Positions 1-64,000 of a stretch of DNA of 64,000 bases are shown piece after piece; the first letter of the stretch is position 1; every line of letters starts with the position of its first letter. The notes beneath the pieces were generated by a model that saw only the letters and a list, made by a program, of their open reading frames with translations, had not been told where the DNA came from and ran no database searches. Origin of the DNA: Thermococcus sp. 18S1. GTDB lineage: Archaea; Methanobacteriota_B; Thermococci; Thermococcales; Thermococcaceae. The stretch spans positions 1,116,001-1,180,000 of the forward strand of contig NZ_SNUU01000001.1 in NCBI RefSeq assembly GCF_012027645.1, in the 5' to 3' direction. The position numbers and the translations under genes were made by a program.

Positions 1-137
1 GCGGAATCTGCAACAAGCTGAGGGAGGCGAAGAAGATAGCCGAGCACTCGGAGGTCTGGTTCGTCAACGGAAAGGTTCCGGAAAGGCTGAGTGGGGCGAT
101 AAGGGGCGACGGCTTTGGAACGAGAATCAAAAGGTAA
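1..137 (+). CDS. Amino acid kinase family protein, C-terminal end (probable isopentenyl phosphate kinase)
   Basis: The first 137 bases hold the last 44 codons of a forward gene whose start lies outside the window; the reading frame begins at base 3 and ends with TAA at 135-137. The visible end contains a 'FVNGKVPERL' stretch and a 'GFGTRI' close. Both resemble the last strand and GT-containing C-terminus of amino-acid-kinase-fold enzymes such as isopentenyl phosphate kinase, which makes IPP from isopentenyl phosphate in the archaeal mevalonate route. The IPP isomerase and GGPP synthase downstream support that call, but UMP kinase-like relatives cannot be excluded from this fragment. Confidence 0.5.
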   Translation, partial: GICNKLREAKKIAEHSEVWFVNGKVPERLSGAIRGDGFGTRIKR

Positions 138-194
138 CGCTCGCAAATCGTAAACTTTTTATTTTCATCTGGTTATTCACCACGGGGATTCAGG

Positions 195-929
195 ATGGCT
201 AGAAAGGCTCTCGCCGTTGTGCTTATCATTGTGGTCTTCGGATGGGTGTTCCTCGGCATTGAAATGGCCGCCAGAATGGGCGCTCTGAACGACTTCATGG
301 CCGGCCCGGAGGATCTCAGGGTCACTAGCTCCGTTGCGGAGACATCGAACGGGTCTGTACTCGTCATCGAGTGGCATCTCCAGAGGAAGCCCCTGGAGCG
401 GCTCCTGAACGGCCGTGACTCGGTGTTCCTGTTCTATCCCTTGGGTGTTCACGTATCCGGAGATGTTTACTCGCTCATAGCAGGCTTTCCTTGGGTGAAC
501 CTCACGGTTTACCCCATGGGAAGGCAGGTAACCCGGAGCGAGATTTATTATACCATCTGGTACTACGACACCCCCGGCTGGGCCGTTCCGAATGTTGAGA
601 TGGTGAGGGCGGTCTATCCGGTTCCCCCAAACGTGAGCGGTGGTAGGATAGAAGTTCCCTTTGCGGCAACAAACTGGTCTCTCTGTTCCTCTGTCCCCGT
701 AATCTTCGCTTACTTTCACGACACCGGCGGAAAGCAGGTAAATCCGGATCACATCGACCTCCGGCCGGAGCTTCATCTCGGCCCGAATTACCCATTCCTC
801 GGCAACGGCACCCTGGAGGTGCTCTTTGACTTCAACACGACCCAATGGGTCGAACGGTATATGGGGAAGCGCGGCGGCTGGATGGAGGTTAGGATCTTCA
901 ACGTGACGCTCCCGTGTGAGGGCGGCTGA
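195..929 (+). CDS. Membrane-anchored or secreted hypothetical protein
   Basis: This is a 244-residue protein that I do not recognise. Residues about 4-24 form one hydrophobic segment (KALAVVLIIVVFGWVFLGIE), a signal anchor that would place the rest outside the cell. The exported part is rich in aromatic residues, has two cysteines and carries several N-x-S/T sequons, as is usual for Thermococcales surface proteins. No catalytic motif is visible. The ATG at 195 follows a weak GGGGATT ribosome site. It ends one base before the convergent FAD oxidoreductase gene, so no terminator space is left between them. Function is unknown. Confidence 0.7.
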   Translation: MARKALAVVLIIVVFGWVFLGIEMAARMGALNDFMAGPEDLRVTSSVAETSNGSVLVIEWHLQRKPLERLLNGRDSVFLFYPLGVHVSGDVYSLIAGFPWVNLTVYPMGRQVTRSEIYYTIWYYDTPGWAVPNVEMVRAVYPVPPNVSGGRIEVPFAATNWSLCSSVPVIFAYFHDTGGKQVNPDHIDLRPELHLGPNYPFLGNGTLEVLFDFNTTQWVERYMGKRGGWMEVRIFNVTLPCEGG

Positions 930-2114
930 TTATCCCCAGGCTTCCTTTATCTTGATGTACGCCTCCGCGGAGCCTATCGAATGGAAATGGCCAAGATGAA
1001 CCCTCTGCCATCCGAGCACGCGTCCCTTCTCATCCTTTAGGATGGCTTCCCTCCAGTTCCGCCCCTCCGAAATTTCCACCTTCACCCCGAAGCCGAACCG
1101 CTCTGCTTCCGCAGGTGTCAGTCCAATGGAGTAGACCTCCGCCCTTCCAATCCTCTCGTAGACCGCGGGGATCACCCCCCTGTCGAGAGCGCCCTTCCCC
1201 GCGACCTCCTCCGCTATCAACCGCGCGTAATGTCCGGCGACGAAGCCGAGGGGGCGGTAAACGGCCTTTCCGGTGATAAAGTCCCAGCTCATCGCGCAGT
1301 CTCCCAGGGCGTATACATCGGGAACCGCGGTCCTCCCAACCCTGTCGATCTCTATCGGCCTCCCATCGTCCCTCAAAAGCGAGGAGTTGGGCCTCACACC
1401 CGTGGCTAGAACAATCGCATCTACATCTAGTCTCCTCCCGTCCACCAGTCTTATTCCGTCCATCCTTCCATTTCCCTCAACTTCCTTCACGAGGGAACTC
1501 GTGAGAATCTGAGTTCCTGTGTCCTTCAAGTGTTCCTCGAGGAACCCCGAGAGTTCTCCCGCCAGAATGCTGGGAAGTACTCTCTCCCTCGCCTCAATCA
1601 CCGTGACGGCGTGTCCCCTCTCCCTCAGCGCCACCGCCGCCGTCAGCCCGACGAGCCCGGCCCCGATTACCGCCACCTTGCTTCCAGAGGGCAGGGAGGT
1701 GAGAAACTCAACGTCTTTCCGGCCGTGGAATCCGATAACACCACTCTTCTCAATCCCTTTTATCGGCGGCACGAAGGGCTTTCCCCCCGTTGCCACCACC
1801 AGCTTGCTGTATCTCAGCCGGCGTTTTCCGTTTCCGGTTTTAACTACAACGAGCTTTTCCTTCTCTCTGGGTTCTAGGGCCTCACCTTTCAGGATCTCGA
1901 TGCCCGCCCTTTGAAGGTTCTCCGCAAGGCCGAGTACGGCCTCGTCTGGGGAAAGTCCCCCGGAGACTATCTCCGCAAGGCGGTGCCTCGTGTACGGAGG
2001 CCATTCCTTCGCCACAATGGTTATTCTGCCCGCATCGATCCCGTTTTCAATGAGGTTGAAGGCCGTGTAGAGCCCCCCGATTCCGCCGCCGACTATCACG
2101 ATTTTCCCTTCCAT
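930..2114 (-). CDS. FAD/NAD(P)-dependent oxidoreductase, electron-transfer subunit of the tungsten oxidoreductase operon
   Basis: This 394-residue flavoprotein belongs to the pyridine nucleotide-disulfide oxidoreductase family. An FAD-binding GGGIGG lies at residues about 8-13, an NAD(P)-binding IGAGLVGL at about 150, and the second FAD contact 'YALGDCA' at about 270. There is no redox-active CxxxxC pair, so it should pass electrons between NAD(P)H and iron-sulfur partners rather than reduce disulfides. It is the last gene of a four-gene operon after a tungsten oxidoreductase and two ferredoxin-type subunits, and begins four bases after its neighbour's stop. The arrangement matches the AorC role in AorABC-type aldehyde oxidoreductases (inference from context). 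A stand-alone NADH oxidase is the alternative. Confidence 0.8.
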   Translation of the reverse strand: MEGKIVIVGGGIGGLYTAFNLIENGIDAGRITIVAKEWPPYTRHRLAEIVSGGLSPDEAVLGLAENLQRAGIEILKGEALEPREKEKLVVVKTGNGKRRLRYSKLVVATGGKPFVPPIKGIEKSGVIGFHGRKDVEFLTSLPSGSKVAVIGAGLVGLTAAVALRERGHAVTVIEARERVLPSILAGELSGFLEEHLKDTGTQILTSSLVKEVEGNGRMDGIRLVDGRRLDVDAIVLATGVRPNSSLLRDDGRPIEIDRVGRTAVPDVYALGDCAMSWDFITGKAVYRPLGFVAGHYARLIAEEVAGKGALDRGVIPAVYERIGRAEVYSIGLTPAEAERFGFGVKVEISEGRNWREAILKDEKGRVLGWQRVHLGHFHSIGSAEAYIKIKEAWG

Positions 2115-2118
2115 TCTC

Positions 2119-2568
2119 TCACCGCAGTCCCTTGAATTCTAGAAGCTCCACCACCGAAGGTTTCTCCCTCATCAGAAACCTCTTTCTCTCGACTCTCTCG
2201 TAGACGAGGGCACCCTCTTCGCAGGCCGCGACGCACCTTGGGCTTCCGGAGCAGAGGTCGCACTTCGCCATCATCCCATCCGGCCTTAGGAAGACCGCGC
2301 CGAATGGACACACCGCAGTGCAGGCCTTGCAGGAGGTGCAGAGGGACTGGTTCAGGGTCACAGCTCCATTCTCCGAAACACTGAGCGCCCCGAACTCGCA
2401 GACCTCGACGCAGGGTGCTGGGTTGCAGTGACGGCAGATTGCAATGTCCCATCGCTCCGGAAGGGTGGGGAGGGGAATCACCCTAATCCCGTCCTCGATC
2501 GGGCACGCCTCGACGCAGTCCATGCAGCCGGTGCACTTCTCCGTCAGAACGTGGAGAAGGTACTCCAT
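2119..2568 (-). CDS. Four-cluster 4Fe-4S ferredoxin-type subunit (second)
   Basis: This 149-residue protein has four cysteine groups: CTGCMDCVEAC, CRHCNPAPCVEVC, CTSCKACTAVC and CDLCSGSPRCVAAC. That predicts four 4Fe-4S clusters in the DMSO-reductase-chain-B/HycB fold. It has no signal peptide or membrane helix, so it is a cytoplasmic electron wire. Its ATG overlaps the stop of the preceding ferredoxin gene by one base, showing translational coupling. It probably links the tungsten enzyme to the flavoprotein encoded next. It is similar to, but distinct from, the other ferredoxin subunit, so the operon carries a duplicated wire. Confidence 0.88.
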   Translation of the reverse strand: MEYLLHVLTEKCTGCMDCVEACPIEDGIRVIPLPTLPERWDIAICRHCNPAPCVEVCEFGALSVSENGAVTLNQSLCTSCKACTAVCPFGAVFLRPDGMMAKCDLCSGSPRCVAACEEGALVYERVERKRFLMREKPSVVELLEFKGLR

Positions 2569-3125
2569 CAGATGTCCAGCTCCCCACTCTTCTCCACGAG
2601 CTCCAGCAGGTATTCAACGGCCTCTTCCGCCTTTTTCCTTGGATGTTCTGACGTCTCCTTCCCGCCATAGAGTCCGTAGGCAACTCCTGCCGCCTTGGCC
2701 TTCTTCAGCTCCCTCGCAGCTTTCTTTTCCTCCATGTAGACTATGGCGTCGTGCGGACAAACCGCGGCGCACTCGGGCTCGCCCTCGCAGAGGTCGCACT
2801 TTATCGGCCTCGCCTCCACCTCAAAGCTTATCGCCCCGAAGGGACAGGCGTAGGCGCACTCCCTGCAGCCTATGCAGCGGTCGTAGTTTATGATGTAGGC
2901 ACCGTTCTTGTCCCTGCTTATCGCATCCACGGGGCAGACCCGTTCACAGGCCGCATCCTGGCACTGGAGGCAGTAGACCTGAACCGACGTCTGCACCTCG
3001 GGCTTGGTGAGGATGGTTATCCTCGACAGCGAGAGGTCGAAGACGCCATGATGCTTGAAGGAGCATGCTAATTCGCAGAGGTGGCAGCCGGTGCAGTTCT
3101 CATAGATGACGGCCAGTACGAACAT
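2568..3125 (-). CDS. Four-cluster 4Fe-4S ferredoxin-type subunit (first)
   Basis: This 185-residue polyferredoxin has four cysteine motifs: CTGCHLCELAC, CLQCQDAACERVC, CIGCRECAYAC and CDLCEGEPECAAVC. That predicts four 4Fe-4S clusters in an AorA/HycB-like fold. A helical, Lys/Glu-rich tail of about 45 residues follows the last cluster and may be the docking surface for a partner. The ATG directly abuts the TGA of the tungsten oxidoreductase gene, with no spacer, so the two are co-translated. It most likely accepts electrons from the tungsten subunit and hands them on to the second ferredoxin subunit or the flavoprotein. Confidence 0.88.
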   Translation of the reverse strand: MFVLAVIYENCTGCHLCELACSFKHHGVFDLSLSRITILTKPEVQTSVQVYCLQCQDAACERVCPVDAISRDKNGAYIINYDRCIGCRECAYACPFGAISFEVEARPIKCDLCEGEPECAAVCPHDAIVYMEEKKAARELKKAKAAGVAYGLYGGKETSEHPRKKAEEAVEYLLELVEKSGELDI

Positions 3126-5060
3126 TCAGGCCACCTCCCTTACCGGGCCGTCCCACTCGGGAAACTCCTTCTCCTCAATCTGGTCGGCAACGTAGCCGAT
3201 GCCGAGTTCCTCCAGCGTTTCTCTCCTCGGATATGCGGTCTCCACGTCGCATCCGCGCCTTTCCAGGTACTCATCAACGAGCTCCCAGTGCCGCCTTACC
3301 TGCGCCTTTGCCCTCTCCGTCGCGGCGAACTCCGGCGGGAACTTGACGTCGTAGTGCTTCTTCTTAATCCCCTGCTTGACGTTGAAGGCCATCTCCGTGA
3401 GGTATATCCTGTCCGTTGCGTCTATGACATCCTTCTCGGTGAACTCTATGCCGGTGAAGGCCGTCAGGAGCATCGCCGTCCCCTTGAAGACTGGATACTT
3501 CCAGACGAGTGGAACCGCCTGGAGCCAGCTGTTTATCGAGCCCTTGCATCTCCCGAGGGAATCCGCCAGGGTGCAGGCCCTCTCACCGTAGATGAGCGCC
3601 CCGACAGGGTCCTTCCTGTAGTCGGGCAGGCCAGCCTCGAGCATTCTCTTCACGGCCTCGATGTCCATTAGCTTGTCGTTCTCCCAGTAGGCCCACGAGC
3701 GTCCCCTCAGGTGGTCGGCTCCCCTCGTTGAGGTCGCGTGGGAGAGGGTAAAGATTCCGTTGATGAAGTCAACCTCGTACCAGCCCCTGTTCACGCCTTT
3801 GACGTCGTAGCAGTAGGCTAAGGCCTCATCCCCGTAGAGCTTTGCGAAGTTGCGGTAGCCCTCGGCTAGTTTGTCCCCGAAGCCCTTCCTGTAGGCGGTC
3901 ATCTCGATGAGTTGGATCTGTCCCTCTGCATCTCCCCACTCAAGCGAGAGGCCCTCGAGTTCCTCCCCGCTCAGGATTCCCTTCTCGTGGAGGAGCCTCG
4001 CGAGCGCTATCGTGTCGCCGAGCGTCATCACGTCCATCCCGTACTCGTCCGCCATGTGCTCCATCCGCAGAATAGCTTCGGTGTCGATTATGCAGTTGTT
4101 GCTCCCGAGGGCGTATATCGACTCGAACTCGCTTGAGGTGCCGTATTCGCCCGTGCTCGGGAGGTAGTAGACGTCCTTGCAGGCGAGAGGACAGGAGAAG
4201 CACTGGGTTCTTCCGACCTCGTACTCGGCCAGATCCTGCGGCCTTAACCCAACCGGCAGCTCCTCCGCGCTGAGCGGAGCCTGGAAGTACTTCCAGCTCG
4301 GATACCATTGTATCAGTCCGTAATGGGTCCCAATGACCGAGTAAATCCTCTTGACAAACTCGTTGCGGTTGAAGTAGTCGATATCCTCTTTGGCCATCTC
4401 GTAGAACCGCTCCGGATCCGCCGGCTCAACGCCCTTCGTCCCTATGACCGCTATTGCCTTGAGGTTCTTCGAGCCCCACACGGCGCCGCTTCCCCTCGCC
4501 CCGGAGTGGTACTTGTCCACCATCGTCGTGGCGAAGCGCACGAGGTTCTCTCCCGCGGGTCCTATCCCTGCAACGCTCACCTCATCACCGTGCTCGTCCC
4601 TCAGCCAATCCACCGTCTCGCCGGTGGTCAGGCCCCAGAGCTCCTCCGCGTCTCGTATTTCGACCTCGTCATCTTCAATGAAGACGTACTTCGGTTTTTC
4701 GGCTCTTCCGGTCACGATTATCTGCTCGTAGCCGGCGAACTTCAGCATCGCCGAGAACTCGCCACCGGCATTACCGTCCCCGAGGATACCCGAGAGTGGG
4801 GAGAGGGTGCTTATGTGGAGCCTGCTCGTCATCGGCAGTACCGTCCCCGCGAAGGTTCCGTTGCCCAGTGCGAGAACGTTCTCCGGGCTCAGGGGGTCTA
4901 TCCTGCCGGGTACCATGTCGAAGAGGGCCTTTGAGTTGAACCCCCTTCCCCCGAGATACCGCTTCACGGTTTCGGACGAAACCTCCCGTTTAACGACCTT
5001 CCCCCGCGTTAGGTCGATGATCAGAACACTGCCCGCATTCGGCCCGGATGATGTTGACAT
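3126..5060 (-). CDS. Aldehyde ferredoxin oxidoreductase family tungsten enzyme
   Basis: This 644-residue protein belongs to the AOR family, whose members oxidise aldehydes (or reduce acids) with a tungsten bis-pyranopterin cofactor and one 4Fe-4S cluster. The cluster ligands are visible as CFSCPLAC (residues about 288-295) plus a distant cysteine in 'LGRCKGS' near residue 495. The N-terminal cofactor-binding domain has the typical 'YLGGRGFNSK' and 'GNGTFAGT' elements. It is the first gene of a reverse-strand operon with two ferredoxin subunits and a flavoprotein, so electrons probably reach NAD(P) as well as ferredoxin. The substrate cannot be read from the sequence. A good TATA box (5113-5120) lies about 55 bases before the start. 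Confidence 0.88.
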   Translation of the reverse strand: MSTSSGPNAGSVLIIDLTRGKVVKREVSSETVKRYLGGRGFNSKALFDMVPGRIDPLSPENVLALGNGTFAGTVLPMTSRLHISTLSPLSGILGDGNAGGEFSAMLKFAGYEQIIVTGRAEKPKYVFIEDDEVEIRDAEELWGLTTGETVDWLRDEHGDEVSVAGIGPAGENLVRFATTMVDKYHSGARGSGAVWGSKNLKAIAVIGTKGVEPADPERFYEMAKEDIDYFNRNEFVKRIYSVIGTHYGLIQWYPSWKYFQAPLSAEELPVGLRPQDLAEYEVGRTQCFSCPLACKDVYYLPSTGEYGTSSEFESIYALGSNNCIIDTEAILRMEHMADEYGMDVMTLGDTIALARLLHEKGILSGEELEGLSLEWGDAEGQIQLIEMTAYRKGFGDKLAEGYRNFAKLYGDEALAYCYDVKGVNRGWYEVDFINGIFTLSHATSTRGADHLRGRSWAYWENDKLMDIEAVKRMLEAGLPDYRKDPVGALIYGERACTLADSLGRCKGSINSWLQAVPLVWKYPVFKGTAMLLTAFTGIEFTEKDVIDATDRIYLTEMAFNVKQGIKKKHYDVKFPPEFAATERAKAQVRRHWELVDEYLERRGCDVETAYPRRETLEELGIGYVADQIEEKEFPEWDGPVREVA

Positions 5061-5110
5061 TTTTTCATTCCCCCGTTAAATAGCTCGTAATATATCAAAT
5101 CCTACGTTGA

Positions 5111-5122
5111 TGTATATAAGTA
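5111..5122 (-). promoter_or_regulatory. Promoter of the tungsten oxidoreductase operon
   Basis: Read on the reverse strand, ACTTATATAC matches an archaeal TATA box. Initiation about 25 bases downstream would give a leader of roughly 30 bases before the ATG at 5060. A GGGGGAAT purine stretch just before the start can serve as the ribosome site. No clear operator palindrome is visible. Confidence 0.6.
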
Positions 5123-5201
5123 TTGCCTGGGTGGTTGAGAAACTCTGCCGTGTTCCAAAAACCTCTTAACCTTCGGCTCCGTTCTCTCTTCGGTGGTTGA
5201 A

Positions 5202-6320
5202 ATGGAGGCTTTTGATAGGGAGGAACTCACTGTCATCAGGAAGTTTGAGCACATCGAGCACTGCCTCAAGAGAAACGTTCAGGCCCACGTTTCCAACGGT
5301 TTTGAAGATATACACTTCGTCCACATGAGCCTGCCCGAGATAGACAAGGACGAGGTTGATTTGAGCGTCGAGTTTCTCGGGCGGAAGTTCGATTACCCGA
5401 TTTTCATAGCCGGGATGACCGGCGGAACGCGGGGCTCCCAGCTGGCTGGAAAAATAAACAGGACCCTTGCGAAGGCAGCCCAGGAGCTTAACATACCGAT
5501 GGGTGTCGGTAGCCAGAGGGCGATGATCAGGAAGCCCGAAACCTGGGAGAGCTACTACGTTCGCGACGTCGCCCCGGACGTTTTCCTCGTCGGCAACCTT
5601 GGAGCACCGCAGTTCGCCGAGACGATGCCCGGAAGATACGGGATTGATGAGGCGCTGAAGGCCGTCGAGACCATTCAGGCCGATGCTCTTGCGATACACC
5701 TCAACCCCCTCCAGGAGAGCGTCCAGCCCGAGGGAGACACGCAGTACAGGGGCGTTCTGAAGGCCTTAGCCGAGCTTAAGGCCGAGTTCCCCTACCCGAT
5801 AATAGCGAAGGAAACCGGCGCAGGCGTTTCGATGGAGGTTGCGGTGAGGCTTGAGAGCATCGGTATAGACGGCATCGACGTCGGCGGCCTTGGCGGGACG
5901 AGCTGGAGCGGTGTTGAGTACTACAGGGCAAAGGACGAGATAGGAAGAAACATGGCCCTCAGGTTCTGGGACTGGGGAATTAAGACTGCAATAAGCGTCG
6001 CCGAGGTTCGCTACACTACCGACCTGCCGATTATAGCCACCGGCGGAATGCGCGACGGGATAACGATGGCGAAGGCCTTGGCCATGGGAGCTACCTTCGC
6101 CGGCGTTGCGTTGCCTCTCCTCAGGCCAGCCGTGAAGGGCGACGTCGATGGTGTAATCAAAGTCCTCCAGCGCTACATCGAAGAGATTCGCAACGCGATG
6201 TTCCTCGTCGGGGCAAGAAACGTCGAGGAGCTCAGAAAGGTTCCGCTCGTGGTTACGGGCTTCACGCGGGAGTGGCTTGAGCAGAGGATCGACCTGCCGG
6301 CTTACCTGAGGAGCCGGTGA
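5202..6320 (+). CDS. fni: Isopentenyl-diphosphate delta-isomerase, type 2
   Basis: This is an FMN-dependent type 2 IPP isomerase of about 372 residues, interconverting IPP and DMAPP for archaeal lipid synthesis in the cytoplasm. Family motifs include 'FIAGMTGGT', 'MGVGSQRAM', '[10 protein letters not shown]', '[11 protein letters not shown]' and the C-terminal 'ATGGMRDG'/'[10 protein letters not shown]' FMN phosphate loop. The frame is open from a GTG at 5193, but the GGTGG at 5192-5196 is best used as the ribosome site for the ATG at 5202, which I prefer. It precedes RNase J and GGPP synthase on the same strand, each with its own spacer, and follows an apparent isopentenyl phosphate kinase upstream, so isoprenoid genes are clustered here. 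Confidence 0.95.
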
Positions 6321-6354
6321 TTTTTATCCCCTTCTTCGGTTCTCGGGAATGCAC

Positions 6355-6419
6355 ACCTTTTTAAACCCCTGCCCACAACTAAGACCAACGCAGCCCCACG
6401 CCTCAGGAGAGGCCTGGGG
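6355..6419 (+). promoter_or_regulatory. RNase J promoter and leader hairpin
   Basis: CCTTTTTAAACC at 6355-6364 is a good TATA box, predicting a transcript start near 6388 and a leader of about 50 bases. That leader holds a hairpin: CCCCA at 6394-6398 with TGGGG at 6415-6419, and GCCTC at 6400-6404 with GAGGC at 6409-6413. A C-C mismatch separates the two helices and AGGA forms the loop. The hairpin ends a few bases before the AAGGAGG ribosome site. Confidence 0.55.
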
Positions 6420-6437
6420 GCGTAAGGAGGAATAGAT

Positions 6438-7772
6438 ATGATAAAAATCTACACCATTAGCGGTTACGAGGAAGTCGGCAAGAACATGACCGCCGTCGGC
6501 TACTCCAACGGCGGCAGGGAAGAGGTCGTTATAATCGACATGGGAATAAGGCTCGACCGCGTTCTCATCCACGAGGACGTAAACATCCAGCAGTTTCCGG
6601 CCAAGGAGCTTCAGAAGCTCGGCGCCATCCCGGACGATTCCCTTCTCAGGAACAAAAAGGTCGTCGCCATAACCTTCACCCACGGGCACCTCGACCACAT
6701 AGGCGCCATCGGCAAGCTCGCGCCCCACTATCCCGACGTGCCCATATACGGGACGCCGTACACAATAAAGCTCGCCAAGAGTGAGGTCAAGAGCGAGCAG
6801 TATTTCGAGGTCAAGAACCCCATGTACGAGACCGGGTTTGGCGAGATAGTCCAGGTCAGCGAGAACCTGGCGATAGAGTTCGTGCAGATAACCCATTCGA
6901 TACCCCAAGCGGCTATGGTCGTCGTCCACACGCCCGAGGGTGCGGTCGTCCACACTGGCGACTTCAAGTTCGACAACAACAATCCCCTCGGCGAGAAGCC
7001 CGACTACAAGCGCCTCAAGGAGCTCGGTAAGGAGGGCGTTAAGGTTCTCATTCCTGAATCCACGCGCGTCTCCGAGCCGACCAAAACCCCGAGCGAGGCC
7101 GTTGCCCAGATGCTCCTGGAGGACTTCTTCCTCTATGAGGGCATGGAGGCGGACGGGCTGATAGCGACGACCTTCGCCAGTCACATTCCAAGGCTCCAGG
7201 AACTCATATGGATAGCCAACAAGATGGGCAGGCAGGCTGTCTTTGTGGGCCGCTCCCTGGCCAAATACACCGGCATCGCCAAACAGCTAGGGCTGATAAG
7301 AATGAAGGGCGCCCGCGCCGTCAGGAGTCCCAACGCCATAAGGAAGGTTCTCGCGGAGGTCTCGGGTGCGAGGGAGAACTACCTTCTCGTGGTCACCGGT
7401 CATCAGGGCGAGCCAGGGGCTGTCCTCACGAGGATGGCAAACGGCGAGCTCTATGACATCGGCAAGCGCGACACGGTTGTTTTCTCCGCCGGAACGATAC
7501 CGAACCCGCTCAACAAGGCCCAGCGCTACGTCCTTGAGACCAAGCTCAAGATGAAGGGAGTCAGGATGATAAAGGACCTCCACGTCAGCGGCCACGCGAG
7601 CAGGGAAGACCACCGCTACCTGCTGAGGATGCTCAATCCTGAGAACATCGTTCCGGCCCACGGCGAGTTCAGGATGCTCACCCACTACGCGGAGCTGGCC
7701 GAGGAGGAGGGCTACCTAATTGGCAGGGACGTCTTCGTGTCGAGGAACGGCTACACCGTCGAGATACGCTGA
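6438..7772 (+). CDS. rnj: Ribonuclease J (archaeal RNase J, beta-CASP)
   Basis: This 444-residue metallo-beta-lactamase/beta-CASP protein is predicted to be a 5'-to-3' exoribonuclease acting in mRNA and rRNA turnover. The zinc motif HGHLDH is at residues 82-87, followed by 'THSIPQA', 'VHTGDFKFD', the beta-CASP region, and the C-terminal 'VSGHASRED' and 'PAHGEFRM' motifs. Length and motif spacing match the euryarchaeal RNase J family. The ATG has a strong AAGGAGG site. It lies between IPP isomerase and GGPP synthase, an arrangement I recall as conserved in Thermococcales. A hairpin precedes the ribosome site. Confidence 0.92.
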   Translation: MIKIYTISGYEEVGKNMTAVGYSNGGREEVVIIDMGIRLDRVLIHEDVNIQQFPAKELQKLGAIPDDSLLRNKKVVAITFTHGHLDHIGAIGKLAPHYPDVPIYGTPYTIKLAKSEVKSEQYFEVKNPMYETGFGEIVQVSENLAIEFVQITHSIPQAAMVVVHTPEGAVVHTGDFKFDNNNPLGEKPDYKRLKELGKEGVKVLIPESTRVSEPTKTPSEAVAQMLLEDFFLYEGMEADGLIATTFASHIPRLQELIWIANKMGRQAVFVGRSLAKYTGIAKQLGLIRMKGARAVRSPNAIRKVLAEVSGARENYLLVVTGHQGEPGAVLTRMANGELYDIGKRDTVVFSAGTIPNPLNKAQRYVLETKLKMKGVRMIKDLHVSGHASREDHRYLLRMLNPENIVPAHGEFRMLTHYAELAEEEGYLIGRDVFVSRNGYTVEIR

Positions 7773-7778
7773 ACGTCG

Positions 7779-7816
7779 AGGGCAAAACTGATAAACCGTT
7801 GCCCTATTTTTCCTTT
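7779..7816 (+). terminator. Stem-loop with T-rich tail after RNase J
   Basis: AGGGCAA at 7779-7785 is a perfect complement of TTGCCCT at 7799-7805, with a 13-base loop, followed by ATTTTTCCTTT. This looks like an intrinsic-type terminator of the RNase J transcript. The loop also contains GATAAACC, which could be a weak TATA box for the next gene, so the element may serve both purposes. Confidence 0.45.
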
Positions 7817-7847
7817 AGGTTGCTTTCATCGCTCACGGGGTGGTAGA

Positions 7848-8879
7848 ATGGGAAAGTACGATGAGCTGTTCGCAAGGATTAAGGAGAAGGCCAAGGATGT
7901 TGATAGGGTCATCCTGGAGATGGTTCCGGAGAAAGAGCCCAGGGAGCTCTATGAATCCTCCCGCCACTACCCGCTCGCGGGCGGAAAGAGGGTTCGCCCC
8001 TTCGTCGTCCTCCGTGCGGCCGAGGCCGTCGGCGGCGACCCCGGGAAGGCGCTCTATCCAGCTGCAGCCGTCGAGTTCATCCACAACTACTCCCTCGTTC
8101 ACGACGACATAATGGACATGGATGAGCTCCGCAGAGGAAGGCCGACCGTCCACAAGCTCTGGGGCGTCAACATGGCCATCCTCGCCGGCGACCTGCTGTT
8201 CTCCAAGGCCTTCGAGGCGATAGCGAGGGCCGAGGTAAGTCCCGAGAAAAAGGCTCGCATCCTCGACGTCCTGGTTAGAACCTCCAACATGCTCTGCGAG
8301 GGACAGGCCCTCGACATAGAGTTCGAGACCAGGGAAGAGGTCACCGTCGAGGAGTACCTCAGGATGATAAGCGGCAAGACCGGGGCGCTCTTCGAGGGTT
8401 CGGCGGAGATAGGCGCGATAGTTGGGACGGACAACGAGGAGTACATCAAAGCCCTCGCCAAGTGGGGAATGAACGTGGGCATAGCCTTCCAGATATGGGA
8501 CGACGTGCTCGACCTCATAGCCGACGAGGAGAAGCTCGGAAAGCCCGTCGGTAGCGACATAAGGAAGGGCAAAAAGACGCTTATAGTCAGCCACTTCTTC
8601 GACCACGCGAGCGAGGAGGACAAGGCCGAGTTCCTTAAGGTCTTCGGCAAGTACGCGGGCGATGCAAAGGGCGACGCGCTGATACACGACGAGAAGGTCA
8701 AGGAGGAGGTTGAGAGGGCCATCGAGCTCCTCAGGAAGTACGGCAGCATAGACTACGCGGCAGAATACGCCAAGAACCTCGTCAGGGAGGCCAACGAGGC
8801 CCTGAAGGTTCTTCCCGAGAGCGAGGCCAGGAAGGACCTGGAGCTTCTCGCCGAGTTCCTCGTCGAGAGGGAGTTCTGA
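7848..8879 (+). CDS. idsA: Geranylgeranyl diphosphate synthase (short-chain polyprenyl synthase)
   Basis: This 343-residue trans-prenyltransferase condenses DMAPP and IPP units into farnesyl or geranylgeranyl diphosphate, the precursor of archaeal ether lipids. The first Asp-rich motif is 'DDIMDMDELRRGRP' (about residues 88-101) and the second is 'IWDDVLDL' (about 217-224), followed by 'GKPVGSDIRKGKKT'. These and the length match the archaeal IdsA family. The ATG follows a GGTGG site at about ten bases. Product length (C15 or C20) depends on residues before the first motif and cannot be fixed by eye. Confidence 0.95.
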   Translation: MGKYDELFARIKEKAKDVDRVILEMVPEKEPRELYESSRHYPLAGGKRVRPFVVLRAAEAVGGDPGKALYPAAAVEFIHNYSLVHDDIMDMDELRRGRPTVHKLWGVNMAILAGDLLFSKAFEAIARAEVSPEKKARILDVLVRTSNMLCEGQALDIEFETREEVTVEEYLRMISGKTGALFEGSAEIGAIVGTDNEEYIKALAKWGMNVGIAFQIWDDVLDLIADEEKLGKPVGSDIRKGKKTLIVSHFFDHASEEDKAEFLKVFGKYAGDAKGDALIHDEKVKEEVERAIELLRKYGSIDYAAEYAKNLVREANEALKVLPESEARKDLELLAEFLVEREF

Positions 8880-8929
8880 TCTTGACCCCTCTCCTTTGAT
8901 TCCCTCACCAATGGGTTCTCATGCAAAAT

Positions 8930-8970
8930 CTTATAACATCGCTCCCCCTAATTATTCTCTGGTGAACAGT
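8930..8970 (+). promoter_or_regulatory. Promoter and ribosome site of the first MFS exporter
   Basis: CTTATAACATC at 8930-8940 is a TATA box about 35 bases before the chosen ATG. The leader ends in CTGGTGAACAGT, whose GGTGA is the ribosome site. The paralogous gene downstream repeats both the TATAACATC and the CTGGTGAACA elements, which supports the starts chosen for both. Confidence 0.6.
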
Positions 8971-10527
8971 ATGGGACAGTCTAAGTGGGGAGTTCTTATC
9001 ATAATGAGCGCGGCGCTCTTCATAATGTTCATCGATACGACGATGATGAACGTTTCTATCAGCGCCCTCGTCGTTGATCTTAATACGACGGTTGGGGGCA
9101 TTCAGAGTGCGATAACACTCTATGCCCTCGTCATGGCGGCTTTTATGATAACCGGCGCGAAGCTCGCCGATATATGGGGGACGAAGAAGGTCTTCTTCAG
9201 GGGGCTGGTCATATACACCGTTGGAACGCTGATGGCCGCCTTCGCTCCAAACCTCGCGGTTCTTCTTCTCGGCTGGTCGATTCTTGAGGGCATCGGCGCC
9301 TCGATGATGATGCCCGCAACGGTTACGTACATCACCAAGGCCTACACCGGCAAGGACAGGGCCTTCGCCTTCGGCGTCTGGGGAGGCGTTGGCGGAGCGG
9401 CGGCAGCCTTCGGCCCGATAATAGGCGGTTTCTTCACGACCTACATCACCTGGCGTCTCGGCTTCTTCATGGAAGCATTCATATCCGCCGCCATCTTTGC
9501 ATACATGAAGATACTCGCGGACTACAAACCCGAGAAGCAGATAAAGCTTGACGTAGTCGGTGCAGTTCTCGTCGGCGTCGGCCTGTTCCTGCTCACGCTC
9601 TCGGTGCTCATAATGGATCCTCTATCGAATCCACCGGTCCTGCTTCTAATGGTCGCCGGCTTGGTCGTTCTGGCGGTATTCTGGAGGCATGAGAAGAAGA
9701 GAAAGAGCAGGGGCGAGGACGTGCTCATAGACGTTGACATCTTCAAGTCGAAAGTCTTCACCGCCGCCAACCTGGTGAGCATCTTCTTCCAGATAACCCT
9801 TGCGGGTATAATGTTCACCATTCCGGTCTTCGTCCAGCAGTACCTTCATTACAACGCCATCCAGACTGGCTTCGTCATAGTTCCTCTCTCTGTAATGATG
9901 TTCATATTCTCCATGAGCGGGCAGAGGTTCGCAAAGTACCTCACGCCAAAGCAGATAATCCAGCTCGGCATCGTTCTGACCTTCGTCGGCCTCTACCTCG
10001 TCCTGCGTATCCTGGAGCCCGACGTAACAGGTTCTGACTTCGCCATCGGCCTCGCTCTCTACGGCACCGGCTTCGGGCTGATATTCTCCCAGATAACTAA
10101 CCTCGCCATGATGGGCGCCAAACCGGAACAGCAGGCGGACGCTTCTGGAATATTCAACGCCCAGAAGCAGTTTGGCCTGTCCCTCGGAACGGCCTTCATC
10201 GGTGCGGTTCTTGTTCTTGGAGTCATCCACAGCATAACCCGGCAGATTTACGAGTCGGGCCTCTTCGAGGGAAGCAAGGAGCAGATAAAGGAGGCTGTGA
10301 TCCAGTGGATAATCAAGATGCAGCAGGGTGACCTTAACATTCCGCCGGAGTACCACGACGCGGTGCTCCAAATCGTGAACAACTCCTTCATAGACACCAT
10401 GAAGGTCGCGGTAATCTTCATGATGGGCATACTCGTCATCAGCGCCCTGCTCTCGTTCCTCCTGCCGAAGGGTGAGAAGGCCGGGGCAATTTCCGCAGTG
10501 GAATCGGAGGAGCAGGAACAGGTTTGA
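8971..10527 (+). CDS. MFS multidrug exporter, DHA2 (14-helix) family, copy 1
   Basis: This 518-residue membrane protein is of the EmrB/QacA type, a proton-driven drug exporter with about 14 helices. It shows the family 'GAKLADIWGTKK' loop (motif A-like) after helix 2, 'LGWSILEGIGASMMMP' and 'AAFGPIIGGFF' (motif C-like). The frame extends upstream to 8896, but the ATG at 8971 has a GGTGA site and the correct distance from the TATA box, and it aligns with the start of its paralogue. The two are very similar throughout, so they are a tandem duplication. The substrate is unknown. Confidence 0.88.
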   Translation: MGQSKWGVLIIMSAALFIMFIDTTMMNVSISALVVDLNTTVGGIQSAITLYALVMAAFMITGAKLADIWGTKKVFFRGLVIYTVGTLMAAFAPNLAVLLLGWSILEGIGASMMMPATVTYITKAYTGKDRAFAFGVWGGVGGAAAAFGPIIGGFFTTYITWRLGFFMEAFISAAIFAYMKILADYKPEKQIKLDVVGAVLVGVGLFLLTLSVLIMDPLSNPPVLLLMVAGLVVLAVFWRHEKKRKSRGEDVLIDVDIFKSKVFTAANLVSIFFQITLAGIMFTIPVFVQQYLHYNAIQTGFVIVPLSVMMFIFSMSGQRFAKYLTPKQIIQLGIVLTFVGLYLVLRILEPDVTGSDFAIGLALYGTGFGLIFSQITNLAMMGAKPEQQADASGIFNAQKQFGLSLGTAFIGAVLVLGVIHSITRQIYESGLFEGSKEQIKEAVIQWIIKMQQGDLNIPPEYHDAVLQIVNNSFIDTMKVAVIFMMGILVISALLSFLLPKGEKAGAISAVESEEQEQV

Positions 10528-10572
10528 TTCTACAACTTGTTTTGTTTTCTTATTTGAAGTTCCAGTGAAAAC

Positions 10573-10613
10573 TTTATAACATCTATGTTCTTATCGGGCT
10601 ACTGGTGAACACA
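10573..10613 (+). promoter_or_regulatory. Promoter and ribosome site of the second MFS exporter
   Basis: TTTATAACATC at 10573-10583 is a TATA box, and CTGGTGAACACA directly precedes the ATG at 10614. The spacing between TATA box and start matches that in copy 1 within about a base. Each exporter therefore has its own promoter. Confidence 0.6.
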
Positions 10614-12179
10614 ATGGCATCTTCGAAATGGGGAGTCCTCATAGTAATGAGTGCCGCGATATTTATCATAACTATCGACACCACGATGATGAACGTCTCT
10701 ATCAGTGCCATCGTTAAGGATTTAAACACAACTGTAAACGGTGTTCAGGGTGCGATAACGCTCTACGCCCTCGTAATGGCGGCTTTTATGATACCAGGCG
10801 CCAAACTCGCCGATATCTGGGGAACAAAGAAAGTTTTCTTCCGGGGTCTTGTAATATACACCATAGGAACGCTTATGGCTGCATTTTCGCCCACCATCGA
10901 GATCCTTGTCTTGGGTTGGTCCATCCTTGAGGGAATCGGGGCTGCGATGATGATGCCTGCGACGGTAACCTACGTTACAAAGGCATACACAGGCAAGGAT
11001 AGGGCCTTTGCTTTTGCCTCCTGGGGTGCCGTTAACGGCGCTGCAGCGGCCTTTGGCCCCATCATTGGTGGTTTCTTCACGACCTACGTCACCTGGCGTC
11101 TCGGCTTCTTCATGGAGGCGTTCATCGCCGCGGCGATCTTTGCCTACCTGAAGATACTGCCCAACTACAAGCCTGAGAAGCAGATTAAACTGGATGTGGT
11201 CGGATCTGTGCTTATCGGCTCTGCCCTGTTTCTGCTGACTCTCTCGGTGTTTTTGATAAATCCCCTAGGCGAGGAGCCTGTGGCAGCCTTGATGATCCTG
11301 GGCATAGCACTGGTTTTGCTGTTCTGGAAGTACGAACAGCGGCTTCGTGCCAAGGGCAAGGACGTGGTCTTTGACATAGATGTCTTCAAATCTAGGACGT
11401 TTACCGTGGCCACCATGATAAGCCTCTTCTTCCAGATGAGCATTGCAGGCCTGCTGTTCATTATCCCGGTGTTCCTTCAGGCGTATCTGGGCTATAATGC
11501 CCTTAGGACAGGATTTATTTTACTCCCCCTGTCGGTCACCCTCTTTATAGTATCCATGGGCGGCAAGTACTTTGCTAGGATCATGACACCAAAGCGTGTC
11601 CTTCAACTGGGAATAGCCCTATCCTTCGTTGGCTTTTACCTGCTCTTCCGTGCATTCCGGCTGGATGTCACGGGGATGGATCTGATACCCGGTCTGGCCT
11701 TTTACGGAATGGGTATAGGAATGGTAATCTCCGAGATAACGAACCTCGCCATGATGGGTGCCAAACCCGAGCAGCAGGCGGACGCTTCCGGTATCCTCAA
11801 CACCCAGCGCCAGTTTGGTTACTCCCTGGGAACTGCTCTCATAGGTGCTGTGTTGGTGATAGGTGTGATAAACAGCATCACCCGCCAAATCTACGAGTCA
11901 GGAATATTCGAAGGAGCTTCCAGAGCTCAGATAAGGGACGCGGTCATTGAATGGATAATACGAATGGAACAGGGGGACCTGCAGATTCCTCCCGAGTACC
12001 ATGAGGTCGTCAAGCACATGGTAAACACCGCGTTTATTGACTCCATGAAAACGGCGATGCTCTTTACGATGTTTATACTCCTAATCAGTGGGCTGCTTTC
12101 GTTCCTCCTCCCGAAGGGAGAGAAGATTGAGGCCTCCTCGGAACCTGAAACGGCAAACGAGCAGGAAAATGGAGAGTGA
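10614..12179 (+). CDS. MFS multidrug exporter, DHA2 (14-helix) family, copy 2
   Basis: This 521-residue paralogue of the preceding exporter has the same 'GAKLADIWGTKK', 'MMMPATVTYVTKAYTGKDRAFAF' region and 'AAFGPIIGG' motif. Its codon use is more A/T-ending than that of copy 1, so the copies have drifted apart or one was acquired. The frame opens at a GTG at 10605, but that GTG is part of the GGTGA ribosome site for the ATG at 10614. A small membrane protein gene starts six bases after its stop. It is probably a proton-coupled exporter of unknown substrate. Confidence 0.88.
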   Translation: MASSKWGVLIVMSAAIFIITIDTTMMNVSISAIVKDLNTTVNGVQGAITLYALVMAAFMIPGAKLADIWGTKKVFFRGLVIYTIGTLMAAFSPTIEILVLGWSILEGIGAAMMMPATVTYVTKAYTGKDRAFAFASWGAVNGAAAAFGPIIGGFFTTYVTWRLGFFMEAFIAAAIFAYLKILPNYKPEKQIKLDVVGSVLIGSALFLLTLSVFLINPLGEEPVAALMILGIALVLLFWKYEQRLRAKGKDVVFDIDVFKSRTFTVATMISLFFQMSIAGLLFIIPVFLQAYLGYNALRTGFILLPLSVTLFIVSMGGKYFARIMTPKRVLQLGIALSFVGFYLLFRAFRLDVTGMDLIPGLAFYGMGIGMVISEITNLAMMGAKPEQQADASGILNTQRQFGYSLGTALIGAVLVIGVINSITRQIYESGIFEGASRAQIRDAVIEWIIRMEQGDLQIPPEYHEVVKHMVNTAFIDSMKTAMLFTMFILLISGLLSFLLPKGEKIEASSEPETANEQENGE

Positions 12180-12185
12180 TATGGT

Positions 12186-12359
12186 ATGGGGGCAGACGTA
12201 ACGGGTGCCCTTGTTGGTATCTCATTTCTCCTTTATTCCATGGTAGTTGGGATAAAGGGTTTGCAGAGCGATGACAGCAAAAAACAAATGTGGGCAAGTT
12301 TGGCGCTCTTCTTTGGGGCGATACTCTTTGGTCTCTGGGTCAAATATTGGCGGCCTTAA
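12186..12359 (+). CDS. 57-residue two-helix membrane protein coupled to the MFS exporter
   Basis: This is a short gene of 57 codons plus TAA. It encodes a hairpin of two hydrophobic segments (around residues 4-22 and 37-53) joined by a charged loop (SDDSKKQ) and ends in WVKYWRP. It begins six bases after the stop of the MFS gene, and AGTGAT inside that stop region serves as its ribosome site. It should therefore be translated with the exporter. I do not recognise the family; an accessory or stabilising subunit of the exporter is an inference from coupling alone. Confidence 0.6.
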   Translation: MGADVTGALVGISFLLYSMVVGIKGLQSDDSKKQMWASLALFFGAILFGLWVKYWRP

Positions 12360-12403
12360 CTCCCTTTATACCTTTTGAATAGAATAAAAAGGAAGTAAGG
12401 AGC

Positions 12404-15304
12404 TCACTCCACAAACACCGCCGGCTTCAGCGGCATCGCGGCCTTCTTCTTTCCTCCCTTGTCCTCCTCTGGGTTGATTATTATCTCGATGCCGAGCTCC
12501 TTCTCCATGAAGTCCTTGGCTTCCCTCAGGGCTTTCTCCTCGTTTATGCGCTTGACATCAAAGGCCCTCTCCTTGATGAGCCTCTGGATGAGCTTGCTTA
12601 TCTCCTTGCCGTGCTTCCTCATCTCCGGGTCCTTCATGAGCTCTGCCATGGCTGACTTGAAGTCCCTCTTCTCCGCGACGACCTCGACAACGCGCCACTT
12701 CCACTCCGGTGCGGTGTAGACGTAGGCCCTCCTGGCGTCCTCTATCTTTGCCACGCGGATGATCTCCTTGATGTCCTCGATGAGGGCCTTGACGAACTCC
12801 TCCTCGGCCTCGATGGTTTCGTTCCACCACTCCGGAACCGGCTCCGGCCACTTCGCCAGGCTCACGAAGCCCTCTCCGCCCAGCTTCTCCCAGAGCTCCT
12901 CGCTGATGTGCGGTGTGAACGGCGCCATCAGCCTGACCCAGACCTCTGCGAGCTTTCTAAGGACGTAGCGCTTGGCGGCATCATCTCTTCCCTCGGTTCT
13001 CCTCATGTACCAGCGCAGGTCATTGAGGATGCTGTAGAAGGCCCACTGCACGGCAGTCCTCGTCCTGAACTCCTCGAGCGCCTGGGTTGCCCCCTCGATG
13101 GCCTTGTTCAGCCTGTGCAGCATCCACTTATCGATGTCCTTGAGCTCGGTCTCCTCAGCCTCATAGGTGGCGAACTCGCTCACCAGCTCGTAGAACCTCT
13201 CAACCTGCCTGCGGAGCTTTCCAACCTCCTTCCTGCGCCAGTCGAAGTCGCTGTCGTGCTCGGCCAAGCCCATTATGTAGAGCCTGACGACGTCCGCACC
13301 GTTCTCCTCGATGGCATCGATGAAGTTCAGCACGTTGCCCTTGCTCTTGCTCATCTTGGTGCCCTCGAGCGTTCCGAAGCCGTTGACGGCTATTCCCCTC
13401 GGCCAGTGCTCCTTTCTGAATATGGCCGTGTGGTTGAATATGAAGAACGTCAGGTGGTTCGGTATCAGGTCCTTCGCCGAGCAGCGCCAGTCGAGCGGAT
13501 ACCAGTACTCGAACTCCTCCTTCATCTCGTGGATCGTCTCGGCCGGGATTCCGGTCTTCTCTTCGAGTTCCTTTTCGCGCTCCTCGCTGAAGTCCTCCAG
13601 GAACAGGTAGTCGAAGAACTCCCTCGTGAGCTTCTCGGGATCGAGCCTGCCCTCTTCCCTCAGCCTGTTCATGTGCCTGCTTATCGTGTAGTAGGCCATG
13701 TAGATGGTCGAGTCGCTCAGGCTCTCGATGACCCAGTCCGGGTCCCACGGGAGCGGCGTTCCGAGGCCGACTTTCCTCGCGCAGGCCTTCTTGTCGAGCC
13801 AGTCAACTATGGCCTCGAACTGGGCCCTTCTGCTCTCCGGATAGATGGTCATGTTAGTGAGCGCTTCCCTCGCCTTCTCCTTCCACTCGGGGTTGCCGTA
13901 GTCTATGAACCACTGGTCGTGGATTATCTTGATGACCGCCTGGTTGCCGAACCTTGAAATGACCGGCTTTTCCGCGAACTCGTACATTATCTCCGCGGTT
14001 CCCTTCTCCTGGAGCTCCTTGGCTATGAGGTCTTTGGCCTCCTGGACTGACTTGCCTGCGTAGGGCTCTATCTTGAAGACTCCCTTGTGGTACTCGGCCT
14101 TGTAGATGTTCTTGGTGGCCTCTTCGAGCTTTTCAACGTCCTTCTGGCTCTTCACGCCGAGTTTCTCAGCCTCTTCAACCGCGGGGAAGTCGCCGTAGCC
14201 CTCCAGCTTGATCAGCGAGATGTAGCTTATCTCCTCAACAACGCGCGGGTCGATGTCGTATTTGAGCAGGATTTCGGTTTCCTTCTTGAGGTCTTCAAGG
14301 GCAACGTGGTCGAAGGGAGCGTGAGCAGGAACGCTCATAACGACTCCAGTCGCGTTGTCCGGGTCAACGAACTCTGCCGGCAGGATGATGACCTCGTCGC
14401 CGGTGACGGGGTTCTTCACGTATTTGCCTATCAGCCTCTCGCCCTTGAACTCCTCCAATACTTCAATCTCCCTGTCCTGGAAGGAGAGCTTGTAAGCTGC
14501 TTCCTTGCTGATTATCCACGTCTCCACCTTCTCGCCGCGCTTGACCTTCGCCTTGACGTAGGTTGCCTCGGGGTTCAGCCACATGTTGGTGACGCCGTAG
14601 ACAGTCTCCGGCCTCAGCGTCGCGGCCGGCATGTAGATTTCCTCGCCGTCCTCCTCGAGGATGAACTTGATGATGACGTAGTCGAGTATTTGAACGTCCT
14701 CTCCCTCCATTATATCGTGGTCTCCAAGGGCGGTTCCAACGACCGGGTCCCACCTGACCCTATGGGCGCCCTTAACGACCAGTCCTTTGTCCTTGAGCGT
14801 CCAGAACTGCCACTCTATGAACTTGCTGAAGGGCGGGAAGAGGCTCGTCGTGTGGAATTCGCGCGTCCAGTCAACCGAGAAGCCCGCTCTAATGAAGGTT
14901 TCCTTCGCGGCCTTCATGAAGTAGTTGACTATCTCCTTCGGATCCTCGAACTTCCAGAGAATATCCTCCGGAACCTTGTAGACGTCGCGGTAGATGTGTA
15001 TCGTCTTTGGGTCGCGGTGCTTTATCCTCTCGGCGATTCCGACTATCGGCGCACCGGTGATGTGCCAGGCCATCGGAAAGAGAACGTTGTAGCCCTGCAT
15101 GCGCTTGAAGCGCGCTATGACGTCGGGAATCGTGTAGGTCCTCGCGTGGCCGACGTGGAGGTGTCCCGAGAGGTACGGGAAGGCGACCGTGATGTAGAAC
15201 TTCTTCTCCTTTGGTTTCTCATTCGCCTTTGGTTCGAAGGCCTTCTCTTCCAGCCAGCGCTTCTGCCACTTTTCCTCAATGGCCTTGAAGTTAAGCTCAG
15301 CCAT
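12404..15304 (-). CDS. leuS: Leucyl-tRNA synthetase
   Basis: This class I synthetase of about 966 residues charges tRNA-Leu. The HIGH-type motif is HVGH at residues 50-53 and KMSKS appears near residue 650. The connective editing domain lies between (about 190-470, with '[14 protein letters not shown]'), and an anticodon-binding domain with a Lys-rich tail follows. Size and order match archaeal LeuRS. Two in-frame ATGs are six bases apart; the GGAGGT site abuts the first (15310) but is correctly spaced for the second (15304), which I use. A cognate tRNA-Leu(CAA) gene also lies in this window at 38458-38545. Confidence 0.96.
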
Positions 15305-15460
15305 GGCCATACCTCCTCAGAATTTTTTCAAAAGAGCGTGAGCGATACTCCAGAATAGGGGAGTCGTACGGGAAATCAGGCACGGTTGCGATTCCAGCGA
15401 TGGAGAAGACACTCCCCCCTCATTGGCATCGGAGCGAGTAGGATTCCTGATATTTAAATC
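15305..15460 (-). promoter_or_regulatory. Long leader and promoter of leucyl-tRNA synthetase
   Basis: On the reverse strand GATTTAAATATC (about 15448-15459) is a TATA box, so the leuS mRNA would carry a leader of roughly 120 bases. This is long for Thermococcales. It ends in the strong AGGAGGT site. I see no convincing guide-RNA boxes or strong hairpin in it. Confidence 0.4.
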
Positions 15461-15553
15461 TTTTGGAACCCCCTGGCGATGACTTGCCAACCGCGGCGTT
15501 GGGGGTATCCATGGAAAGGAAAAATAAACGTTCAGGGCTCACGGGGCATGCCC

Positions 15554-16624
15554 TCAGAGCAGGATGAGCTCCCTCTCCGCCCTCGTCAGTCTCTTTCCTC
15601 TTCCATCGTGAACGACGACGTCGTCCTCTATGCGAACACCGCCCAGGCCCGGAACGTAGATTCCGGGTTCTATGGTGAAAGTCATGCCGTTTTCGAGGAC
15701 CACGTTTCCATCTGGACCGATGTAGGGTTCCTCGTGGACGTCCAGGCCAAGGCCGTGTCCCGTCCTGTGGGTGAAGTATTCGCCGTAGCCTGCTTTTGCT
15801 ATCGTCTCTCTCGCGACCCTGTCAACCTCCCTCGCGAGGACGCCCTCCCGAACGGCCTTGTATGCCCTCTCCTGTGCCTCCTTGACCACCTCGTAGATCT
15901 CCACCAGCCTCTCGTCCGGCCGCCCAATGGCGATTGTCCTCGTGATGTCCGAGCAGTAGCCCTTCCACTTCGCCCCGTAGTCGAGTATCACCAGGTCGCC
16001 CTTCCTGAGCCTCCTGTCCCCGGGCGCGTGGTGGGGGTTGGCGGCGTTCTCACCGCTGGCCACTATCGGCTCGAATGAAATTCCATCGCTGAACTCCCTT
16101 ATTGCCAGCTCTATCCTCAGAGCCAGCTCCCGCTCGCGCATGCCGAGCAGATCCCAGCTCAGAATCTCGTTAAAGACCCTGTCCGCTGCCTTGGCGGCGT
16201 GTCCCATCATCTCTATCTCGTGCTTGTCCTTTCTCATGCGGAGCTCCCTCATGAGCGAGCTCAGGGGGTGGAACTCGAAGCTGCCGAGGCGGATGACTTT
16301 CATGAGCCAGTCGGCGCGCATCGTGTCCTCTATGAGAAGCCTCCCACCCGACAGGTGGAACTCCGCCAGGATCCAGGCGAGCTTGTCGTAGGGGTTCTCC
16401 CCGTCGCGCCAGAACGTAACCGGAAAGTTCCTGACCACGTTCTCGTAGAGGCTCGGGGCCAGGAGCCGGTAGTCGCCGTCGGCGCTCACAACTAGAACGG
16501 TGAGCCTCTCACCAGCCTCGTGGATGTGGAGGCCCGTGAGATAGTAGAGATTGGTCCCGGGACTGATCAGGGCACCGTCGAAGTTCCTTTCCTTCATGAG
16601 GGAAACCAGGTTGCTGAGCCGCAT
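15554..16624 (-). CDS. M24 family Xaa-Pro peptidase (prolidase/aminopeptidase P-like)
   Basis: This pita-bread metallopeptidase of 356 residues removes or splits residues next to proline. The five metal ligands are visible: two Asp in 'DYGAKWKGYCSDITRT', His in 'HRTGHGLGLDVHE', Glu in 'FTIEPGIY' and Glu in 'VRIEDDVV'. The N-terminal creatinase-like domain (about residues 1-120) is present. The frame extends to a start at 16642, but GGTGAT at 16627-16632 serves the ATG at 16624. It is transcribed toward leuS, away from rpl15e. Whether it prefers dipeptides or longer N-termini cannot be told. Confidence 0.88.
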   Translation of the reverse strand: MRLSNLVSLMKERNFDGALISPGTNLYYLTGLHIHEAGERLTVLVVSADGDYRLLAPSLYENVVRNFPVTFWRDGENPYDKLAWILAEFHLSGGRLLIEDTMRADWLMKVIRLGSFEFHPLSSLMRELRMRKDKHEIEMMGHAAKAADRVFNEILSWDLLGMRERELALRIELAIREFSDGISFEPIVASGENAANPHHAPGDRRLRKGDLVILDYGAKWKGYCSDITRTIAIGRPDERLVEIYEVVKEAQERAYKAVREGVLAREVDRVARETIAKAGYGEYFTHRTGHGLGLDVHEEPYIGPDGNVVLENGMTFTIEPGIYVPGLGGVRIEDDVVVHDGRGKRLTRAERELILL

Positions 16625-16648
16625 TTCATCACCGCTACCCATTATTCC

Positions 16649-16751
16649 GCAACCCTTAAAAACTCAACCTCGAACCTCGACCGACTAGGCGGGGCAAACC
16701 CGCGGGATGTTCCCGTAAGGGAGAACCACAAACAGGGAAGAGGTGAACGAG
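16649..16751 (+). promoter_or_regulatory. Promoter and structured leader of rpl15e
   Basis: CCCTTAAAAAC at about 16649-16659 is a TATA box that predicts a leader of about 70 bases. The leader has a hairpin with GCGGG at 16689-16693 and CCCGC at 16699-16703. A second, weaker one pairs GTTCCC at 16709-16714 with GGG-AG-AAC at 16719-16726. It ends in the AGAGGTGA ribosome site. Confidence 0.45.
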
Positions 16752-17336
16752 ATGAGCATGTACAAGTACATTAGGGAAGCCTGGAAGAGCCCGAAGAAGA
16801 GCTACGTTGGGGACCTTCTCAAGGTCAGGATGATCAAGTGGCGCCGTGAGCCGGTCGTCGTCCGCGCCGAGAGGCCGACCAGGCTCGACAGGGCTAGGAG
16901 CCTCGGCTACCAGGCCAAGCAGGGCTACGTTATCGTCCGCGTCCGCGTCAGGAAGGGCGGAAGGAAGAGGCCCAGGTGGAAGGGTGGAAGGAAGCCGAGC
17001 AAGATGGGTCAGGTCAAGTACAGCCCGAAGAAGAGCCTCCAGTGGATAGCCGAGGAGAAGGCCGCTCGCAAGTTCCCGAACCTCGAGGTTCTCAACAGCT
17101 ACTGGGTCGGCGAGGACGGAATGTACAGGTGGTTTGAGGTTATAATGGTCGACCCGCACCACCCGGTTATCAAGGCTGACCCCAAGATCAACTGGATCAC
17201 CGGCAAGGCCCACAAGGGTAGGGTCTTCCGCGGACTCACCAGCGCCGGCAGGAAGAGCCGCGGCCTTAGGAACAAGGGCAAGGGCGCCGAGAAGGTCAGG
17301 CCCAGCATAAGGGCCAACAAGGGTAAGGGCAAGTGA
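16752..17336 (+). CDS. rpl15e: 50S ribosomal protein L15e
   Basis: This is a 194-residue basic protein with the hallmark L15e start '[18 protein letters not shown]', the '[20 protein letters not shown]' region (split by one further motif) and a Gly/Arg/Lys-rich C-terminus. It is a component of the archaeal/eukaryotic large ribosomal subunit. The frame opens at a GTG at 16743, but that GTG lies in the AGGTGA ribosome site and the ATG at 16752 fits the family start. The RNase P and COG1325 genes nearby on the same strand fit the RNA-processing neighbourhood common for this gene. A vapBC pair separates them on the other strand. Confidence 0.97.
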
Positions 17337-17343
17337 TGCCCTC

Positions 17344-17715
17344 TTATTCTTCTTCTGGGCTTTCGAGCTTTATCCTTTTGATTCCCACCCTATCGAAGGC
17401 TTTGTCAGAACTGATTATTGTCCCCCCACAGTGGGCGGCCTGAAAGGCATCGAAGGGGTTGAGGTTGTGCTCCTTCATGTAGTATGCGGCCCTCAGGTAG
17501 AGGTCGTCTTCTATTCCGGTTATGGCCATCACCGCGGCGGTGATCCTTACCGGGTCAAGATTGAACCTTTTGGCGAGGAGAAGGAGCTCTATGAAGGTTG
17601 TTTCTGAGGTAGTGATGTCTCCCCTATACCTCTCGTAGATTCTCCTGGCGTTGTCCTTAAGCCAGTCGTTGGGCTTCAGCAGGGCGAGGAAGAAATCGGT
17701 ATCGGCGTAGACCAT
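17344..17715 (-). CDS. VapC-type PIN-domain ribonuclease toxin
   Basis: This 123-residue PIN-domain protein is the toxin half of a VapBC pair. Acidic active-site residues are visible: 'YADTDFFLAL' at the N-terminus, Glu in 'TTSETTFIELLLL', and Asp residues in 'NPFDAFQAAHC' and 'ISSDKAFD'. PIN toxins cut specific RNAs with a metal ion. The frame extends to a GTG at 17724, but GGTGAG belongs to the ribosome site for the ATG at 17715, one base after the antitoxin stop. It converges on rpl15e with seven bases between the stops. The target RNA is unknown. Confidence 0.87.
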   Translation of the reverse strand: MVYADTDFFLALLKPNDWLKDNARRIYERYRGDITTSETTFIELLLLAKRFNLDPVRITAAVMAITGIEDDLYLRAAYYMKEHNLNPFDAFQAAHCGGTIISSDKAFDRVGIKRIKLESPEEE

Positions 17716-17716
17716 C

Positions 17717-17947
17717 TCACTCACCTGCGAGCTTTTCGGCTTCCTTTATTATCTCCCTCTTTAGCTCTTCGAGCGTTAAGTTGGGGAGCTTCTTCCCCAG
17801 TTCTTCGAGCTCCTTTATGGGATCATCTGGCTTGGGGATTATGAGGATACCGTCCTCGACCCGAACGAGATAGACTTCCTGAGAAAGGCTCTTCCTCAGT
17901 TCTTTCGGGATGTATAGCCTCCCCTTTGAGTCCACTTTTGCAAGCAT
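17717..17947 (-). CDS. VapB-type AbrB/SpoVT-fold antitoxin
   Basis: This 76-residue protein has an N-terminal AbrB swapped-hairpin DNA-binding domain ('KVDSKGRLYIPKELRK') and an acidic helical C-terminus ('LTLEELKREIIKEAEKLAGE') that should wrap the toxin. It precedes the PIN toxin by one base, the usual antitoxin-first order. The ATG has a GGTGGG site. The promoter carries a perfect 7-base inverted repeat (17985-18000) that is a candidate site for self-repression. Confidence 0.87.
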   Translation of the reverse strand: MLAKVDSKGRLYIPKELRKSLSQEVYLVRVEDGILIIPKPDDPIKELEELGKKLPNLTLEELKREIIKEAEKLAGE

Positions 17948-17977
17948 TTTCCCACCAATATCATTTTAGTGGGACAA

Positions 17978-18000
17978 GTTTATAACTGTTGCCCAACAGT
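17978..18000 (-). promoter_or_regulatory. vapBC promoter with candidate operator
   Basis: On the reverse strand GTTATAAAC (17978-17986) is the TATA box. Immediately upstream of it, overlapping the BRE region, lies ACTGTTG CC CAACAGT (17985-18000), a perfect 7-7 inverted repeat with a two-base centre. An AbrB-type antitoxin dimer bound there would block TFB/TBP loading. Confidence 0.5.
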
Positions 18001-18012
18001 TTTGTGGGTTAC

Positions 18013-18051
18013 CTTTTAAAGCACGGCGTCGAATCAACCCCGGTGAGAGCG
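18013..18051 (+). promoter_or_regulatory. Promoter of the COG1325-Rpp30 pair
   Basis: CTTTTAAA at 18013-18020 is a TATA box placing the transcript start near 18045. CGGTGAG at 18041-18047 would then be both close to the 5' end and the ribosome site for the ATG at 18052. The region is shared back to back with the vapBC promoter. Confidence 0.45.
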
Positions 18052-18507
18052 ATGGCAAAGATAAGGGCGCATCACATCAGGATTACCACGTTCATCCACG
18101 CCACCGAGGACGAGGACAAGGTTCTCGAGGCGATAGCGACCTTCATCCCCGAGGAGATAGACGACGAGGATGTCATCTTCGACATAGACGAGACCACGGG
18201 CTTCTTCGGCAACCCCATCAAGGTCGTCAACGTCGAAATCAAGCGGAGCAAGGCTGTTAGGATGTTCATAGACTACTTCAAGGGGCTCCTGAGCGAGGGG
18301 GACAGGCGCTACCTCCTGGACCACCTTGATGAGAAGGTCGATGAGGAGGGAACCTTCTACGTCCGCTTCAACAAGCAGAAGGCCTACCTCGGCGAGCCGG
18401 AGATAGACGAGGGGCCGGACGTGGTGCAGGTCAGGATAAAGGTCAAGGCCTTCCCGATGAAGAAGGAAGCCGTTGTGAAAGCCGTGAGGGAGTGGCTGGA
18501 GGAATGA
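18052..18507 (+). CDS. RNA-binding protein, COG1325 (predicted exosome/ribosome-associated)
   Basis: This protein of 151 residues is of the archaeal COG1325 type, predicted to bind RNA and found beside L15e, exosome or RNase P genes in euryarchaea. It starts 'MAKIRAHHIRITTFIHATED' and has the internal 'DDEDVIFDIDETTGFFGNPIKVV' region (several acidic residues). The ATG at 18052 has a GGTGAG site; the open frame upstream to 17989 lies in the promoter and is not used. Its stop overlaps the start of the RNase P subunit (ATGA), so the two are translationally coupled. Confidence 0.8.
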   Translation: MAKIRAHHIRITTFIHATEDEDKVLEAIATFIPEEIDDEDVIFDIDETTGFFGNPIKVVNVEIKRSKAVRMFIDYFKGLLSEGDRRYLLDHLDEKVDEEGTFYVRFNKQKAYLGEPEIDEGPDVVQVRIKVKAFPMKKEAVVKAVREWLEE

Positions 18508-19214
18508 GCGTCGGGACGCCCCTTGAGGATGGGGAGGAGGTATCCTTCTCCCGCGACTATTTTGTTGAGATGGACGTGAGGAGCGAGGAAGCCCACGCGC
18601 TGGCCAGCGAGTGGTTTGATGAGGTCGTCTTCACGAAGAAGCTCGTTCTCGATGGTCTCCCTGACTGGGGCGAGCTCAAGGATGAGCTCAGGCTCCTCCG
18701 TGAGCGGTATGAGAATGTCGCCCTCCTGCTCGTTACAAGCAGGCCGGGTCTGATAAAGGAGGTAAAGAGGAGGAACCTCCGTGCCCTTCTCTACGTTCAG
18801 GGCGGCGATATGAGGGTGAACCGTCTCGCCATTGAGAACGGTGTTGATGCCCTCATAAGCCCCTGGTTCGGGAGAAAGGATCCGGGATTTGACCACACCC
18901 TCGCGGGAATGGCCGCCAGGAGGGGAGTCGCCATAGGGTTCTCCCTGGCGCCCCTGCTCTCCGCGGGCCCCTACGAGAGGGTTCAGATACTCCGCTTTAT
19001 GACGAAGACCTGGCAGCTGGTGGACAAATACGGCGTGCCGAGGTTCATCACGAGCTCCGCGGAGACGAGGTGGGAGGTTCGCGGGCCCGGGGATCTGATG
19101 GGTCTCGGGAGAAACATAGGCATGGACGCCCCAAGGGCGAGGGCGAGCCTGAACTTCTATCCGAGGAGGCTTCTGGGGAAGCTCAGGGGCTCCACATCCA
19201 GTTCCCGTACCTGA
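18504..19214 (+). CDS. rnp3: Ribonuclease P protein component 3 (Rpp30)
   Basis: This 236-residue TIM-barrel-like protein is the Rpp30 subunit of archaeal RNase P, which matures the 5' ends of tRNAs. Family features are 'FVEMDVRSEEA', 'LLLVTSRPG', 'VDALISPW', 'DHTLAGMAARRGVAIGFSLAPLL' (read as two parts) and 'RFITSSAETRWEVRGPGDL'. The ATG at 18504 overlaps the preceding stop and lies after a GGAGG site. Its 3' end overlaps a small reverse-strand membrane protein gene by about 30 bases. Confidence 0.92.
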   Translation: MSVGTPLEDGEEVSFSRDYFVEMDVRSEEAHALASEWFDEVVFTKKLVLDGLPDWGELKDELRLLRERYENVALLLVTSRPGLIKEVKRRNLRALLYVQGGDMRVNRLAIENGVDALISPWFGRKDPGFDHTLAGMAARRGVAIGFSLAPLLSAGPYERVQILRFMTKTWQLVDKYGVPRFITSSAETRWEVRGPGDLMGLGRNIGMDAPRARASLNFYPRRLLGKLRGSTSSSRT

Positions 19215-19296
19215 GAACGAGGAATGCAATCCCGACCCCGAGAACCATAAGGATCATCAGAATCGCGGCCAGTTTTTTCTTATCCTGAACGTCCAT
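19183..19296 (-). CDS. 37-residue single-helix membrane protein
   Basis: This is a 37-codon gene with the start 'MDVQDKKKLAAILMILMVLG', one membrane helix (about residues 9-28) and a short tail ending GNWMWSP. An AAGGTGAT ribosome site stands five bases before the ATG and TTTATAAC (about 19330) is a TATA box at the right distance, so expression is plausible despite the small size. It overlaps the end of rnp3 on the opposite strand. The family is not recognised. Confidence 0.5.
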   Translation of the reverse strand: MDVQDKKKLAAILMILMVLGVGIAFLVLRYGNWMWSP

Positions 19297-19362
19297 CGTA
19301 TCACCTTCTATTGGGTTGGCCGTTGAGTTATAAAAACCTTCCTAACGGTTCGAAGTGCCCCC

Positions 19363-20022
19363 TCAACCGCTCCGAATCCGGGCGAATTCCTCCACCGCCT
19401 CGCAGTTCCCCCGCGCAGAAACCACCGCAACGCCCTCTCCCAAAACGTCTCTCTCAGCTATATAGACGCACCGGCGTCCCTTCCGCAGGAGCGTCGCGCG
19501 TGGGGTTTGATTCCCTGCTACCGGCTCGTACCCCGATTTCTCCGCCCTTTCGACGGCGGCCAGATAAGCGCTGTCCGCTTCCTCTGTGGGAACATCCAGA
19601 ACAACAACGCGCCCGGTTATCGGAAGCCTTACCCACGTCTTCTCCCACGCCATGCCTGAGACATGGATAACCCCGGATTCGGTGAGGTAATAGCAGGAAT
19701 ATGCAACGTCCGCGCTCCCGTTAAGAGGCCAGGGGTTTTCCTCGGGCTTCCAGCACCCCGTGGCAAAGTGGAGGCCGAACTCGACGTTCGGCCCCGTGAC
19801 GGGCGGGGGCGTCAGGATAACCATCAGGACGAGCGAGATTATCAAAAACGGTGCCAGCCGGAGGGGCCTTTTGCTGTAGTAGTCCCTGAAAACCGCCGGA
19901 GGTATGATAACCGCGGAGATAAAGAGGAGGACTCCGAGGAAGTGGTTGAGCTGGAGAAGTATCCACGCGAGGAAAGAGAGCAACGCCGAGATGGCGATGG
20001 AGACAGCCAGTTTGCCCGCCAT
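19363..20022 (-). CDS. Membrane protein of unknown function with extracellular domain
   Basis: This 219-residue protein has three hydrophobic segments in the first 75 residues (around 5-22, 26-42 and 55-73), followed by a domain of about 145 residues. That domain has four cysteines (TGCWKP, SCYYL, RRCVY, GNCEA) that could form two disulfides outside the cell. The ATG at 20022 has GGAGG three to four bases upstream; the upstream TTG at 20034 is not needed. CCTTATAAC near 20055 is its TATA box. I do not recognise the family. Confidence 0.7.
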   Translation of the reverse strand: MAGKLAVSIAISALLSFLAWILLQLNHFLGVLLFISAVIIPPAVFRDYYSKRPLRLAPFLIISLVLMVILTPPPVTGPNVEFGLHFATGCWKPEENPWPLNGSADVAYSCYYLTESGVIHVSGMAWEKTWVRLPITGRVVVLDVPTEEADSAYLAAVERAEKSGYEPVAGNQTPRATLLRKGRRCVYIAERDVLGEGVAVVSARGNCEAVEEFARIRSG

Positions 20023-20138
20023 GTTCCTCCACAACCTCTACGTCGTGGAGGGTTATAAGGTTTACAATCGCTTCAAATTATTCTGAAGTGTTTCCACAAG
20101 GGTTATTAGTGCCGGGCCCGTAGTTCCTCCGATGGGCA

Positions 20139-21140
20139 ATGCTCCGGCTGGAAATCTACTGCGACGAGGGCGAGGGTGGGAAGGTCAGGGATGTTCTGAC
20201 CAAGTGGAGTCTTCAGTTCTACGCCGAGGAAGTGCAGAGCAATGAGCATCGGGTGCTCAAATTCACCGTCCTCGTGCCGGATTTCGTGATTAACGACGTC
20301 GTCGATGAGCTGATGAAGGCTGTTGACCTGCGGAAGGGACATTCATCGATAACCTGGGCTCCCGTCAGCGGGAAGTCCGTGAAGTACGCCAATTCCGTCA
20401 AATCGCTCAAAAAGTTCAAGCGCCGCTGGACCCTGGCGGCCATAGAGGGGCTCATCGAGAACGCCAACAACCAGGCCCAGGTCGACCCTATTCAGCTCAC
20501 CCTCGGCGCCGTTGCCTCGATTATAGCCCTCTTCGGCCTCATCAACGACAGCATAGTGATGATAATCTCTGCCATGCTCCTCTCGCCGATCCTCGGCCCG
20601 CTCTACGGCTTCTCCCTCAACATCGTCATGGGCAAGGGCAGGGATGCCCTCGATGCCGTTTCCTCCATTCTCAAACTCCTCGGCGTCATATTCCTGTCTG
20701 CCCTCCTTGTATCCCTGGCCCTCAGGTTTGCGGGCTCAATGCCTCCCGAACCAACCCACGAGATACTGCTGAGAGGCCAGTCGGGCCTGGTTTACATACT
20801 CCTCGCGATAATCCTCGGCTACGCGGGGATAGTCGCCATAGTGAGCAGAATCCCCGAGATTCTCGCGGGGGTTTCAATCGCCGCCGCACTGGTTCCGCCG
20901 ACGACCGTCGTGGGAATATCCCTCGCGATGGGCTGGTGGGACGTTTTTGCCGGCTCCCTTGCCCTAACCGTCGAGAACGTCCTCGGCCTTCTCAGCGGCT
21001 CTCTCCTCGGACTCTACGTCCTAAACGTCTCCCCCAGGAGCTACTACGAGAGGAGGGCTGCGAAGCTCTACACGAAGAGGACGATGCTGGTGCTGGCGGT
21101 TATGCTAGCTGCCCTCGTCCTTGTGGAGCTCCTCAGCTAG
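20139..21140 (+). CDS. DUF389 (TIGR00341 family) membrane protein
   Basis: This 333-residue protein has a soluble N-terminal ACT-like region (about 1-95), then 'QVDPIQLTLGAVASIIALFGL' (shown in part) and about six membrane helices. Family signatures are 'SAMLLSPILGPLYGF' and 'GVSIAAALVPPTTVVGI'. DUF389 proteins are widespread and of unknown function. It is transcribed divergently from the preceding membrane protein and its stop overlaps the convergent neighbour's stop by four bases. The start region lacks a strong ribosome site. Confidence 0.85.
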   Translation: MLRLEIYCDEGEGGKVRDVLTKWSLQFYAEEVQSNEHRVLKFTVLVPDFVINDVVDELMKAVDLRKGHSSITWAPVSGKSVKYANSVKSLKKFKRRWTLAAIEGLIENANNQAQVDPIQLTLGAVASIIALFGLINDSIVMIISAMLLSPILGPLYGFSLNIVMGKGRDALDAVSSILKLLGVIFLSALLVSLALRFAGSMPPEPTHEILLRGQSGLVYILLAIILGYAGIVAIVSRIPEILAGVSIAAALVPPTTVVGISLAMGWWDVFAGSLALTVENVLGLLSGSLLGLYVLNVSPRSYYERRAAKLYTKRTMLVLAVMLAALVLVELLS

Positions 21141-21583
21141 GCCACTTCCGTCTGCTCATAGACTGGCTTCCCCTGCCTGTGCTTCACCAGGAGCCCGTAG
21201 AAGAACTCCTTGAGGTCGGGTCCCATCTCATCGTCCATGAGCAGGTCGGCCCTGCCGGAATACTCTTTCTCCGCCCTCGTTATCAGGAGGGCTATGGCCG
21301 GCGTCAGCTGTCCCAGGATAATTTTAACGAGCTCCGGATAGGCGTCTTCGTCTATCTCCTCGTCCGCCTCCATGCCGAGGTACACCACGAAGCCCTTCAT
21401 CTGGACGGCGAGGACGAACTCGTTCTCGCTCAGCTCGAAGAAGGAGAAGTTGTAGCCCTTCGAGTCGGTCCTCGCGAGAAGGACGCCCCTTATTGAAACC
21501 GTCACGGGCTCCTCCTCGATCTCGAACACCAGGTCCCTGGCCAGCTCCCTCTGGGCTATTGCGTAGAGTTCCTCCATCGTCAT
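21137..21583 (-). CDS. Conserved hypothetical protein, 148 residues
   Basis: This is an acidic cytoplasmic protein, starting '[18 protein letters not shown]', with no membrane segment and no motif that I recognise. The central part alternates short hydrophobic strands ('[19 protein letters not shown]', '[15 protein letters not shown]'), followed by a helical C-terminus. The pattern resembles a type III secretion chaperone-like or YbjN-like alpha/beta fold, but that is only an impression. The frame runs open much further upstream, but AGGTAG before 21583 marks the likely start and the upstream part overlaps nikR on the other strand. Confidence 0.7.
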
Positions 21584-21664
21584 GGGGCTACCTTCTCGGG
21601 CCTGAATAAAAGGCTTTCGCGTCACGTTTTTAACGAGGACACCCAAAGGAATTACGGTGGTGTC

Positions 21665-22081
21665 ATGAGGATCACTCGCTTTGGCGTCTCCGTTCCCGAC
21701 GAGCTGCTCGAAAGGTTCGACCGTATAATCGAGGAGAAGGGCTACGTGAACAGGAGTGAGGCAATAAGGGACATGATGAGGGACTTCATAGTCCGGTACG
21801 AGTGGGAGCAGGGTGAGGGTGAGGTCGCAGGCACGATAACCATGCTCTACAACCACGACGAGGCGGAGGTTGTCAAGGAACTGCTCGACCTCCAGCACGA
21901 CTATCTGAACGAGATAATCTCCAGCATTCACGTTCACATGGACGAGCACAACTGCCTCGAGGTCATCATAGTTAAGGGTAAGGCCAACAGGATAAAGGAG
22001 ATAGCAGACAGACTGCTGAGCCTCAAGGGTGTGAAGCACGGCAAGCTGGTGATGACGGGGACAGGGAAGGAGCTGGTTTAA
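21665..22081 (+). CDS. nikR: Nickel-responsive transcriptional regulator NikR
   Basis: This 138-residue protein has an N-terminal ribbon-helix-helix DNA-binding domain ('[18 protein letters not shown]') and a C-terminal ACT-like nickel-binding domain. The nickel ligands are present: H78, H89, H91 and C97 within '[20 protein letters not shown]'. Nickel-loaded NikR represses nickel uptake genes, which are not in this window, so it acts in trans. The ATG has a GGTGGTG site and a TTTTTAAC TATA box precedes it. A small membrane protein gene follows 14 bases later. Confidence 0.95.
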
Positions 22082-22095
22082 ATGGGGGCTTCGGG

Positions 22096-22506
22096 ATGAG
22101 GATATTGAGTTTTCTGACGTCTCTGATCGTCACTCTTTCCTTTGTTCTCCCCTGGCTCAGGCCTCCCTCCGGAGAGATGACGTTCATCGCTATCTTCGAT
22201 CAGGTTCTGACCACCCCCCACGGCTTTGAGGGCGTTTTCTGGTGGCTCAACCCCGCCAGCACGGGCTCGATACTGACCTTTGTGGTCTTCTTTGCGGGGC
22301 TGTTCCTTGTGCTCCTGGGTGTCTTCTTTGGAATACTCGGCGGAAGGCTCGGTCCTGGTGTTGGACTTGTCGGGATGTTCCTCTTCACCGCCGTGGCGTG
22401 GTACGTGTACGGTGAGGGATTCGTGGATATAATCGGGGAGGGCTACCTCCTGGGACTCGGCGGCTTCGTTGCGGGGTTTGTTCTCAGCGGGGGCAAGTAC
22501 CTCTAG
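22096..22506 (+). CDS. Four-helix membrane protein, unknown function
   Basis: This 136-residue hydrophobic protein has four predicted helices (around residues 4-22, 56-78, 86-104 and 112-131) and one soluble loop rich in Phe and Trp between the first two. No transport or enzymatic motif is visible. It follows nikR closely on the same strand, so the two may share a transcript; a nickel link is speculative. Its stop overlaps that of the convergent rqcH-like gene. Confidence 0.7.
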   Translation: MRILSFLTSLIVTLSFVLPWLRPPSGEMTFIAIFDQVLTTPHGFEGVFWWLNPASTGSILTFVVFFAGLFLVLLGVFFGILGGRLGPGVGLVGMFLFTAVAWYVYGEGFVDIIGEGYLLGLGGFVAGFVLSGGKYL

Positions 22507-24455
22507 CCCACAACCTCGACCACATCGCCGTTCCCCGGTGGCAGGGCTGACATGATGTCCTCCTCCCTGACCTTGTAGCCCCACTTTTCGAGGATGCCCT
22601 TTATCTTCTTCACCAGCTCGCTCTTCCTGAGCTGACCGGGGCGGACCACGATGTATCTGTTCGTGTGGGCCTTTATTGCATCGACCGGGGCGCAGACGAC
22701 GAAGTCCTCCCCCTCGTAGTTGATTACGCCGACGGCAAGCTTGAGCGGAAGCCCGTGGAGCCAGTTCCTCTTGCCGTAGACCATGAAGGCCCCCTTGCCC
22801 AGGTACTCGCCGCTGGGCGTCTGCTTGGTGACCTGGTCCGGATGCGCCCAGTATGCGTCCTCGCTGTAAACACCCCTGCTCCATGCCTTGCTCATCGAAA
22901 CCGCGAACTGACAGGCCTCGAAGATGGTTTTTTCTCCCGCTTTCCCCCCGTCCTTGATGACGACGTGCGGGGCGCCGTAAACGTCTGCGTGGCAGTAGAG
23001 GTCGTTATCGTCCATGTGCCTCTTTATGAGAATCTCGTTGGTGCCGGCGTCTTTGCCGGCCAGAACAAGGAAGCCCTCGCTCGAGACGAACCAGCGGAAC
23101 TTCTCGAACCACTTCTTCTTTCTCCTCTCTATCCTCTTAACGCTGAGTTCCTTCTTAAGCTCCTCCTCGATGAGCCTCTCTACCTCGTCCAGCTTCCTCT
23201 TCGTGTCCTCGTAGGCCTTAAGCGCCCCCTCGTGCTTGTGCCTGAACTTCTTGGCCTTCTCGTAGTAGAGCTCGGCGTTCTCGCCTATGCTCCTGTTGAG
23301 GTACAGCCTGACCTTCTTCCCCTCAAGCTCTATCGTCACGGCCTTTTCCTTCGGGTCGGTTCCCTTTACCATGAGCGCGACCCTGTTGCCGGCCTTCTTG
23401 CCCTCTTCTATCCTCTTCTTGAACTCATCCCAGCCGAGTGTCTCCGTGGCTTTCCTGAACTCCTCCAAAAGCCTCTCTATGAGGGAGTAGTTCGCGTAGA
23501 TCAGGTCTCCTATTTCCTGGTTGGCCTTCGCACCCTCCTCGAAGCCCTTGAGCATCTCCTCCTGCTTTTTGAGCGTCATGAGGAGTTGCCTCTTCTTGGC
23601 TTCGAGCCTCTTCGTCTGCTCGATCCTCGCCTTCTCAAGGGTTATCTTCCCAAAGTACTCGTCGAGAGCCTCGCTGAAGGTGGTAAAATAGCGCTTCTCG
23701 AACCCCTCGTAGATTCTCAGCTCTATCGGAACGACGTCGTGCATGTTCCCGTCCTTGAGGACTATGTTGGGTCTTGGTTCATCGTTGAACGTGTTCATCA
23801 TCGCCTCGTAGACCCTCAGCAGGTCGTCGTCGCTCAGCTCCTTGACAGGGGTCGTCTTGTCGAAGCCGGCCCTGATGGAAATCTCCTCTGCGTACATTCC
23901 GCCCATGTTGAGCTTCCTCGCGAGGGCGCGCACGAGCTCGAGCTCTTCATTCTCCCTCATCAGCTCGATGAACCTCTCCCGCGTTACCTCGAGCGGGTTC
24001 TCCCTGGCGGGGGGATACTGGTATTCCGCCTTCGGCATTATCCTTCTGTCCTTGTACTCCTCGTAGCGTAGCGCCGCAACGATTCTGTTCTCCCTGTCCA
24101 CGAGTATCACGTTTCCTCTCCGGAAGAGCTCGCCGACGAGGGTGTATTCCCCAACGCGGATCTTCACTATCCTGTCGAAGCCGTGCTGTTCTATCGCGTC
24201 TATGAACCCACCGCTGAGGTGCTTTCTGAGGAGCATGGTGAAGCTCGACGGCTGCTTCGGCGCCTCTTTCACGTACGTCGTTACATGGAAGCGCTTCCCA
24301 GCCTGGAGGATTAAATCCTGCCTCCCCTCCTTCGTCCTGAGCTTTATCCTGATCTCATCGCCATCGTGGTAAATCTTGTCAACGCGAGAGCCGACCAGGG
24401 ACTGCAGTTCCCTCACGATGTAGCGGATATCAACGCTGCTCATCTCTTCCTTCAT
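22503..24455 (-). CDS. rqcH: NEMF/RqcH family ribosome quality control protein
   Basis: This 650-residue protein has an N-terminal NFACT-N domain, the conserved Asp-Arg pair in 'HGFDRIVKIRVGEY' (about residue 96), helix-hairpin-helix and long coiled-coil segments (about 260-440), and a C-terminal NFACT-R domain ('LVLAGKDAGTNEILIKRHM', in part). RqcH/NEMF/Tae2 proteins bind stalled large ribosomal subunits and add C-terminal tails to trapped nascent chains. The frame opens at a GTG at 24470, but GGGGTGAG serves the ATG at 24455. It is divergent from the branching enzyme gene. Confidence 0.9.
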   Translation of the reverse strand: MKEEMSSVDIRYIVRELQSLVGSRVDKIYHDGDEIRIKLRTKEGRQDLILQAGKRFHVTTYVKEAPKQPSSFTMLLRKHLSGGFIDAIEQHGFDRIVKIRVGEYTLVGELFRRGNVILVDRENRIVAALRYEEYKDRRIMPKAEYQYPPARENPLEVTRERFIELMRENEELELVRALARKLNMGGMYAEEISIRAGFDKTTPVKELSDDDLLRVYEAMMNTFNDEPRPNIVLKDGNMHDVVPIELRIYEGFEKRYFTTFSEALDEYFGKITLEKARIEQTKRLEAKKRQLLMTLKKQEEMLKGFEEGAKANQEIGDLIYANYSLIERLLEEFRKATETLGWDEFKKRIEEGKKAGNRVALMVKGTDPKEKAVTIELEGKKVRLYLNRSIGENAELYYEKAKKFRHKHEGALKAYEDTKRKLDEVERLIEEELKKELSVKRIERRKKKWFEKFRWFVSSEGFLVLAGKDAGTNEILIKRHMDDNDLYCHADVYGAPHVVIKDGGKAGEKTIFEACQFAVSMSKAWSRGVYSEDAYWAHPDQVTKQTPSGEYLGKGAFMVYGKRNWLHGLPLKLAVGVINYEGEDFVVCAPVDAIKAHTNRYIVVRPGQLRKSELVKKIKGILEKWGYKVREEDIMSALPPGNGDVVEVVG

Positions 24456-24542
24456 CCTCTCACCCCTCACGGATTGTCCCTCTCCCCTTTAAACCTAACC
24501 TGTGTCCGTAATTGTTCACGGGCTCAACTCTGTTCTGGATAA

Positions 24543-24580
24543 GGTTAAATACTCCGAGTGTGATAACACTCTCGGTGATA
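24543..24580 (+). promoter_or_regulatory. Branching-enzyme promoter with TGM-like operator
   Basis: GGTTAAATA at 24543-24551 is the TATA box. Downstream, TAACAC TCTCG GTGATA (24564-24580) matches the Thermococcales glycolytic motif TATCAC-N5-GTGATA at 11 of 12 fixed positions. The operator lies at or just after the transcript start and overlaps the GGTGAT ribosome site, the position from which TrmBL1/Tgr represses sugar genes when maltodextrin is absent. Confidence 0.7.
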
Positions 24581-24584
24581 CAGA

Positions 24585-26576
24585 GTGAAAGGCCACTTCA
24601 CGTTCGTTCTCCACACCCACATTCCATACGTTCGAAAGCACGGAAAATGGCCCTTCGGGGAGGAATGGCTCTACGAGGCTATGAGTGAAACGTACCTGCC
24701 TCTTCTCATGGAGTTCGAGCGCCTCCGCTCCTCAGGGGTGAGGTTCCAGCTCGTGATTAACATAACCCCCGTCCTGGCCGAGCAGCTGGCCGATGACTAC
24801 ATCAAGGCCGAGTTCGAGAGGTATCTGACCAGGAAGATTGAGACCACGGAGGAAGACCTGAAATCGGGCAAGTACGACGAGAGGACAGTTAGGGCCTCCC
24901 TGAACCACTTCGGGAAGGTCTACAACTACTGGAAGGCCATAAACGGCGACATCGTGGGAAAGTTCCGCGAGTTCCAGGACGCGGGATACATAGAGGTGAT
25001 AACCTCCGCGGCAACGCACGGCTACCTGCCACTCCTCGGCAGGGACGAGGCGATAGCGGCCCAGCTCGCCAACGGGATAGCGACCTACGAGAAGCACTTC
25101 GGCAGGAGGCCGAGGGGAATATGGCTGCCCGAATGCGCCTACAGGCCGGCGGGAGAGTGGGAGCTGCCGGACGGGAGGAAGGTTGAGAGGCAGGGCATAG
25201 AAAAATTCCTGGAGGAGTTCGGCATCGAGTACTTCTTCGTTGAGAGCAACCTGATAGACGAGGGTCCGGTGACGAAGGGCTATGGCGAGATTCCGCTCTA
25301 CGAGGGAGAGAAGAGCACGCTGAGGCCCTACTGGATCAAGGGTTCTCGGGTGGCAGTCTTTGCCCGCAACAGGGAAACGGGCCACCAGGTCTGGAGCGCG
25401 CACTACGGCTATCCCGGCGACTTCTGGTACAGGGAGTTCCACAGGAAGGCCGAGAAGAGCGGCGGCCAGTACTGGCGTGTGACTGGCAAAAACGTTGAGC
25501 TCGGCGAGAAGGAGTTCTACAACCCCGAGAAAGCCATGGAGCGGGTCGAGGAGCATGCAAGACACTTCGTCTCGTTGGCGGAGAGGCTGCTGGGTGAGTT
25601 CGAGGAGAGGTTCGGGGAGAAGGGCATAATTGTTTCGCCCTACGACACGGAGCTCTTCGGCCACTGGTGGTTCGAGGGCGTCAAGTGGCTCGGAAGGGTT
25701 CTTGAGCTGATGGCGGAGAGGGGAATAGTCACCACAACGCTCTCCGCTTATCTCGACAACTACACCGGAGGGAGGTATGAGATTGAGCTCCCTGAGGGCT
25801 CGTGGGGGGCCAACGCGGACCACTCGACGTGGTGGAACGCGGAGACCGAGTGGACGTGGGAGCACGTCTACAGCGCCGAGGAGAGAATGGTGGCACTGGC
25901 GAGTGCGTACTACGGGAGGGATGGAACCGCCGACAGAATCCTTGAACAGCTTGCGAGGGAGTTGCTGATACTCGAGGCCAGCGACTGGCAGTTCCTCATA
26001 ACGACCGGCCAGGCGAGGGATTACGGGAAGAGGAGGATTCTGGTGCACAGCAGGGACTTCCACAGGCTGGCCAACGAGCTGGTGAGGTACGTTAAAACCG
26101 GGGACTTCGATGTTAAGCTCCTGGAGGAGCTCGAGGAAAGGGACAACGCGTTCAAACCAGTGGTTGTCGCTAGCTACGTGAGCGAGAATCCCCCCGATGT
26201 TCAGGAGTACGTGGAACCGCCCGAGGTTCCGCCCGAAAGGAGTGAAGAGCCAGCTGAACGGCCGAGGGAGGAGCTTCCGGAGAGGGCGTACGCCACGGAG
26301 GTCGTCAAGGAGATGGCCGTTAAGCCCCTCAGGAATGTGGGGGAGCTCAGCCCGGAGGAATCCAGAGAGCCTCGGGCGCGGGAGAAGCGGAAACCCGGCA
26401 GGGTCGAGAGCGACCTCCTGAGGATAAAGGGCATCGGGCCGAAAACGCTGGCAAAGCTTCAGCGTGCGGGGATCCACACGGTGGAAGACCTTAAAAACGC
26501 CGATCTTGAGGAGCTGGCCAAGAAAACGCGTATCTCACCCAAAAGGCTGAGGAAGTTTCTGGTCCAGATTTCCTGA
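24585..26576 (+). CDS. GH57 1,4-alpha-glucan branching enzyme
   Basis: This 663-residue enzyme introduces alpha-1,6 branches into alpha-glucan for glycogen storage. The GH57 start 'FVLHTHIPYVRKHGKWPFGE', the nucleophile Glu183 in 'WLPECAY' and the acid/base Asp354 in 'YDTELFGHWWFEG' are all in place. Catalysis occupies about residues 1-525. A Pro/Glu-rich linker follows (about 535-610), then a helix-hairpin-helix domain ('LLRIKGIGPKTLAKLQRAGI', 20 residues). The start is a GTG with GGTGAT six bases upstream. A TGM-like operator overlaps the start region. Confidence 0.93.
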   Translation: MKGHFTFVLHTHIPYVRKHGKWPFGEEWLYEAMSETYLPLLMEFERLRSSGVRFQLVINITPVLAEQLADDYIKAEFERYLTRKIETTEEDLKSGKYDERTVRASLNHFGKVYNYWKAINGDIVGKFREFQDAGYIEVITSAATHGYLPLLGRDEAIAAQLANGIATYEKHFGRRPRGIWLPECAYRPAGEWELPDGRKVERQGIEKFLEEFGIEYFFVESNLIDEGPVTKGYGEIPLYEGEKSTLRPYWIKGSRVAVFARNRETGHQVWSAHYGYPGDFWYREFHRKAEKSGGQYWRVTGKNVELGEKEFYNPEKAMERVEEHARHFVSLAERLLGEFEERFGEKGIIVSPYDTELFGHWWFEGVKWLGRVLELMAERGIVTTTLSAYLDNYTGGRYEIELPEGSWGANADHSTWWNAETEWTWEHVYSAEERMVALASAYYGRDGTADRILEQLARELLILEASDWQFLITTGQARDYGKRRILVHSRDFHRLANELVRYVKTGDFDVKLLEELEERDNAFKPVVVASYVSENPPDVQEYVEPPEVPPERSEEPAERPREELPERAYATEVVKEMAVKPLRNVGELSPEESREPRAREKRKPGRVESDLLRIKGIGPKTLAKLQRAGIHTVEDLKNADLEELAKKTRISPKRLRKFLVQIS

Positions 26577-26612
26577 ATTTTCCTTTTGTTTCGTTTCGAA
26601 AGTCTTTTCTGA
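26577..26612 (+). terminator. T-rich tract after the branching enzyme gene
   Basis: Bases after the stop run ATTTTCCTTTTGTTTCG and continue with a second TCTTTTCT tract. Archaeal termination uses such U-rich stretches without a stem. No hairpin is seen. Confidence 0.3.
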
Positions 26613-26641
26613 AGTTTTGACAAACTATCTATGTGGTTGCC

Positions 26642-26959
26642 ATGAAAAAGGTTGAGGCGATTATTAGGGGAAACGATTTCGACCGGGTGAAAAACGCCCT
26701 CAAGCAGATCGGTATAGTGCCCCTGACCGCTTACCCCGTGCAGGGAAGGGGCGTTCAGGGGGGCGTTCCGCCGTACGACCTCCTCCCGAAGATGAAGATA
26801 GAGATCGTCGTGAAGGACAGGGACCTTGAGAAGGTGGTTGACGTTATCATCAGGAACGCGAGGAGCGGAACACCGGGGGATGGGAAGATATTCATAAGCC
26901 CCGTGGAAGACGCGATCCGGATAAGAACTGGAGAGAAGGGGAACGAAGCCCTCTACTGA
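26642..26959 (+). CDS. PII family (GlnB/GlnK-like) signalling protein with short T-loop
   Basis: This 105-residue protein has the PII fold: 'MKKVEAIIRGNDFDRVKNAL', the strand 'KMKIEIVVKDRDLEKVVDVI', and the B-loop region 'ARSGTPGDGKIFISPVEDAIRIRTGE'. PII trimers sense ATP/ADP and 2-oxoglutarate and gate nitrogen metabolism. The T-loop between 'PVQGRG' and 'LLPKMKIE' is about eight residues shorter than in E. coli GlnB, and the uridylylated tyrosine segment is missing. No ammonium transporter gene is adjacent. The ATG at 26642 is preferred over the GTG at 26633. The partner is unknown; glutamate dehydrogenase, 3 kb away, is only a positional association. Confidence 0.8.
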   Translation: MKKVEAIIRGNDFDRVKNALKQIGIVPLTAYPVQGRGVQGGVPPYDLLPKMKIEIVVKDRDLEKVVDVIIRNARSGTPGDGKIFISPVEDAIRIRTGEKGNEALY

Positions 26960-26970
26960 GGGCTTCTTTT

Positions 26971-27705
26971 TCACAGGAACGCGTACCTGTTCCTGTAGAG
27001 CTCGACGAGGGAGCTGGCTATCAGGTATATCTCCACCGCCGAGAGGAGGACGAGGAATATCAGGTATCCCTGCGCGAAGGATACGCTCTTCCCCAGGTGC
27101 TCCGCGATGGTGCTCACCTGGTTGGGGTCGCGCAGGGCACTCAGGGAATAGACTATCGCGTTGAAGCCCACGACCAGGGGAATCGGGGCCGAGGCGTAGG
27201 CTAGCAGGAGTCCTGTGTAGCCCCTCCTCTGAAGGGACAGCATCGACAGGATTATCGGAATTGCCAGGATGAGCGCAGTTATGGCGAAGAACTGATTGAG
27301 ATACGCTCCGGTCAGGATGAAGAACGACGTCATTCCGAAGATGTATTTCCTGTATGCCCTCTTAAGCTCGACGAGCTTCTTGGGGATGAAGTCATACTCG
27401 GCCGACCTGGAATACAGGAGGACCTTGTTCACGGCTTTCAGGTAGTTCTTTTTGCCCTCCTTTTCTATGCCCTTATCAGTGCTCATCAATTTGAGCTCCT
27501 TGGCTTTTTTGAAGAAGAACTCGGCCAGCTCCTCGTTGTCCTTCTCGACCTTGGAGGCAACCTCACGGAAGTTCCTAGCTGCCTCCTCCAGGGATTTCTT
27601 GACTTTCGTCTTCTCCTTTTCACTTAGGCTGCCGAGCCTCTCGATCTTTTCAAGGGTTGATTCGAGAACTTCGGCAGTTTCAAGAAGTATTTTTTCGCTT
27701 TTCAC
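26971..27705 (-). CDS. Coiled-coil membrane protein of unknown function
   Basis: This 244-residue protein is in two parts. Residues 1-100 are highly charged and helical ('LEKIERLGSLSEKEKTKVKK'), likely a cytoplasmic coiled coil. From about residue 120 there are four membrane helices (about 122-140, 143-158, 165-188 and 212-235). It starts with a GTG preceded by GGGGGGT. It converges on the PII gene with eleven bases between the ends. I do not recognise the family and no catalytic motif is seen. Confidence 0.7.
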   Translation of the reverse strand: MKSEKILLETAEVLESTLEKIERLGSLSEKEKTKVKKSLEEAARNFREVASKVEKDNEELAEFFFKKAKELKLMSTDKGIEKEGKKNYLKAVNKVLLYSRSAEYDFIPKKLVELKRAYRKYIFGMTSFFILTGAYLNQFFAITALILAIPIILSMLSLQRRGYTGLLLAYASAPIPLVVGFNAIVYSLSALRDPNQVSTIAEHLGKSVSFAQGYLIFLVLLSAVEIYLIASSLVELYRNRYAFL

Positions 27706-27738
27706 CTATACCCCCCCAAAATGAGAAAGAAAAAGGGT

Positions 27739-27846
27739 TTAAGACACTTCCCCTCTTTCCGCCTTGAGTAGCTTGTTGATGCTCCAGCCCATCATGGCGA
27801 ATATTGCCAGCCATGCTATCAGCATGTAGATTATCCAGCTTTCCAT
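27739..27846 (-). CDS. Small membrane partner of the NSS transporter (MetS-like)
   Basis: This 35-codon gene encodes 'MESWIIYMLIAWLAIFAMMG' then a short charged tail, i.e. one membrane helix with the C-terminus in the cytoplasm. Its GAGGTGAT ribosome site lies across the stop codon of the sodium symporter gene, so the two are translationally coupled. In bacteria, NSS transporters such as MetP need a tiny one-helix subunit MetS. This gene fits that role by position, size and topology, though not by any long alignment I can make. Confidence 0.65.
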   Translation of the reverse strand: MESWIIYMLIAWLAIFAMMGWSINKLLKAERGEVS

Positions 27847-27856
27847 TGCGATCACC

Positions 27857-29416
27857 TCAGACCCTTATGATGACCTCGTTCTTCTCGAGCTCCTCGCCGT
27901 ACTTGCGCTTGATGGAGTAGTAGCTCTCCACTGCACCGATGATCCACATGAAGATTATTGCCAGTCTGGCCGGCCACTCAAGGGTTGCTCCAACGAGGCT
28001 CTGGGCGGATCCTATCAGCGGTATCAGCAGGAGTATTGGGGCTATGTAGAGCAGTATCGGCTTGTACCATCCAGGGACTTTCATGTAAGCTCCCTGGTGC
28101 AGCTCCTTCCAGAAGTTGTCCGGCTTGAACAGGTACACTGCGACTATGATGTCGAAGAGCGCCAGCAGGGTGAGCTGGAAGCTGACCCATGCGTCAACCT
28201 GGTCGAGGTAGCCGCTGATGTACACGACCGGGAGGCCCGCGATGAAGTAGAGCACGAGCACTACCCAGGTTCCGACCTTCCTCTTGATGTTGAGGTCCTC
28301 CTCGAGGAGGGCGGTGAGGTAGTTGTACATGGCTATGGCTGAGGTGAAGCCCGCGAACCAGAGGAGGAGGAACCACATTGCTCCGAAGAGCTTTCCTATG
28401 TCGCCCATGCTGACGAAGACGTTGGGCAGGCTGGTGTAGGAGAATCCAAGGCCGAACTTCTGGCCTATCCAAGCGAGGGCCTCGTTCTTACCCTGCTCGA
28501 GAATCTCGGGCGGCACGATCTTGGGGGCGTAGGCGGTCGCCAGCGGGACGGCGAGTGAACCACCAAGGACGACCTCCGCGAACTCGTTCAGGGAGACCGT
28601 CGCGAGACCGCTGAGGGCAACGTCGTCATCCGGGCCGAGGTAGCTGGCGTAGTTCTGGATGATACCCATACCGAGCGAGAGGGTGAAGAATATCTGTCCG
28701 GTTGCGGCGAGCATGACCGTCGCGAAGTGGTCCTTGAGGTACGCCCAGTTGGGGCTCCAGATGAACCTGAATCCGTCAATGGTGCTCCAGTTAGGGTCTA
28801 TTGGTGAGCCGAGGACGAACACGTAGCCGACCATTATAATGGCGAAGACGTAGAGGAGCGGCATCATGACCTTAACCCAGCGCTCAATACCCTTGCTGAC
28901 ACCCTGTCCGACGGCTATGGCAAGGAGTATAACGGTTATGCCCCAGAACAGCATAACCTGGGCGTGGTTGCCGAGGTAGTTGCCGAAGAACTCTCCGGTG
29001 TTCTGGCCGAAGTAGGCGCCCGTAGCGCTGAAGTAGGAATAAGCCGCTGACCAGCCGATGAGGTGGAGGTAGTAGCTGTTCAGGAGAACCGTCAGTGAAA
29101 AGGCCAGCATTCCGCTGATGACTCCCCACCACAGTGCGCTCTTTGGTTTGACACGCTCCCTGGCCATAAGGTAGTACGTCGGACCGAGGGTACCGTGACC
29201 ATACTTTCCACCGTAGCGACCGGCGACCCACTCAATCCACATCACTGGTATTCCTAGGAAGAACAGAGCTATAAAGTACGGCACCATAAAGGCTCCGCCA
29301 CCGTTCTGGGCAACCTGCGTTGGAAACCTCACGAAGTTGCCCAGACCGACGGCGTTTCCAGCCATTGCTAAAATCAAACCAATCTTAGTTGCCCATTGAT
29401 CCCTCTGTTGTTCCAC
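27857..29416 (-). CDS. Neurotransmitter:sodium symporter (NSS/SNF) family amino acid transporter
   Basis: This 519-residue protein has about 12 helices of the LeuT fold and would import amino acids with sodium. The first helix carries the NSS signature 'GNAVGLGNFVRFPTQVAQNGGG' (read in two parts), with the unwound sodium/substrate segment and helix 6 'GQIFFTLSLGMGIIQNYAS'. The frame extends to 29497, but a GGGGTGAAT site marks the GTG at 29416 as the start. CTTTTTATAG near 29505 is the TATA box, giving a leader of about 60 bases. A one-helix partner gene follows. The substrate is unknown. Confidence 0.88.
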   Translation of the reverse strand: MEQQRDQWATKIGLILAMAGNAVGLGNFVRFPTQVAQNGGGAFMVPYFIALFFLGIPVMWIEWVAGRYGGKYGHGTLGPTYYLMARERVKPKSALWWGVISGMLAFSLTVLLNSYYLHLIGWSAAYSYFSATGAYFGQNTGEFFGNYLGNHAQVMLFWGITVILLAIAVGQGVSKGIERWVKVMMPLLYVFAIIMVGYVFVLGSPIDPNWSTIDGFRFIWSPNWAYLKDHFATVMLAATGQIFFTLSLGMGIIQNYASYLGPDDDVALSGLATVSLNEFAEVVLGGSLAVPLATAYAPKIVPPEILEQGKNEALAWIGQKFGLGFSYTSLPNVFVSMGDIGKLFGAMWFLLLWFAGFTSAIAMYNYLTALLEEDLNIKRKVGTWVVLVLYFIAGLPVVYISGYLDQVDAWVSFQLTLLALFDIIVAVYLFKPDNFWKELHQGAYMKVPGWYKPILLYIAPILLLIPLIGSAQSLVGATLEWPARLAIIFMWIIGAVESYYSIKRKYGEELEKNEVIIRV

Positions 29417-29684
29417 AATATTCACCCCCGTTCTTAAATGTCCGGACCATGAAACCCCTGTGTATGGCTTTGGGGCATTATGTATAAGGCAAGGCATTCT
29501 ATAAAAAGATTTCTAATAGTTTTTTTCGACAAAAGACGATTTACTCAAGCGTTAAACTGTGGCAGTTCCTTTCTCGTCATTTCTTTAATGTGTTGAAAAA
29601 ACCTTAATTTTGGTTTTGGCATTATGGCAATTATAGTGTCCAGATACTACAGAATGACGAATCATTGTCGGCGCGTTTCCATCA
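29417..29684. other. Intergenic region upstream of the NSS transporter
   Basis: This AT-rich stretch holds the reverse-strand NSS promoter (TATAAAAAG at 29500-29508) and leader. The rest, up to the guide-RNA promoter at 29685, has T-rich tracts and no credible gene; the short forward frame around 29624-29827 overlaps the RNA gene and lacks a ribosome site. Confidence 0.5.
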
Positions 29685-29693
29685 AGTATTTAA
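29685..29693 (+). promoter_or_regulatory. TATA box of the candidate C/D box RNA
   Basis: AGTATTTAA at 29685-29693 lies about 24 bases before the start of the predicted terminal stem at 29710. This is the correct distance for transcription to begin at the base of the RNA. Confidence 0.5.
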
Positions 29694-29709
29694 CCCCGCG
29701 ATGCTACCT

Positions 29710-29787
29710 CCGGATGGTGCCCGATGATTGGAACAAGAGTGAGCTGATGGGTGATGACCGACTTCTCGCTGAGGGCACCTCATCCGG
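29710..29787 (+). ncRNA. Candidate C/D box methylation guide RNA with long terminal stem
   Basis: The order is stem, C, guide, D', C', guide, D, stem. CCGGAT-GGTGCCC (29710-29722) pairs with GGGCACC-TC-ATCCGG (29773-29787), 13 pairs with a two-base bulge. A C-like box ATGATTG is at 29724-29730 (consensus RTGATGA, core TGAT kept). D' CTGA is at 29744-29747, a three-base spacer, then a perfect C' GTGATGA at 29751-29757 and D CTGA at 29769-29772. The guides are 13 bases (29731-29743) and 11 bases (29758-29768), near the usual 10-12. A TATA box stands at the right distance. The targets were not identified. The imperfect C box is the main weakness. Confidence 0.65.
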
Positions 29788-29980
29788 ATCGTTCCAGTGC
29801 ATGATGGGTTCTACTTGGGTTCATTGATGCAATTTTGTGTCCCTCGATGTATAGAAAATCTTGGATGTACATCCCTCTTTTTGCCCGAAGATTTCGGGAG
29901 GGTTTTTCTTTTCGCCGAAAATTTCCGTACATAACTTTTTGTTTGAAATCAACCGTTCTCCTGCCTTCTTTATCGAAAGG
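29788..29980 (+). other. Region between the guide RNA and the gdhA promoter
   Basis: No gene is seen. The notable element is CCCGAA-GAT-TTCGGG at 29884-29898, a perfect six-pair hairpin followed by AGGGTTTTTCTTTT, which could end a transcript coming from the guide RNA. Otherwise the stretch is T-rich. Confidence 0.4.
29884..29911 (+). terminator. Hairpin and T tract upstream of gdhA
   Basis: The six-pair stem with three-base loop (29884-29898) precedes TTTTTCTTTT (29903-29912). It resembles an intrinsic terminator, placed about 70 bases before the gdhA TATA box. Confidence 0.4.
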
Positions 29981-30039
29981 TTTATATATGCAAATGCCTA
30001 AGAGTACCTCGCAAATTACCGAAACCCGAGGTGGTAAAG
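29975..30039 (+). promoter_or_regulatory. gdhA promoter and leader
   Basis: GAAAGG then TTTATATAT (29975-29989) is a strong BRE-TATA pair, as expected for one of the most highly expressed genes of these organisms. The leader of about 25-30 bases ends with GAGGTGG seven bases before the ATG. Confidence 0.75.
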
Positions 30040-31299
30040 ATGGTCGAGATTGACCCGTTTGAGATGGCCGTTCAGCAGCTCGAGAGGGCTGCCCAGTTCA
30101 TGGACATAAGCGAAGAGGCCCTCGAGTGGCTCAAGAAGCCCATGAGGATTGTTGAGGTCAGCGTCCCGCTCGAGATGGACGACGGTTCTGTTAAGGTTTT
30201 CACCGGTTTCCGCGTTCAGCACAACTGGGCCCGCGGTCCGACCAAGGGTGGTATAAGGTGGCACCCGGCCGAGACCCTCAGCACCGTTAAGGCCCTCGCC
30301 ACCTGGATGACCTGGAAGGTCGCCGTTGTTGACCTCCCCTACGGTGGAGGTAAGGGTGGTATCATCGTTAACCCGAAGGAGCTCAGCGAGAGGGAGAAGG
30401 AGAGGCTCGCGAGGAACTACATAAGGGCCATCTACGATGTCATCAGCCCGTACACCGACATTCCGGCTCCTGACGTTTACACCAACCCGCAGATCATGGC
30501 CTGGATGATGGACGAGTACGAGGTCATCAGCAGGAGGAAGGGCCCGAGCTTCGGTATCATCACCGGCAAGCCGCCCGGAGTTGGCGGTATCGTCGCCAGG
30601 ATGGACGCCACCGCTCGCGGTGCCAGCTACACCGTCCGCGAGGCCGCCAAGGCCCTCGGCATGGACCTCAAGGGCAAGACCATCGCCATCCAGGGTTACG
30701 GTAACGCCGGCTACTACATGGCCAAGATCATGAGCGAGGAGTACGGCATGAAGGTCGTCGCCGTCAGCGACAGCAAGGGCGGCATCTACAACCCGGACGG
30801 CCTCAACGCCGACGAGATCCTCGAGTGGAAGAAGAAGAACGGCAGCGTTAAGGACTTCCCGGGAGCCACCAACATCACCAACGAGGAGCTCCTCGAGCTC
30901 GAGGTCGACGTCCTCGCCCCGAGTGCCATCGAGGGTGTCATCACCAAGGACAACGCCGACAAGATCAAGGCCAAGATCGTCGCCGAGCTCGCCAACGGTC
31001 CGACCACCCCGGAGGCCGACGAGATCCTCCACGAGAAGGGCGTCCTCATCATACCGGACTTCCTCTGTAACGCCGGCGGTGTTACCGTCAGCTACTTCGA
31101 GTGGGTCCAGAACATCAACGGCTTCTACTGGACCGTCGAGGAGACCAGGAAGAGGCTCGACGACAAGATGACCAAGGCCTTCTGGGACGTCTACAACACC
31201 CACAAGGAGAAGGCCATCCCGATGAGGGATGCCGCCTACGTCGTCGCTGTCCAGAGGGTCTACGACGCCATGAAGCACCGCGGATGGGTGAAGAAGTGA
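30040..31299 (+). CDS. gdhA: Glutamate dehydrogenase
   Basis: This hexameric enzyme subunit of 419 residues interconverts glutamate and 2-oxoglutarate plus ammonium with NAD(P)H, linking peptide fermentation and nitrogen assimilation. Glutamate-site residues are in '[12 protein letters not shown]' and '[12 protein letters not shown]'. The dinucleotide fold is marked by '[11 protein letters not shown]' (about 218-228), and '[13 protein letters not shown]'-type sequence appears as '[13 protein letters not shown]'. Start and length match Thermococcus/Pyrococcus GDH. The GTG at 30031 lies in the ribosome site, so the ATG at 30040 is used. Codon use is strongly biased to C-ending codons, as in highly expressed genes. 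Confidence 0.97.
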
Positions 31300-31335
31300 T
31301 TTCTTCTCCCTTTTCTATTCGTTTCTGCTCTTCTA
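31300..31335 (+). terminator. T-rich tract after gdhA
   Basis: TTTCTTCTCCCTTTTCTATTC (shown in part) directly after the stop is a pyrimidine-rich tract of the kind that ends archaeal transcripts. No stem is visible. Confidence 0.35.
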
Positions 31336-31357
31336 AAATGAGATACTGAAGAACGTT

Positions 31358-31714
31358 CTAGAGCTTTTTGCCCCTCTCCTGGTAGAGCCTCGATATTGCC
31401 TGCATCGCGGCCGCGACCATTATTCCGCTTAACGTCATGCCGAGCAGGGGGAGCACGAGGGCACAGAGGAACTTGGATACTGGTGTTGTGGGGGTTATGT
31501 CCCCGTAGCCGACTGTGAAGGCGGAGATGAATGCGAAGTAGATTCCGTTGCCAATTTTTAGGGACTCCTGGAAGGCAAGCACAACTCCGAAAATCACTAT
31601 CAATGTAAAGAGGCCGAGGAGAATGCTTTTGACGTAGTAGAGAACCCTTAAAAATTCGTGAAGGAAGGTGCGAAAGCCTATGAGTTCTATTTCTAGCCCG
31701 TCCTCTTTCTCCAT
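31358..31714 (-). CDS. Two-helix potassium channel
   Basis: This 118-residue protein is a minimal KcsA-like pore: an N-terminal amphipathic stretch (about 1-25), outer helix (about 28-48), pore helix and selectivity filter 'TVGYGD' (about 67-72), and inner helix with a gating glycine ('LPLLGMTLSGIMVAAAM'). The tail after the inner helix is very short, so it has no ligand-binding domain of its own. Its ribosome site (GGTGTGAGGG) overlaps the stop of the upstream gene 31719-32882, so the channel is made together with that nucleotide-type enzyme. A homotetramer in the cell membrane is expected. Confidence 0.88.
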   Translation of the reverse strand: MEKEDGLEIELIGFRTFLHEFLRVLYYVKSILLGLFTLIVIFGVVLAFQESLKIGNGIYFAFISAFTVGYGDITPTTPVSKFLCALVLPLLGMTLSGIMVAAAMQAISRLYQERGKKL

Positions 31715-31718
31715 TCCC

Positions 31719-32882
31719 TCACACCTTCGCCCAGTACTCCTTCTCCTCGACCATCGCCCTTACCATCTCATCCTCGTCCTTGAACATCGTCCTCCGGGAT
31801 GGGTTCTGCATGCCGTAGAACTCCATGAACGGGCTCGGGCGGCGCTTGAAGGGGTAGTAGAGGTATATCGCTGCCAGGGTTCTGTACGCCTCGGCCATCT
31901 CGCTGATAACGCCGGCGGAAACGCCTTCCGCGTAGTGGTAAACCGCTATGGCCTTGCTGACGTCGACTAGGTTGAAGTCCCTCTCTACGAGCTGGCGCCT
32001 CAGTATGTCAGTGGCCTGCTCTATGTCCCCCCTGTCAAGCTCCTCCACTTGTTCCCCGTCCAGGAGGTGTTTGATTTTGATGCGCGTTATCGAGGGGTCC
32101 CTGTTGACCTGGGCGTCGTACTCCGCAACCACCCACCAATCGTCCAGTGCACCGGGATCTAGAACTGTGAAGTGCCCGCTCAGTTTGTTGTAGAAATCCC
32201 TCACTCGGTGGTAGTACTCCTCCTCGTGGCCGGTCATCGGGTAGCTGAGGTAGACCAGAGGCTTTTCGGCCTCGTGGAATATCAGGTCGAGGAAGACCTC
32301 GTAGGGGTGCCTTATGCCGAACTGGAGGATGTAGCGGACCTCGATTCCTTCCTTCTTCAGCTCGTGTATCAGGGTCTTGACATGGTTTATTGCATCCTCA
32401 CGCCACATGACCAGGGTGGTGAGCTTGATGTTCTCCGGATTCTCACCGAAGCGTTCGAACCACTCTGGGTCATTGATGATGCGCCTTCTGACCGAGAGGA
32501 CGTCGTCGAGGACTATTATCACGCGGTTCGGCCTCAGAAGCTTTAGATTGCTGGTCGTGAACCCGATGACGCTTCCGCTTCCCCAGCGGAAGAGGCTCGG
32601 CGTTGAAACGAGGTGGAACTTTTCCCCGCTTTCATCTATCTCCTTTCTTATTCTATTGAAAGCCTCGTCCCGTATCTCGTTCATCAAATCCTGGTGGTTT
32701 ATGGCGAAGTCGAGAACGTTCTTCCTCGTTATCTTGACGCCCAGCTCCTTTCCAACTTCCCTGATGTAGTCAAAGACGTGATAGTAGGCGTAGCTCTCCC
32801 CGTCGGCGAGTTTCAGTGCTTCGGTTATGTACTCATCGCGCCCGTTGAGGGGCGGCCCGGTTAGGAGTATTATCTCTTTCAT
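31719..32882 (-). CDS. Two-domain protein: divergent P-loop kinase-like domain plus nucleoside deoxyribosyltransferase-like domain
   Basis: This is a 387-residue protein that I do not recognise as a named family. Residues 1-185 look like a P-loop kinase, with 'IILLTGPPLNGRDEY' at the Walker A position, but the usual GK(S/T) is GRD, so nucleotide handling may be altered; 'RVIIVLDDVLSVRRR' suits a Walker B/lid region. From about residue 220 the sequence 'KPLVYLSYPMTGHEEEYY', then 'GALDDWWVVAEYD' and 'EGVSAGVISEMAEAYRT', resembles the nucleoside 2-deoxyribosyltransferase/TIR-like fold. The ATG at 32882 has GGTGGTGA. The next gene is a K+ channel, co-translated. Function unknown; nucleotide metabolism or signalling is an inference. 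Confidence 0.65.
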   Translation of the reverse strand: MKEIILLTGPPLNGRDEYITEALKLADGESYAYYHVFDYIREVGKELGVKITRKNVLDFAINHQDLMNEIRDEAFNRIRKEIDESGEKFHLVSTPSLFRWGSGSVIGFTTSNLKLLRPNRVIIVLDDVLSVRRRIINDPEWFERFGENPENIKLTTLVMWREDAINHVKTLIHELKKEGIEVRYILQFGIRHPYEVFLDLIFHEAEKPLVYLSYPMTGHEEEYYHRVRDFYNKLSGHFTVLDPGALDDWWVVAEYDAQVNRDPSITRIKIKHLLDGEQVEELDRGDIEQATDILRRQLVERDFNLVDVSKAIAVYHYAEGVSAGVISEMAEAYRTLAAIYLYYPFKRRPSPFMEFYGMQNPSRRTMFKDEDEMVRAMVEEKEYWAKV

Positions 32883-32902
32883 TTCACCACCCCACTGCAT
32901 CT

Positions 32903-32915
32903 AAAATGGCATTTT
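32903..32915. promoter_or_regulatory. Perfect palindrome in the divergent promoter region
   Basis: AAAATG-G-CATTTT at 32903-32915 lies between the divergent genes 31719-32882 and psmB, about 20 bases from the reverse ATG. It could be an operator for the reverse gene or overlap its weak TATA region (CATTTTAGA). Confidence 0.35.
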
Positions 32916-33000
32916 GGACGAAACCTTTAAATACTATTCCCCTAAAGTGGCGTTGTAGAGGTTCTTCTGTTCTAAAAACATACCAGCAGGGGTGTTGTAA

Positions 33001-33612
33001 TTGACTGAAAAGCTAAAGGGAACGACTACGGTCGGCATTGTATGTAAGGACGGCGTAGTCCTGGCAGCGGACAGAAGGGCATCTCTGGGCAACATGGTGC
33101 TCTCAGAGAACGTTACCAAGGTCTTCTGGATAGACGACCACCTTGCCCTGGCCGGTGCCGGCAGCGTCGGCGACATTCTCAGCCTCGTCAGGCTTCTGAG
33201 GGCCGAGGCCAAACTCTACCGGGCCAAGGTGGGTAAGGAGATGAGCGTTAAGGCCCTCGCGACCCTGACTTCTAACGTACTTCACGGGAGCAGGTTCATG
33301 CCGTACTTTGGGTGGTTTCTCATAGCGGGCCACACTGGAGAGCCCGGACTTTATTCGGTGGACATGGCCGGCGGTGTTACCGAGGACAGGTTCACGGCCG
33401 CCGGTTCGGGTATGGAGTTCGCCTTCTCGATACTTGAGGCGGAGTTTAAGGAGGAGATGACGCTGGAGGAGGGCGTTAAGCTCGCGCTCAAGGCAATAAA
33501 AGCCGCCACCAGAAGGGACGTTTTTACGGGCGGCGGCGTTACCCTCGTTACCGTCACGGATGAAGGGTACAAGGAATGGAGCGAGGAGGAAATAAAGGGT
33601 CTTCTGGAATGA
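33001..33612 (+). CDS. psmB: Proteasome subunit beta
   Basis: This 203-residue protein is the catalytic beta subunit of the archaeal 20S proteasome. The propeptide MTEKLKG is cut before Thr8, which becomes the N-terminal nucleophile ('[19 protein letters not shown]', 19 residues). Family residues include 'GSVGDIL' and 'AAGSGMEFA'. The start is a TTG: a GGGGTG ribosome site lies six to seven bases upstream and an in-frame TAA directly precedes it, so no longer form exists. CTTTAAATA (32922-32930) is the TATA box. FttA follows with eleven bases between, a likely operon. Thermococcales usually have a second beta gene elsewhere. Confidence 0.94.
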
Positions 33613-33622
33613 GGTGATACCG

Positions 33623-35569
33623 GTGATAAGAAGAGAGACCTTCGTCGAGGATATACTACGCGATATAAAAGCTGTAATAAGCCAGATGGTTCCGCCCGAG
33701 GCGAGGATAACCGACGTTGAGTTCGAGGGTCCCGAGCTGGTCATATACGTCAAGAACCCGGAGGCCATAATGCGGGATGGGGAGCTAATAAAGAACCTCG
33801 CCAAGGTTCTTAAAAAGCGCATAAGCGTCCGCCCCGACCCGGATGTCCTCCTCCCGCCAGAAAAGGCGGAGGACATGATAAAGGCCCTGGTTCCGCCCGA
33901 GGCGGAGATAACCAACATAAGCTTCGACCCGTCCGTTGGTGAGGTCATCATAGAGGCCAAGAAGCCGGGCCTCGTCATCGGCAAGAACGGCGAGACGCTC
34001 CGTCTCATCACTCAGAAGGTCCACTGGGCGCCGAGGGTCGTCAGGACTCCACCGCTCCAGAGCCAGACCATCTACTCGATAAGGCAGATACTCCAGGCCG
34101 AGGCCAAGGACAGGAGGAAGTTCCTCCGCCAGGCGGGCAGGAACATATACCGCAAGCCGGAGGTCAAGAGCGATTGGATACGCATAACCGGCCTGGGAGG
34201 CTTCCGTGAGGTCGGAAGAAGCGCCCTTCTTGTCCAGACCAACGAGAGCTACGTTCTGGTCGACTTCGGTGTCAACATAGCTGCCCTCCGCGATCCCAAG
34301 AAGGCCTTCCCGCACTTCGAGGCTCCGGAGTTCCGCTACGTCCTCGACGCGGGTCTCCTGGATGCCATCATCATAACCCACGCCCACCTTGACCACAGCG
34401 GAATGCTGCCCTACCTCTTCCGCTACAAGCTCTTCGACGGGCCGATATATACGACTCCCCCGACCAGGGATCTGATGGTTCTTCTCCAGCAGGACTTCAT
34501 CGAGATCCAGAAGATGAACGGTGTCGAGCCGTTGTACAGACCGAGGGACATTAAGGAGGTCATAAAGCACACGATAACCCTCGACTACGGCGAGGTCCGC
34601 GACATAGCCCCGGACATGAGGCTCACCCTTCACAACGCCGGCCATATCCTCGGATCGTCCATAGTGCACCTTCACATAGGCAACGGACTCCACAACATAG
34701 CCATAACCGGCGACTTCAAGTTCATCCCGACCAGGCTCTTTGAGCCGGCCGTCAGCAGGTTCCCGCGCCTCGAGACCCTCGTCATGGAGTCCACCTACGG
34801 TGGAAGCAACGACTACCAGATGCCCAGGGAGGAGGCCGAGAAGAGGCTCATAGAGGTCATCCACCAGACCATCAGGCGCGGCGGAAAGGTGCTCATCCCC
34901 GCCATGGCCGTCGGTAGGGCGCAGGAGATAATGATGGTACTCGAGGAGTACGCAAGGATAGGCGGCCTCGAGGTTCCGATTTACCTGGACGGCATGATAT
35001 GGGAGGCGACTGCCATACACACTGCCTATCCGGAGTACCTCAGCAGGCACCTGCGCGAGCAGATATTCCACGAGGGCTACAACCCGTTCCTCAACCCGAT
35101 ATTCAAGAGCGTCGCCAACTCACGCGAGAGGCAGGAGATCATAGACTCCGGCGAGCCGGCCATAATCATAGCCACCTCGGGCATGCTCGTCGGCGGGCCG
35201 AGCGTTGAGTACTTCAAGCAGCTCGCCTCAGACCCGAAGAACAGCATGGTCTTCGTGAGCTACCAGGCGGAGGGAACCCTCGGAAGGCAGGTGCAGAGAG
35301 GTTTACGCGAGATACCTCTCGTCGGAGAGGGCGGAAAGACGGAGGTAGTCAACGTCAACATGGAGGTTCACACCATAGACGGCTTCTCCGGTCACGCCGA
35401 CAGGAGGGAGCTCATAAGCTACATAGCCCGCCTGAGGCCCAGGCCGGAGCGCGTCATAACCGTCCACGGCGAGGCCCACAAGTGCCTCGACCTCAGCACG
35501 AGCATACACAAGAAGTTCGGCCTCTCAACGCGCGCTCCGAACAACCTCGACGCCATAAGGCTCAAGTGA
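33623..35569 (+). CDS. fttA: Transcription termination factor FttA / aCPSF1 ribonuclease
   Basis: This 648-residue beta-CASP metallonuclease is homologous to CPSF73 and ends transcription in archaea by cutting nascent RNA. Two N-terminal KH-like domains (about 1-140, with the 'GLVIGKNGETLR' loop) are followed by a metallo-beta-lactamase core with HAHLDH at residues 253-258. Further ligands lie in 'AGHILGSS' and 'TGDFKF', and the beta-CASP domain closes with 'GFSGHADRREL' and 'VHGEAHKC'. The frame opens at a GTG at 33614, but GGTGAT there is the ribosome site for the GTG at 33623. It is co-transcribed with psmB. Confidence 0.93.
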   Translation: MIRRETFVEDILRDIKAVISQMVPPEARITDVEFEGPELVIYVKNPEAIMRDGELIKNLAKVLKKRISVRPDPDVLLPPEKAEDMIKALVPPEAEITNISFDPSVGEVIIEAKKPGLVIGKNGETLRLITQKVHWAPRVVRTPPLQSQTIYSIRQILQAEAKDRRKFLRQAGRNIYRKPEVKSDWIRITGLGGFREVGRSALLVQTNESYVLVDFGVNIAALRDPKKAFPHFEAPEFRYVLDAGLLDAIIITHAHLDHSGMLPYLFRYKLFDGPIYTTPPTRDLMVLLQQDFIEIQKMNGVEPLYRPRDIKEVIKHTITLDYGEVRDIAPDMRLTLHNAGHILGSSIVHLHIGNGLHNIAITGDFKFIPTRLFEPAVSRFPRLETLVMESTYGGSNDYQMPREEAEKRLIEVIHQTIRRGGKVLIPAMAVGRAQEIMMVLEEYARIGGLEVPIYLDGMIWEATAIHTAYPEYLSRHLREQIFHEGYNPFLNPIFKSVANSRERQEIIDSGEPAIIIATSGMLVGGPSVEYFKQLASDPKNSMVFVSYQAEGTLGRQVQRGLREIPLVGEGGKTEVVNVNMEVHTIDGFSGHADRRELISYIARLRPRPERVITVHGEAHKCLDLSTSIHKKFGLSTRAPNNLDAIRLK

Positions 35570-35594
35570 CGGCCAGGATCGAGAAGTGATGAAA

Positions 35595-36926
35595 ATGAAG
35601 GTCCGCTGTCCCAGCTGCGGGCGCCTCTATTCTTCCCTTATTCCCCCAGGGTGCTCCTGCGGGGAGCGTCTGGAGGTATCCTATGATTACGAGAAAGTCG
35701 ACCCGTCCAGATGGCGGAACCGTGAACCCGGCGTCTGGAGATACCGGGAGCTTCTGCCGGACGTCCATGAGGTCGTGAGCCTTCGAGAGGGGGGCACGCC
35801 CCTCATAAGGGCCAAACTCGGCCGCGAGCTTGGGCTCAACGTCTTCATCAAGGACGAGACCAGGAACCCCACCGGCTCCTTCAGGGACCGTCTCGCGACT
35901 GTCGCAGTCTCTTATGGCCTTCCCCACGCAGAAAACGGCTTTGTGGTGGCGAGCAATGGAAACGCGGCAGCTTCCCTTGCCGCTTACGCCGCCAGAGCCG
36001 GCAGACCCGCCTACACCGTCGTGCCGAAGCTCGTGGAGCAGGGCAAGCTCAATCAGATAGTGGCCCTCGGGGCGAAGCTCATACGGTACGGGGAGAGCGT
36101 GGACGAGGGCATAAGCTACGCGGAGGGTCTCGCTGAGGGCAGGGGGCTCTACAACATCACCCCCGAGAGCAATCTCATCGGCCTGGAGGGACAGAAAACG
36201 CTGGCCTTCGAGCTCTGGGAGGATTTGAACCCGACGCACGTGATAGTCCCGACTGGAAGCGGCAGCAACCTCTACAGCATCTACAAGGGTTTCAAGGAGC
36301 TCATTGAGGTGGGCGCGGTTGACGAGATGCCCAAACTGATCGCCGTTCAGGCCGAGAAGTGCTCCCCCATAGCGAGCGAGGTGCTGGGCGTTGAGCCGCG
36401 GGCCGAGCCGACCAAGGCGCTGGCCCTGTACGTGAAGAGCCCCGTTATGAAAGAGCTCGCCCTGGAGGCTATACACGCCAGCAGGGGGACCGCTGTTCTC
36501 GTCGGAGAGGACGAACTCGACCTGGGGCAGCGGCTCCTTGCCGGGGAGGGAATATTCGCGGAGTACGCCTCTTCGGTTATCGTCCCTGCACTCCTCAAAC
36601 TGGCGGAGGAGAATTATTTCGAACGTGACGACAGGATAGCCCTTATAGTGACAAGTTCGGGCCTCAAGGGACACTACTCTGAGAGCAGGGAGAAATTCAC
36701 CGTCGGCGGAACCAAGCTCGAGATACTGAAGCTGCTGAGCGGGAGGAGCATGTACGGCTATGAGGTATGGGAGGCACTGGAGAAGCCGCTCAAGTACCAG
36801 GCCGTTTACCAGCACCTGCGCGAGCTCGAGAGCATGGGGCTTATCGAGGAGACCCACAGAAAGGGGAGACGGGTCTATTACGGGCTGACGGAGAGGGGCA
36901 GGAGGTTCCTTGAGACCCTGGGGTAG
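35595..36926 (+). CDS. Threonine synthase-like protein lacking the PLP lysine, with C-terminal winged helix
   Basis: This 443-residue protein has three parts. An N-terminal zinc ribbon 'CPSCGRLYSSLIPPGCSC' starts at residue 5. A fold-type II PLP-enzyme domain closest to threonine synthase spans about 30-360. From about residue 372 a PadR-like winged helix follows ('KLEILKLLSGRSMYGYEVWE', then 'ALEKPLKYQAVYQHLREL', 'GLTERGRRFLE'). The PLP-lysine motif reads 'NPTGSFRDR': residue 97, expected Lys, is Arg (AGG at 35883-35885). The phosphate loop ('TGSGSN') and substrate loop ('ASNGNAAAS') are otherwise kept. Catalysis is therefore doubtful; a ligand-sensing regulator is an inference. The start at 35595 is preferred over 35586/35589 because AGTGAT precedes it. 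Confidence 0.8.
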   Translation: MKVRCPSCGRLYSSLIPPGCSCGERLEVSYDYEKVDPSRWRNREPGVWRYRELLPDVHEVVSLREGGTPLIRAKLGRELGLNVFIKDETRNPTGSFRDRLATVAVSYGLPHAENGFVVASNGNAAASLAAYAARAGRPAYTVVPKLVEQGKLNQIVALGAKLIRYGESVDEGISYAEGLAEGRGLYNITPESNLIGLEGQKTLAFELWEDLNPTHVIVPTGSGSNLYSIYKGFKELIEVGAVDEMPKLIAVQAEKCSPIASEVLGVEPRAEPTKALALYVKSPVMKELALEAIHASRGTAVLVGEDELDLGQRLLAGEGIFAEYASSVIVPALLKLAEENYFERDDRIALIVTSSGLKGHYSESREKFTVGGTKLEILKLLSGRSMYGYEVWEALEKPLKYQAVYQHLRELESMGLIEETHRKGRRVYYGLTERGRRFLETLG

Positions 36927-36971
36927 AAAGGTTTTAAAGCCCCTTTTAAAAGCTAGTCGTAGGTGAAGAAT

Positions 36972-37340
36972 GTGAAACTGGCTATCGAGCATAAATTTTC
37001 ACTCACGGTTTATCTATGGGGTATCATAACAGGGATAATCAGCGGAGTGGCTGCGGCTAAGATACAGTACGGGTGGCTCATAGGCCTGGCCCTGTACTTC
37101 ATCATCGACAAGTTCGTGCTCGCGGTTATCAAGGGGCTGCCGCCGGAGATACCCGATGAGCGGGCAGTGCTCAAGAAGGCCTTCTGGGGCTGGGCGCTGT
37201 TCTGGCTCTACTTCACGATGCTCAGCTATTCACTCATGGTTAGCTTTACCCCACAGTGCTACTCCAATCAGAGCCTGCTGTACAAGATGGTGGTAAACGG
37301 AAATGCCACCGTGACCTGCAACCTGACTTCAGTGGGGTGA
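36972..37340 (+). CDS. Small membrane protein of unknown function
   Basis: This 122-residue protein has three hydrophobic helices (about 8-28, 32-52 and 68-90) and a short outside tail with two cysteines and three N-x-S/T sequons (NQS, NAT, NLT). AGGTGA at 36961-36966 is the ribosome site for the GTG at 36972. CTTTTAAAAG near 36945 is a TATA box. It ends four bases before rpiA, with which it is probably co-transcribed. The family is not recognised. Confidence 0.7.
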   Translation: MKLAIEHKFSLTVYLWGIITGIISGVAAAKIQYGWLIGLALYFIIDKFVLAVIKGLPPEIPDERAVLKKAFWGWALFWLYFTMLSYSLMVSFTPQCYSNQSLLYKMVVNGNATVTCNLTSVG

Positions 37341-37344
37341 TCCT

Positions 37345-38028
37345 ATGGAGGAACTCAAAAGGTCCGTCGCCAAAGAGGCCTTGAAATTCATTGAAGACGA
37401 CATGATAGTCGGCCTCGGCACCGGCTCGACCACGGCCTACTTCATCGAGTACCTCGGCAAGCTCATAATGGAGGAGGAACTTGAGGACGTCTATGGCGTC
37501 CCAACTTCCTACCAGTCCAGGCTCCTCGCCCTCGAGTACGGCGTCCCTGTGGTGGGCCTCGATGAGATAGATGCCATAGACATAGCCGTTGACGGCGCCG
37601 ACGAGGTTGACCCCAACCTCAACCTCATCAAGGGCCGCGGTGCGGCGCTAACCATGGAGAAGATAATCGAGTACCGGGCAGGAACTTTCCTAGTCCTCGT
37701 TGATGAGAGCAAGCTGGTAGAGAGGCTCGGTCAGAAGATGCCCGTCCCAATCGAGGTTATTCCGGCAGCCTGGCGTGCTATAGCTGAGGAGATAGAGGTC
37801 TTCAACGCCACCGCCGAGCTGAGGATGGCGAGCAAGAAGGACGGGCCGGTCGTTACGGACAACGGCAACTTCATCCTCGACGCCAGGTTCCACCGCATAG
37901 ACGACCCGCTCGACCTTGAGATAGAGCTCAACAACATCCCGGGTGTCGTTGAGAACGGCATCTTCGCGGACATAGCTGACATAGTCCTCGTCGGCACGAG
38001 GGAGGGCGTCAAGAGGCTCGAGCGCTGA
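37345..38028 (+). CDS. rpiA: Ribose-5-phosphate isomerase A
   Basis: This 227-residue enzyme converts ribose 5-phosphate to ribulose 5-phosphate, supplying pentose for nucleotides through the archaeal RuMP/pentose route. The RpiA motifs 'GLGTGSTTAYFIEYLG', 'DGADEVDPNLNLIKGRGAA' and 'VDESKLVERLG' are all present. The length is normal. The ATG has a GGTGAT site that overlaps the end of the upstream membrane protein gene. A T-rich tract follows its stop. Confidence 0.96.
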   Translation: MEELKRSVAKEALKFIEDDMIVGLGTGSTTAYFIEYLGKLIMEEELEDVYGVPTSYQSRLLALEYGVPVVGLDEIDAIDIAVDGADEVDPNLNLIKGRGAALTMEKIIEYRAGTFLVLVDESKLVERLGQKMPVPIEVIPAAWRAIAEEIEVFNATAELRMASKKDGPVVTDNGNFILDARFHRIDDPLDLEIELNNIPGVVENGIFADIADIVLVGTREGVKRLER

Positions 38029-38043
38029 GGTTTTTTCTTTTCT
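38029..38043 (+). terminator. T-rich tract after rpiA
   Basis: GGTTTTTTCTTTTC follows the stop immediately, typical of U-tract termination in archaea. Confidence 0.4.
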
Positions 38044-38457
38044 GCATGTCTCATTTTGGCTCTTGTTCAAACACGTCATAATCGTACGTACTCTTTCCGC
38101 CATCCGTTAAGGATGTCCGAACGATAGTGAGAACGGCGCTGAAGCTTTTGGAAAAGCTTGACCGAAAGTTAGTAGCTCCTTACAGAAACCCACTATAAGG
38201 ATTTTCCTAACACTCATAAAACCTGTTTCCCATAGGAGAACACTCTCAAACGGCGTTAACAACGGGTTTACCTCTCTTGACGCCCTTTGAACACCTTGTT
38301 GGGAGTGGAACTTCGTAAGACTAACAATAGGAGAGTAAACGTGAGGAAAATAAGTACTTTAGAATTGCACGCCACCTTTCCGCCAGCGCTTCGTGGGAAG
38401 CTTCGCTTCCCGATGTGTTGAGACGAAAGTCTCAACATGCGAAGCAAAGGGCTGTAA
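38044..38457. other. Gene-poor AT-rich region with a branched hairpin, possible mobile-element remnant
   Basis: No intact gene is seen in these 414 bases, which are richer in A/T than the surroundings. An open stretch at about 38089-38198 encodes 'IVRTALKLLEKLDRKLVAPY' (20 residues) before a stop and might be a broken gene, but I cannot name it. At 38390-38447 the sequence folds as a three-way junction: GCTTCG/CGAAGC closing stem, GGGAAGC-ttc-GCTTCCC, and TGTTGAGAC-gaaa-GTCTCAACA. It sits just beyond the 3' end of a tRNA gene, a common integration site. A decayed insertion element or an unrecognised structured RNA are both possible. Confidence 0.4.
38390..38447. repeat. Nested inverted repeats forming a three-way junction
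   Basis: There are three perfect stems: a 6-pair outer stem (GCTTCG/CGAAGC), a 7-pair hairpin with a three-base loop, and a 9-pair hairpin capped by a GAAA tetraloop (read on the forward strand). The pairing is direct from the bases; a role is not known. Confidence 0.65.
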
Positions 38458-38545
38458 TGGTGCGGGGGAGGGGATTTGAACCCCTGAACCCCTGCGGGAG
38501 TGGATCTTGAGTCCACCGCCTTTGACCAGGCTCGGCAACCCCCGC
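38458..38545 (-). tRNA. tRNA-Leu (anticodon CAA)
   Basis: The 88-base gene on the reverse strand has a GCGGGGG/CCCCCGC acceptor stem, D arm, and anticodon stem GTGGA/TCCAC around the loop CTCAAGA (anticodon CAA, reading UUG). It also has a long variable arm (CCCGCAGGGG) typical of class II tRNA-Leu, a T arm GGGGTTCAAATCCCC, and an encoded CCA end. TTTATAAA at 38579-38586 is its TATA box. No intron is seen. Confidence 0.96.
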
Positions 38546-38578
38546 TCACGAGGGCCAAGGAAAATAACCAACCTCTGA

Positions 38579-38586
38579 TTTATAAA
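38579..38586 (-). promoter_or_regulatory. TATA box of tRNA-Leu
   Basis: TTTATAAA lies about 34-41 bases upstream of the mature tRNA 5' end on the reverse strand, giving a short 5' leader for RNase P to remove. Confidence 0.55.
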
Positions 38587-38642
38587 CTTAACTAAACTCT
38601 GTCCCGTTAGGGCTTTGGGTGAAAAAGAATATGTAAATGGCG

Positions 38643-39311
38643 TTAGAGTTTTATCGGCGCACCAAAGGCCCTGTCGCCGGCATCGCCGAGTCCTGGGAGG
38701 ATGTAGCCCTTCTCGTTCAGCTCCCTGTCTATCGCGGCCACGAATATCTCAACGTCCGGGTGCGTCTCCTTTATTCTGCTTATTCCCTCTGGCGCTGCCA
38801 GGACGCCAACTATGACGTAGCGCTTGGCATCTCCGTACTTCTTGACCTCGTCGAGAACCTTAATGAGGGTTGAGCCAGTCGCTATCATGGGGTCGGCTAT
38901 GATAACCGTGTCGTCCGGCTTTACCTGGGGCACCTTAACGTACTTCATCTCTATCTCGAACTTGGGGGCCTTGCCGCGGGAGGCGGATACGATGCCAACC
39001 CTGGAGTGGTCGAGAACCTTGATGAGGCCTTCCATGAGAGGGATTGCTGCACGGAGAACCGTGATTATGATGACGTTGCGCCTGTCCTTTATCAGCGTCC
39101 CATCGGTTTCTTCGAGGGGGGTCTTTATGGGGACCTTCTCGACTTCCATGGTCTTCGTCAGCTCGTAGGCCATGTAGCGGCCGAGCTTAACGAGGCCCTT
39201 TCTGAAGGCTATCGGCCCGGTTCTCTCGTCCCTCAGCTCCGTCAGTATTTCCATGATGAAGGGGCTGTCCTCAAAGGAGTAAACACCTTCCCAGCGTTCG
39301 TCCCTCTTCAT
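38643..39311 (-). CDS. upp: Uracil phosphoribosyltransferase
   Basis: This 222-residue salvage enzyme makes UMP from uracil and PRPP. The PRPP loop '[20 protein letters not shown]' (20 residues) and the uracil-binding C-terminus '[16 protein letters not shown]' are clear. It has the normal archaeal length. The ATG has a GGTGAG site four bases upstream. The promoter contains a perfect 8-8 inverted repeat (39322-39343) between TATA box and start. Confidence 0.96.
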
Positions 39312-39321
39312 GCTCTCACCG

Positions 39322-39352
39322 AAACCCCTTCGGCGAGGGGTTTATTAGCCTT
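39322..39352 (-). promoter_or_regulatory. upp promoter with perfect inverted repeat
   Basis: AAACCCCT (39322-39329) and AGGGGTTT (39336-39343) are exact complements with a six-base centre TCGGCG. On the reverse strand a CTAATAAAC TATA box lies just upstream (about 39344-39352), so the repeat covers the expected transcript start and would make a good repressor site. If transcription starts earlier it would instead form an RNA hairpin directly before the ribosome site. Confidence 0.55.
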
Positions 39353-39380
39353 CCGTCTGCCAATTCGACCCCATAATGTA

Positions 39381-40820
39381 TCAGTTTTTTGACTGATCCT
39401 CGATGATGCGCATCATCCAGGTGCCGCGCAGGAACCAGGCGAGGGCCACTATCGCGGCTATGAAGTTGCTCATCCCCATGCCGAAGAACACACCCTTGCT
39501 CGTGAAGTCGAAGAGCTCCGCGAGAGGTATCGTGATTCCCAGGACTGTGATGGCCCCTATGTAGCCGAAGGCGTAGCTGAGAGGAATCCTCAGCCCCCAG
39601 AGGCGGAATATTCCAAGGGCCATGCTCTTCTTAGTATGGCCCGCGGAACTGAAGGTTCTGTTCACGACTATGAAGATGCCGTTGAAGAACGGCACGGAGA
39701 TCAGGAAGTACTTGAGAACAACCTCGCTCTCCTTAATCACGGCAGGGTCGTTCAGGAAGAAGCGGAATATCTCGACGCGGAAGAGCCCGATGATGACTAT
39801 GGCGAGGCTGGCTATCGCGAAGTTTATGACCATCGTCCTCTCCGCTATCTTCTTTGCCCTCTCGTAGTTCTCCGCCCCGACGTTCTGGGCTATCATGGTT
39901 CCCATTGCCATACTTATGCCCCTCGATATGCCCGTCAGGAAGTTCACGAGGCGGGTGGTTATGGTGTAGGCCGCGTAGGTAACGTCGCCGAAGCCAAAGA
40001 TGATCCTCGTGAGTATCACGAATCCAAAGCTGTTTGCGGACTGGCCTATACTTGATGGGAGGCCGACCCGGAAGAGCTTTCCGTAAAATTCGAAGTCTGG
40101 CTTGAGGCTCTCAAGGCTCAGGCTTATCCCGACGCGATCCGTGAAGAGGAGGTAGAGTCCAATGGCCGCTCCGACGACGTTGGCTATAACCGTCGCCAGC
40201 GCCGCCCCGGCCACGCCGAGCTCAGGAAAGCCCAGCCAGCCGAAGATAAAGAGGGGGTCCAGGATTATGTTTATCATCACTGTGAGGAGCGTTATCTTGA
40301 CGGGCGTCTTTGTGTCACCCGCGGCCCTCATGAGGGCACCAAAGGCCATGAACGCAAAGGAGAACGGCAGTCCAAGGAAAACTATGGTGGCGTAGGTCAG
40401 GGAGTAGGGGTACACGTTCTCGCTCACGCGCATAAAGTGGAGGGCGTAAGGGAGAATCAGAAGGGCCGTCACGGCCGTCGCGACCGAGAAGAACGTCATG
40501 AGTGAATAGAGCGCCCCCGCGGAGCGGTTTGCTTTTTCGTACTCCTCGGCGCCTATGTACTGCCCCACGAAGGCGAAACCCGCTGTAGTGAAACCCATCC
40601 CGAGGGCCATCAGCGTTCCTATTATCGGCCAGACCGTTCCCGGGGCTGAGAGCGCCTCCCTCCCGAGCTTACCCAGCCAGAAGGTGTCCGTTATGTTGTA
40701 CACCACCTGAACCAGGTTGTTTACTATGAGCGGGCCTGCGAGGATGAGGAGGGTTCTCTCTATCGGGCCGTTCAGTATCTGGTCTCTCATTCTCTGGATT
40801 TTCTCGCCCTTCATCTTCAC
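39381..40820 (-). CDS. MATE family multidrug/sodium antiporter, copy 1
   Basis: This 479-residue protein has about 12 helices of the NorM/MATE type, exporting organic cations by sodium or proton exchange. Both halves show the family pattern: 'PLIVNNLVQVVYNITDTFWL' (20 residues) in helix 1, 'AAGDTKTPVKITLLTVMINI' and 'SSAGHTKKSMALG' in the second half. The GTG at 40820 is used because it aligns with the ATG of the paralogue 41733-43139 relative to their shared promoter; an ATG lies two codons later. The transcript would be nearly leaderless. Confidence 0.88.
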   Translation of the reverse strand: MKMKGEKIQRMRDQILNGPIERTLLILAGPLIVNNLVQVVYNITDTFWLGKLGREALSAPGTVWPIIGTLMALGMGFTTAGFAFVGQYIGAEEYEKANRSAGALYSLMTFFSVATAVTALLILPYALHFMRVSENVYPYSLTYATIVFLGLPFSFAFMAFGALMRAAGDTKTPVKITLLTVMINIILDPLFIFGWLGFPELGVAGAALATVIANVVGAAIGLYLLFTDRVGISLSLESLKPDFEFYGKLFRVGLPSSIGQSANSFGFVILTRIIFGFGDVTYAAYTITTRLVNFLTGISRGISMAMGTMIAQNVGAENYERAKKIAERTMVINFAIASLAIVIIGLFRVEIFRFFLNDPAVIKESEVVLKYFLISVPFFNGIFIVVNRTFSSAGHTKKSMALGIFRLWGLRIPLSYAFGYIGAITVLGITIPLAELFDFTSKGVFFGMGMSNFIAAIVALAWFLRGTWMMRIIEDQSKN

Positions 40821-40822
40821 TC

Positions 40823-40850
40823 AGACCGCAATCGAAACGCTGCTATAAAA
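40823..40850 (-). promoter_or_regulatory. MATE copy 1 promoter with shared box
   Basis: TATAAAA (40844-40850, forward reading) is the TATA box. The 17 bases AGACCGCAATCGAAACG (40823-40839) match 15 of 17 in the copy 2 promoter at the same spacing from TATA and start. Confidence 0.55.
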
Positions 40851-40853
40851 GGT

Positions 40854-41699
40854 TTATGATTTTTGGCCGCAGATCGTCCTCAAAAACGCCCTCAGGAAGT
40901 CAAGTCCGCCCCCATGGTTGACCACTCCGGGATGAACCGAGAGGTAGAAGGGAATCCCCTCCTCGGAGGCTTTCCTGTAGTCATGGAGGGCGACGGACAG
41001 TCTGTCGTCCACCTGGTTCTCGCCTATGTACCACGTGTACTCACGGTTCCATATCCTCTGCCGGGTTCCGTTGGGGAGTATGAGCCAGTTGGGCATTACA
41101 ACGGTGAGGTTGTGCTCCAGAACGGCCCGGAGGGACTCGTTGTTGAGTGCCCACGCGGGCGGGAGGAAAAGGGTGAGGTTGCCGAACCCGAGGGAGTTCA
41201 TCAGGGCGGTGGCGTTGTCGAGCTTCTCGTTCGCCATCTCGTAGGAGCAGTTGAACTCGTGGTAGGTGTGCCCGTAGCCGTGGAGCTCCACCCTGTAGCC
41301 CCTCCGCTGAAGTTCATGGAGATAGTTCACAAAATCGGGGTGGTTCCGGAGGTTCCACTCGTCCCCATAGTGGGTGGTGTCAAAGACCGGAATCACGAAA
41401 AGAACGGTCCTGTTGGAGCAGTTGTACTCATCGAGAACCGCTATAATCTGCCTGATGTCATCGAAGTAGTAGGGGGTGACGTCGTGGACGAGGATTAATG
41501 GAGGCTCATTGTGTGTTTTCTGTCCCTCTTTTCCGATCGTGATTTCTGGGACGCCCTCACCTTGGTCTGTGCGGTGGAAAGATCCCTGGTCTTGAGGTGG
41601 GGTGTACGGGGCATCATGGGTGACGCTCCCGACTACGATCGTCAGAACGGCAAGGATGATGAGCATGAGGGCGAGATGCTTAGTTCCCAAAGGGTTCAC
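40854..41699 (-). CDS. Secreted or membrane-anchored polysaccharide deacetylase-like protein (DUF2334)
   Basis: This 281-residue protein has an N-terminal signal anchor (about 8-26), a Pro/Gln-rich linker and a deacetylase-like domain. Candidate metal ligands are Asp in 'LILVHDVTPYYFDDI', two His in 'VELHGYGHTYHEF' and a late 'YLSVHPGVVNHGG'. DUF2334 proteins are related to NodB carbohydrate deacetylases, so it probably trims acetyl groups from a surface glycan (inference). Several N-x-S/T sequons support export. The GTG lies about 25 bases after CTTTTTATC, so the message may be leaderless. It separates the two MATE genes. Confidence 0.78.
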   Translation of the reverse strand: MNPLGTKHLALMLIILAVLTIVVGSVTHDAPYTPPQDQGSFHRTDQGEGVPEITIGKEGQKTHNEPPLILVHDVTPYYFDDIRQIIAVLDEYNCSNRTVLFVIPVFDTTHYGDEWNLRNHPDFVNYLHELQRRGYRVELHGYGHTYHEFNCSYEMANEKLDNATALMNSLGFGNLTLFLPPAWALNNESLRAVLEHNLTVVMPNWLILPNGTRQRIWNREYTWYIGENQVDDRLSVALHDYRKASEEGIPFYLSVHPGVVNHGGGLDFLRAFLRTICGQKS

Positions 41700-41732
41700 C
41701 CGGTGATGCTCTGCATCCGGATGATAAAAAGT

Positions 41733-43139
41733 TTACTGTGTTGGGGAGTGGTCTTCCTCTATGATGCGGCTCATCCAGCTCCCGGTCAGGAACCAGGCGA
41801 GAGCAACAACCGCGCCGAGAACGTTGCTCAGACCCATCCCGAGCCACATTCCGGCGGTGTCCTTCACGAGGATTCCAAGGCCGTAGCTGAGGGGAAGCCT
41901 CAGTCCCCAGAGGCGGAGCATGCTCAGCACCATGCTCTTCTTGGTGTGGCCGGAGCTCTGGAAGACGTTGTTTACCGCGGAAAATATTCCGAAGAAGGGC
42001 AGCGATGCGGAGAAGTACTTAACTACCTTAGCGCTCTCGGCTATTATCGCCGGGTCGTTGATGAAAAAGCTGAATATCTCTACACGGAAGAAGGCGAAGA
42101 GCAGCGTCCCGACGCTCAGGATGGCAAAGTTTATCGCCATCGTCTTCTCGGCTATGGTCTTGGCCCTCTCGTAGAGCTTCGCACCGACCGTCTGACCGAC
42201 CATCGTTCCCATCGCCATGCTTATGCCGTCTGAGAAAGCGAACATGAAGTTGGTCAGTCTGTTGGTTATCGAATAGGTCGCGAAGGCCACATCGGCCTCA
42301 CCGAACTGACCGCCGAGGGTGAAGATTATCCTTGTGAGTATGACGAAGCCAAGGGCTGTGGTTGACGAACCAACACTTGAGGGTATGCCGACGCGGAAGA
42401 TGCGCTTGTAGAACTCCCAGTCCGGCTTCAAAGCATCAACCGTGAGGTGTATCCCGACCTTCCCCTTGAAGAGGAGGTATCCACCGACGAGCGAGCCGAG
42501 GCTGTTGGAGAACATCGTGGCTACCGCGGCACCGACGACTCCGAGCTCCGGAAACGGCCCCCAGCCGAATATCAGGAAGGGGTCCAGAACCAGATTGAGA
42601 AGCACGGTGGCTATGTTTATCTTAACCGGTGTTTTGGTGTCGCCTATGGCCCTCAGGAGGAAGTTGAATGCGAAGAGCGTGAAGGCGAAGGGTATCCCGG
42701 CGAAGATGACGCGGGTGTAGTTGAGTGCGTAGGGATAGACCGTATCGCTAACGTTCATGAACTCGAGGAGATAAGGGGCAGAGATGACGCCGAATACGCC
42801 AACTCCAATCGCGAAGAGCATCATGAGGGAGTACAGTGCTCCAGCGGCACGGTTGGCCTTTTCGTACTCCTTCGCCCCGACGTACTGGCTGACGAAGGCA
42901 AAGCCGGCCGTTGCAAACCCCATTCCTATTGCCATGAAGAACCACACCAGCGGCCACGCCGTCCCCGGTGCCGCCAGCTCCTCCCTTCCGAGCTTCCCGA
43001 GCCAGTACGTGTCGGTGAGGTTGTAGAGAACCTGTACGAGCTGGTTTATGATTAACGGATAGGCTAGCACGATGAGTGTTTTAACTATCGGTCCGCTGAC
43101 GATCTGGTCGCGCATTGCCTCTACTCTATCGTTCCTCAT
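41733..43139 (-). CDS. MATE family multidrug/sodium antiporter, copy 2
   Basis: This 468-residue paralogue of 39381-40820 has 'PLIINQLVQVLYNLTDTYWL' (20 residues) in helix 1 and 'FQSSGHTKKSMVLSMLRLWG' (20 residues) in the second half. The ATG at 43139 sits about 25 bases after the TATA box, so translation probably starts at the 5' end of the message. The two copies flank a surface-glycan deacetylase-like gene, meaning the duplication was not simply tandem or was split by an insertion. The substrate is unknown. Confidence 0.88.
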   Translation of the reverse strand: MRNDRVEAMRDQIVSGPIVKTLIVLAYPLIINQLVQVLYNLTDTYWLGKLGREELAAPGTAWPLVWFFMAIGMGFATAGFAFVSQYVGAKEYEKANRAAGALYSLMMLFAIGVGVFGVISAPYLLEFMNVSDTVYPYALNYTRVIFAGIPFAFTLFAFNFLLRAIGDTKTPVKINIATVLLNLVLDPFLIFGWGPFPELGVVGAAVATMFSNSLGSLVGGYLLFKGKVGIHLTVDALKPDWEFYKRIFRVGIPSSVGSSTTALGFVILTRIIFTLGGQFGEADVAFATYSITNRLTNFMFAFSDGISMAMGTMVGQTVGAKLYERAKTIAEKTMAINFAILSVGTLLFAFFRVEIFSFFINDPAIIAESAKVVKYFSASLPFFGIFSAVNNVFQSSGHTKKSMVLSMLRLWGLRLPLSYGLGILVKDTAGMWLGMGLSNVLGAVVALAWFLTGSWMSRIIEEDHSPTQ

Positions 43140-43141
43140 TG

Positions 43142-43170
43142 AGACGGCTATCGAAACGTTGGTATAAAAA
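43142..43170 (-). promoter_or_regulatory. MATE copy 2 promoter with shared box
   Basis: TATAAAAA (43163-43170, forward reading) is the TATA box, and AGACGGCTATCGAAACG (43142-43158) is the near-identical counterpart of the box upstream of copy 1. Four bases separate box and TATA in both. Confidence 0.55.
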
Positions 43171-43276
43171 GCTTATTGTGGATAAAAGAGCCAGCCATTG
43201 AATAGCTGAAGAACGGCGATGTTGGTCCAGGAACGTCTATCAAGAACAGATAGATAGAAAAGAGAGAGGGAAGGCT

Positions 43277-45628
43277 TCACTCGCGGAGGGCCTTCCTGGC
43301 GGCCTCGAGCCTGAGCCTGGCCTCTTCCCTGGCGACGGTCTTCCTGACGAGCTCGACGGCGTCCGGGTTGGCGCTGACGCTGTCGATGCCGAGCCTGACG
43401 AGGAGCTTGACCATCCTCGGGTCGCTGCCGGCCTGGCCGCAGATGCTGGTCTCGACGCCGTACTTCTTGCAGGTCTTGATGACGTTCTCGATGAGCTTGA
43501 GAACGGCCGGGTGCTTCTCGTCGTAGAGCTTGAAGACGCGCTCGTTGTCCCTGTCGATGGCGAGGGTGTACTGGGTAAGGTCGTTGGTACCGAAGCTGAC
43601 GAAGTCAAGGCCCTCCTTGATGAGGTCCTCGATGATGAGGGCGCTGGCCGGGGTCTCGATCATGACACCCCACTCGACGTCCTTGTGCGGAACGAGGCCG
43701 ACCTCAAGGGCGATCTCCTTGGCCCTCCTGACCTGCTCGGGGTGGCTGACGAGCGGGAGCATGACGCCGATGTTGTCGTAGCCCTCGTCGACGAGCCTCT
43801 TGATGGCCTTGAACTCGGCCCTGAGGAGCTCCGGCTGGTCGAGACCGCGCCTGATTCCTCTCCAGCCGAGCATCGGGTTCCTCTCGTCGGGCTCCTCCTC
43901 TCCACCCGGAAGCTCGCGGAACTCGTTGGTCGGGGCGTCGAGGGTCCTGTACCAGACGCGCCTCGGGTAGAAGGCCTCGACGACGGTCCTGATGCCCTCG
44001 ACGAGCTTCTCGACGAGCTCCTCCTCCTTGCCCTCCCTGATGAACTTGATCGGGTGGGCACCGATGCCGAGGATCATGTGCTCGGCCCTGAGGAGACCGA
44101 CACCGTCGGCGCCGGTGGCGGCGGCGCGCTCGGCAACCTCAGGCATGGAGACGTTGACCTTGACCTCGGTGGCGGTGACGAGCGGGGCACCGGCAACGAC
44201 GACCTGGCCGGCGGCCTTCTCTTCCTCCTCCTTCTTGACGAGGCTCTTGACTATGCCCTCGTAAACGACACCCCTGGTACCGTCGACGGTGACGAGCATG
44301 CCGTCCTTGAGGAGCTTGGTGGCCTCCTTGGTACCGACGACGGCCGGGATGCCGAGCTCACGGCTGACGATGGCGGCGTGGCAGGTCCTTCCGCCCTCGT
44401 CGGTGACGATAGCGGAAGCCCTCTTCATGGCCGGAACCATGTCCGGGTTGGTCATGGTGGTGACGAGGACGTCGCCCTCCTTGACCTTGTCGATCTCGCT
44501 CGCCTCGAATATGACGACAACCTTACCGGCACCAACGCCGGGTGAAGCTCCAAGACCCTTGAGAATGACATTCATCTCCTCGGTCATCTCAGCCTCCTCC
44601 GTCTTAACCTCATCCTTAAGGGTGGTGATCGGCCTGGACTGGACTATGTAGAGCTTGCCGTCGTCCTTGTCGTAGGCCCACTCGATGTCCTGCGGCCAGC
44701 CGTAGTGCTCCTCGATCTTGGCACCGATCTTGGCGACCTCGATGATCTGCTCCTCGGTGAGAACCTGCTTCTCAACCCACTCGGGGCCGAGGTGGTCGGC
44801 GACCTTGACGTAAACGGTACCCTTGCCGGTCTCCGGGTTGCGGACGACCATGACCTCCTTCTTGGCGATGTACTTCTCCTTAATCTTCCAGGTGCCCTTC
44901 TCGACGATGTACTCGTCCGGGGAAACGCTGCCGCTGACGACGGCCTCACCGAGGCCCCAGGCGGCGTTGATCATTATCTCGCTCCTGTCGTTGGTGACCG
45001 GGTTGGCGGTGAACATAACACCGCTGGTCTCGCTGTTGACCATCTTCTGGACGACGGCGCTGAGGTAAACCTTGCTGTGGTCGAAGCCCTGCTTGGCCCT
45101 GTAGAAGGTGGCCCTGGCGGTCCAGAGGCTGGCCCAGCACTTCTTAACCTTGTCTATAACGTCCTCAACGCCGTAGACGTCGAGGTAGGTCTCCTGCTGG
45201 CCGGCGAAGGAAGCCTCCGGAAGGTCCTCAGCGGTAGCGGAGCTCCTAACGGCGACGTAAACGGCGTCCTTGTTGTACCTGGCGCTGAGCTTCTTGTAAG
45301 CGTCCTCGATCTCCTTGGCTATCTCCGGGAGCATCGGGAGCTCGATTATCTTCTGCCTGATCTTGGCGGTGTTCTCCTGGAGCTGCTTGCTGTCATCGAC
45401 GTTGGTCTCGGCGATGACGCCCATAATCCAGTCCTGGAGAACGGTACCGTCCTCAAGCTTGACGTTCTCGACGAAGTACTTGTAGGCCTCTGCGGTAACA
45501 CAGAATCCGGGCGGGACGGGTATTCCCGCGTTGGTCATTTCTCCAAGGTTGGCACCCTTTCCACCGACGAGGGCAACGTCGGTCTTCCTGAGGTCCTCAA
45601 ACCATCTTATAAACTTGTATTCGCTCAT
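43277..45628 (-). CDS. ppsA: Phosphoenolpyruvate synthase
   Basis: This 783-residue enzyme makes PEP from pyruvate and ATP (or works in reverse in glycolysis), the first step of gluconeogenesis. The order is an N-terminal ATP-grasp domain ('ALVGGKGANLGEM', 'VAVRSSATAEDLPEASFAGQ', 20 residues), the phosphohistidine domain with 'GGRTCHAAIVSRELGIPA', and the C-terminal PEP/pyruvate TIM barrel with 'SFGTNDLTQY' and the catalytic Cys in 'SICGQAGSDP'. The strong C-ending codon bias marks high expression. A partial TGM-like sequence lies in the leader. Confidence 0.97.
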   Translation of the reverse strand: MSEYKFIRWFEDLRKTDVALVGGKGANLGEMTNAGIPVPPGFCVTAEAYKYFVENVKLEDGTVLQDWIMGVIAETNVDDSKQLQENTAKIRQKIIELPMLPEIAKEIEDAYKKLSARYNKDAVYVAVRSSATAEDLPEASFAGQQETYLDVYGVEDVIDKVKKCWASLWTARATFYRAKQGFDHSKVYLSAVVQKMVNSETSGVMFTANPVTNDRSEIMINAAWGLGEAVVSGSVSPDEYIVEKGTWKIKEKYIAKKEVMVVRNPETGKGTVYVKVADHLGPEWVEKQVLTEEQIIEVAKIGAKIEEHYGWPQDIEWAYDKDDGKLYIVQSRPITTLKDEVKTEEAEMTEEMNVILKGLGASPGVGAGKVVVIFEASEIDKVKEGDVLVTTMTNPDMVPAMKRASAIVTDEGGRTCHAAIVSRELGIPAVVGTKEATKLLKDGMLVTVDGTRGVVYEGIVKSLVKKEEEEKAAGQVVVAGAPLVTATEVKVNVSMPEVAERAAATGADGVGLLRAEHMILGIGAHPIKFIREGKEEELVEKLVEGIRTVVEAFYPRRVWYRTLDAPTNEFRELPGGEEEPDERNPMLGWRGIRRGLDQPELLRAEFKAIKRLVDEGYDNIGVMLPLVSHPEQVRRAKEIALEVGLVPHKDVEWGVMIETPASALIIEDLIKEGLDFVSFGTNDLTQYTLAIDRDNERVFKLYDEKHPAVLKLIENVIKTCKKYGVETSICGQAGSDPRMVKLLVRLGIDSVSANPDAVELVRKTVAREEARLRLEAARKALRE

Positions 45629-45647
45629 GCGAATCCCTCCACAATCG

Positions 45648-45690
45648 TTTACTGCGGGTGATATATCGAAGGCTCATATTTAAAATTAAC
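45648..45690 (-). promoter_or_regulatory. ppsA promoter with partial TGM
   Basis: On the reverse strand TTTTAAATATG (about 45677-45687) and a second TATA-like CGATATATCA lie upstream of the start. TATCAC-CCGCA-GTAAAC overlaps the second: one half-site of the TATCAC-N5-GTGATA motif is perfect, the other matches 3 of 6. Confidence 0.4.
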
Positions 45691-45762
45691 TATCCAGAGG
45701 TGTTCTCCAGCGTACAGGAATGAAAGGGAAAGCTAATGTGTCCATTGGCGCTTTAAGGTACC

Positions 45763-47172
45763 CTAATTCTCCTTTTTGATGTATATCTTGAACTTTCCAT
45801 CGTAGAACTCTACTGCTAGGTTATAGTTTCCGCTCTCCTCAATGTTTAGGTGGTCCGTCGGCTCCTTCAGTATGATGGTGTCGTAGTACCCCTGCGAGAT
45901 CTTGTCGCGGACGCTCTTCCTGTCGAGCAGCATGTCCACGACAGTGTGGGGGTAGTAGAAACCTGTTACCGTGTACATGCCCGGTGAGACGAGGATTTTT
46001 TCGCCACCATATGTTGTCGCGGCGTAACCTACGACCTCGGATTCGTATCTTCCAAATTTGTTCCACGTCTCCTTCAGTCCCGTCGCCCGGGCTGCTATTG
46101 GCACCGTTAGTATTAACGCCAGGATGAGAACGACAAGAGCCGTGCGGCTCGTTCCGATTCTCCTTCCTGTTCTCTCGGAGACTGCCGTGATGATGTCCCC
46201 GGTCAGCCACACCCCCTCTGTTGCGAGTATCCCAATCGCCGGTGAGAGGAACGTTATGAAGCGCGTCTCCTTGTGGGTGACCGTCAGTATTCCCATGAGC
46301 CCCACGAAGAGCCAGCTTACGAGCAGCCAGCCCTCGTCATCCTTTTTGAGCCTGATGAAGCCCAGGACTGCGAGCGCCGGGAGCAGAAGGCCAACGTCCT
46401 CGCGGAGCAGGTGCAGGTAGTCCGACACCGAAACGGGTCTGTCGAGCGTCACCACCCTCGATGCCACGTTGAACGGCCTGAAGGGGCCTCCGTAGTGTAG
46501 GTGCCCCATGTAAAGCCAGGGGGCGAGGGTGAGGCCGAGGAGGATAAAGCCAACCCAGTACTCCCTCTTTTTGACCCATCCCCAGTGGTCTGTGAGCCAC
46601 AGATACGCTATGAATACCCCGAGTATGGAGAGCCCGGTGTAGCGGGTCAGGATGGCGAGGCCCGCGGATACGAAGGATAAGTATATCCTGTATGGGGCGC
46701 CCCGCTTTCTGCCCGTGTAGAACAGATAGACCGCCAGGGTGTAGAAGAAGGTAAATTCGCTGTGCACGAGTTCTCTGGTCGCCATGGTGAACGCCAGGGG
46801 GTTGAAGATGTAGAACAGACTCGCGACAATGCCTTTGAGGGGGTTCCCGAACATCTCCACCGTGAGCAGGTAGGTCAGCGCTGCGGTTAGTGCGAAGAAC
46901 AGCATCGATACTGTTCGGGCAACGGTGAGCTGCAAGTACGGCTCATGGATGGAGCGGTATGGAATCGAGAGGGTGTAAGGATAGAGCGGCGGCCGGTACA
47001 TCATGTATATTCCCTGATAGGTGAAGTCTGTGATGTCCTCCGCGAGGTTCCTTGCTATGTCTATGTAGAGCGCGCCGTCGTATGTTATGGTGTTTGATGG
47101 GGGCATCGTCAGCAGGCTGACGCACAGGGCCAGGAGGAATGGAATCAGGAATATCAGTGACTTCTTTTCCAT
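45763..47172 (-). CDS. GT39/ArnT-like membrane glycosyltransferase
   Basis: This 469-residue protein has about 10-12 helices and resembles the GT-C family that moves sugars from lipid carriers outside the membrane. The first outside loop has the Asp motif 'ITYDGALYIDIARNLAED' (catalytic Asp expected in this loop), followed by 'YRPPLYPYTLS'. The C-terminal soluble part (about 350-469) ends 'EFYDGKFKIYIKKEN'. It is the last gene of a four-gene operon and overlaps the stop of the upstream gene by 19 bases. It probably transfers a sugar during synthesis of a surface polysaccharide or glycan (inference). Confidence 0.78.
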   Translation of the reverse strand: MEKKSLIFLIPFLLALCVSLLTMPPSNTITYDGALYIDIARNLAEDITDFTYQGIYMMYRPPLYPYTLSIPYRSIHEPYLQLTVARTVSMLFFALTAALTYLLTVEMFGNPLKGIVASLFYIFNPLAFTMATRELVHSEFTFFYTLAVYLFYTGRKRGAPYRIYLSFVSAGLAILTRYTGLSILGVFIAYLWLTDHWGWVKKREYWVGFILLGLTLAPWLYMGHLHYGGPFRPFNVASRVVTLDRPVSVSDYLHLLREDVGLLLPALAVLGFIRLKKDDEGWLLVSWLFVGLMGILTVTHKETRFITFLSPAIGILATEGVWLTGDIITAVSERTGRRIGTSRTALVVLILALILTVPIAARATGLKETWNKFGRYESEVVGYAATTYGGEKILVSPGMYTVTGFYYPHTVVDMLLDRKSVRDKISQGYYDTIILKEPTDHLNIEESGNYNLAVEFYDGKFKIYIKKEN

Positions 47173-48275
47173 ACGTCCACCTCCACAGACAGGTACGCCA
47201 GGAAAGCCATAGCCGAAAGGAAGAACGCGTCCACCCCTATGGGGACCATCAGGGTCATGAGGGTCACCGAGAGGACCGCGGTGGGTCTTCTCCTCTCCGC
47301 GTCCGCGAGTGCCATTCCCAGGAAGGCCCCTTCAATCAGTCCGAGGAGCCCGAAATCGTAGGCGGGCTGGCCGAAAAGGGTGTACGTGTATCCGACGTCC
47401 CGCCCAAAGAGGGAGCCGACGTAGCCCTTGGGATCGGTTGAGAACAGTATTCCCCTCTCCCCCCAGGGCATCCCGAGGTGAAAGAGCCTTTCGTAAACCG
47501 TGTACGTCACGCCGGGTCTGTAAAGGAGGGTCTCAAAGAACCCCAGGCTCCATCCCGGGTACGTCCGAACGGTGGTGTAGTACCTTATTCCAAACACAGC
47601 GAGGAGGGTTAGGAGCACGGCCCCAATTACGAGGTAGCGCTTCCCTCCCCGGATGTCGGCCTTTGGACCTCTCTGCTGTATCATCCTAAGGAAGTATGCC
47701 AATGCCACCGCCAGCCCTATCGTCCGGAAGGTCGAGACCGCGGCTATCGCCTCCCCCAGGAGGAACATCCTGAAGTCGGGCTTTAGAGACAGCACAACAA
47801 CCGTGAAGTAACCCGCCGCCAGGTAGAACAGCCTGAACGTGGAGTACCTTGCCTCGGGCCTGAGAAGGGGCACGGCCCCCGCGGCTACGGGTATTGCGAA
47901 GAGCACGAGCACGACGAAGGTCAGGATGATCCGGAGCTCCCTGCGGGCGTTCTCGGGGTTGCTCTCAACGCTGCGCGCTTCGTAGTGTATAATAGCCTCC
48001 GTGGCTCCGATTATGGCCAGCGCAAGGATAAGGCCCCACCACCCAAGGAGGGACAGAACGACAACCAGCACCGCCAGGTAGAGCTTGGTCTTGTAACTAT
48101 CATCCAGCTTTCCGCTCAGGCGATACGAAACCGCAATGACCCCGAGAAACGCCAGCGCGTATGCCAGGGGCGCCGCCTCCGGTCCGGGCAGGAGGTCTGA
48201 GTACACGGTTTTTGAAATCAGGGCAGTGATGAGGTAAAGGATTGCCGACGCCCAGAAGACTGTGCTGAGCCTCAT
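47154..48275 (-). CDS. Polytopic membrane protein, oligosaccharide-repeat polymerase-like (second)
   Basis: This 373-residue protein has about 10 helices and one large loop with many aromatic residues ('FHLGMPWGERGILFSTDPKG', 20 residues). The motif 'FGQPAYDFGLLGLIEGAFLG' (20 residues) mirrors 'GMYLDFGVFAVIEGFLLG' of the upstream protein, so the two are paralogues of an O-antigen-polymerase-like family. The start ATG at 48275 overlaps the preceding stop (ATGA). A Wzy-like role, joining repeat units on a lipid carrier, is inferred from topology and neighbours. Confidence 0.65.
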   Translation of the reverse strand: MRLSTVFWASAILYLITALISKTVYSDLLPGPEAAPLAYALAFLGVIAVSYRLSGKLDDSYKTKLYLAVLVVVLSLLGWWGLILALAIIGATEAIIHYEARSVESNPENARRELRIILTFVVLVLFAIPVAAGAVPLLRPEARYSTFRLFYLAAGYFTVVVLSLKPDFRMFLLGEAIAAVSTFRTIGLAVALAYFLRMIQQRGPKADIRGGKRYLVIGAVLLTLLAVFGIRYYTTVRTYPGWSLGFFETLLYRPGVTYTVYERLFHLGMPWGERGILFSTDPKGYVGSLFGRDVGYTYTLFGQPAYDFGLLGLIEGAFLGMALADAERRRPTAVLSVTLMTLMVPIGVDAFFLSAMAFLAYLSVEVDVWKRSH

Positions 48276-49276
48276 GACCCGATCCCACCGGGCTTCCCCT
48301 TGGCGCTTCTCCACCCTGTGATGATTATGTACGCCCCGAGGCCGAAGAGAAGGTACACCGGGAGGTCGAGTATCCCGGTCTCGACACCGACGATACCGTA
48401 GGCCAGGGTTGAGTAGTAGAGGGTCATCGTAACAGGATGAACTGCCCTCTCGATCATCCCGTAGTAAACGCCGAGCAGAAATCCCTCGATGACCGCGAAC
48501 ACTCCAAAGTCCAGGTACATTCCGCCGAGAAGGGTGGGAGTTATGGTGACGCCCGTGTGTACGTAGAGGAACTTAGCCACAAGCCCCCTGGGCGAATATC
48601 CACCTGCAAGGTACGATTTTATTCCGGACCACTGGAGGTAGCCGTGGTAGAGGCCCTTCCACCCTGCCCTCCATACTATTATGTCCAGTACTGAGGTGGA
48701 ACTCTGAACCCTGATCCACAGGCTCTCCAGTGTCTCGCCCCTGAGGAACGTTATCCCGAGCCCAAGGATGACCAGGGCCACTACTGCCGCGGCAATGTGG
48801 TAGGGTTTGACCTTTCCCTCTTTCCTCACCCTCTCGTAGTACGCGGCGCCGAGGGCTATAACGCTGACGAGGACGGGGGTTCTGTATGCGTAGAGTGCAA
48901 CCGCAACGGGATACACCAGGGCGTACCTCCTTCCCCTCAGGAACAGGTATACGCTTGAGGGCACGCCGAGGAAATAAGTCAGCGCGGTGAGCCTGGGGTT
49001 AAGGCTGGTCCTCACGGAAGGGTTGAGCAGTGGGACGCTGCGAAGCATCAGAATCTGCAGTCCTATTATCGCTATTGCGATCCAGAACGCCCATACTATG
49101 TACCTCTCATCGATATTCAGCCCCCGGTCGTCCCATTCTATTTTGGCTCCCCTGTAGATTCCCAGGATTATTGAAACTGCAAACGCCACGCCCATCGCCA
49201 TCGTCTTCGGCTCTGCCAGGCCGAGGGATATGAATCCGATGAACAGCAGGGGAATGAGGAGGGGCAGTCCCTTCAT
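48272..49276 (-). CDS. Polytopic membrane protein, oligosaccharide-repeat polymerase-like (first)
   Basis: This 334-residue protein has about ten helices, a pattern of long loop then 'GVTITPTLLGGMYLDFGVFA' (20 residues), and Arg-rich inside loops ('RGRRYALVYP', 'YRTPVLVS'). Such Arg residues and topology are usual for Wzy/O-antigen polymerases. The ATG overlaps the TGA of the upstream anchored protein and has GGTGAGG seven bases before. Two related polymerase-like proteins in one operon may act on different linkages or form a pair. Confidence 0.65.
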   Translation of the reverse strand: MKGLPLLIPLLFIGFISLGLAEPKTMAMGVAFAVSIILGIYRGAKIEWDDRGLNIDERYIVWAFWIAIAIIGLQILMLRSVPLLNPSVRTSLNPRLTALTYFLGVPSSVYLFLRGRRYALVYPVAVALYAYRTPVLVSVIALGAAYYERVRKEGKVKPYHIAAAVVALVILGLGITFLRGETLESLWIRVQSSTSVLDIIVWRAGWKGLYHGYLQWSGIKSYLAGGYSPRGLVAKFLYVHTGVTITPTLLGGMYLDFGVFAVIEGFLLGVYYGMIERAVHPVTMTLYYSTLAYGIVGVETGILDLPVYLLFGLGAYIIITGWRSAKGKPGGIGS

Positions 49277-49938
49277 CCAGTCCTCACCTCAATGATCTTC
49301 AGGGGCAGGTTCCTCTCCTCCGAGTTCACACTGAGTGTTCCGTAGAGATACACCCTGTAGTCGCCGAGATATTCCTTAAGGAACTCTATCGGCACCATGT
49401 TGGTGCTTATAACCGCCCCATTGCCGCTCACCTGGTTTATCGTGACGGAACCGTATGAGAGGTAGTCGGCCCTGTATTTGAGCATCCCGAGCTGTATCGG
49501 GCTTATCTCCCCCTCTATGTAAATTATGCCGCTGAACCTCTCGGAGTAGGCGTCAACGGTTATGTTGTCGATTATTCCACTCATTTCTCCCAGCCGCGGG
49601 GGAAGCTCGTAGACGTAGACCTTCCCATGGTGGTCCACCTTTATGAGCCTGGCCCGGAGGTCTTCCTTCGTGGCACTCGGGCCTCCCACGCTCAGCACCT
49701 TTCCGTCGGATATGATGTTTATCGTCGATCCCTGAACGCTCAGAAGTGTTCCTGTAACGGTCTTCCCCTCAACGGTCTCCACGGTTATCGTTACGTTGAA
49801 CCCCTTTGTCAGGAGTCCGAAGGCATGGTTGGCGGCCTCGTATATTTCGCCGCCCTGATAGTGCTGCGTGTAGTAATTGAAGGCCAACCCGAGGATCGCT
49901 ACGATCACAACAGCGGCCAAAACCTTCTCTCTGTTCAT
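49273..49938 (-). CDS. Membrane-anchored extracellular protein, first gene of the glycan operon
   Basis: This 221-residue protein has one N-terminal helix (about 5-22) and an outside domain of beta-strand character. 'VTITVETVEGKTVTGTLLSV' (20 residues) resembles a small beta-barrel, and 'GIIYIEGEISPIQLGMLKYR' (20 residues) a second domain. No enzyme motif is seen. It begins the operon that continues with two polymerase-like proteins and a glycosyltransferase; a chain-length or assembly role is only suggested by position. CATATAAAAC near 49987-49996 is the operon TATA box, and GGTGAG the ribosome site. Confidence 0.65.
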   Translation of the reverse strand: MNREKVLAAVVIVAILGLAFNYYTQHYQGGEIYEAANHAFGLLTKGFNVTITVETVEGKTVTGTLLSVQGSTINIISDGKVLSVGGPSATKEDLRARLIKVDHHGKVYVYELPPRLGEMSGIIDNITVDAYSERFSGIIYIEGEISPIQLGMLKYRADYLSYGSVTINQVSGNGAVISTNMVPIEFLKEYLGDYRVYLYGTLSVNSEERNLPLKIIEVRTG

Positions 49939-49984
49939 ACGTTCTCACCACGCTACCCGCTAAATTCATGTGCTGCCCTGCTCG

Positions 49985-49996
49985 GTTTTATATGTT
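49985..49996 (-). promoter_or_regulatory. Promoter of the surface-glycan operon
   Basis: On the reverse strand ACATATAAAACC is a good TATA box about 50 bases before the ATG at 49938. The region is shared divergently with the protease promoter 170 bases away. Confidence 0.5.
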
Positions 49997-50162
49997 TTGG
50001 TGGATTTCACATCCCTCATTGGTGCGGTATTCTTCAAATCACACGGTATAGTGTTCTCTCGCGGCGATTGGCGAGGTATGACACGGTCTTTGATGTTCAC
50101 AAATAGCCACCAGCGGTGTTACATGGGTGACTAGGGCTGTTAGGTCACTCTGAAGAACGAAA

Positions 50163-50221
50163 TCTTTATATCCATGCGACCTTTACAGTATAGATGAACA
50201 TTACGAGTAGGAGGTGTCAGG
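50163..50221 (+). promoter_or_regulatory. Promoter and ribosome site of the large protease
   Basis: TCTTTATAT at 50163-50171 is a TATA box. The leader of about 25-30 bases ends with AGGAGGTG, a near-complete complement of the 16S rRNA tail, eight bases before the ATG, which predicts strong expression. Confidence 0.65.
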
Positions 50222-53200
50222 ATGAATAAAAAGGCTTTAAGCCTTTTGATCGCGGTAGTGATGCTGCTTTCAGTAGTACCAGTGGCTTTCCATGGGGTGG
50301 CAGCTGGAAATACCTCTGTTGCCGGCATAACTGCAACTGTCCAGAAAGTTGGGACAACGACGAAAGTCAGCAGTGAGTCCCAGGTGTCCCCTATTGAAAA
50401 GATTGAACCAAAATTGCTAGATATCCTAAAAGGAAAAGACTCTCAGGGTATCGTTGAGATCCACGGTCAGAAGTGGGTCATGATTCACATTTCTGCCACC
50501 AAGGACATTGGGGCTTCTCTTAGGGGCGTTGATGTTGTTGGCAAGACCGAGTTCATGGGCAACTTCATCTATCTTGCTCTAATCCCGGTCAAAGAGGACA
50601 GCATCAACGCGCTCATGAAAATAGCCTCGATTCCTGAGGTTGATGGGATAACCAGGAGTTCACCATTCGACCCGATTGATATGAAGAAAAACGACGAGGT
50701 ATCTGCCAAGTCAGTGCCCATCCCACACTCAAAGTTCGCGGACAGGGTCAAGAACTGGAAGCCAGGAAGCGAGATGCTGGATGGGAAGAAAGTCGCGACT
50801 TTCCACGGACTCGTTGAAGGAAAGCTGAAAGAACTCCAGAAGAACAGCCCCGCGGTTAACGGCATGGCAACCATAGCGGTTCCCGAGGTTAATCCTGCGG
50901 CCGCTGAGCCTGCGCCGGAGGACATCTTTGCCGTCTACCACCACGGCTCATACAACACGTGGCTCAACCTCAACGTCACCGGAGAGGGCGTAAAGGTTGC
51001 TGTCATCGACAGCGGCGTTGACTTTGGTAACCCGGACCTCCAGGATGCCTACGCCGTGGACACGAACCCGTCCTCCCCGTACTACGGCTGGCCGATAGCC
51101 TTTGATGACAACTCGCTGCTGTACTACCTGATCCTTGGAGCGACTTTCCCCGATATGTACACCTACGAGGGATACCTGTACTCCTGGTACTCCCCGACCA
51201 TAGTCAATGTTACACCTTACATCATTCCGGGATACTTTGGCATAGGCTATAATGGCAACTTCACCACGGTGTTTACCTCGATGAGTCTCGCAAACATACC
51301 GGACGACAGTGAGAGGACCCAGGTTGTGTACAACACCCTCCAGTGGATTGGAAACGTTAGCAACGTCCTCCTCGTTGACGATGACGGTGGGGACTCCTTT
51401 GAAGTCTTCTACGAGACCGCGCTGAATGCAATAGGAGTCAACTACACCTACTACGAGGTTCCGAACGAGACCGCCAACGGTCCCAACTTGACAGTCCTCA
51501 GCAACTACAGCCTTGTTATATGGTTCACGGGTGCCGCTTGGTACAGCACCCTTACTGACTCTGACGTTGGCAACCTCACCGCTTACCTCAACGGCGGTGG
51601 AAAGCTCTGGCTCATAAGCGAGGACTATCTCTATGACGGCGGTTTCGACAACACAACCATCAAGTACAACTTCACCATGAACTATCTGCACGTTGCCGAC
51701 GCCATTCAGGACTTCCCAGTCCCCACGATCCTCTACGACTACGCCGGCGGCCCGTATCACGGCGGTGAGGTTTACTGGGGACTTTACCAGAGCCCAACCG
51801 ACATGTTCGCCGACTACATCTTCCCCGACGATAGTGCCACACCGCTCCTTATCGGATACACCGCCTATGCATACGATACTCTCCTCGGAGGATTTTATGT
51901 TGACATTAAGCTACCTCTAAACGATGACCTCAGCGTTCCCACCACCAGCGGAATAATGAAGCTCGGCCTCCACCCGGATATAGCGCTCTGGGCCGACTGG
52001 TTTGGAGGATACATACTTGTCACCGACCCGAACTCTAACCAGACCTACGACACGGTTTACGCGGACATAGCTCCGGCCACCGTCATTGACTTCAACAAGG
52101 ACGTCGGCCACACCAAGGATAACCCCGTGATACAGCTCGACTTCTGGGATTCCATGAATGGAGAGTTCGGTCAGGACGGCTACGCAGACCTTTCAGGAGG
52201 CATGATCTACTACATAGCCGATGGAAAGACCCCGATACCGTACTCTAACGTGGTTGCTGAGAGATGGGGCATACCTCTCACCATACCCGCCAACGGTGAG
52301 CTCGTCGCGTTCATGATCGGCAACGTATACACCGGCGGAGGTGACCACGGAACCCTCTGTGCCGCTGCCGTTGGGGCCAGGGGTAGGACTTTCTACGGGC
52401 TGACCTTTGGTAACGCCATAGACGCCAAGATAATCGCCGAGGGATCGATGTACCAGGGTGGAAGCTGGATTGACTACGTGTACTTCGCCGTTGAGGGCTA
52501 CGATGGAAAACCCGGAACCGGTGACGAGGCCCAGATAGTCAGCAACAGCTACGGCGCGTCTGCGACCATAAGCAAAGGATACACCTGGGAGGACAGGTTC
52601 CTTTATTACATAACGAACATCTACGCCCCGACGACGACCTTCTTCTTCGCGGCGGGTAACGGTGGACCTGGCTATGGAACCGTCACGAGTGAAGGCGCTT
52701 CCCCGTTCGTGATAACGGTGGGTGCGTCTGTTGAGTGGGGATACAGGGGCCTCTTTGGATATGACGATGGCCCGTGGCAGCAGTTCGGCGCGAACTACGG
52801 TGACGCGGCGGACTTCTCCAACAAGGGACCGAACGCCCTGGGACAGCCCGACCCGGATGTCCTTGCAGTAGGTGAGTTCGCACTGGGTAGCTTGGCTCTC
52901 AACTCGGTTGGAGATGGATTCTGGGCCAGTGACCTCTGGAGTGGAACCAGTCTCGCCACCCCGATGGCATCGGGAATAGCTGCACTCGTGTACCAGGCCT
53001 ACTACGAGACTCACGGCACCTGGCCAACTGCTAAGGAGGTCAAGGAGATACTCATGAGCACCGCCAAGAACGTCAACCACGACGTCTTCACCCAGGGTGC
53101 TGGATTCCTCGACGCTTACAGCGCCGTTGAGGCCGCGAAGAACATGGATGGTATAGTGGTCTCACCGACTGAGTGGGCCGCAGGAAAGACTGACTATGCG

Positions 53201-55861
53201 GGGTTTGCCAACGTTCTGTATCCGGGACAGAGCGACTCCCAGACGTTTACCGTTAAGAACATGAACCCCAATAGCTCCAAGGAAGTCAACATTTCCGCGG
53301 AGGTCTTCCAGAAGATAGGTGAGGTTGAGTTCGACGTTGTCGGAAACTCCTGGGGATACTACAGAATAGATCAGTTCATTCCGAACGACACCGATCTCAT
53401 GAAAGTGACCCTGTACACTTCCTATGATAACTTCGACAACAACAGCGACTACGTTGCGGATGCCTATCCGTGGTTCAGGATCTGGGATCTGACCTTTGTG
53501 GACGGCAACGCCACCCTTAACCTGCTCCAGCAGGCTTCGAAGGAGGGCGACGTGGCCTCTGCAATGCTCGGCAACCCGCTCCAGAAGTACCACGACATGA
53601 TGTTCATCCAGGTAAGGGACATAATGCGCTTCTATGGCAAGAGCAGCACGTACCCGGCCAAGGTTAAGCTGGAGTTCTACAAGAGGGTCCCCTGGGATTG
53701 GGTCACCATTGACAAGGACAGCATCACCATAAAGCCGGATGGAACCGGCACGTTCACGGCTATAATAACAGTTCCACATGACACCCCGTACGGCATCTAC
53801 GAGGGTGCCATATACCTCAAGCACGATGGCAAGGAGACGACCATACCGGTCAGCGTTGTTGTGGCGTCACCCACCTCCGAGTTCGAATTTGGAGGCAACA
53901 ACGAATCAAACGGCCTCTATGATAACGGCAACGTCTACGGATACTTTGACTGGGGCTGGAGGTACGAGAGTGGTGACTGGAGGTTGTTCTACTTCAACGT
54001 GCCGGAGGCCAAGGAGGGCAGCTATGTGCTCGCCGATGTCGCATGGGACGGCACGATAACCGACATCAACCTGCACCTCCTCGGTCCGAGCGTTGATGTA
54101 TGGAGCATGAAATACCCGGATGTCATGGGACCGTACTCCCTGAAGGAAGTCGGTAGGAGCGATGACGGATACGTGGGAGCTGGACTATTCGTCTACCAGA
54201 CCTCCAGCGGCACCAACGAGGAGCTTATCGCTGGTAAGGCCTCGGAGGGACTCCACGCACTCTGGCTCCACAACGTTCTCTTCGACGGCAACGCTAGCTA
54301 CAGGACGTTCTACGGCCGCGTGGGCATGGCAAGGCTTTACCCGGAGAACTGGGTTGAGGTTCTCGGCTCGAGGGTTGGTGAGAAGACCTTTAACGTGGAG
54401 CTGCCGGAGTGGGCCGGAAACCTCTCAGTGGTGGCTACCGGCTTCAGCACACCATCAGTATACCAGAACATAGTGGCCCCGCCGACTGGAGACTCCGACT
54501 ACTACACGGTGAACGTCACCACTTCACCGGTTCTCGATGTACAGCTCACCAGCATCTGGGACGACCTCGCGGGAGTTGACCTTGACCTGTACGTCTATTA
54601 CAACGCCAGCGGCACCCTGATCGAGGTTGGAAGCTCGCTGACTGCAACTGCCGACGAGCACGTCTCACTGAGCTTCCCGTACCCCGGCCAGTATGTGATT
54701 GAGGTCTACTCCTACAGCAACCCTGCTCCAGGAAACGCCACTTACGACCTCATGATAACCACGATAGAGGGCAACGAGCTCATCGTCAAGAACGTCACCA
54801 AGACCGATACTGGATACACTGTCGACATGATGTACAACCTCACGGATGAGCACCTCAGCGCCAGCGCACCACTTAACGGAATAATACTGATGGGAACCAG
54901 CAAGAACCCAATACTGTTCCAGATTCCTGTCACCATAACCCCGGTGCCGTACGATGTCAGGCTCACTAGCATCGAGACCAGCAGTGTTCCGGACATCAAC
55001 GGCAACTACGAGATCACAACCTACGTTACCAACGATGGACCTTACAACGCTACAAACGTTCAGGTAACGCTCTTCAGAGACGGTCTGCCGACCGACGTCC
55101 AGGTGACGATCCCGCTTGTGCAGCCGGGAGACGTTTACGCGGTGACGTTTAGCATACCTGTGGCGGACATCACCATGCACTCATACAACATCGTGCTCTC
55201 CGCTCCGCAGGATGTCAATCCGGACAACAACGAAATGACAGTGTACGCTAGGGCCGTTGATGAGAACAATGTGCCTTGGGTCTACTCAATAGGTGAGAGC
55301 ATCGGAGAAGCCTCCATCACCAAGGTCATCGACGCCGGCAGGATATACTACATCACTGTGAATGGAGAACACGGCACCAAGGTTACTGTGCTCCTCAAGC
55401 TGCCTGCAGATACGACCTACTACCACGTCAACAGTGAGGACGCCGACATCCTGAATGTGAGTGCGAGAAAAGTCTCCGATGGCCTGCTGCTCTACGTGAC
55501 GATGCGCCTCAACTCTCCTGGAACGATCAGGGTTGACTACAGGACACACTCCGACTACACCAGGCTCTCCACCATGAACTATGTCTGGTACATGCTCTAC
55601 TGGAGGTACGACCAGAAGTTCGATCCGCTCTACCAGAAAGCCGTCGAGCTCGGTGTTGACAACGAGACCCTTCAGGAAGCCATGCACTACAAGGAGCTCG
55701 CGGACAAGTACTACGAGGAGGCAGAGAAGTACATCACTCCTGGCAGAGACAGCCTGGCAATAGCAGCGCTGCCGTACATGCGCAAGGCCTACGTCAACAT
55801 CCTCAAGGCATACAAGATCCTTGAACAGGCAGTGGGCGAGATTGAAAATCCTGAGGGCTGA
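50222..55861 (+). CDS. Large secreted subtilisin-family serine protease (pyrolysin-like)
   Basis: This 1879-residue exported protease has a signal peptide at about 1-28 (ending 'FHGVAAG'), a propeptide to about 230, and an S8 catalytic domain. The catalytic residues are Asp263 ('AVIDSGVDFG'), His709 ('GGGDHGTLCAAA') and Ser910 ('SGTSLATPMASG'). The 446-residue gap between Asp and His contains an inserted domain ('VLLVDDDGGDSFEVFYETAL', 20 residues) that looks like a Rossmann/GATase1-like unit, about residues 375-480. Several beta-sandwich domains, including PPC-like ones, fill about 1050-1800. There are many N-x-S/T sequons. A helical end (about 1830-1879) lacks an obvious anchor. It probably digests proteins outside the cell for peptide fermentation. 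Confidence 0.93.
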   Translation: MNKKALSLLIAVVMLLSVVPVAFHGVAAGNTSVAGITATVQKVGTTTKVSSESQVSPIEKIEPKLLDILKGKDSQGIVEIHGQKWVMIHISATKDIGASLRGVDVVGKTEFMGNFIYLALIPVKEDSINALMKIASIPEVDGITRSSPFDPIDMKKNDEVSAKSVPIPHSKFADRVKNWKPGSEMLDGKKVATFHGLVEGKLKELQKNSPAVNGMATIAVPEVNPAAAEPAPEDIFAVYHHGSYNTWLNLNVTGEGVKVAVIDSGVDFGNPDLQDAYAVDTNPSSPYYGWPIAFDDNSLLYYLILGATFPDMYTYEGYLYSWYSPTIVNVTPYIIPGYFGIGYNGNFTTVFTSMSLANIPDDSERTQVVYNTLQWIGNVSNVLLVDDDGGDSFEVFYETALNAIGVNYTYYEVPNETANGPNLTVLSNYSLVIWFTGAAWYSTLTDSDVGNLTAYLNGGGKLWLISEDYLYDGGFDNTTIKYNFTMNYLHVADAIQDFPVPTILYDYAGGPYHGGEVYWGLYQSPTDMFADYIFPDDSATPLLIGYTAYAYDTLLGGFYVDIKLPLNDDLSVPTTSGIMKLGLHPDIALWADWFGGYILVTDPNSNQTYDTVYADIAPATVIDFNKDVGHTKDNPVIQLDFWDSMNGEFGQDGYADLSGGMIYYIADGKTPIPYSNVVAERWGIPLTIPANGELVAFMIGNVYTGGGDHGTLCAAAVGARGRTFYGLTFGNAIDAKIIAEGSMYQGGSWIDYVYFAVEGYDGKPGTGDEAQIVSNSYGASATISKGYTWEDRFLYYITNIYAPTTTFFFAAGNGGPGYGTVTSEGASPFVITVGASVEWGYRGLFGYDDGPWQQFGANYGDAADFSNKGPNALGQPDPDVLAVGEFALGSLALNSVGDGFWASDLWSGTSLATPMASGIAALVYQAYYETHGTWPTAKEVKEILMSTAKNVNHDVFTQGAGFLDAYSAVEAAKNMDGIVVSPTEWAAGKTDYAGFANVLYPGQSDSQTFTVKNMNPNSSKEVNISAEVFQKIGEVEFDVVGNSWGYYRIDQFIPNDTDLMKVTLYTSYDNFDNNSDYVADAYPWFRIWDLTFVDGNATLNLLQQASKEGDVASAMLGNPLQKYHDMMFIQVRDIMRFYGKSSTYPAKVKLEFYKRVPWDWVTIDKDSITIKPDGTGTFTAIITVPHDTPYGIYEGAIYLKHDGKETTIPVSVVVASPTSEFEFGGNNESNGLYDNGNVYGYFDWGWRYESGDWRLFYFNVPEAKEGSYVLADVAWDGTITDINLHLLGPSVDVWSMKYPDVMGPYSLKEVGRSDDGYVGAGLFVYQTSSGTNEELIAGKASEGLHALWLHNVLFDGNASYRTFYGRVGMARLYPENWVEVLGSRVGEKTFNVELPEWAGNLSVVATGFSTPSVYQNIVAPPTGDSDYYTVNVTTSPVLDVQLTSIWDDLAGVDLDLYVYYNASGTLIEVGSSLTATADEHVSLSFPYPGQYVIEVYSYSNPAPGNATYDLMITTIEGNELIVKNVTKTDTGYTVDMMYNLTDEHLSASAPLNGIILMGTSKNPILFQIPVTITPVPYDVRLTSIETSSVPDINGNYEITTYVTNDGPYNATNVQVTLFRDGLPTDVQVTIPLVQPGDVYAVTFSIPVADITMHSYNIVLSAPQDVNPDNNEMTVYARAVDENNVPWVYSIGESIGEASITKVIDAGRIYYITVNGEHGTKVTVLLKLPADTTYYHVNSEDADILNVSARKVSDGLLLYVTMRLNSPGTIRVDYRTHSDYTRLSTMNYVWYMLYWRYDQKFDPLYQKAVELGVDNETLQEAMHYKELADKYYEEAEKYITPGRDSLAIAALPYMRKAYVNILKAYKILEQAVGEIENPEG

Positions 55862-55948
55862 TGCCCTCGACCTTTCTTCCTTTCTCGATTTTTGTCAGTT
55901 GCACCAACTCTTTTAAACCCGCCTGCGTTTCTAACTCCGGTGGCACTC

Positions 55949-56248
55949 ATGATATACGTTAAAATATATCGAGTCCAGGGGGAAGTTCTCCTCGCGGCCT
56001 GTGATGAGGAGCTCCTCGGAAAGACCTTCAGGGAGGGCGACCTCAAACTCGAGGTCAAGGAGCGGTTTTACAGGGGAGAACTTGTTGAGGAAGATGCCCT
56101 TGACTCCCTGCTTCACGAAGCCACGATAGCCAACCTCACCGGCGAACGCTGCGTCTCCAAGGCAATAGAGCTCGGTTACGTTGATGAGGACAGGGTTCTC
56201 AGAATCCAGGGCGTTCCACACGCGCAGATGGCCCGGCTCTTCCTCTGA
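55949..56248 (+). CDS. DUF424 family protein
   Basis: This 99-residue cytoplasmic protein is of the archaeal DUF424 type: 'MIYVKIYRVQGEVLLAACDE' (20 residues), 'GKTFREGDLKLEV', and 'ATIANLTGERCVSKAIELGY' (20 residues). Its function is unknown. The ATG at 55949 has GGTGG six bases upstream; the open frame back to 55892 includes the TATA box TCTTTTAAAC and is not used. It lies just before nmd3 with a separate promoter-like spacer (CTTTTTAAACC), a pairing that suggests a role in translation or ribosome assembly. Confidence 0.82.
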   Translation: MIYVKIYRVQGEVLLAACDEELLGKTFREGDLKLEVKERFYRGELVEEDALDSLLHEATIANLTGERCVSKAIELGYVDEDRVLRIQGVPHAQMARLFL

Positions 56249-56293
56249 GCTACCTTTTTAAACCTCTTCCCGCACCAACCACCGGTGGGAGAG

Positions 56294-57460
56294 ATGAGCG
56301 AGAGATTCTGTTACAGGTGCGGGATAAGCGAGAGCGAAGGGGGACCGCTGATAGACGGACTCTGTCAGGTCTGCTTCAGAAAGGAGAACCCGGTTTTGCT
56401 GATTGAGAACGAGGTCAACACGGAGCTCTGCCAGAACTGCGGGAGCTACAGAAAGAGGGGCGTCTGGGTTGATCCGGCGAGCTATGACCTTGAGGAGCTT
56501 ATATTTGAGGTGGCCGAAAACGCCCTCATGGAGGCCCTCGAGGATTCCTTCAGCGAGGGGATCGTGGAGTACGAGGTGGTCTCCCAGGAGGAGCTTGACG
56601 AGATTGAGGAGCTTCCGGTTGGACGGGCCGCGGTGGCCTTTGAACCCGCTGACTTTCACCTTGAACACTTCCCGGCAATAGTGACCTATGAGGTTCGTGC
56701 AAAGGCCAGGGTTCACGAGCTCCAGCGCGAGCTCCACGACGAGACCAGATACGTTACCGTCTATGTCCGCCAGACCGTCTGTCCGCGCTGTTCCAAGTTC
56801 CTCGGCGGCTACTTCGAGGCCATACTCCAGGTCCGGGCCGAGGGCAGGCCGCTGACTGAGGAGGAAAGAAAGGCCATAGGAAAGCTCGTCGAGGAGAAGG
56901 TGGACGAGATAATGCGCAGGGACAGGATGGGCTTCATCCAGGACACCATAGAGAAGGAGGAGGGCATGGACTTCTACATGGGCTCTACTTCAAGTGCCAG
57001 GAAACTCGCCCAGGCGATAAAAGAGCGCTTTGGCGGAACGATAAGCGAGGCCTACGAGCTGGTCGGCGTTGATAGACAGACCAGCAGAGAGGTTCACCGC
57101 GCGAGCGTGAGCATCAGGATTCCGAAGTTTCAGAGGGGCGACCTGGTGATGGACAGGCGCGGCAACGTTTACACCGTGGAGGGTGTGGACGGGAAGGGCA
57201 TGACGCTCACCAACCTGGTCACCCGTGAGACGGAGCGCCGCGACTGGAAGACCGTGAAGCGGGAGGGCATAGATGCGGTGGAGGGCGAAAGGAAGGAAGC
57301 CATGGTGACCAGTATAACCCCTACGGAAGTTCAGCTGATGGACATGGAGACGTATGAAACCTATGAACTGGAGAAGCCGCGCATGGAGCTCAGGGAGGGC
57401 GAGGTGTACCGCATGGTGGAGGTTAAGGGCAGGAAGTACTTCCTGGACAGGAAGGAATGA
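56294..57460 (+). CDS. NMD3-related ribosome biogenesis protein
   Basis: This 388-residue homologue of eukaryotic NMD3, the 60S export adaptor, in archaea presumably acts in late large-subunit assembly. N-terminal zinc-binding Cys pairs are clear: 'CYRCG', 'CQVCF', 'CQNCG', and later 'CPRC' in 'QTVCPRCSKFLGGYFEAIL' (19 residues). A C-terminal beta-barrel (about 290-388, 'RGDLVMDRRGNVYTVEGVDG') follows. The frame opens at a GTG at 56285, but GGTGG there is the ribosome site for the ATG at 56294. Confidence 0.9.
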   Translation: MSERFCYRCGISESEGGPLIDGLCQVCFRKENPVLLIENEVNTELCQNCGSYRKRGVWVDPASYDLEELIFEVAENALMEALEDSFSEGIVEYEVVSQEELDEIEELPVGRAAVAFEPADFHLEHFPAIVTYEVRAKARVHELQRELHDETRYVTVYVRQTVCPRCSKFLGGYFEAILQVRAEGRPLTEEERKAIGKLVEEKVDEIMRRDRMGFIQDTIEKEEGMDFYMGSTSSARKLAQAIKERFGGTISEAYELVGVDRQTSREVHRASVSIRIPKFQRGDLVMDRRGNVYTVEGVDGKGMTLTNLVTRETERRDWKTVKREGIDAVEGERKEAMVTSITPTEVQLMDMETYETYELEKPRMELREGEVYRMVEVKGRKYFLDRKE

Positions 57461-57520
57461 CCCGTTTCTGTCCCGCCAATCTTTTTAACCTTAGGTTTTG
57501 AACCTCTTCTGGTGATGCTC

Positions 57521-58846
57521 ATGGGAAAGACGGTGGTTATCATAGGCGGTGGAGCGGCAGGAATGAGCACCGCGTCGCGCGTTAAGAAGCTAAAACCCGA
57601 GTGGGACGTCAAGGTCTTCGAGGCAACCGAATGGGTCAGCCACGCCCCCTGTGGTGTGCCCTACGTGGTCGAGGGAGTTTCACCAAAGGAGAAGCTCATG
57701 CACTACCCCCCTGAGGTCTTCATCAAGAAGCGCGGCATAGACCTCCACATGAAGGCTGAAGTCATAGAGGTCGAGCAGGGAAGCGTCCGCGTCAGAGAAG
57801 AGGATGGGGAGCACACCTACGAGTGGGACTACCTCGTCTTCGCCAACGGTGCCTCGCCACAGGTTCCCGCGCTTGAGGGCTGTGAGCTTGAAGGCGTCTT
57901 TACGGCGGACCTTCCGCCAGATGCCGTTGCCATAACCGAGTACATGGAGAAGCACGACGTTAAGGACGTTGTTGTCATAGGCACGGGATACATCGCCCTT
58001 GAAATGGCGGAAGCCTTCGTTGCGAGGGGCAAGAACGTTACACTCATAGGAAGGAGCGAAAGGGTTCTGAGAAAAACCTTCGACAAGGAGATTACCGACA
58101 TCGTTGAGGCGAAGCTGAGGGAGAACCTTAACCTCCGCCTCCAGGAGCTTACACTGCGCTTTGAGGGCAACGGCCGGGTCGAGAAAGTTATCACCGATGC
58201 CGGCGAATACAAAGCGGACATGGTTATCGTGGCGACGGGCATAAAGCCCAACACTGAGCTCGCGAGGGAGCTGGGGGTCAGGATTGGAGAGACCGGGGCC
58301 ATCTGGACCAACGAGAGGATGGAAACCAGCGTCGAGAACGTCTACGCCGCCGGTGACGTCGCCGAGACGAGGCATCTCATCACCGGCAGGCGCGTCTGGA
58401 TTCCCCTTGCTCCGGCCGGCAACAAGATGGGCTACGTTGCTGGAAGCAACATAGCCGGAAAGGAGATTCACTTCCCGGGAGTGCTTGGGACGAGCATAAC
58501 CAAGTTCCTTGACCTGGAGATTGGAAAGACTGGCCTAACTGAGGCCGAGGCTATTAAGGAAGGCTACGACGTCAGAACTGCGTTCATAAAGGCCAGAACA
58601 AAGCCCCACTACTACCCGGGCGCCAGAGATATATGGCTCAAGGGCGTCGTCGACAACGAGACCAACAGACTCCTCGGTGTCCAGGCGGTTGGAGCCGAGA
58701 TACTGCCGAGAATAGACACTGCCGCAACGATGCTCACCGCGGGCTTCACGACGAAGGACGTTTTCTTCACGGACCTGGCATATGCACCGCCCTTCGCCCC
58801 CGTCTGGGACCCGCTAATAGTCCTCTCCAGGGTTCTCAAGTTCTGA
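57521..58846 (+). CDS. CoA-disulfide reductase / NADH oxidase family flavoprotein
   Basis: This 441-residue FAD enzyme has a single redox cysteine, Cys44 in 'SHAPCGVPY', with FAD motif '[10 protein letters not shown]' (about 6-15) and NAD(P) motif '[15 protein letters not shown]' (about 152). The C-terminal dimer domain ends with '[16 protein letters not shown]', whose tyrosines contact CoA in the family. It keeps CoA reduced and, in Thermococcales, related enzymes (NSR) use CoA to reduce sulfur with NAD(P)H. The ATG at 57521 is preferred because GGTGAT at 57511 is its ribosome site. The genes around it do not specify which role applies here. Confidence 0.9.
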
Positions 58847-58857
58847 ACCTTCCATTC

Positions 58858-60102
58858 TCACTTTTTCAGCAGGGCGAGGCTCCCTCCAATCAGGGCAAGC
58901 GCTAGACCAAAGGCCGCCCCAAATCCCGCGGAGGATATGAGTGCCCCGCTTATGGCGCTGCCCGCGATGTATCCTGCCGAGCCCACGACGTTGTACGTTC
59001 CCATAGCGCTGCCCTTTTCCTTTTCTCCTGCCTTTTCGCTCACTATGGCGGTTGAGGAGATTCCGATGAATGCCCAGGAGTAGCCGGCCAGGATGTAGGA
59101 GGCAAAGGCCAGTGGAAGCAGCGCCGGGGAGAGCAGGGTTCCTAGCACCATCGTGGCGAAGGCTCCGGCACGGAGGAGCAGCCCCTTTCTCAGGACTCCC
59201 TCCTTTCCTCCCCCCATCGCGGCCCCGACGCGGGTGTAGTTCATCGCCGAAACCGCGGAGTTGGCTATGAGCGCTAGATACACAACCTCCCTCGTGTAGC
59301 CCTCGCTCGTAAGGAGCACCGGCATCTGGGGGAAGTAGATGCCCGCAGCTATCCAGAAGAGCAGGAAGGCTACGTAGAACCTACCCAGGCCCTCTGGGAG
59401 GCTGAAGTTGGTGTGTAGTATGAAGCTGGGGAAGTAGCGGGCCTTTTCGACGACGTAGTTGCCGAACGCTCTGATAGCCCGTCTGTTGATGTATATCGGA
59501 GCCTCCCGTATCATCCGCTCTCCCATGAAGACCGAGGGCAGGGCCAGGATGGCGAAAGCGATAAACAGCTGGGGCATGGTCAGGAACCTCGACAGGCCGA
59601 AACCAAGAACCAGTCCGAGAACCCATCCCCAGCCGCTTATCTCGTTGAACTTGCCGATGGCGTGATCCCAGCTGTACTTCCGGACGCTCCTCAGAACGAG
59701 CGCTATGGGGACCGATAGGGTTGAGGCGAGGAAAAATGCGTAGACCGTGTTTACCGCGATGAGCTGGGAGGGGGTCTTCACAAAGGCCATCGCCGTGAGG
59801 AAGATGGGGACACTGGCGAAGCCGAGGAGTATGAAGGGCTTTCTCCGCAGGATTCTGTCGCTCACCCTGCCCCAGAACAGCGCGCCGAGCATCGAGGCCA
59901 GGCTCCCGAGGGCGAAGGTCAGTCCAACGGTTGAGGCGTTTCCCCCAAGTTCCAGGAGGTAAAGGCTCACCAGGGCGGAGCTTCCACCCGTGGCTACCTT
60001 GAAGGGCACGAAGGAGTAGAACCACCTGGGCATCTTGGGGATGTAGCGGTAGCGGTTTGCTACCGATGCGTTCCTCACCGCGACGGCAACTCTCTGGCTC
60101 AT
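58858..60102 (-). CDS. MFS transporter (12-helix)
   Basis: This 414-residue membrane protein has about 12 helices. The N-half has 'LFWGRVSDRILRRKPFILLG' (20 residues), the motif A loop between helices 2 and 3. The C-half has 'YILAGYSWAFIGISSTAIVS' (20 residues) and 'EKEKGSAMGTYNVVGSAGYI' (20 residues). The start at 60102 has AGGTGGGG; the frame upstream to 60159 includes the CTTTTTAAACC TATA region and is not used. It converges on the CoA-disulfide reductase gene. The substrate is unknown. Confidence 0.85.
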   Translation of the reverse strand: MSQRVAVAVRNASVANRYRYIPKMPRWFYSFVPFKVATGGSSALVSLYLLELGGNASTVGLTFALGSLASMLGALFWGRVSDRILRRKPFILLGFASVPIFLTAMAFVKTPSQLIAVNTVYAFFLASTLSVPIALVLRSVRKYSWDHAIGKFNEISGWGWVLGLVLGFGLSRFLTMPQLFIAFAILALPSVFMGERMIREAPIYINRRAIRAFGNYVVEKARYFPSFILHTNFSLPEGLGRFYVAFLLFWIAAGIYFPQMPVLLTSEGYTREVVYLALIANSAVSAMNYTRVGAAMGGGKEGVLRKGLLLRAGAFATMVLGTLLSPALLPLAFASYILAGYSWAFIGISSTAIVSEKAGEKEKGSAMGTYNVVGSAGYIAGSAISGALISSAGFGAAFGLALALIGGSLALLKK

Positions 60103-60222
60103 TTTTCCCCACCTTGAGGCCTCGGGGAGGCCGGTTTGGTTTAAAAAGATTTGTGACACAGGGCATGCTGTAATGTCCAGAAGAGTTCATTTAGTGGGCA
60201 GGAATAAAGAAAGAAGAACCCC

Positions 60223-60963
60223 TCATATCTCGAGGACGTATTTCCTGCTCTCGTCGGAGAAGCCCCTGAAGCGGCCGAGCTTCAAATGGAGTATCGCCCT
60301 CTCAACCTTCACGACCTTCATCGAGGCTACGTGGGTCACCCCGGTGCCCCTGAGGAACTCCGGAAGAACCTGTCCCGTGGGGCCGGTTAAGAGGAAGATT
60401 CTGGCGTTCTTTGCCCTGTCGAGGAGCATGTCGAGGGTTCCGTTGATCATGCAGGATGCGCTCGCTATAACTGCCTCAACCTCTGGCAGGAGCCAGTACT
60501 CCAGGGAATCGCTCAGCGTTTCTCTGTCCCAGAGCTTTGGGTTTCTCTCGAAGACGTAGGGCCTGAAGCCCCTCTCCCGAAGGGTTCTGACTATTGGGGG
60601 CATGTTGCCAATAACCGCTACCTTTTCGATGTCACCATCTAAAAGTTCCACAGCATCGGCCCACTTTGCGTTGCTTAGGTCAAGGTAGTACTGTGAAACC
60701 GCATTTATCGCCGCCATGCCTAGGGACCTCTCGATTAGGTTGAGGCTGTCGGCCCTTTCAATGAACGCCTCCAGAGTGGGCTCCTCGATGGAGTTGTCGA
60801 ATCTCCCTATCTCCTCGGGAAGGGTCATGGCGACGCCGAGGGCTTTTCCCCTCTTCCCCTCAACCAGCACGTAGGTGTAGGGCAGGCCAAAGGAGAAGTC
60901 CAGGACCTTGAGTTCCTCGTCGATAAACCCCAGAGCCTTTTTCTTGAGCTTAGCCAGCAGCAT
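60223..60963 (-). CDS. DUF364 family protein (putative heavy-metal chelation domain)
   Basis: This 246-residue cytoplasmic protein has an N-terminal enolase-N-like region (about 1-90, DUF4213 type) and a C-terminal Rossmann-like DUF364 domain. Its motifs are 'KVAVIGNMPPIVRTL', 'VIASASCMINGTLDMLLDRA' (20 residues) and 'FLLTGPTGQVLPEFL'. Family members are proposed to bind metals, with no firm activity known. The ATG is preceded by GGTGTTCGT. It stands alone, divergent from the beta-helix channel gene. Confidence 0.82.
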   Translation of the reverse strand: MLLAKLKKKALGFIDEELKVLDFSFGLPYTYVLVEGKRGKALGVAMTLPEEIGRFDNSIEEPTLEAFIERADSLNLIERSLGMAAINAVSQYYLDLSNAKWADAVELLDGDIEKVAVIGNMPPIVRTLRERGFRPYVFERNPKLWDRETLSDSLEYWLLPEVEAVIASASCMINGTLDMLLDRAKNARIFLLTGPTGQVLPEFLRGTGVTHVASMKVVKVERAILHLKLGRFRGFSDESRKYVLEI

Positions 60964-61121
60964 ACGAACACCACTCCCTGATTTGGTTGCTCTGTTGCTT
61001 GTTTCATTTTCTTAATTTTGAACCTTCCGTTTGGGCAGGACGCTGGAGGGGCTCTACGTGGGCGCATTCTGGGCAAGAGAAAACCTTAATTATCTGGGAA
61101 ACTAGTTTACCTGGGAGGGTC

Positions 61122-62567
61122 ATGTGCGAGTACACTTACGAGAACGGGCAGAAATGCAGGCTGAAGCCAGTTGAAGGCTCCACATACTGCCCCCTTCATA
61201 TCCCTTACGAAGAGGGAGAGAATCTTTTGGGCGATGAAATAAAGAGGGTGAAGGAGGAGGCTTTTCTCAGGAGGCTCAGGGCGGGGCAGACCTATTTTGA
61301 GGGCGTTTACCTCTACGACGTCAAAATAAGCGATTTCAAGGCCGAGAAACCAATAGTGTTCAAGAACTCCCACATCAGAACGATACTCTTCGACGGTGTT
61401 AGTGTGTCTGGTATAACCATCTACAACTCCACGGTGGGCAGGCTGGCCGTCTTTGAGAGCGAGCTGGGAACGTTCACCGTTCATGGCTCCCACGTTTTTG
61501 GCATGAACCTTCTCCGCGTTGGGTTCTCCAACTCGGTTTACATTAGAAATTCAAGCGTTCGCTACGTCATGATAAATTCAACGGAGTACACAGGCAAGGG
61601 GGAGGAGGGTGGGAGGGAGTACGGAGAGCGCAGAACCGCGACAGGGAGGATAGAGCTAAGCGACCTGAGTGAAGTCCGCAGGATTGGGATAAACGTGCGC
61701 TACCCCCTCCTGCGGAAAATCCTCGAGGAACATGGCATAAAGCCATCTGAATCGCGTGAGAGAGCCGTTAAGGCCACAGCCCTCGTTCTTCGGGACATAA
61801 GTTTTGATCAGTCGGCGCGCTTCAAGCGGCAAGTCCGGCTCAGCATAAGGCGGTTCCACGGCAACCTCGTTCTTGAGAACCTTGACATCTTTGGGCACGC
61901 GGAGATCCTTGCCAGCTGGCTTAAGAATCCGGAGTTCGTGCACATGAAGGTCATGGGCAACATGATATTCCGCAGGGTGTCATTCAACGGCGATTTCTCG
62001 TGGAACTCAACGGTTCTGCCCAACATCCCCGTTGAACTCAACGTCGAGGGATTCATTGAAGTCGAGGACTGCAGGTTCAACAGCCACCGCGCGGCGGAGG
62101 TGCTCTACCGCTTAGCGAGGATAAGCTGGGAGAGGAACGGGGACTTTGAGAGGGCCGACAGGTACTATTATCTGGAGATGGTGGAGAAAAGGCAGTCCCG
62201 CCTGGCCGGAAGGAGAAGGGGCATTAAAAAGCTTTTCCTCAAGATGGAGGCACTCTTTGAGTGGCTTTTCGCTGACTTGACCTGCAAGTACGGCACCGAC
62301 TGGAAGAGACCCATACTGATATGGCTCGCGGCTGTAAACGTCTTCTTTCCCCTGCTCTTCTTCCTGACCAAAAGCGTTGAGGGGCTGTCTGGGAGTATGA
62401 GCTTCCTCGACTACGAGTACTTCAGCGTTGTTACCGCAACCACCCTGGGCTACGGTGACTATCACCCCGTTGGAGTTGGGAGGGTAATAGCGTCGGTCGA
62501 GGCCCTGTTTGGAATGTTCATGTGGGCGGTGTTCCTGACGGTGTTCGCGAGGAGATACATGAGGTGA
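61122..62567 (+). CDS. Potassium channel with N-terminal zinc-finger-like and beta-helix (pentapeptide-like) domains
   Basis: This 481-residue protein starts with a Cys/His cluster ('CEYTYENGQKCRLK', then 'STYCPLHIPYE'), likely one zinc. Residues about 50-370 consist of short repeating strands with aromatic/hydrophobic steps ('SVSGITIYNSTVGRLAVFES', 20 residues; 'LRVGFSNSVYIRNSSVRYVM', 20 residues), as in pentapeptide or related beta-helix folds. A charged helical linker follows, then an outer helix (about 415-435), filter 'TLGYGDYHP' (about 449-457) and inner helix. It is thus a two-helix K+ pore with a large cytoplasmic sensor-like domain. The ATG has GGGAGGG. The upstream frame extension to 60987 lacks a ribosome site. 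Confidence 0.82.
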   Translation: MCEYTYENGQKCRLKPVEGSTYCPLHIPYEEGENLLGDEIKRVKEEAFLRRLRAGQTYFEGVYLYDVKISDFKAEKPIVFKNSHIRTILFDGVSVSGITIYNSTVGRLAVFESELGTFTVHGSHVFGMNLLRVGFSNSVYIRNSSVRYVMINSTEYTGKGEEGGREYGERRTATGRIELSDLSEVRRIGINVRYPLLRKILEEHGIKPSESRERAVKATALVLRDISFDQSARFKRQVRLSIRRFHGNLVLENLDIFGHAEILASWLKNPEFVHMKVMGNMIFRRVSFNGDFSWNSTVLPNIPVELNVEGFIEVEDCRFNSHRAAEVLYRLARISWERNGDFERADRYYYLEMVEKRQSRLAGRRRGIKKLFLKMEALFEWLFADLTCKYGTDWKRPILIWLAAVNVFFPLLFFLTKSVEGLSGSMSFLDYEYFSVVTATTLGYGDYHPVGVGRVIASVEALFGMFMWAVFLTVFARRYMR

Positions 62568-62571
62568 GAGA

Positions 62572-63705
62572 ATGATAGGCCTTATAATCAACCCCATAGC
62601 CGGAATGGGCGGCAAGGTCGCACTCAAAGGCACCGACGGAGTCGTCGAGGAGGCCGTGAGGAGAGGGGCCAGGCCTATTGCCCAGGACCTTGTGAGGCTG
62701 TTTTTGGAAGAGCTTTCCCACTACGACGAGGCCGGTGGAATAAGGTTCATTACGGGCCCGGGCCCGCTGGGGGAGGACGTTCTTAGGGAGTTTGACTTTG
62801 AGTTCGAGGTGATACGACACAGGGAAATCGGCTACCGGGAGGTTGAGGGGGTCAGGATACCGGACACGAGTTCCGTGGACACCAAGGAGCTCGCTGGGAG
62901 AATGGCCGGAAAGGTAAAGCTCCTCCTCTTTGCTGGCGGTGATGGGACGGCCAGAGATATACTCGAGGCGGTCGATAAGAGGGTTCCAGTTCTCGGCATC
63001 CCAACGGGCGTTAAGATGTACTCGGGGGGTTTTGCATATTCCCCGGAGGACGCCGCGAGGGTTCTGGTGGATTTCCTCCAGGGGCGCGCCAGGCTGGAGG
63101 AGCGTGAGGTGAGGGACATAGATGAGGTTGCCTACAGGCACGACGAGGTTAAGACGAGAACCTATGGTAGGGCTATCGTCCCCGTTGTTGAGACCCTCGT
63201 TCAGGGCAGCAAGGAGAGAATTCCCCTCAGCGAGGAAGACGAGCTTGAGGCCATTGCAGAGGCAGTCGCCGAGGAAATCCTTGAGAACGATGGAATATAC
63301 TTCCTCGGCTCCGGCTCAACGGTGAAGAGGATAAAGGAGGGGCTGGGAATAGAGGGAACCCTCCTCGGGGTTGATGTTGTCGAGGTAAGGGATGGTGAAG
63401 CCAGGCTCGTTGTCAAAGATGCCACCGAGGAAGACCTGCTCCGTTTTGCCGATAGAGAACCCAGGGTGGTCGTCACGGTTATAGGCGGCCTTGGATTCCT
63501 CTTTGGGCGGGGCAATCAGCAGTTCTCGGCGGAGGTGCTGAGGAGGATTCCCCGGGAGAACATAACAGTCGTCGCCACGCCTTCCAAGCTCGAAAACGGC
63601 CCGCTCAGGGTTTACACGGGAAACCGGGAGGTAGATGAAAAGCTCAGGGGGTATATCCGGGTTCGTGTTAGCCCCTGGATGGAGAGACTCGTTAGGGTCG
63701 TTTAG
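62572..63705 (+). CDS. ATP-NAD kinase family protein (COG3199-like)
   Basis: This 377-residue protein is of the NAD kinase/diacylglycerol kinase-like superfamily: 'GLIINPIAGMGGKVALKGTD' (20 residues) at the start and the nucleotide 'FAGGDGTARDI' motif (about 121-131), followed by 'GIPTGVKMYSG'. It is longer than classical archaeal NAD kinase and has 'FLGSGSTVKRIKEGLGI' and 'GGLGFLFGRGNQQFS' in the C-half, which fits the COG3199 type whose substrate is unsettled. The ATG lies four bases after the channel stop, so the two are probably co-transcribed. Confidence 0.85.
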   Translation: MIGLIINPIAGMGGKVALKGTDGVVEEAVRRGARPIAQDLVRLFLEELSHYDEAGGIRFITGPGPLGEDVLREFDFEFEVIRHREIGYREVEGVRIPDTSSVDTKELAGRMAGKVKLLLFAGGDGTARDILEAVDKRVPVLGIPTGVKMYSGGFAYSPEDAARVLVDFLQGRARLEEREVRDIDEVAYRHDEVKTRTYGRAIVPVVETLVQGSKERIPLSEEDELEAIAEAVAEEILENDGIYFLGSGSTVKRIKEGLGIEGTLLGVDVVEVRDGEARLVVKDATEEDLLRFADREPRVVVTVIGGLGFLFGRGNQQFSAEVLRRIPRENITVVATPSKLENGPLRVYTGNREVDEKLRGYIRVRVSPWMERLVRVV

Positions 63706-63762
63706 GCATTTAAACCAGAAGCCGTTTATAGGAGCTTTCCCTATTCTCTACCGGTGAATCCC

Positions 63763-64000
63763 ATGAAGTACAGCCGTATAGCGGTTAGGCTCTTTGAGAG
63801 GGAGGGGGAGGACACGTTCTACGACCCCGTTTACCATGGAAGAACCCTCAAGATATTCGGCATGGATGAGTGGCCGGGAAAGGCGCTGAAGTACTTTGCG
63901 GACAGATACAGGGAGATTGATTACGGGGTCGTTATCTTTGACACCGAGGGAGACTTCCCCGAGGAAGGATTCGATACCATCATCAGGGTAAGGGACGGCC
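63763..64000 (+). CDS. Start of an unidentified gene, cut by the window end
   Basis: The first 79 codons of a forward gene are visible; they begin 'MKYSRIAVRLFEREGEDTFY' and continue as an acidic, soluble sequence ('GVVIFDTEGDFPEEGFDTII'). GGTGAATC is the ribosome site and GTTTATAGG (about 63724-63732) the TATA box. The stretch is too short for me to assign a family; it may be a Thermococcales-specific protein. Confidence 0.6.
   Translation, partial: MKYSRIAVRLFEREGEDTFYDPVYHGRTLKIFGMDEWPGKALKYFADRYREIDYGVVIFDTEGDFPEEGFDTIIRVRDG

Follow-up and report, generated by a model that had tools for sequence, protein, structure and literature searches.

The bacterial PLP-dependent GntR regulators of the PdxR and MocR-GabR type combine a winged helix with the fold of a PLP enzyme; in MocR proteins a GntR-type N-terminal winged helix is joined to a fold-type-I aminotransferase domain. 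Bacterial PdxR regulons include pdxST, pdxK, and pdxU, and MocR proteins have been described as "not present in Archaea" (PMC5320631). In the 64,000-nucleotide stretch of Thermococcus sp. 18S1 DNA analyzed here (the window), the gene at positions 35595–36926 on the + strand encodes a protein that likewise joins a winged helix to a PLP-enzyme fold. However, it is not a MocR protein: its enzyme domain is of fold type II, its helix is C-terminal and PadR-like, it harbors a zinc ribbon, and it has no lysine at the Schiff-base position. The preliminary description had suggested an invention separate from MocR, and the contrast between fold type II with a C-terminal PadR-like helix and fold type I with a GntR helix upholds that suggestion. 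Judged from sequence comparisons, the gene product would be a pseudoenzyme that descends from threonine synthase, senses PLP or a B6 vitamer, and represses vitamin B6 acquisition, a reading to which we assign a probability of about 0.83. The regulon resembles that of PdxR, with operators at pdxS and at a putative B6 transporter gene, and the best explanation is that the protein does in archaea what PdxR does in bacteria, using another PLP fold.

Threonine synthase (ThrC; NF004170/PRK05638) shares with this protein its fold and, as in the archaeal paralogues, the N-terminal zinc ribbon. In contrast to threonine synthase, the archaeal protein is without the Schiff-base lysine and the substrate residues and has a winged helix and B6 operators. 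Because the lysine and the substrate residues are two defining features of the enzyme, and both fail, the protein should not be filed as a threonine synthase. A fold-type-II PLP enzyme also takes part in repression in the CysK–CymR complex and in other moonlighting regulators of this fold type, but CysK is separate, active, and Lys-bearing, whereas the archaeal regulator would combine sensor and DNA-binding domain in one chain from which the lysine has been lost. The archaeal vitamin regulators RbkR and ThiR each consist of an enzyme domain and an HTH. The principle is the same, an enzyme connected with the cofactor itself being fused to an HTH and controlling the genes of that vitamin, but the enzyme folds and vitamins (B2 and B1) are others and there is no homology to the PALP domain. 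Both are named as predicted P. furiosus regulators (PMC10746257).

Architecture and loss of the Schiff-base lysine

The lysine-less protein with threonine-synthase fold and winged helix, our proposed B6/PLP-responsive repressor, is 443 aa long by ORF translation, with motif context KDETRNPTGSFRDRL; around residue 97 the motif reads DETRNPTGSFRDR. Arg97, encoded by AGG at 35883–35885 (+), aligns with the Schiff-base lysine (Thermus Lys61). The translation thus agrees with the preliminary description in coordinates, strand, and codon, and the N-terminal zinc ribbon and C-terminal PadR-like winged helix named there are also confirmed. The zinc-ribbon cysteines C5, C8, C20, and C22 (35607–35660, +) are invariant in 53 aligned members of the winged-helix family. 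They are followed by the PALP domain, of fold type II, at residues 61–353 (35775–36653, +), supported by Pfam (PF00291, 3.3e-66) and Foldseek, and the C-terminal winged helix occupies residues 370–443 (36702–36923, +), with PF03551 matching at 377–440 (1.7e-9). The AlphaFold2 model is confident (pLDDT 90.1), with a disordered, flexible linker between the two domains at residues 358–369 (36666–36701, +; pLDDT below 50). The best solved matches of the model in Foldseek are all threonine synthases (2d1f, E 2.4e-29; 6nmx; 1uim; E about 1e-28), identity to the Thermus and Mycobacterium threonine synthases is about 35%, and the NCBIfam "threonine synthase" equivalog NF004170/PRK05638 matches the full length of the protein with 747 bits. 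Across the family PALP is found in 53/53 members and the PF03551 winged helix, shared with PadR transcription regulators, in 49/53, a winged helix being present in all groups. However, the C-terminal dimerization helices that follow the winged helix in PadR proteins are missing, as the chain stops at residue 443 with a single short helix (433–442) in the model.

The same genome encodes two Lys-bearing threonine-synthase-like paralogues, candidates for the second, lysine-bearing threonine synthase that the preliminary description asked about: L002, with NPTWSFKDR, scores 183.8 bits against TIGR00260 (cut-off 167.1) and L003, with QPTGSFKDR, scores 551 bits against PRK08329 (cut-off 358). The NPTGSFRDR codon pattern has matches in 69 of the 115 genomes of the class, where the arginine is spelled AGG, AGA, CGC, CGT, CGA, or CGG; a read error or chance at 35883–35885 is therefore excluded. 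Full-length homologues occur in dozens of about 400 Thermoproteota genomes, and those fetched carry Arg, with one Met in the group, while a more distant winged-helix group (L310–L323) has Leu, Met, Ile, Val, Ala, or Thr at this position. Among 168 full-length homologous ORFs, a fetched set with duplicates included, Lys is present in 14, and 13 of these 14 have no winged helix. The exception, from genome G023 (L139), is the only one of the 53 nonredundant winged-helix members with Lys (2%). As a correction to the preliminary description, Arg97 is not an essential feature of the family, since distant members have six other residues there and a close orthologue, in G023, has Lys although the B6 operators are kept. 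This GSFKDR orthologue (L139:5735–7063) has a sister, in G022, with Arg, and G023 retains the operators of both pdxS and the PF07155 gene. In a tree computed with residue 97 masked, a branch parts the 53 winged-helix proteins from 12 enzymes with an SH-aLRT of 92 (below the 95 mark). By these comparisons, lysine loss in the winged-helix family is real and evidently old.

To describe the pocket, positions invariant in nine Lys enzymes were scored in the winged-helix family, in Thermus threonine synthase numbering. Retained are N87 (98%), the phosphate-loop G187 (98%), T317 (92%), D62, R63, E287, and K322, a set that, to judge from threonine synthase structures, holds the PLP contacts; lost are K61 (2%), T85 (4%), T88 (4%), N154 (0%), S155 (9%), R160 (0%), N188 (4%), and R242 (6%), a set that presumably holds the substrate contacts. 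In the Thermococcus sp. 18S1 protein, Asn123 (35961–35963, +) corresponds to Thermus Asn87, which we take to contact PLP O3′, and Thr353 (36651–36653, +) to Thermus Thr317, presumably the contact of the pyridine nitrogen. The phosphate loop at residues 221–225 (36255–36269, +) reads GSGSN, with G221 kept in 98% and G223 in 100% of members; the GNAGN of the enzymes is replaced by GSGSN or GSGGT in the family, resembling other fold-II phosphate loops. At residues 190–196 (36162–36182, +), the Asn154, Ser155, and Arg160 of the enzyme, which we assume to bind the substrate phosphate, are replaced by Pro, Glu, and Gly. With the PLP-contact set kept and the substrate set lost, the PLP site would therefore survive and the phosphohomoserine site would not. 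The fold matches also include 1d6s, a K41A O-acetylserine sulfhydrylase with PLP bound as the external aldimine of methionine, which provides a solved precedent for PLP binding when the Schiff-base lysine is missing.

Gene neighborhood and the PF07155 transporter

In Thermoproteota the regulator gene is followed by a PF07155 ECF-transporter S gene in 15 of 20 loci, and the S gene is also present at 6/6 further loci; four Thermoproteota regulator loci also carry an ECF A gene together with cluster c14, which matches no family and is probably the T gene. In the divergent group L310–L323 the S gene adjoins the regulator in 8 of 14 loci, with a variant operator similar to TATATAAGcTNNAGCTTATATA. 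In the 94 Thermococcaceae-family genomes, a strong PF07155 gene is found in 65/66 regulator-bearing vs. 13/28 regulator-less genomes. As a phyletic marker in Thermococcales, the presence of pdxS showed no tight link to the regulator.

The S proteins match PF07155 with 99.5 bits (Thermoproteota) and 132 bits (Thermococcus sp. 18S1). PF07155 includes the B6 transporters PdxU and PdxU2/HmpT (PMC9997740), and HmpT binds and carries pyridoxamine (PMC4860826). Among solved structures, HmpT (4hzu_S) alone is clearly related to the two archaeal S proteins, with E values of 3.8e-17 and 4e-11. In the two aligned proteins the HmpT ligand residues E41 (as D/E), Y120, N140, and Q143 are kept, but His84 is replaced by Lys and Gln87 by Glu in both. 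Because two of the six HmpT pocket residues thus differ, the B6 vitamer that these predicted transporters would carry is not certain. The Lys at the His84 position in the S proteins L166:2784–3392 and L112:8571–9302 might fit pyridoxal. In Thermococcus sp. 18S1 the gene immediately before the PF07155 S gene encodes a PLP-dependent class-III aminotransferase (PRK05769; L166:1356–2702), and a sequence similar to it precedes the S gene in several other Thermococcus genomes.

In Thermococcales the regulator gene stands behind the proteasome beta and beta-CASP genes. The gene directly upstream, for a beta-CASP RNA-processing nuclease (33614–35569, +), keeps this order in most regulator-bearing Thermococcales, and the two genes likely share a transcript. 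Of the 20 regulator-less genomes examined, 12 have c5-rpiA after beta-CASP, with no regulator between them. A functional link to the proteasome, beta-CASP, and rpiA neighbors was considered and rejected: because other genera have different neighbors and the order persists without the regulator, beta-CASP is a positional, not a functional, neighbor. At some Thermoproteota loci a Lys-type thrC, with hom and ilvD nearby, is transcribed divergently from the regulator. At L109, L110, and L112 a conserved cluster of ilvD, an ACT-domain protein gene, and the homoserine dehydrogenase gene converges on this thrC, which is divergent to the regulator side.

Operators of the B6 genes in two phyla

At both pdxS and the PF07155 gene of regulator-bearing Thermococcales, the palindrome TCAAGTTNNAACTTGA lies behind the TATA box or overlaps it. 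At pdxS the typical promoter site is TTTATAT-TCAAGTTTTAACTTGA, located some 25 nt ahead of the start; a second, degenerate copy often accompanies it. Allowing ≤3 mismatches, the pdxS operator is found in 20/20 regulator-bearing vs. 0/15 regulator-less genomes; in the 15 regulator-less promoters the TATA box is kept and the palindrome is gone. Upstream of the PF07155 gene, TTTCAAGTTwwAACTTGAAA lies beside or overlaps the TATA box, with the operator present in 23/26 regulator-bearing vs. 0/8 regulator-less Thermococcales. Operators at this gene are weak in three regulator-bearing genomes (G027, G050, and G062), and the Pyrococcus-like pdxS sites of G025 and G027 have 3 mismatches. The operators thus come and go with the regulator gene, with Fisher p values of 3e-10 (pdxS) and 9e-6 (PF07155 gene), though these genomes are not independent trials. 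Indeed, because the regulator was lost only twice on the Thermococcus tree, in a 19-species clade and in G079, the Fisher values overstate independence; an independent-pairs test across Thermococcus yields one or two pairs and lacks power. G079 (L193, L334) lies inside an otherwise regulator-bearing Thermococcus clade and has independently lost both the regulator and the PF07155-gene operator.

The 2-Mb genome of Thermococcus sp. 18S1 contains nine sites with ≤2 mismatches, six of them inside ORFs; the other three are in the PF07155-gene promoter (575757) and, in tandem, at pdxS (899955 and 899979). A class-wide scan with a relaxed pattern gave one match in this genome, at the PF07155 gene (575757), and second matches directly upstream of pdxS in other genomes of the class. 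In the window, no convincing site for autoregulation precedes the regulator gene itself.

The core AGTTNNAACT, common to the Thermococcales operators, also occurs in the B6 promoters of Thermoproteota. Upstream of the S gene, 12 of 21 loci have it at p ≤ 0.005 relative to shuffles, the sites including TAGTATAGTTACAACTATACTA (L108), TAGTATAGTTGTAACTATACTA (L117), and TAGTAAAGTTATAACTTTACTA (L115), and in the divergent group a related palindrome is seen, for example TATATAAGATTAAGCTTATATA in L313. No pdxS was seen in 32 of the 37 regulator-bearing Thermoproteota genomes, which would therefore depend on B6 uptake. In four of the five that carry pdxS its promoter contains the core, exact in L276 (TCAAGTTATAACTATA) and L278 (TTTATATTCAAGTTAGAACTTTA) and with one mismatch in L277 and L279; the L279 site is almost identical to the one at the S gene in that genome (L121). 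A de novo search for palindromes upstream of the Thermoproteota regulator gene itself gave none that was convincing.

Proposed mechanism and alternative readings

We propose that the PALP domain is noncatalytic, with the Schiff-base lysine and phosphohomoserine-binding residues lost and the PLP-contact residues kept, and that it most likely binds PLP reversibly, free or as a PLP–amino acid aldimine. Plentiful PLP would lead to closure of the small domain, by which an oligomer, probably a dimer, would come to sit with its C-terminal winged helices on the palindromic operator, TCAAGTTNNAACTTGA in Thermococcales with the core AGTTNNAACT in both phyla. The targets would be pdxS, encoding PLP synthase, and the PF07155 ECF S gene, predicted to serve PdxU/HmpT-like uptake. 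An operator that overlaps or follows the TATA box would block preinitiation-complex assembly, and it is from this position at the TATA box that we infer repression as the sign of control.

The preliminary description had envisaged a threonine-synthase fold turned into a sensor and regulator, and the PF07155 neighbor, the operators at pdxS and the PF07155 gene, and their absence where the regulator is missing lend support to this idea. Among the ligands it offered, PLP gains from the kept PLP contacts and the B6 operators, but phosphohomoserine does not fit, as the substrate residues are gone and there are no operators at the hom or thrC-like genes of Thermococcus sp. 18S1. A regulator of threonine or homoserine metabolism, sensing phosphohomoserine, threonine, or homoserine, would be in keeping with an ancestry in threonine synthase and with the divergent Lys-type thrC that, with hom, an ACT protein gene, and ilvD, is found in several Thermoproteota. 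However, T85, T88, N154, S155, R160, N188, and R242 are lost, the inspected thrC/regulator intergenic regions contain no operator, and none lies near hom (C1:1029557) or the thrC-like genes of Thermococcus sp. 18S1. Moreover, most Thermoproteota loci have the S gene and no adjoining thrC, and homoserine dehydrogenase, present almost throughout the class, does not follow the distribution of the regulator, making such a role very unlikely.

We consider it most improbable that the protein is an active enzyme, a threonine synthase or catalyst of another PLP reaction, with Arg or a different lysine taking over from the Schiff base and with a winged helix that is incidental. Most of the fold and of the PLP pocket is conserved, the NCBIfam model is a threonine synthase equivalog, and one natural member has Lys, but relatives have Leu, Met, Ile, Val, Ala, or Thr at residue 97, the substrate residues are lost, and Lys-bearing paralogues are present in the genome. 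A further reading accepts the B6 regulon as real but has its operator bound by another transcription factor of similar phyletic pattern, with the present protein a coeffector or unrelated. It draws on the fact that the link between operator and regulator in Thermococcales rests on two losses. Against this, in Thermoproteota the regulator gene and the S gene are neighbors and the operator lies between the two, the protein has a winged helix of its own, and the core is common to two phyla, so that this reading too has very little probability.

We therefore prefer the B6 repressor. We regard it as reasonably probable that an archaeal family of lysine-less threonine-synthase pseudoenzymes detects PLP with no covalent Schiff base and represses B6 synthesis and uptake; PLP-sensing transcription factors would then have originated a second time, in fold type II, and the family would provide the first B6 regulator of Archaea. 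Both family and fold would be new, whereas the kind, a vitamin-responsive regulator derived from a PLP enzyme, is known. In the open-access literature searched we found no description of an archaeal B6 regulator or of the PRK05638 family. The NCBIfam NF004170/PRK05638 "threonine synthase" equivalog model appears to describe the regulator family, not the enzyme, and many archaeal annotations are therefore probably wrong.

If this reading is true, many archaeal genomes already list, under the name "threonine synthase", the regulator of PLP supply that had been missing, and the NCBIfam equivalog name would be corrected. It would also assign likely B6 uptake genes in Thermoproteota without pdxS. 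More broadly, two unrelated PLP-enzyme folds would have been recruited convergently as PLP sensors, and the family would suggest why such a sensor may drop its lysine, as binding would then be reversible instead of covalent.
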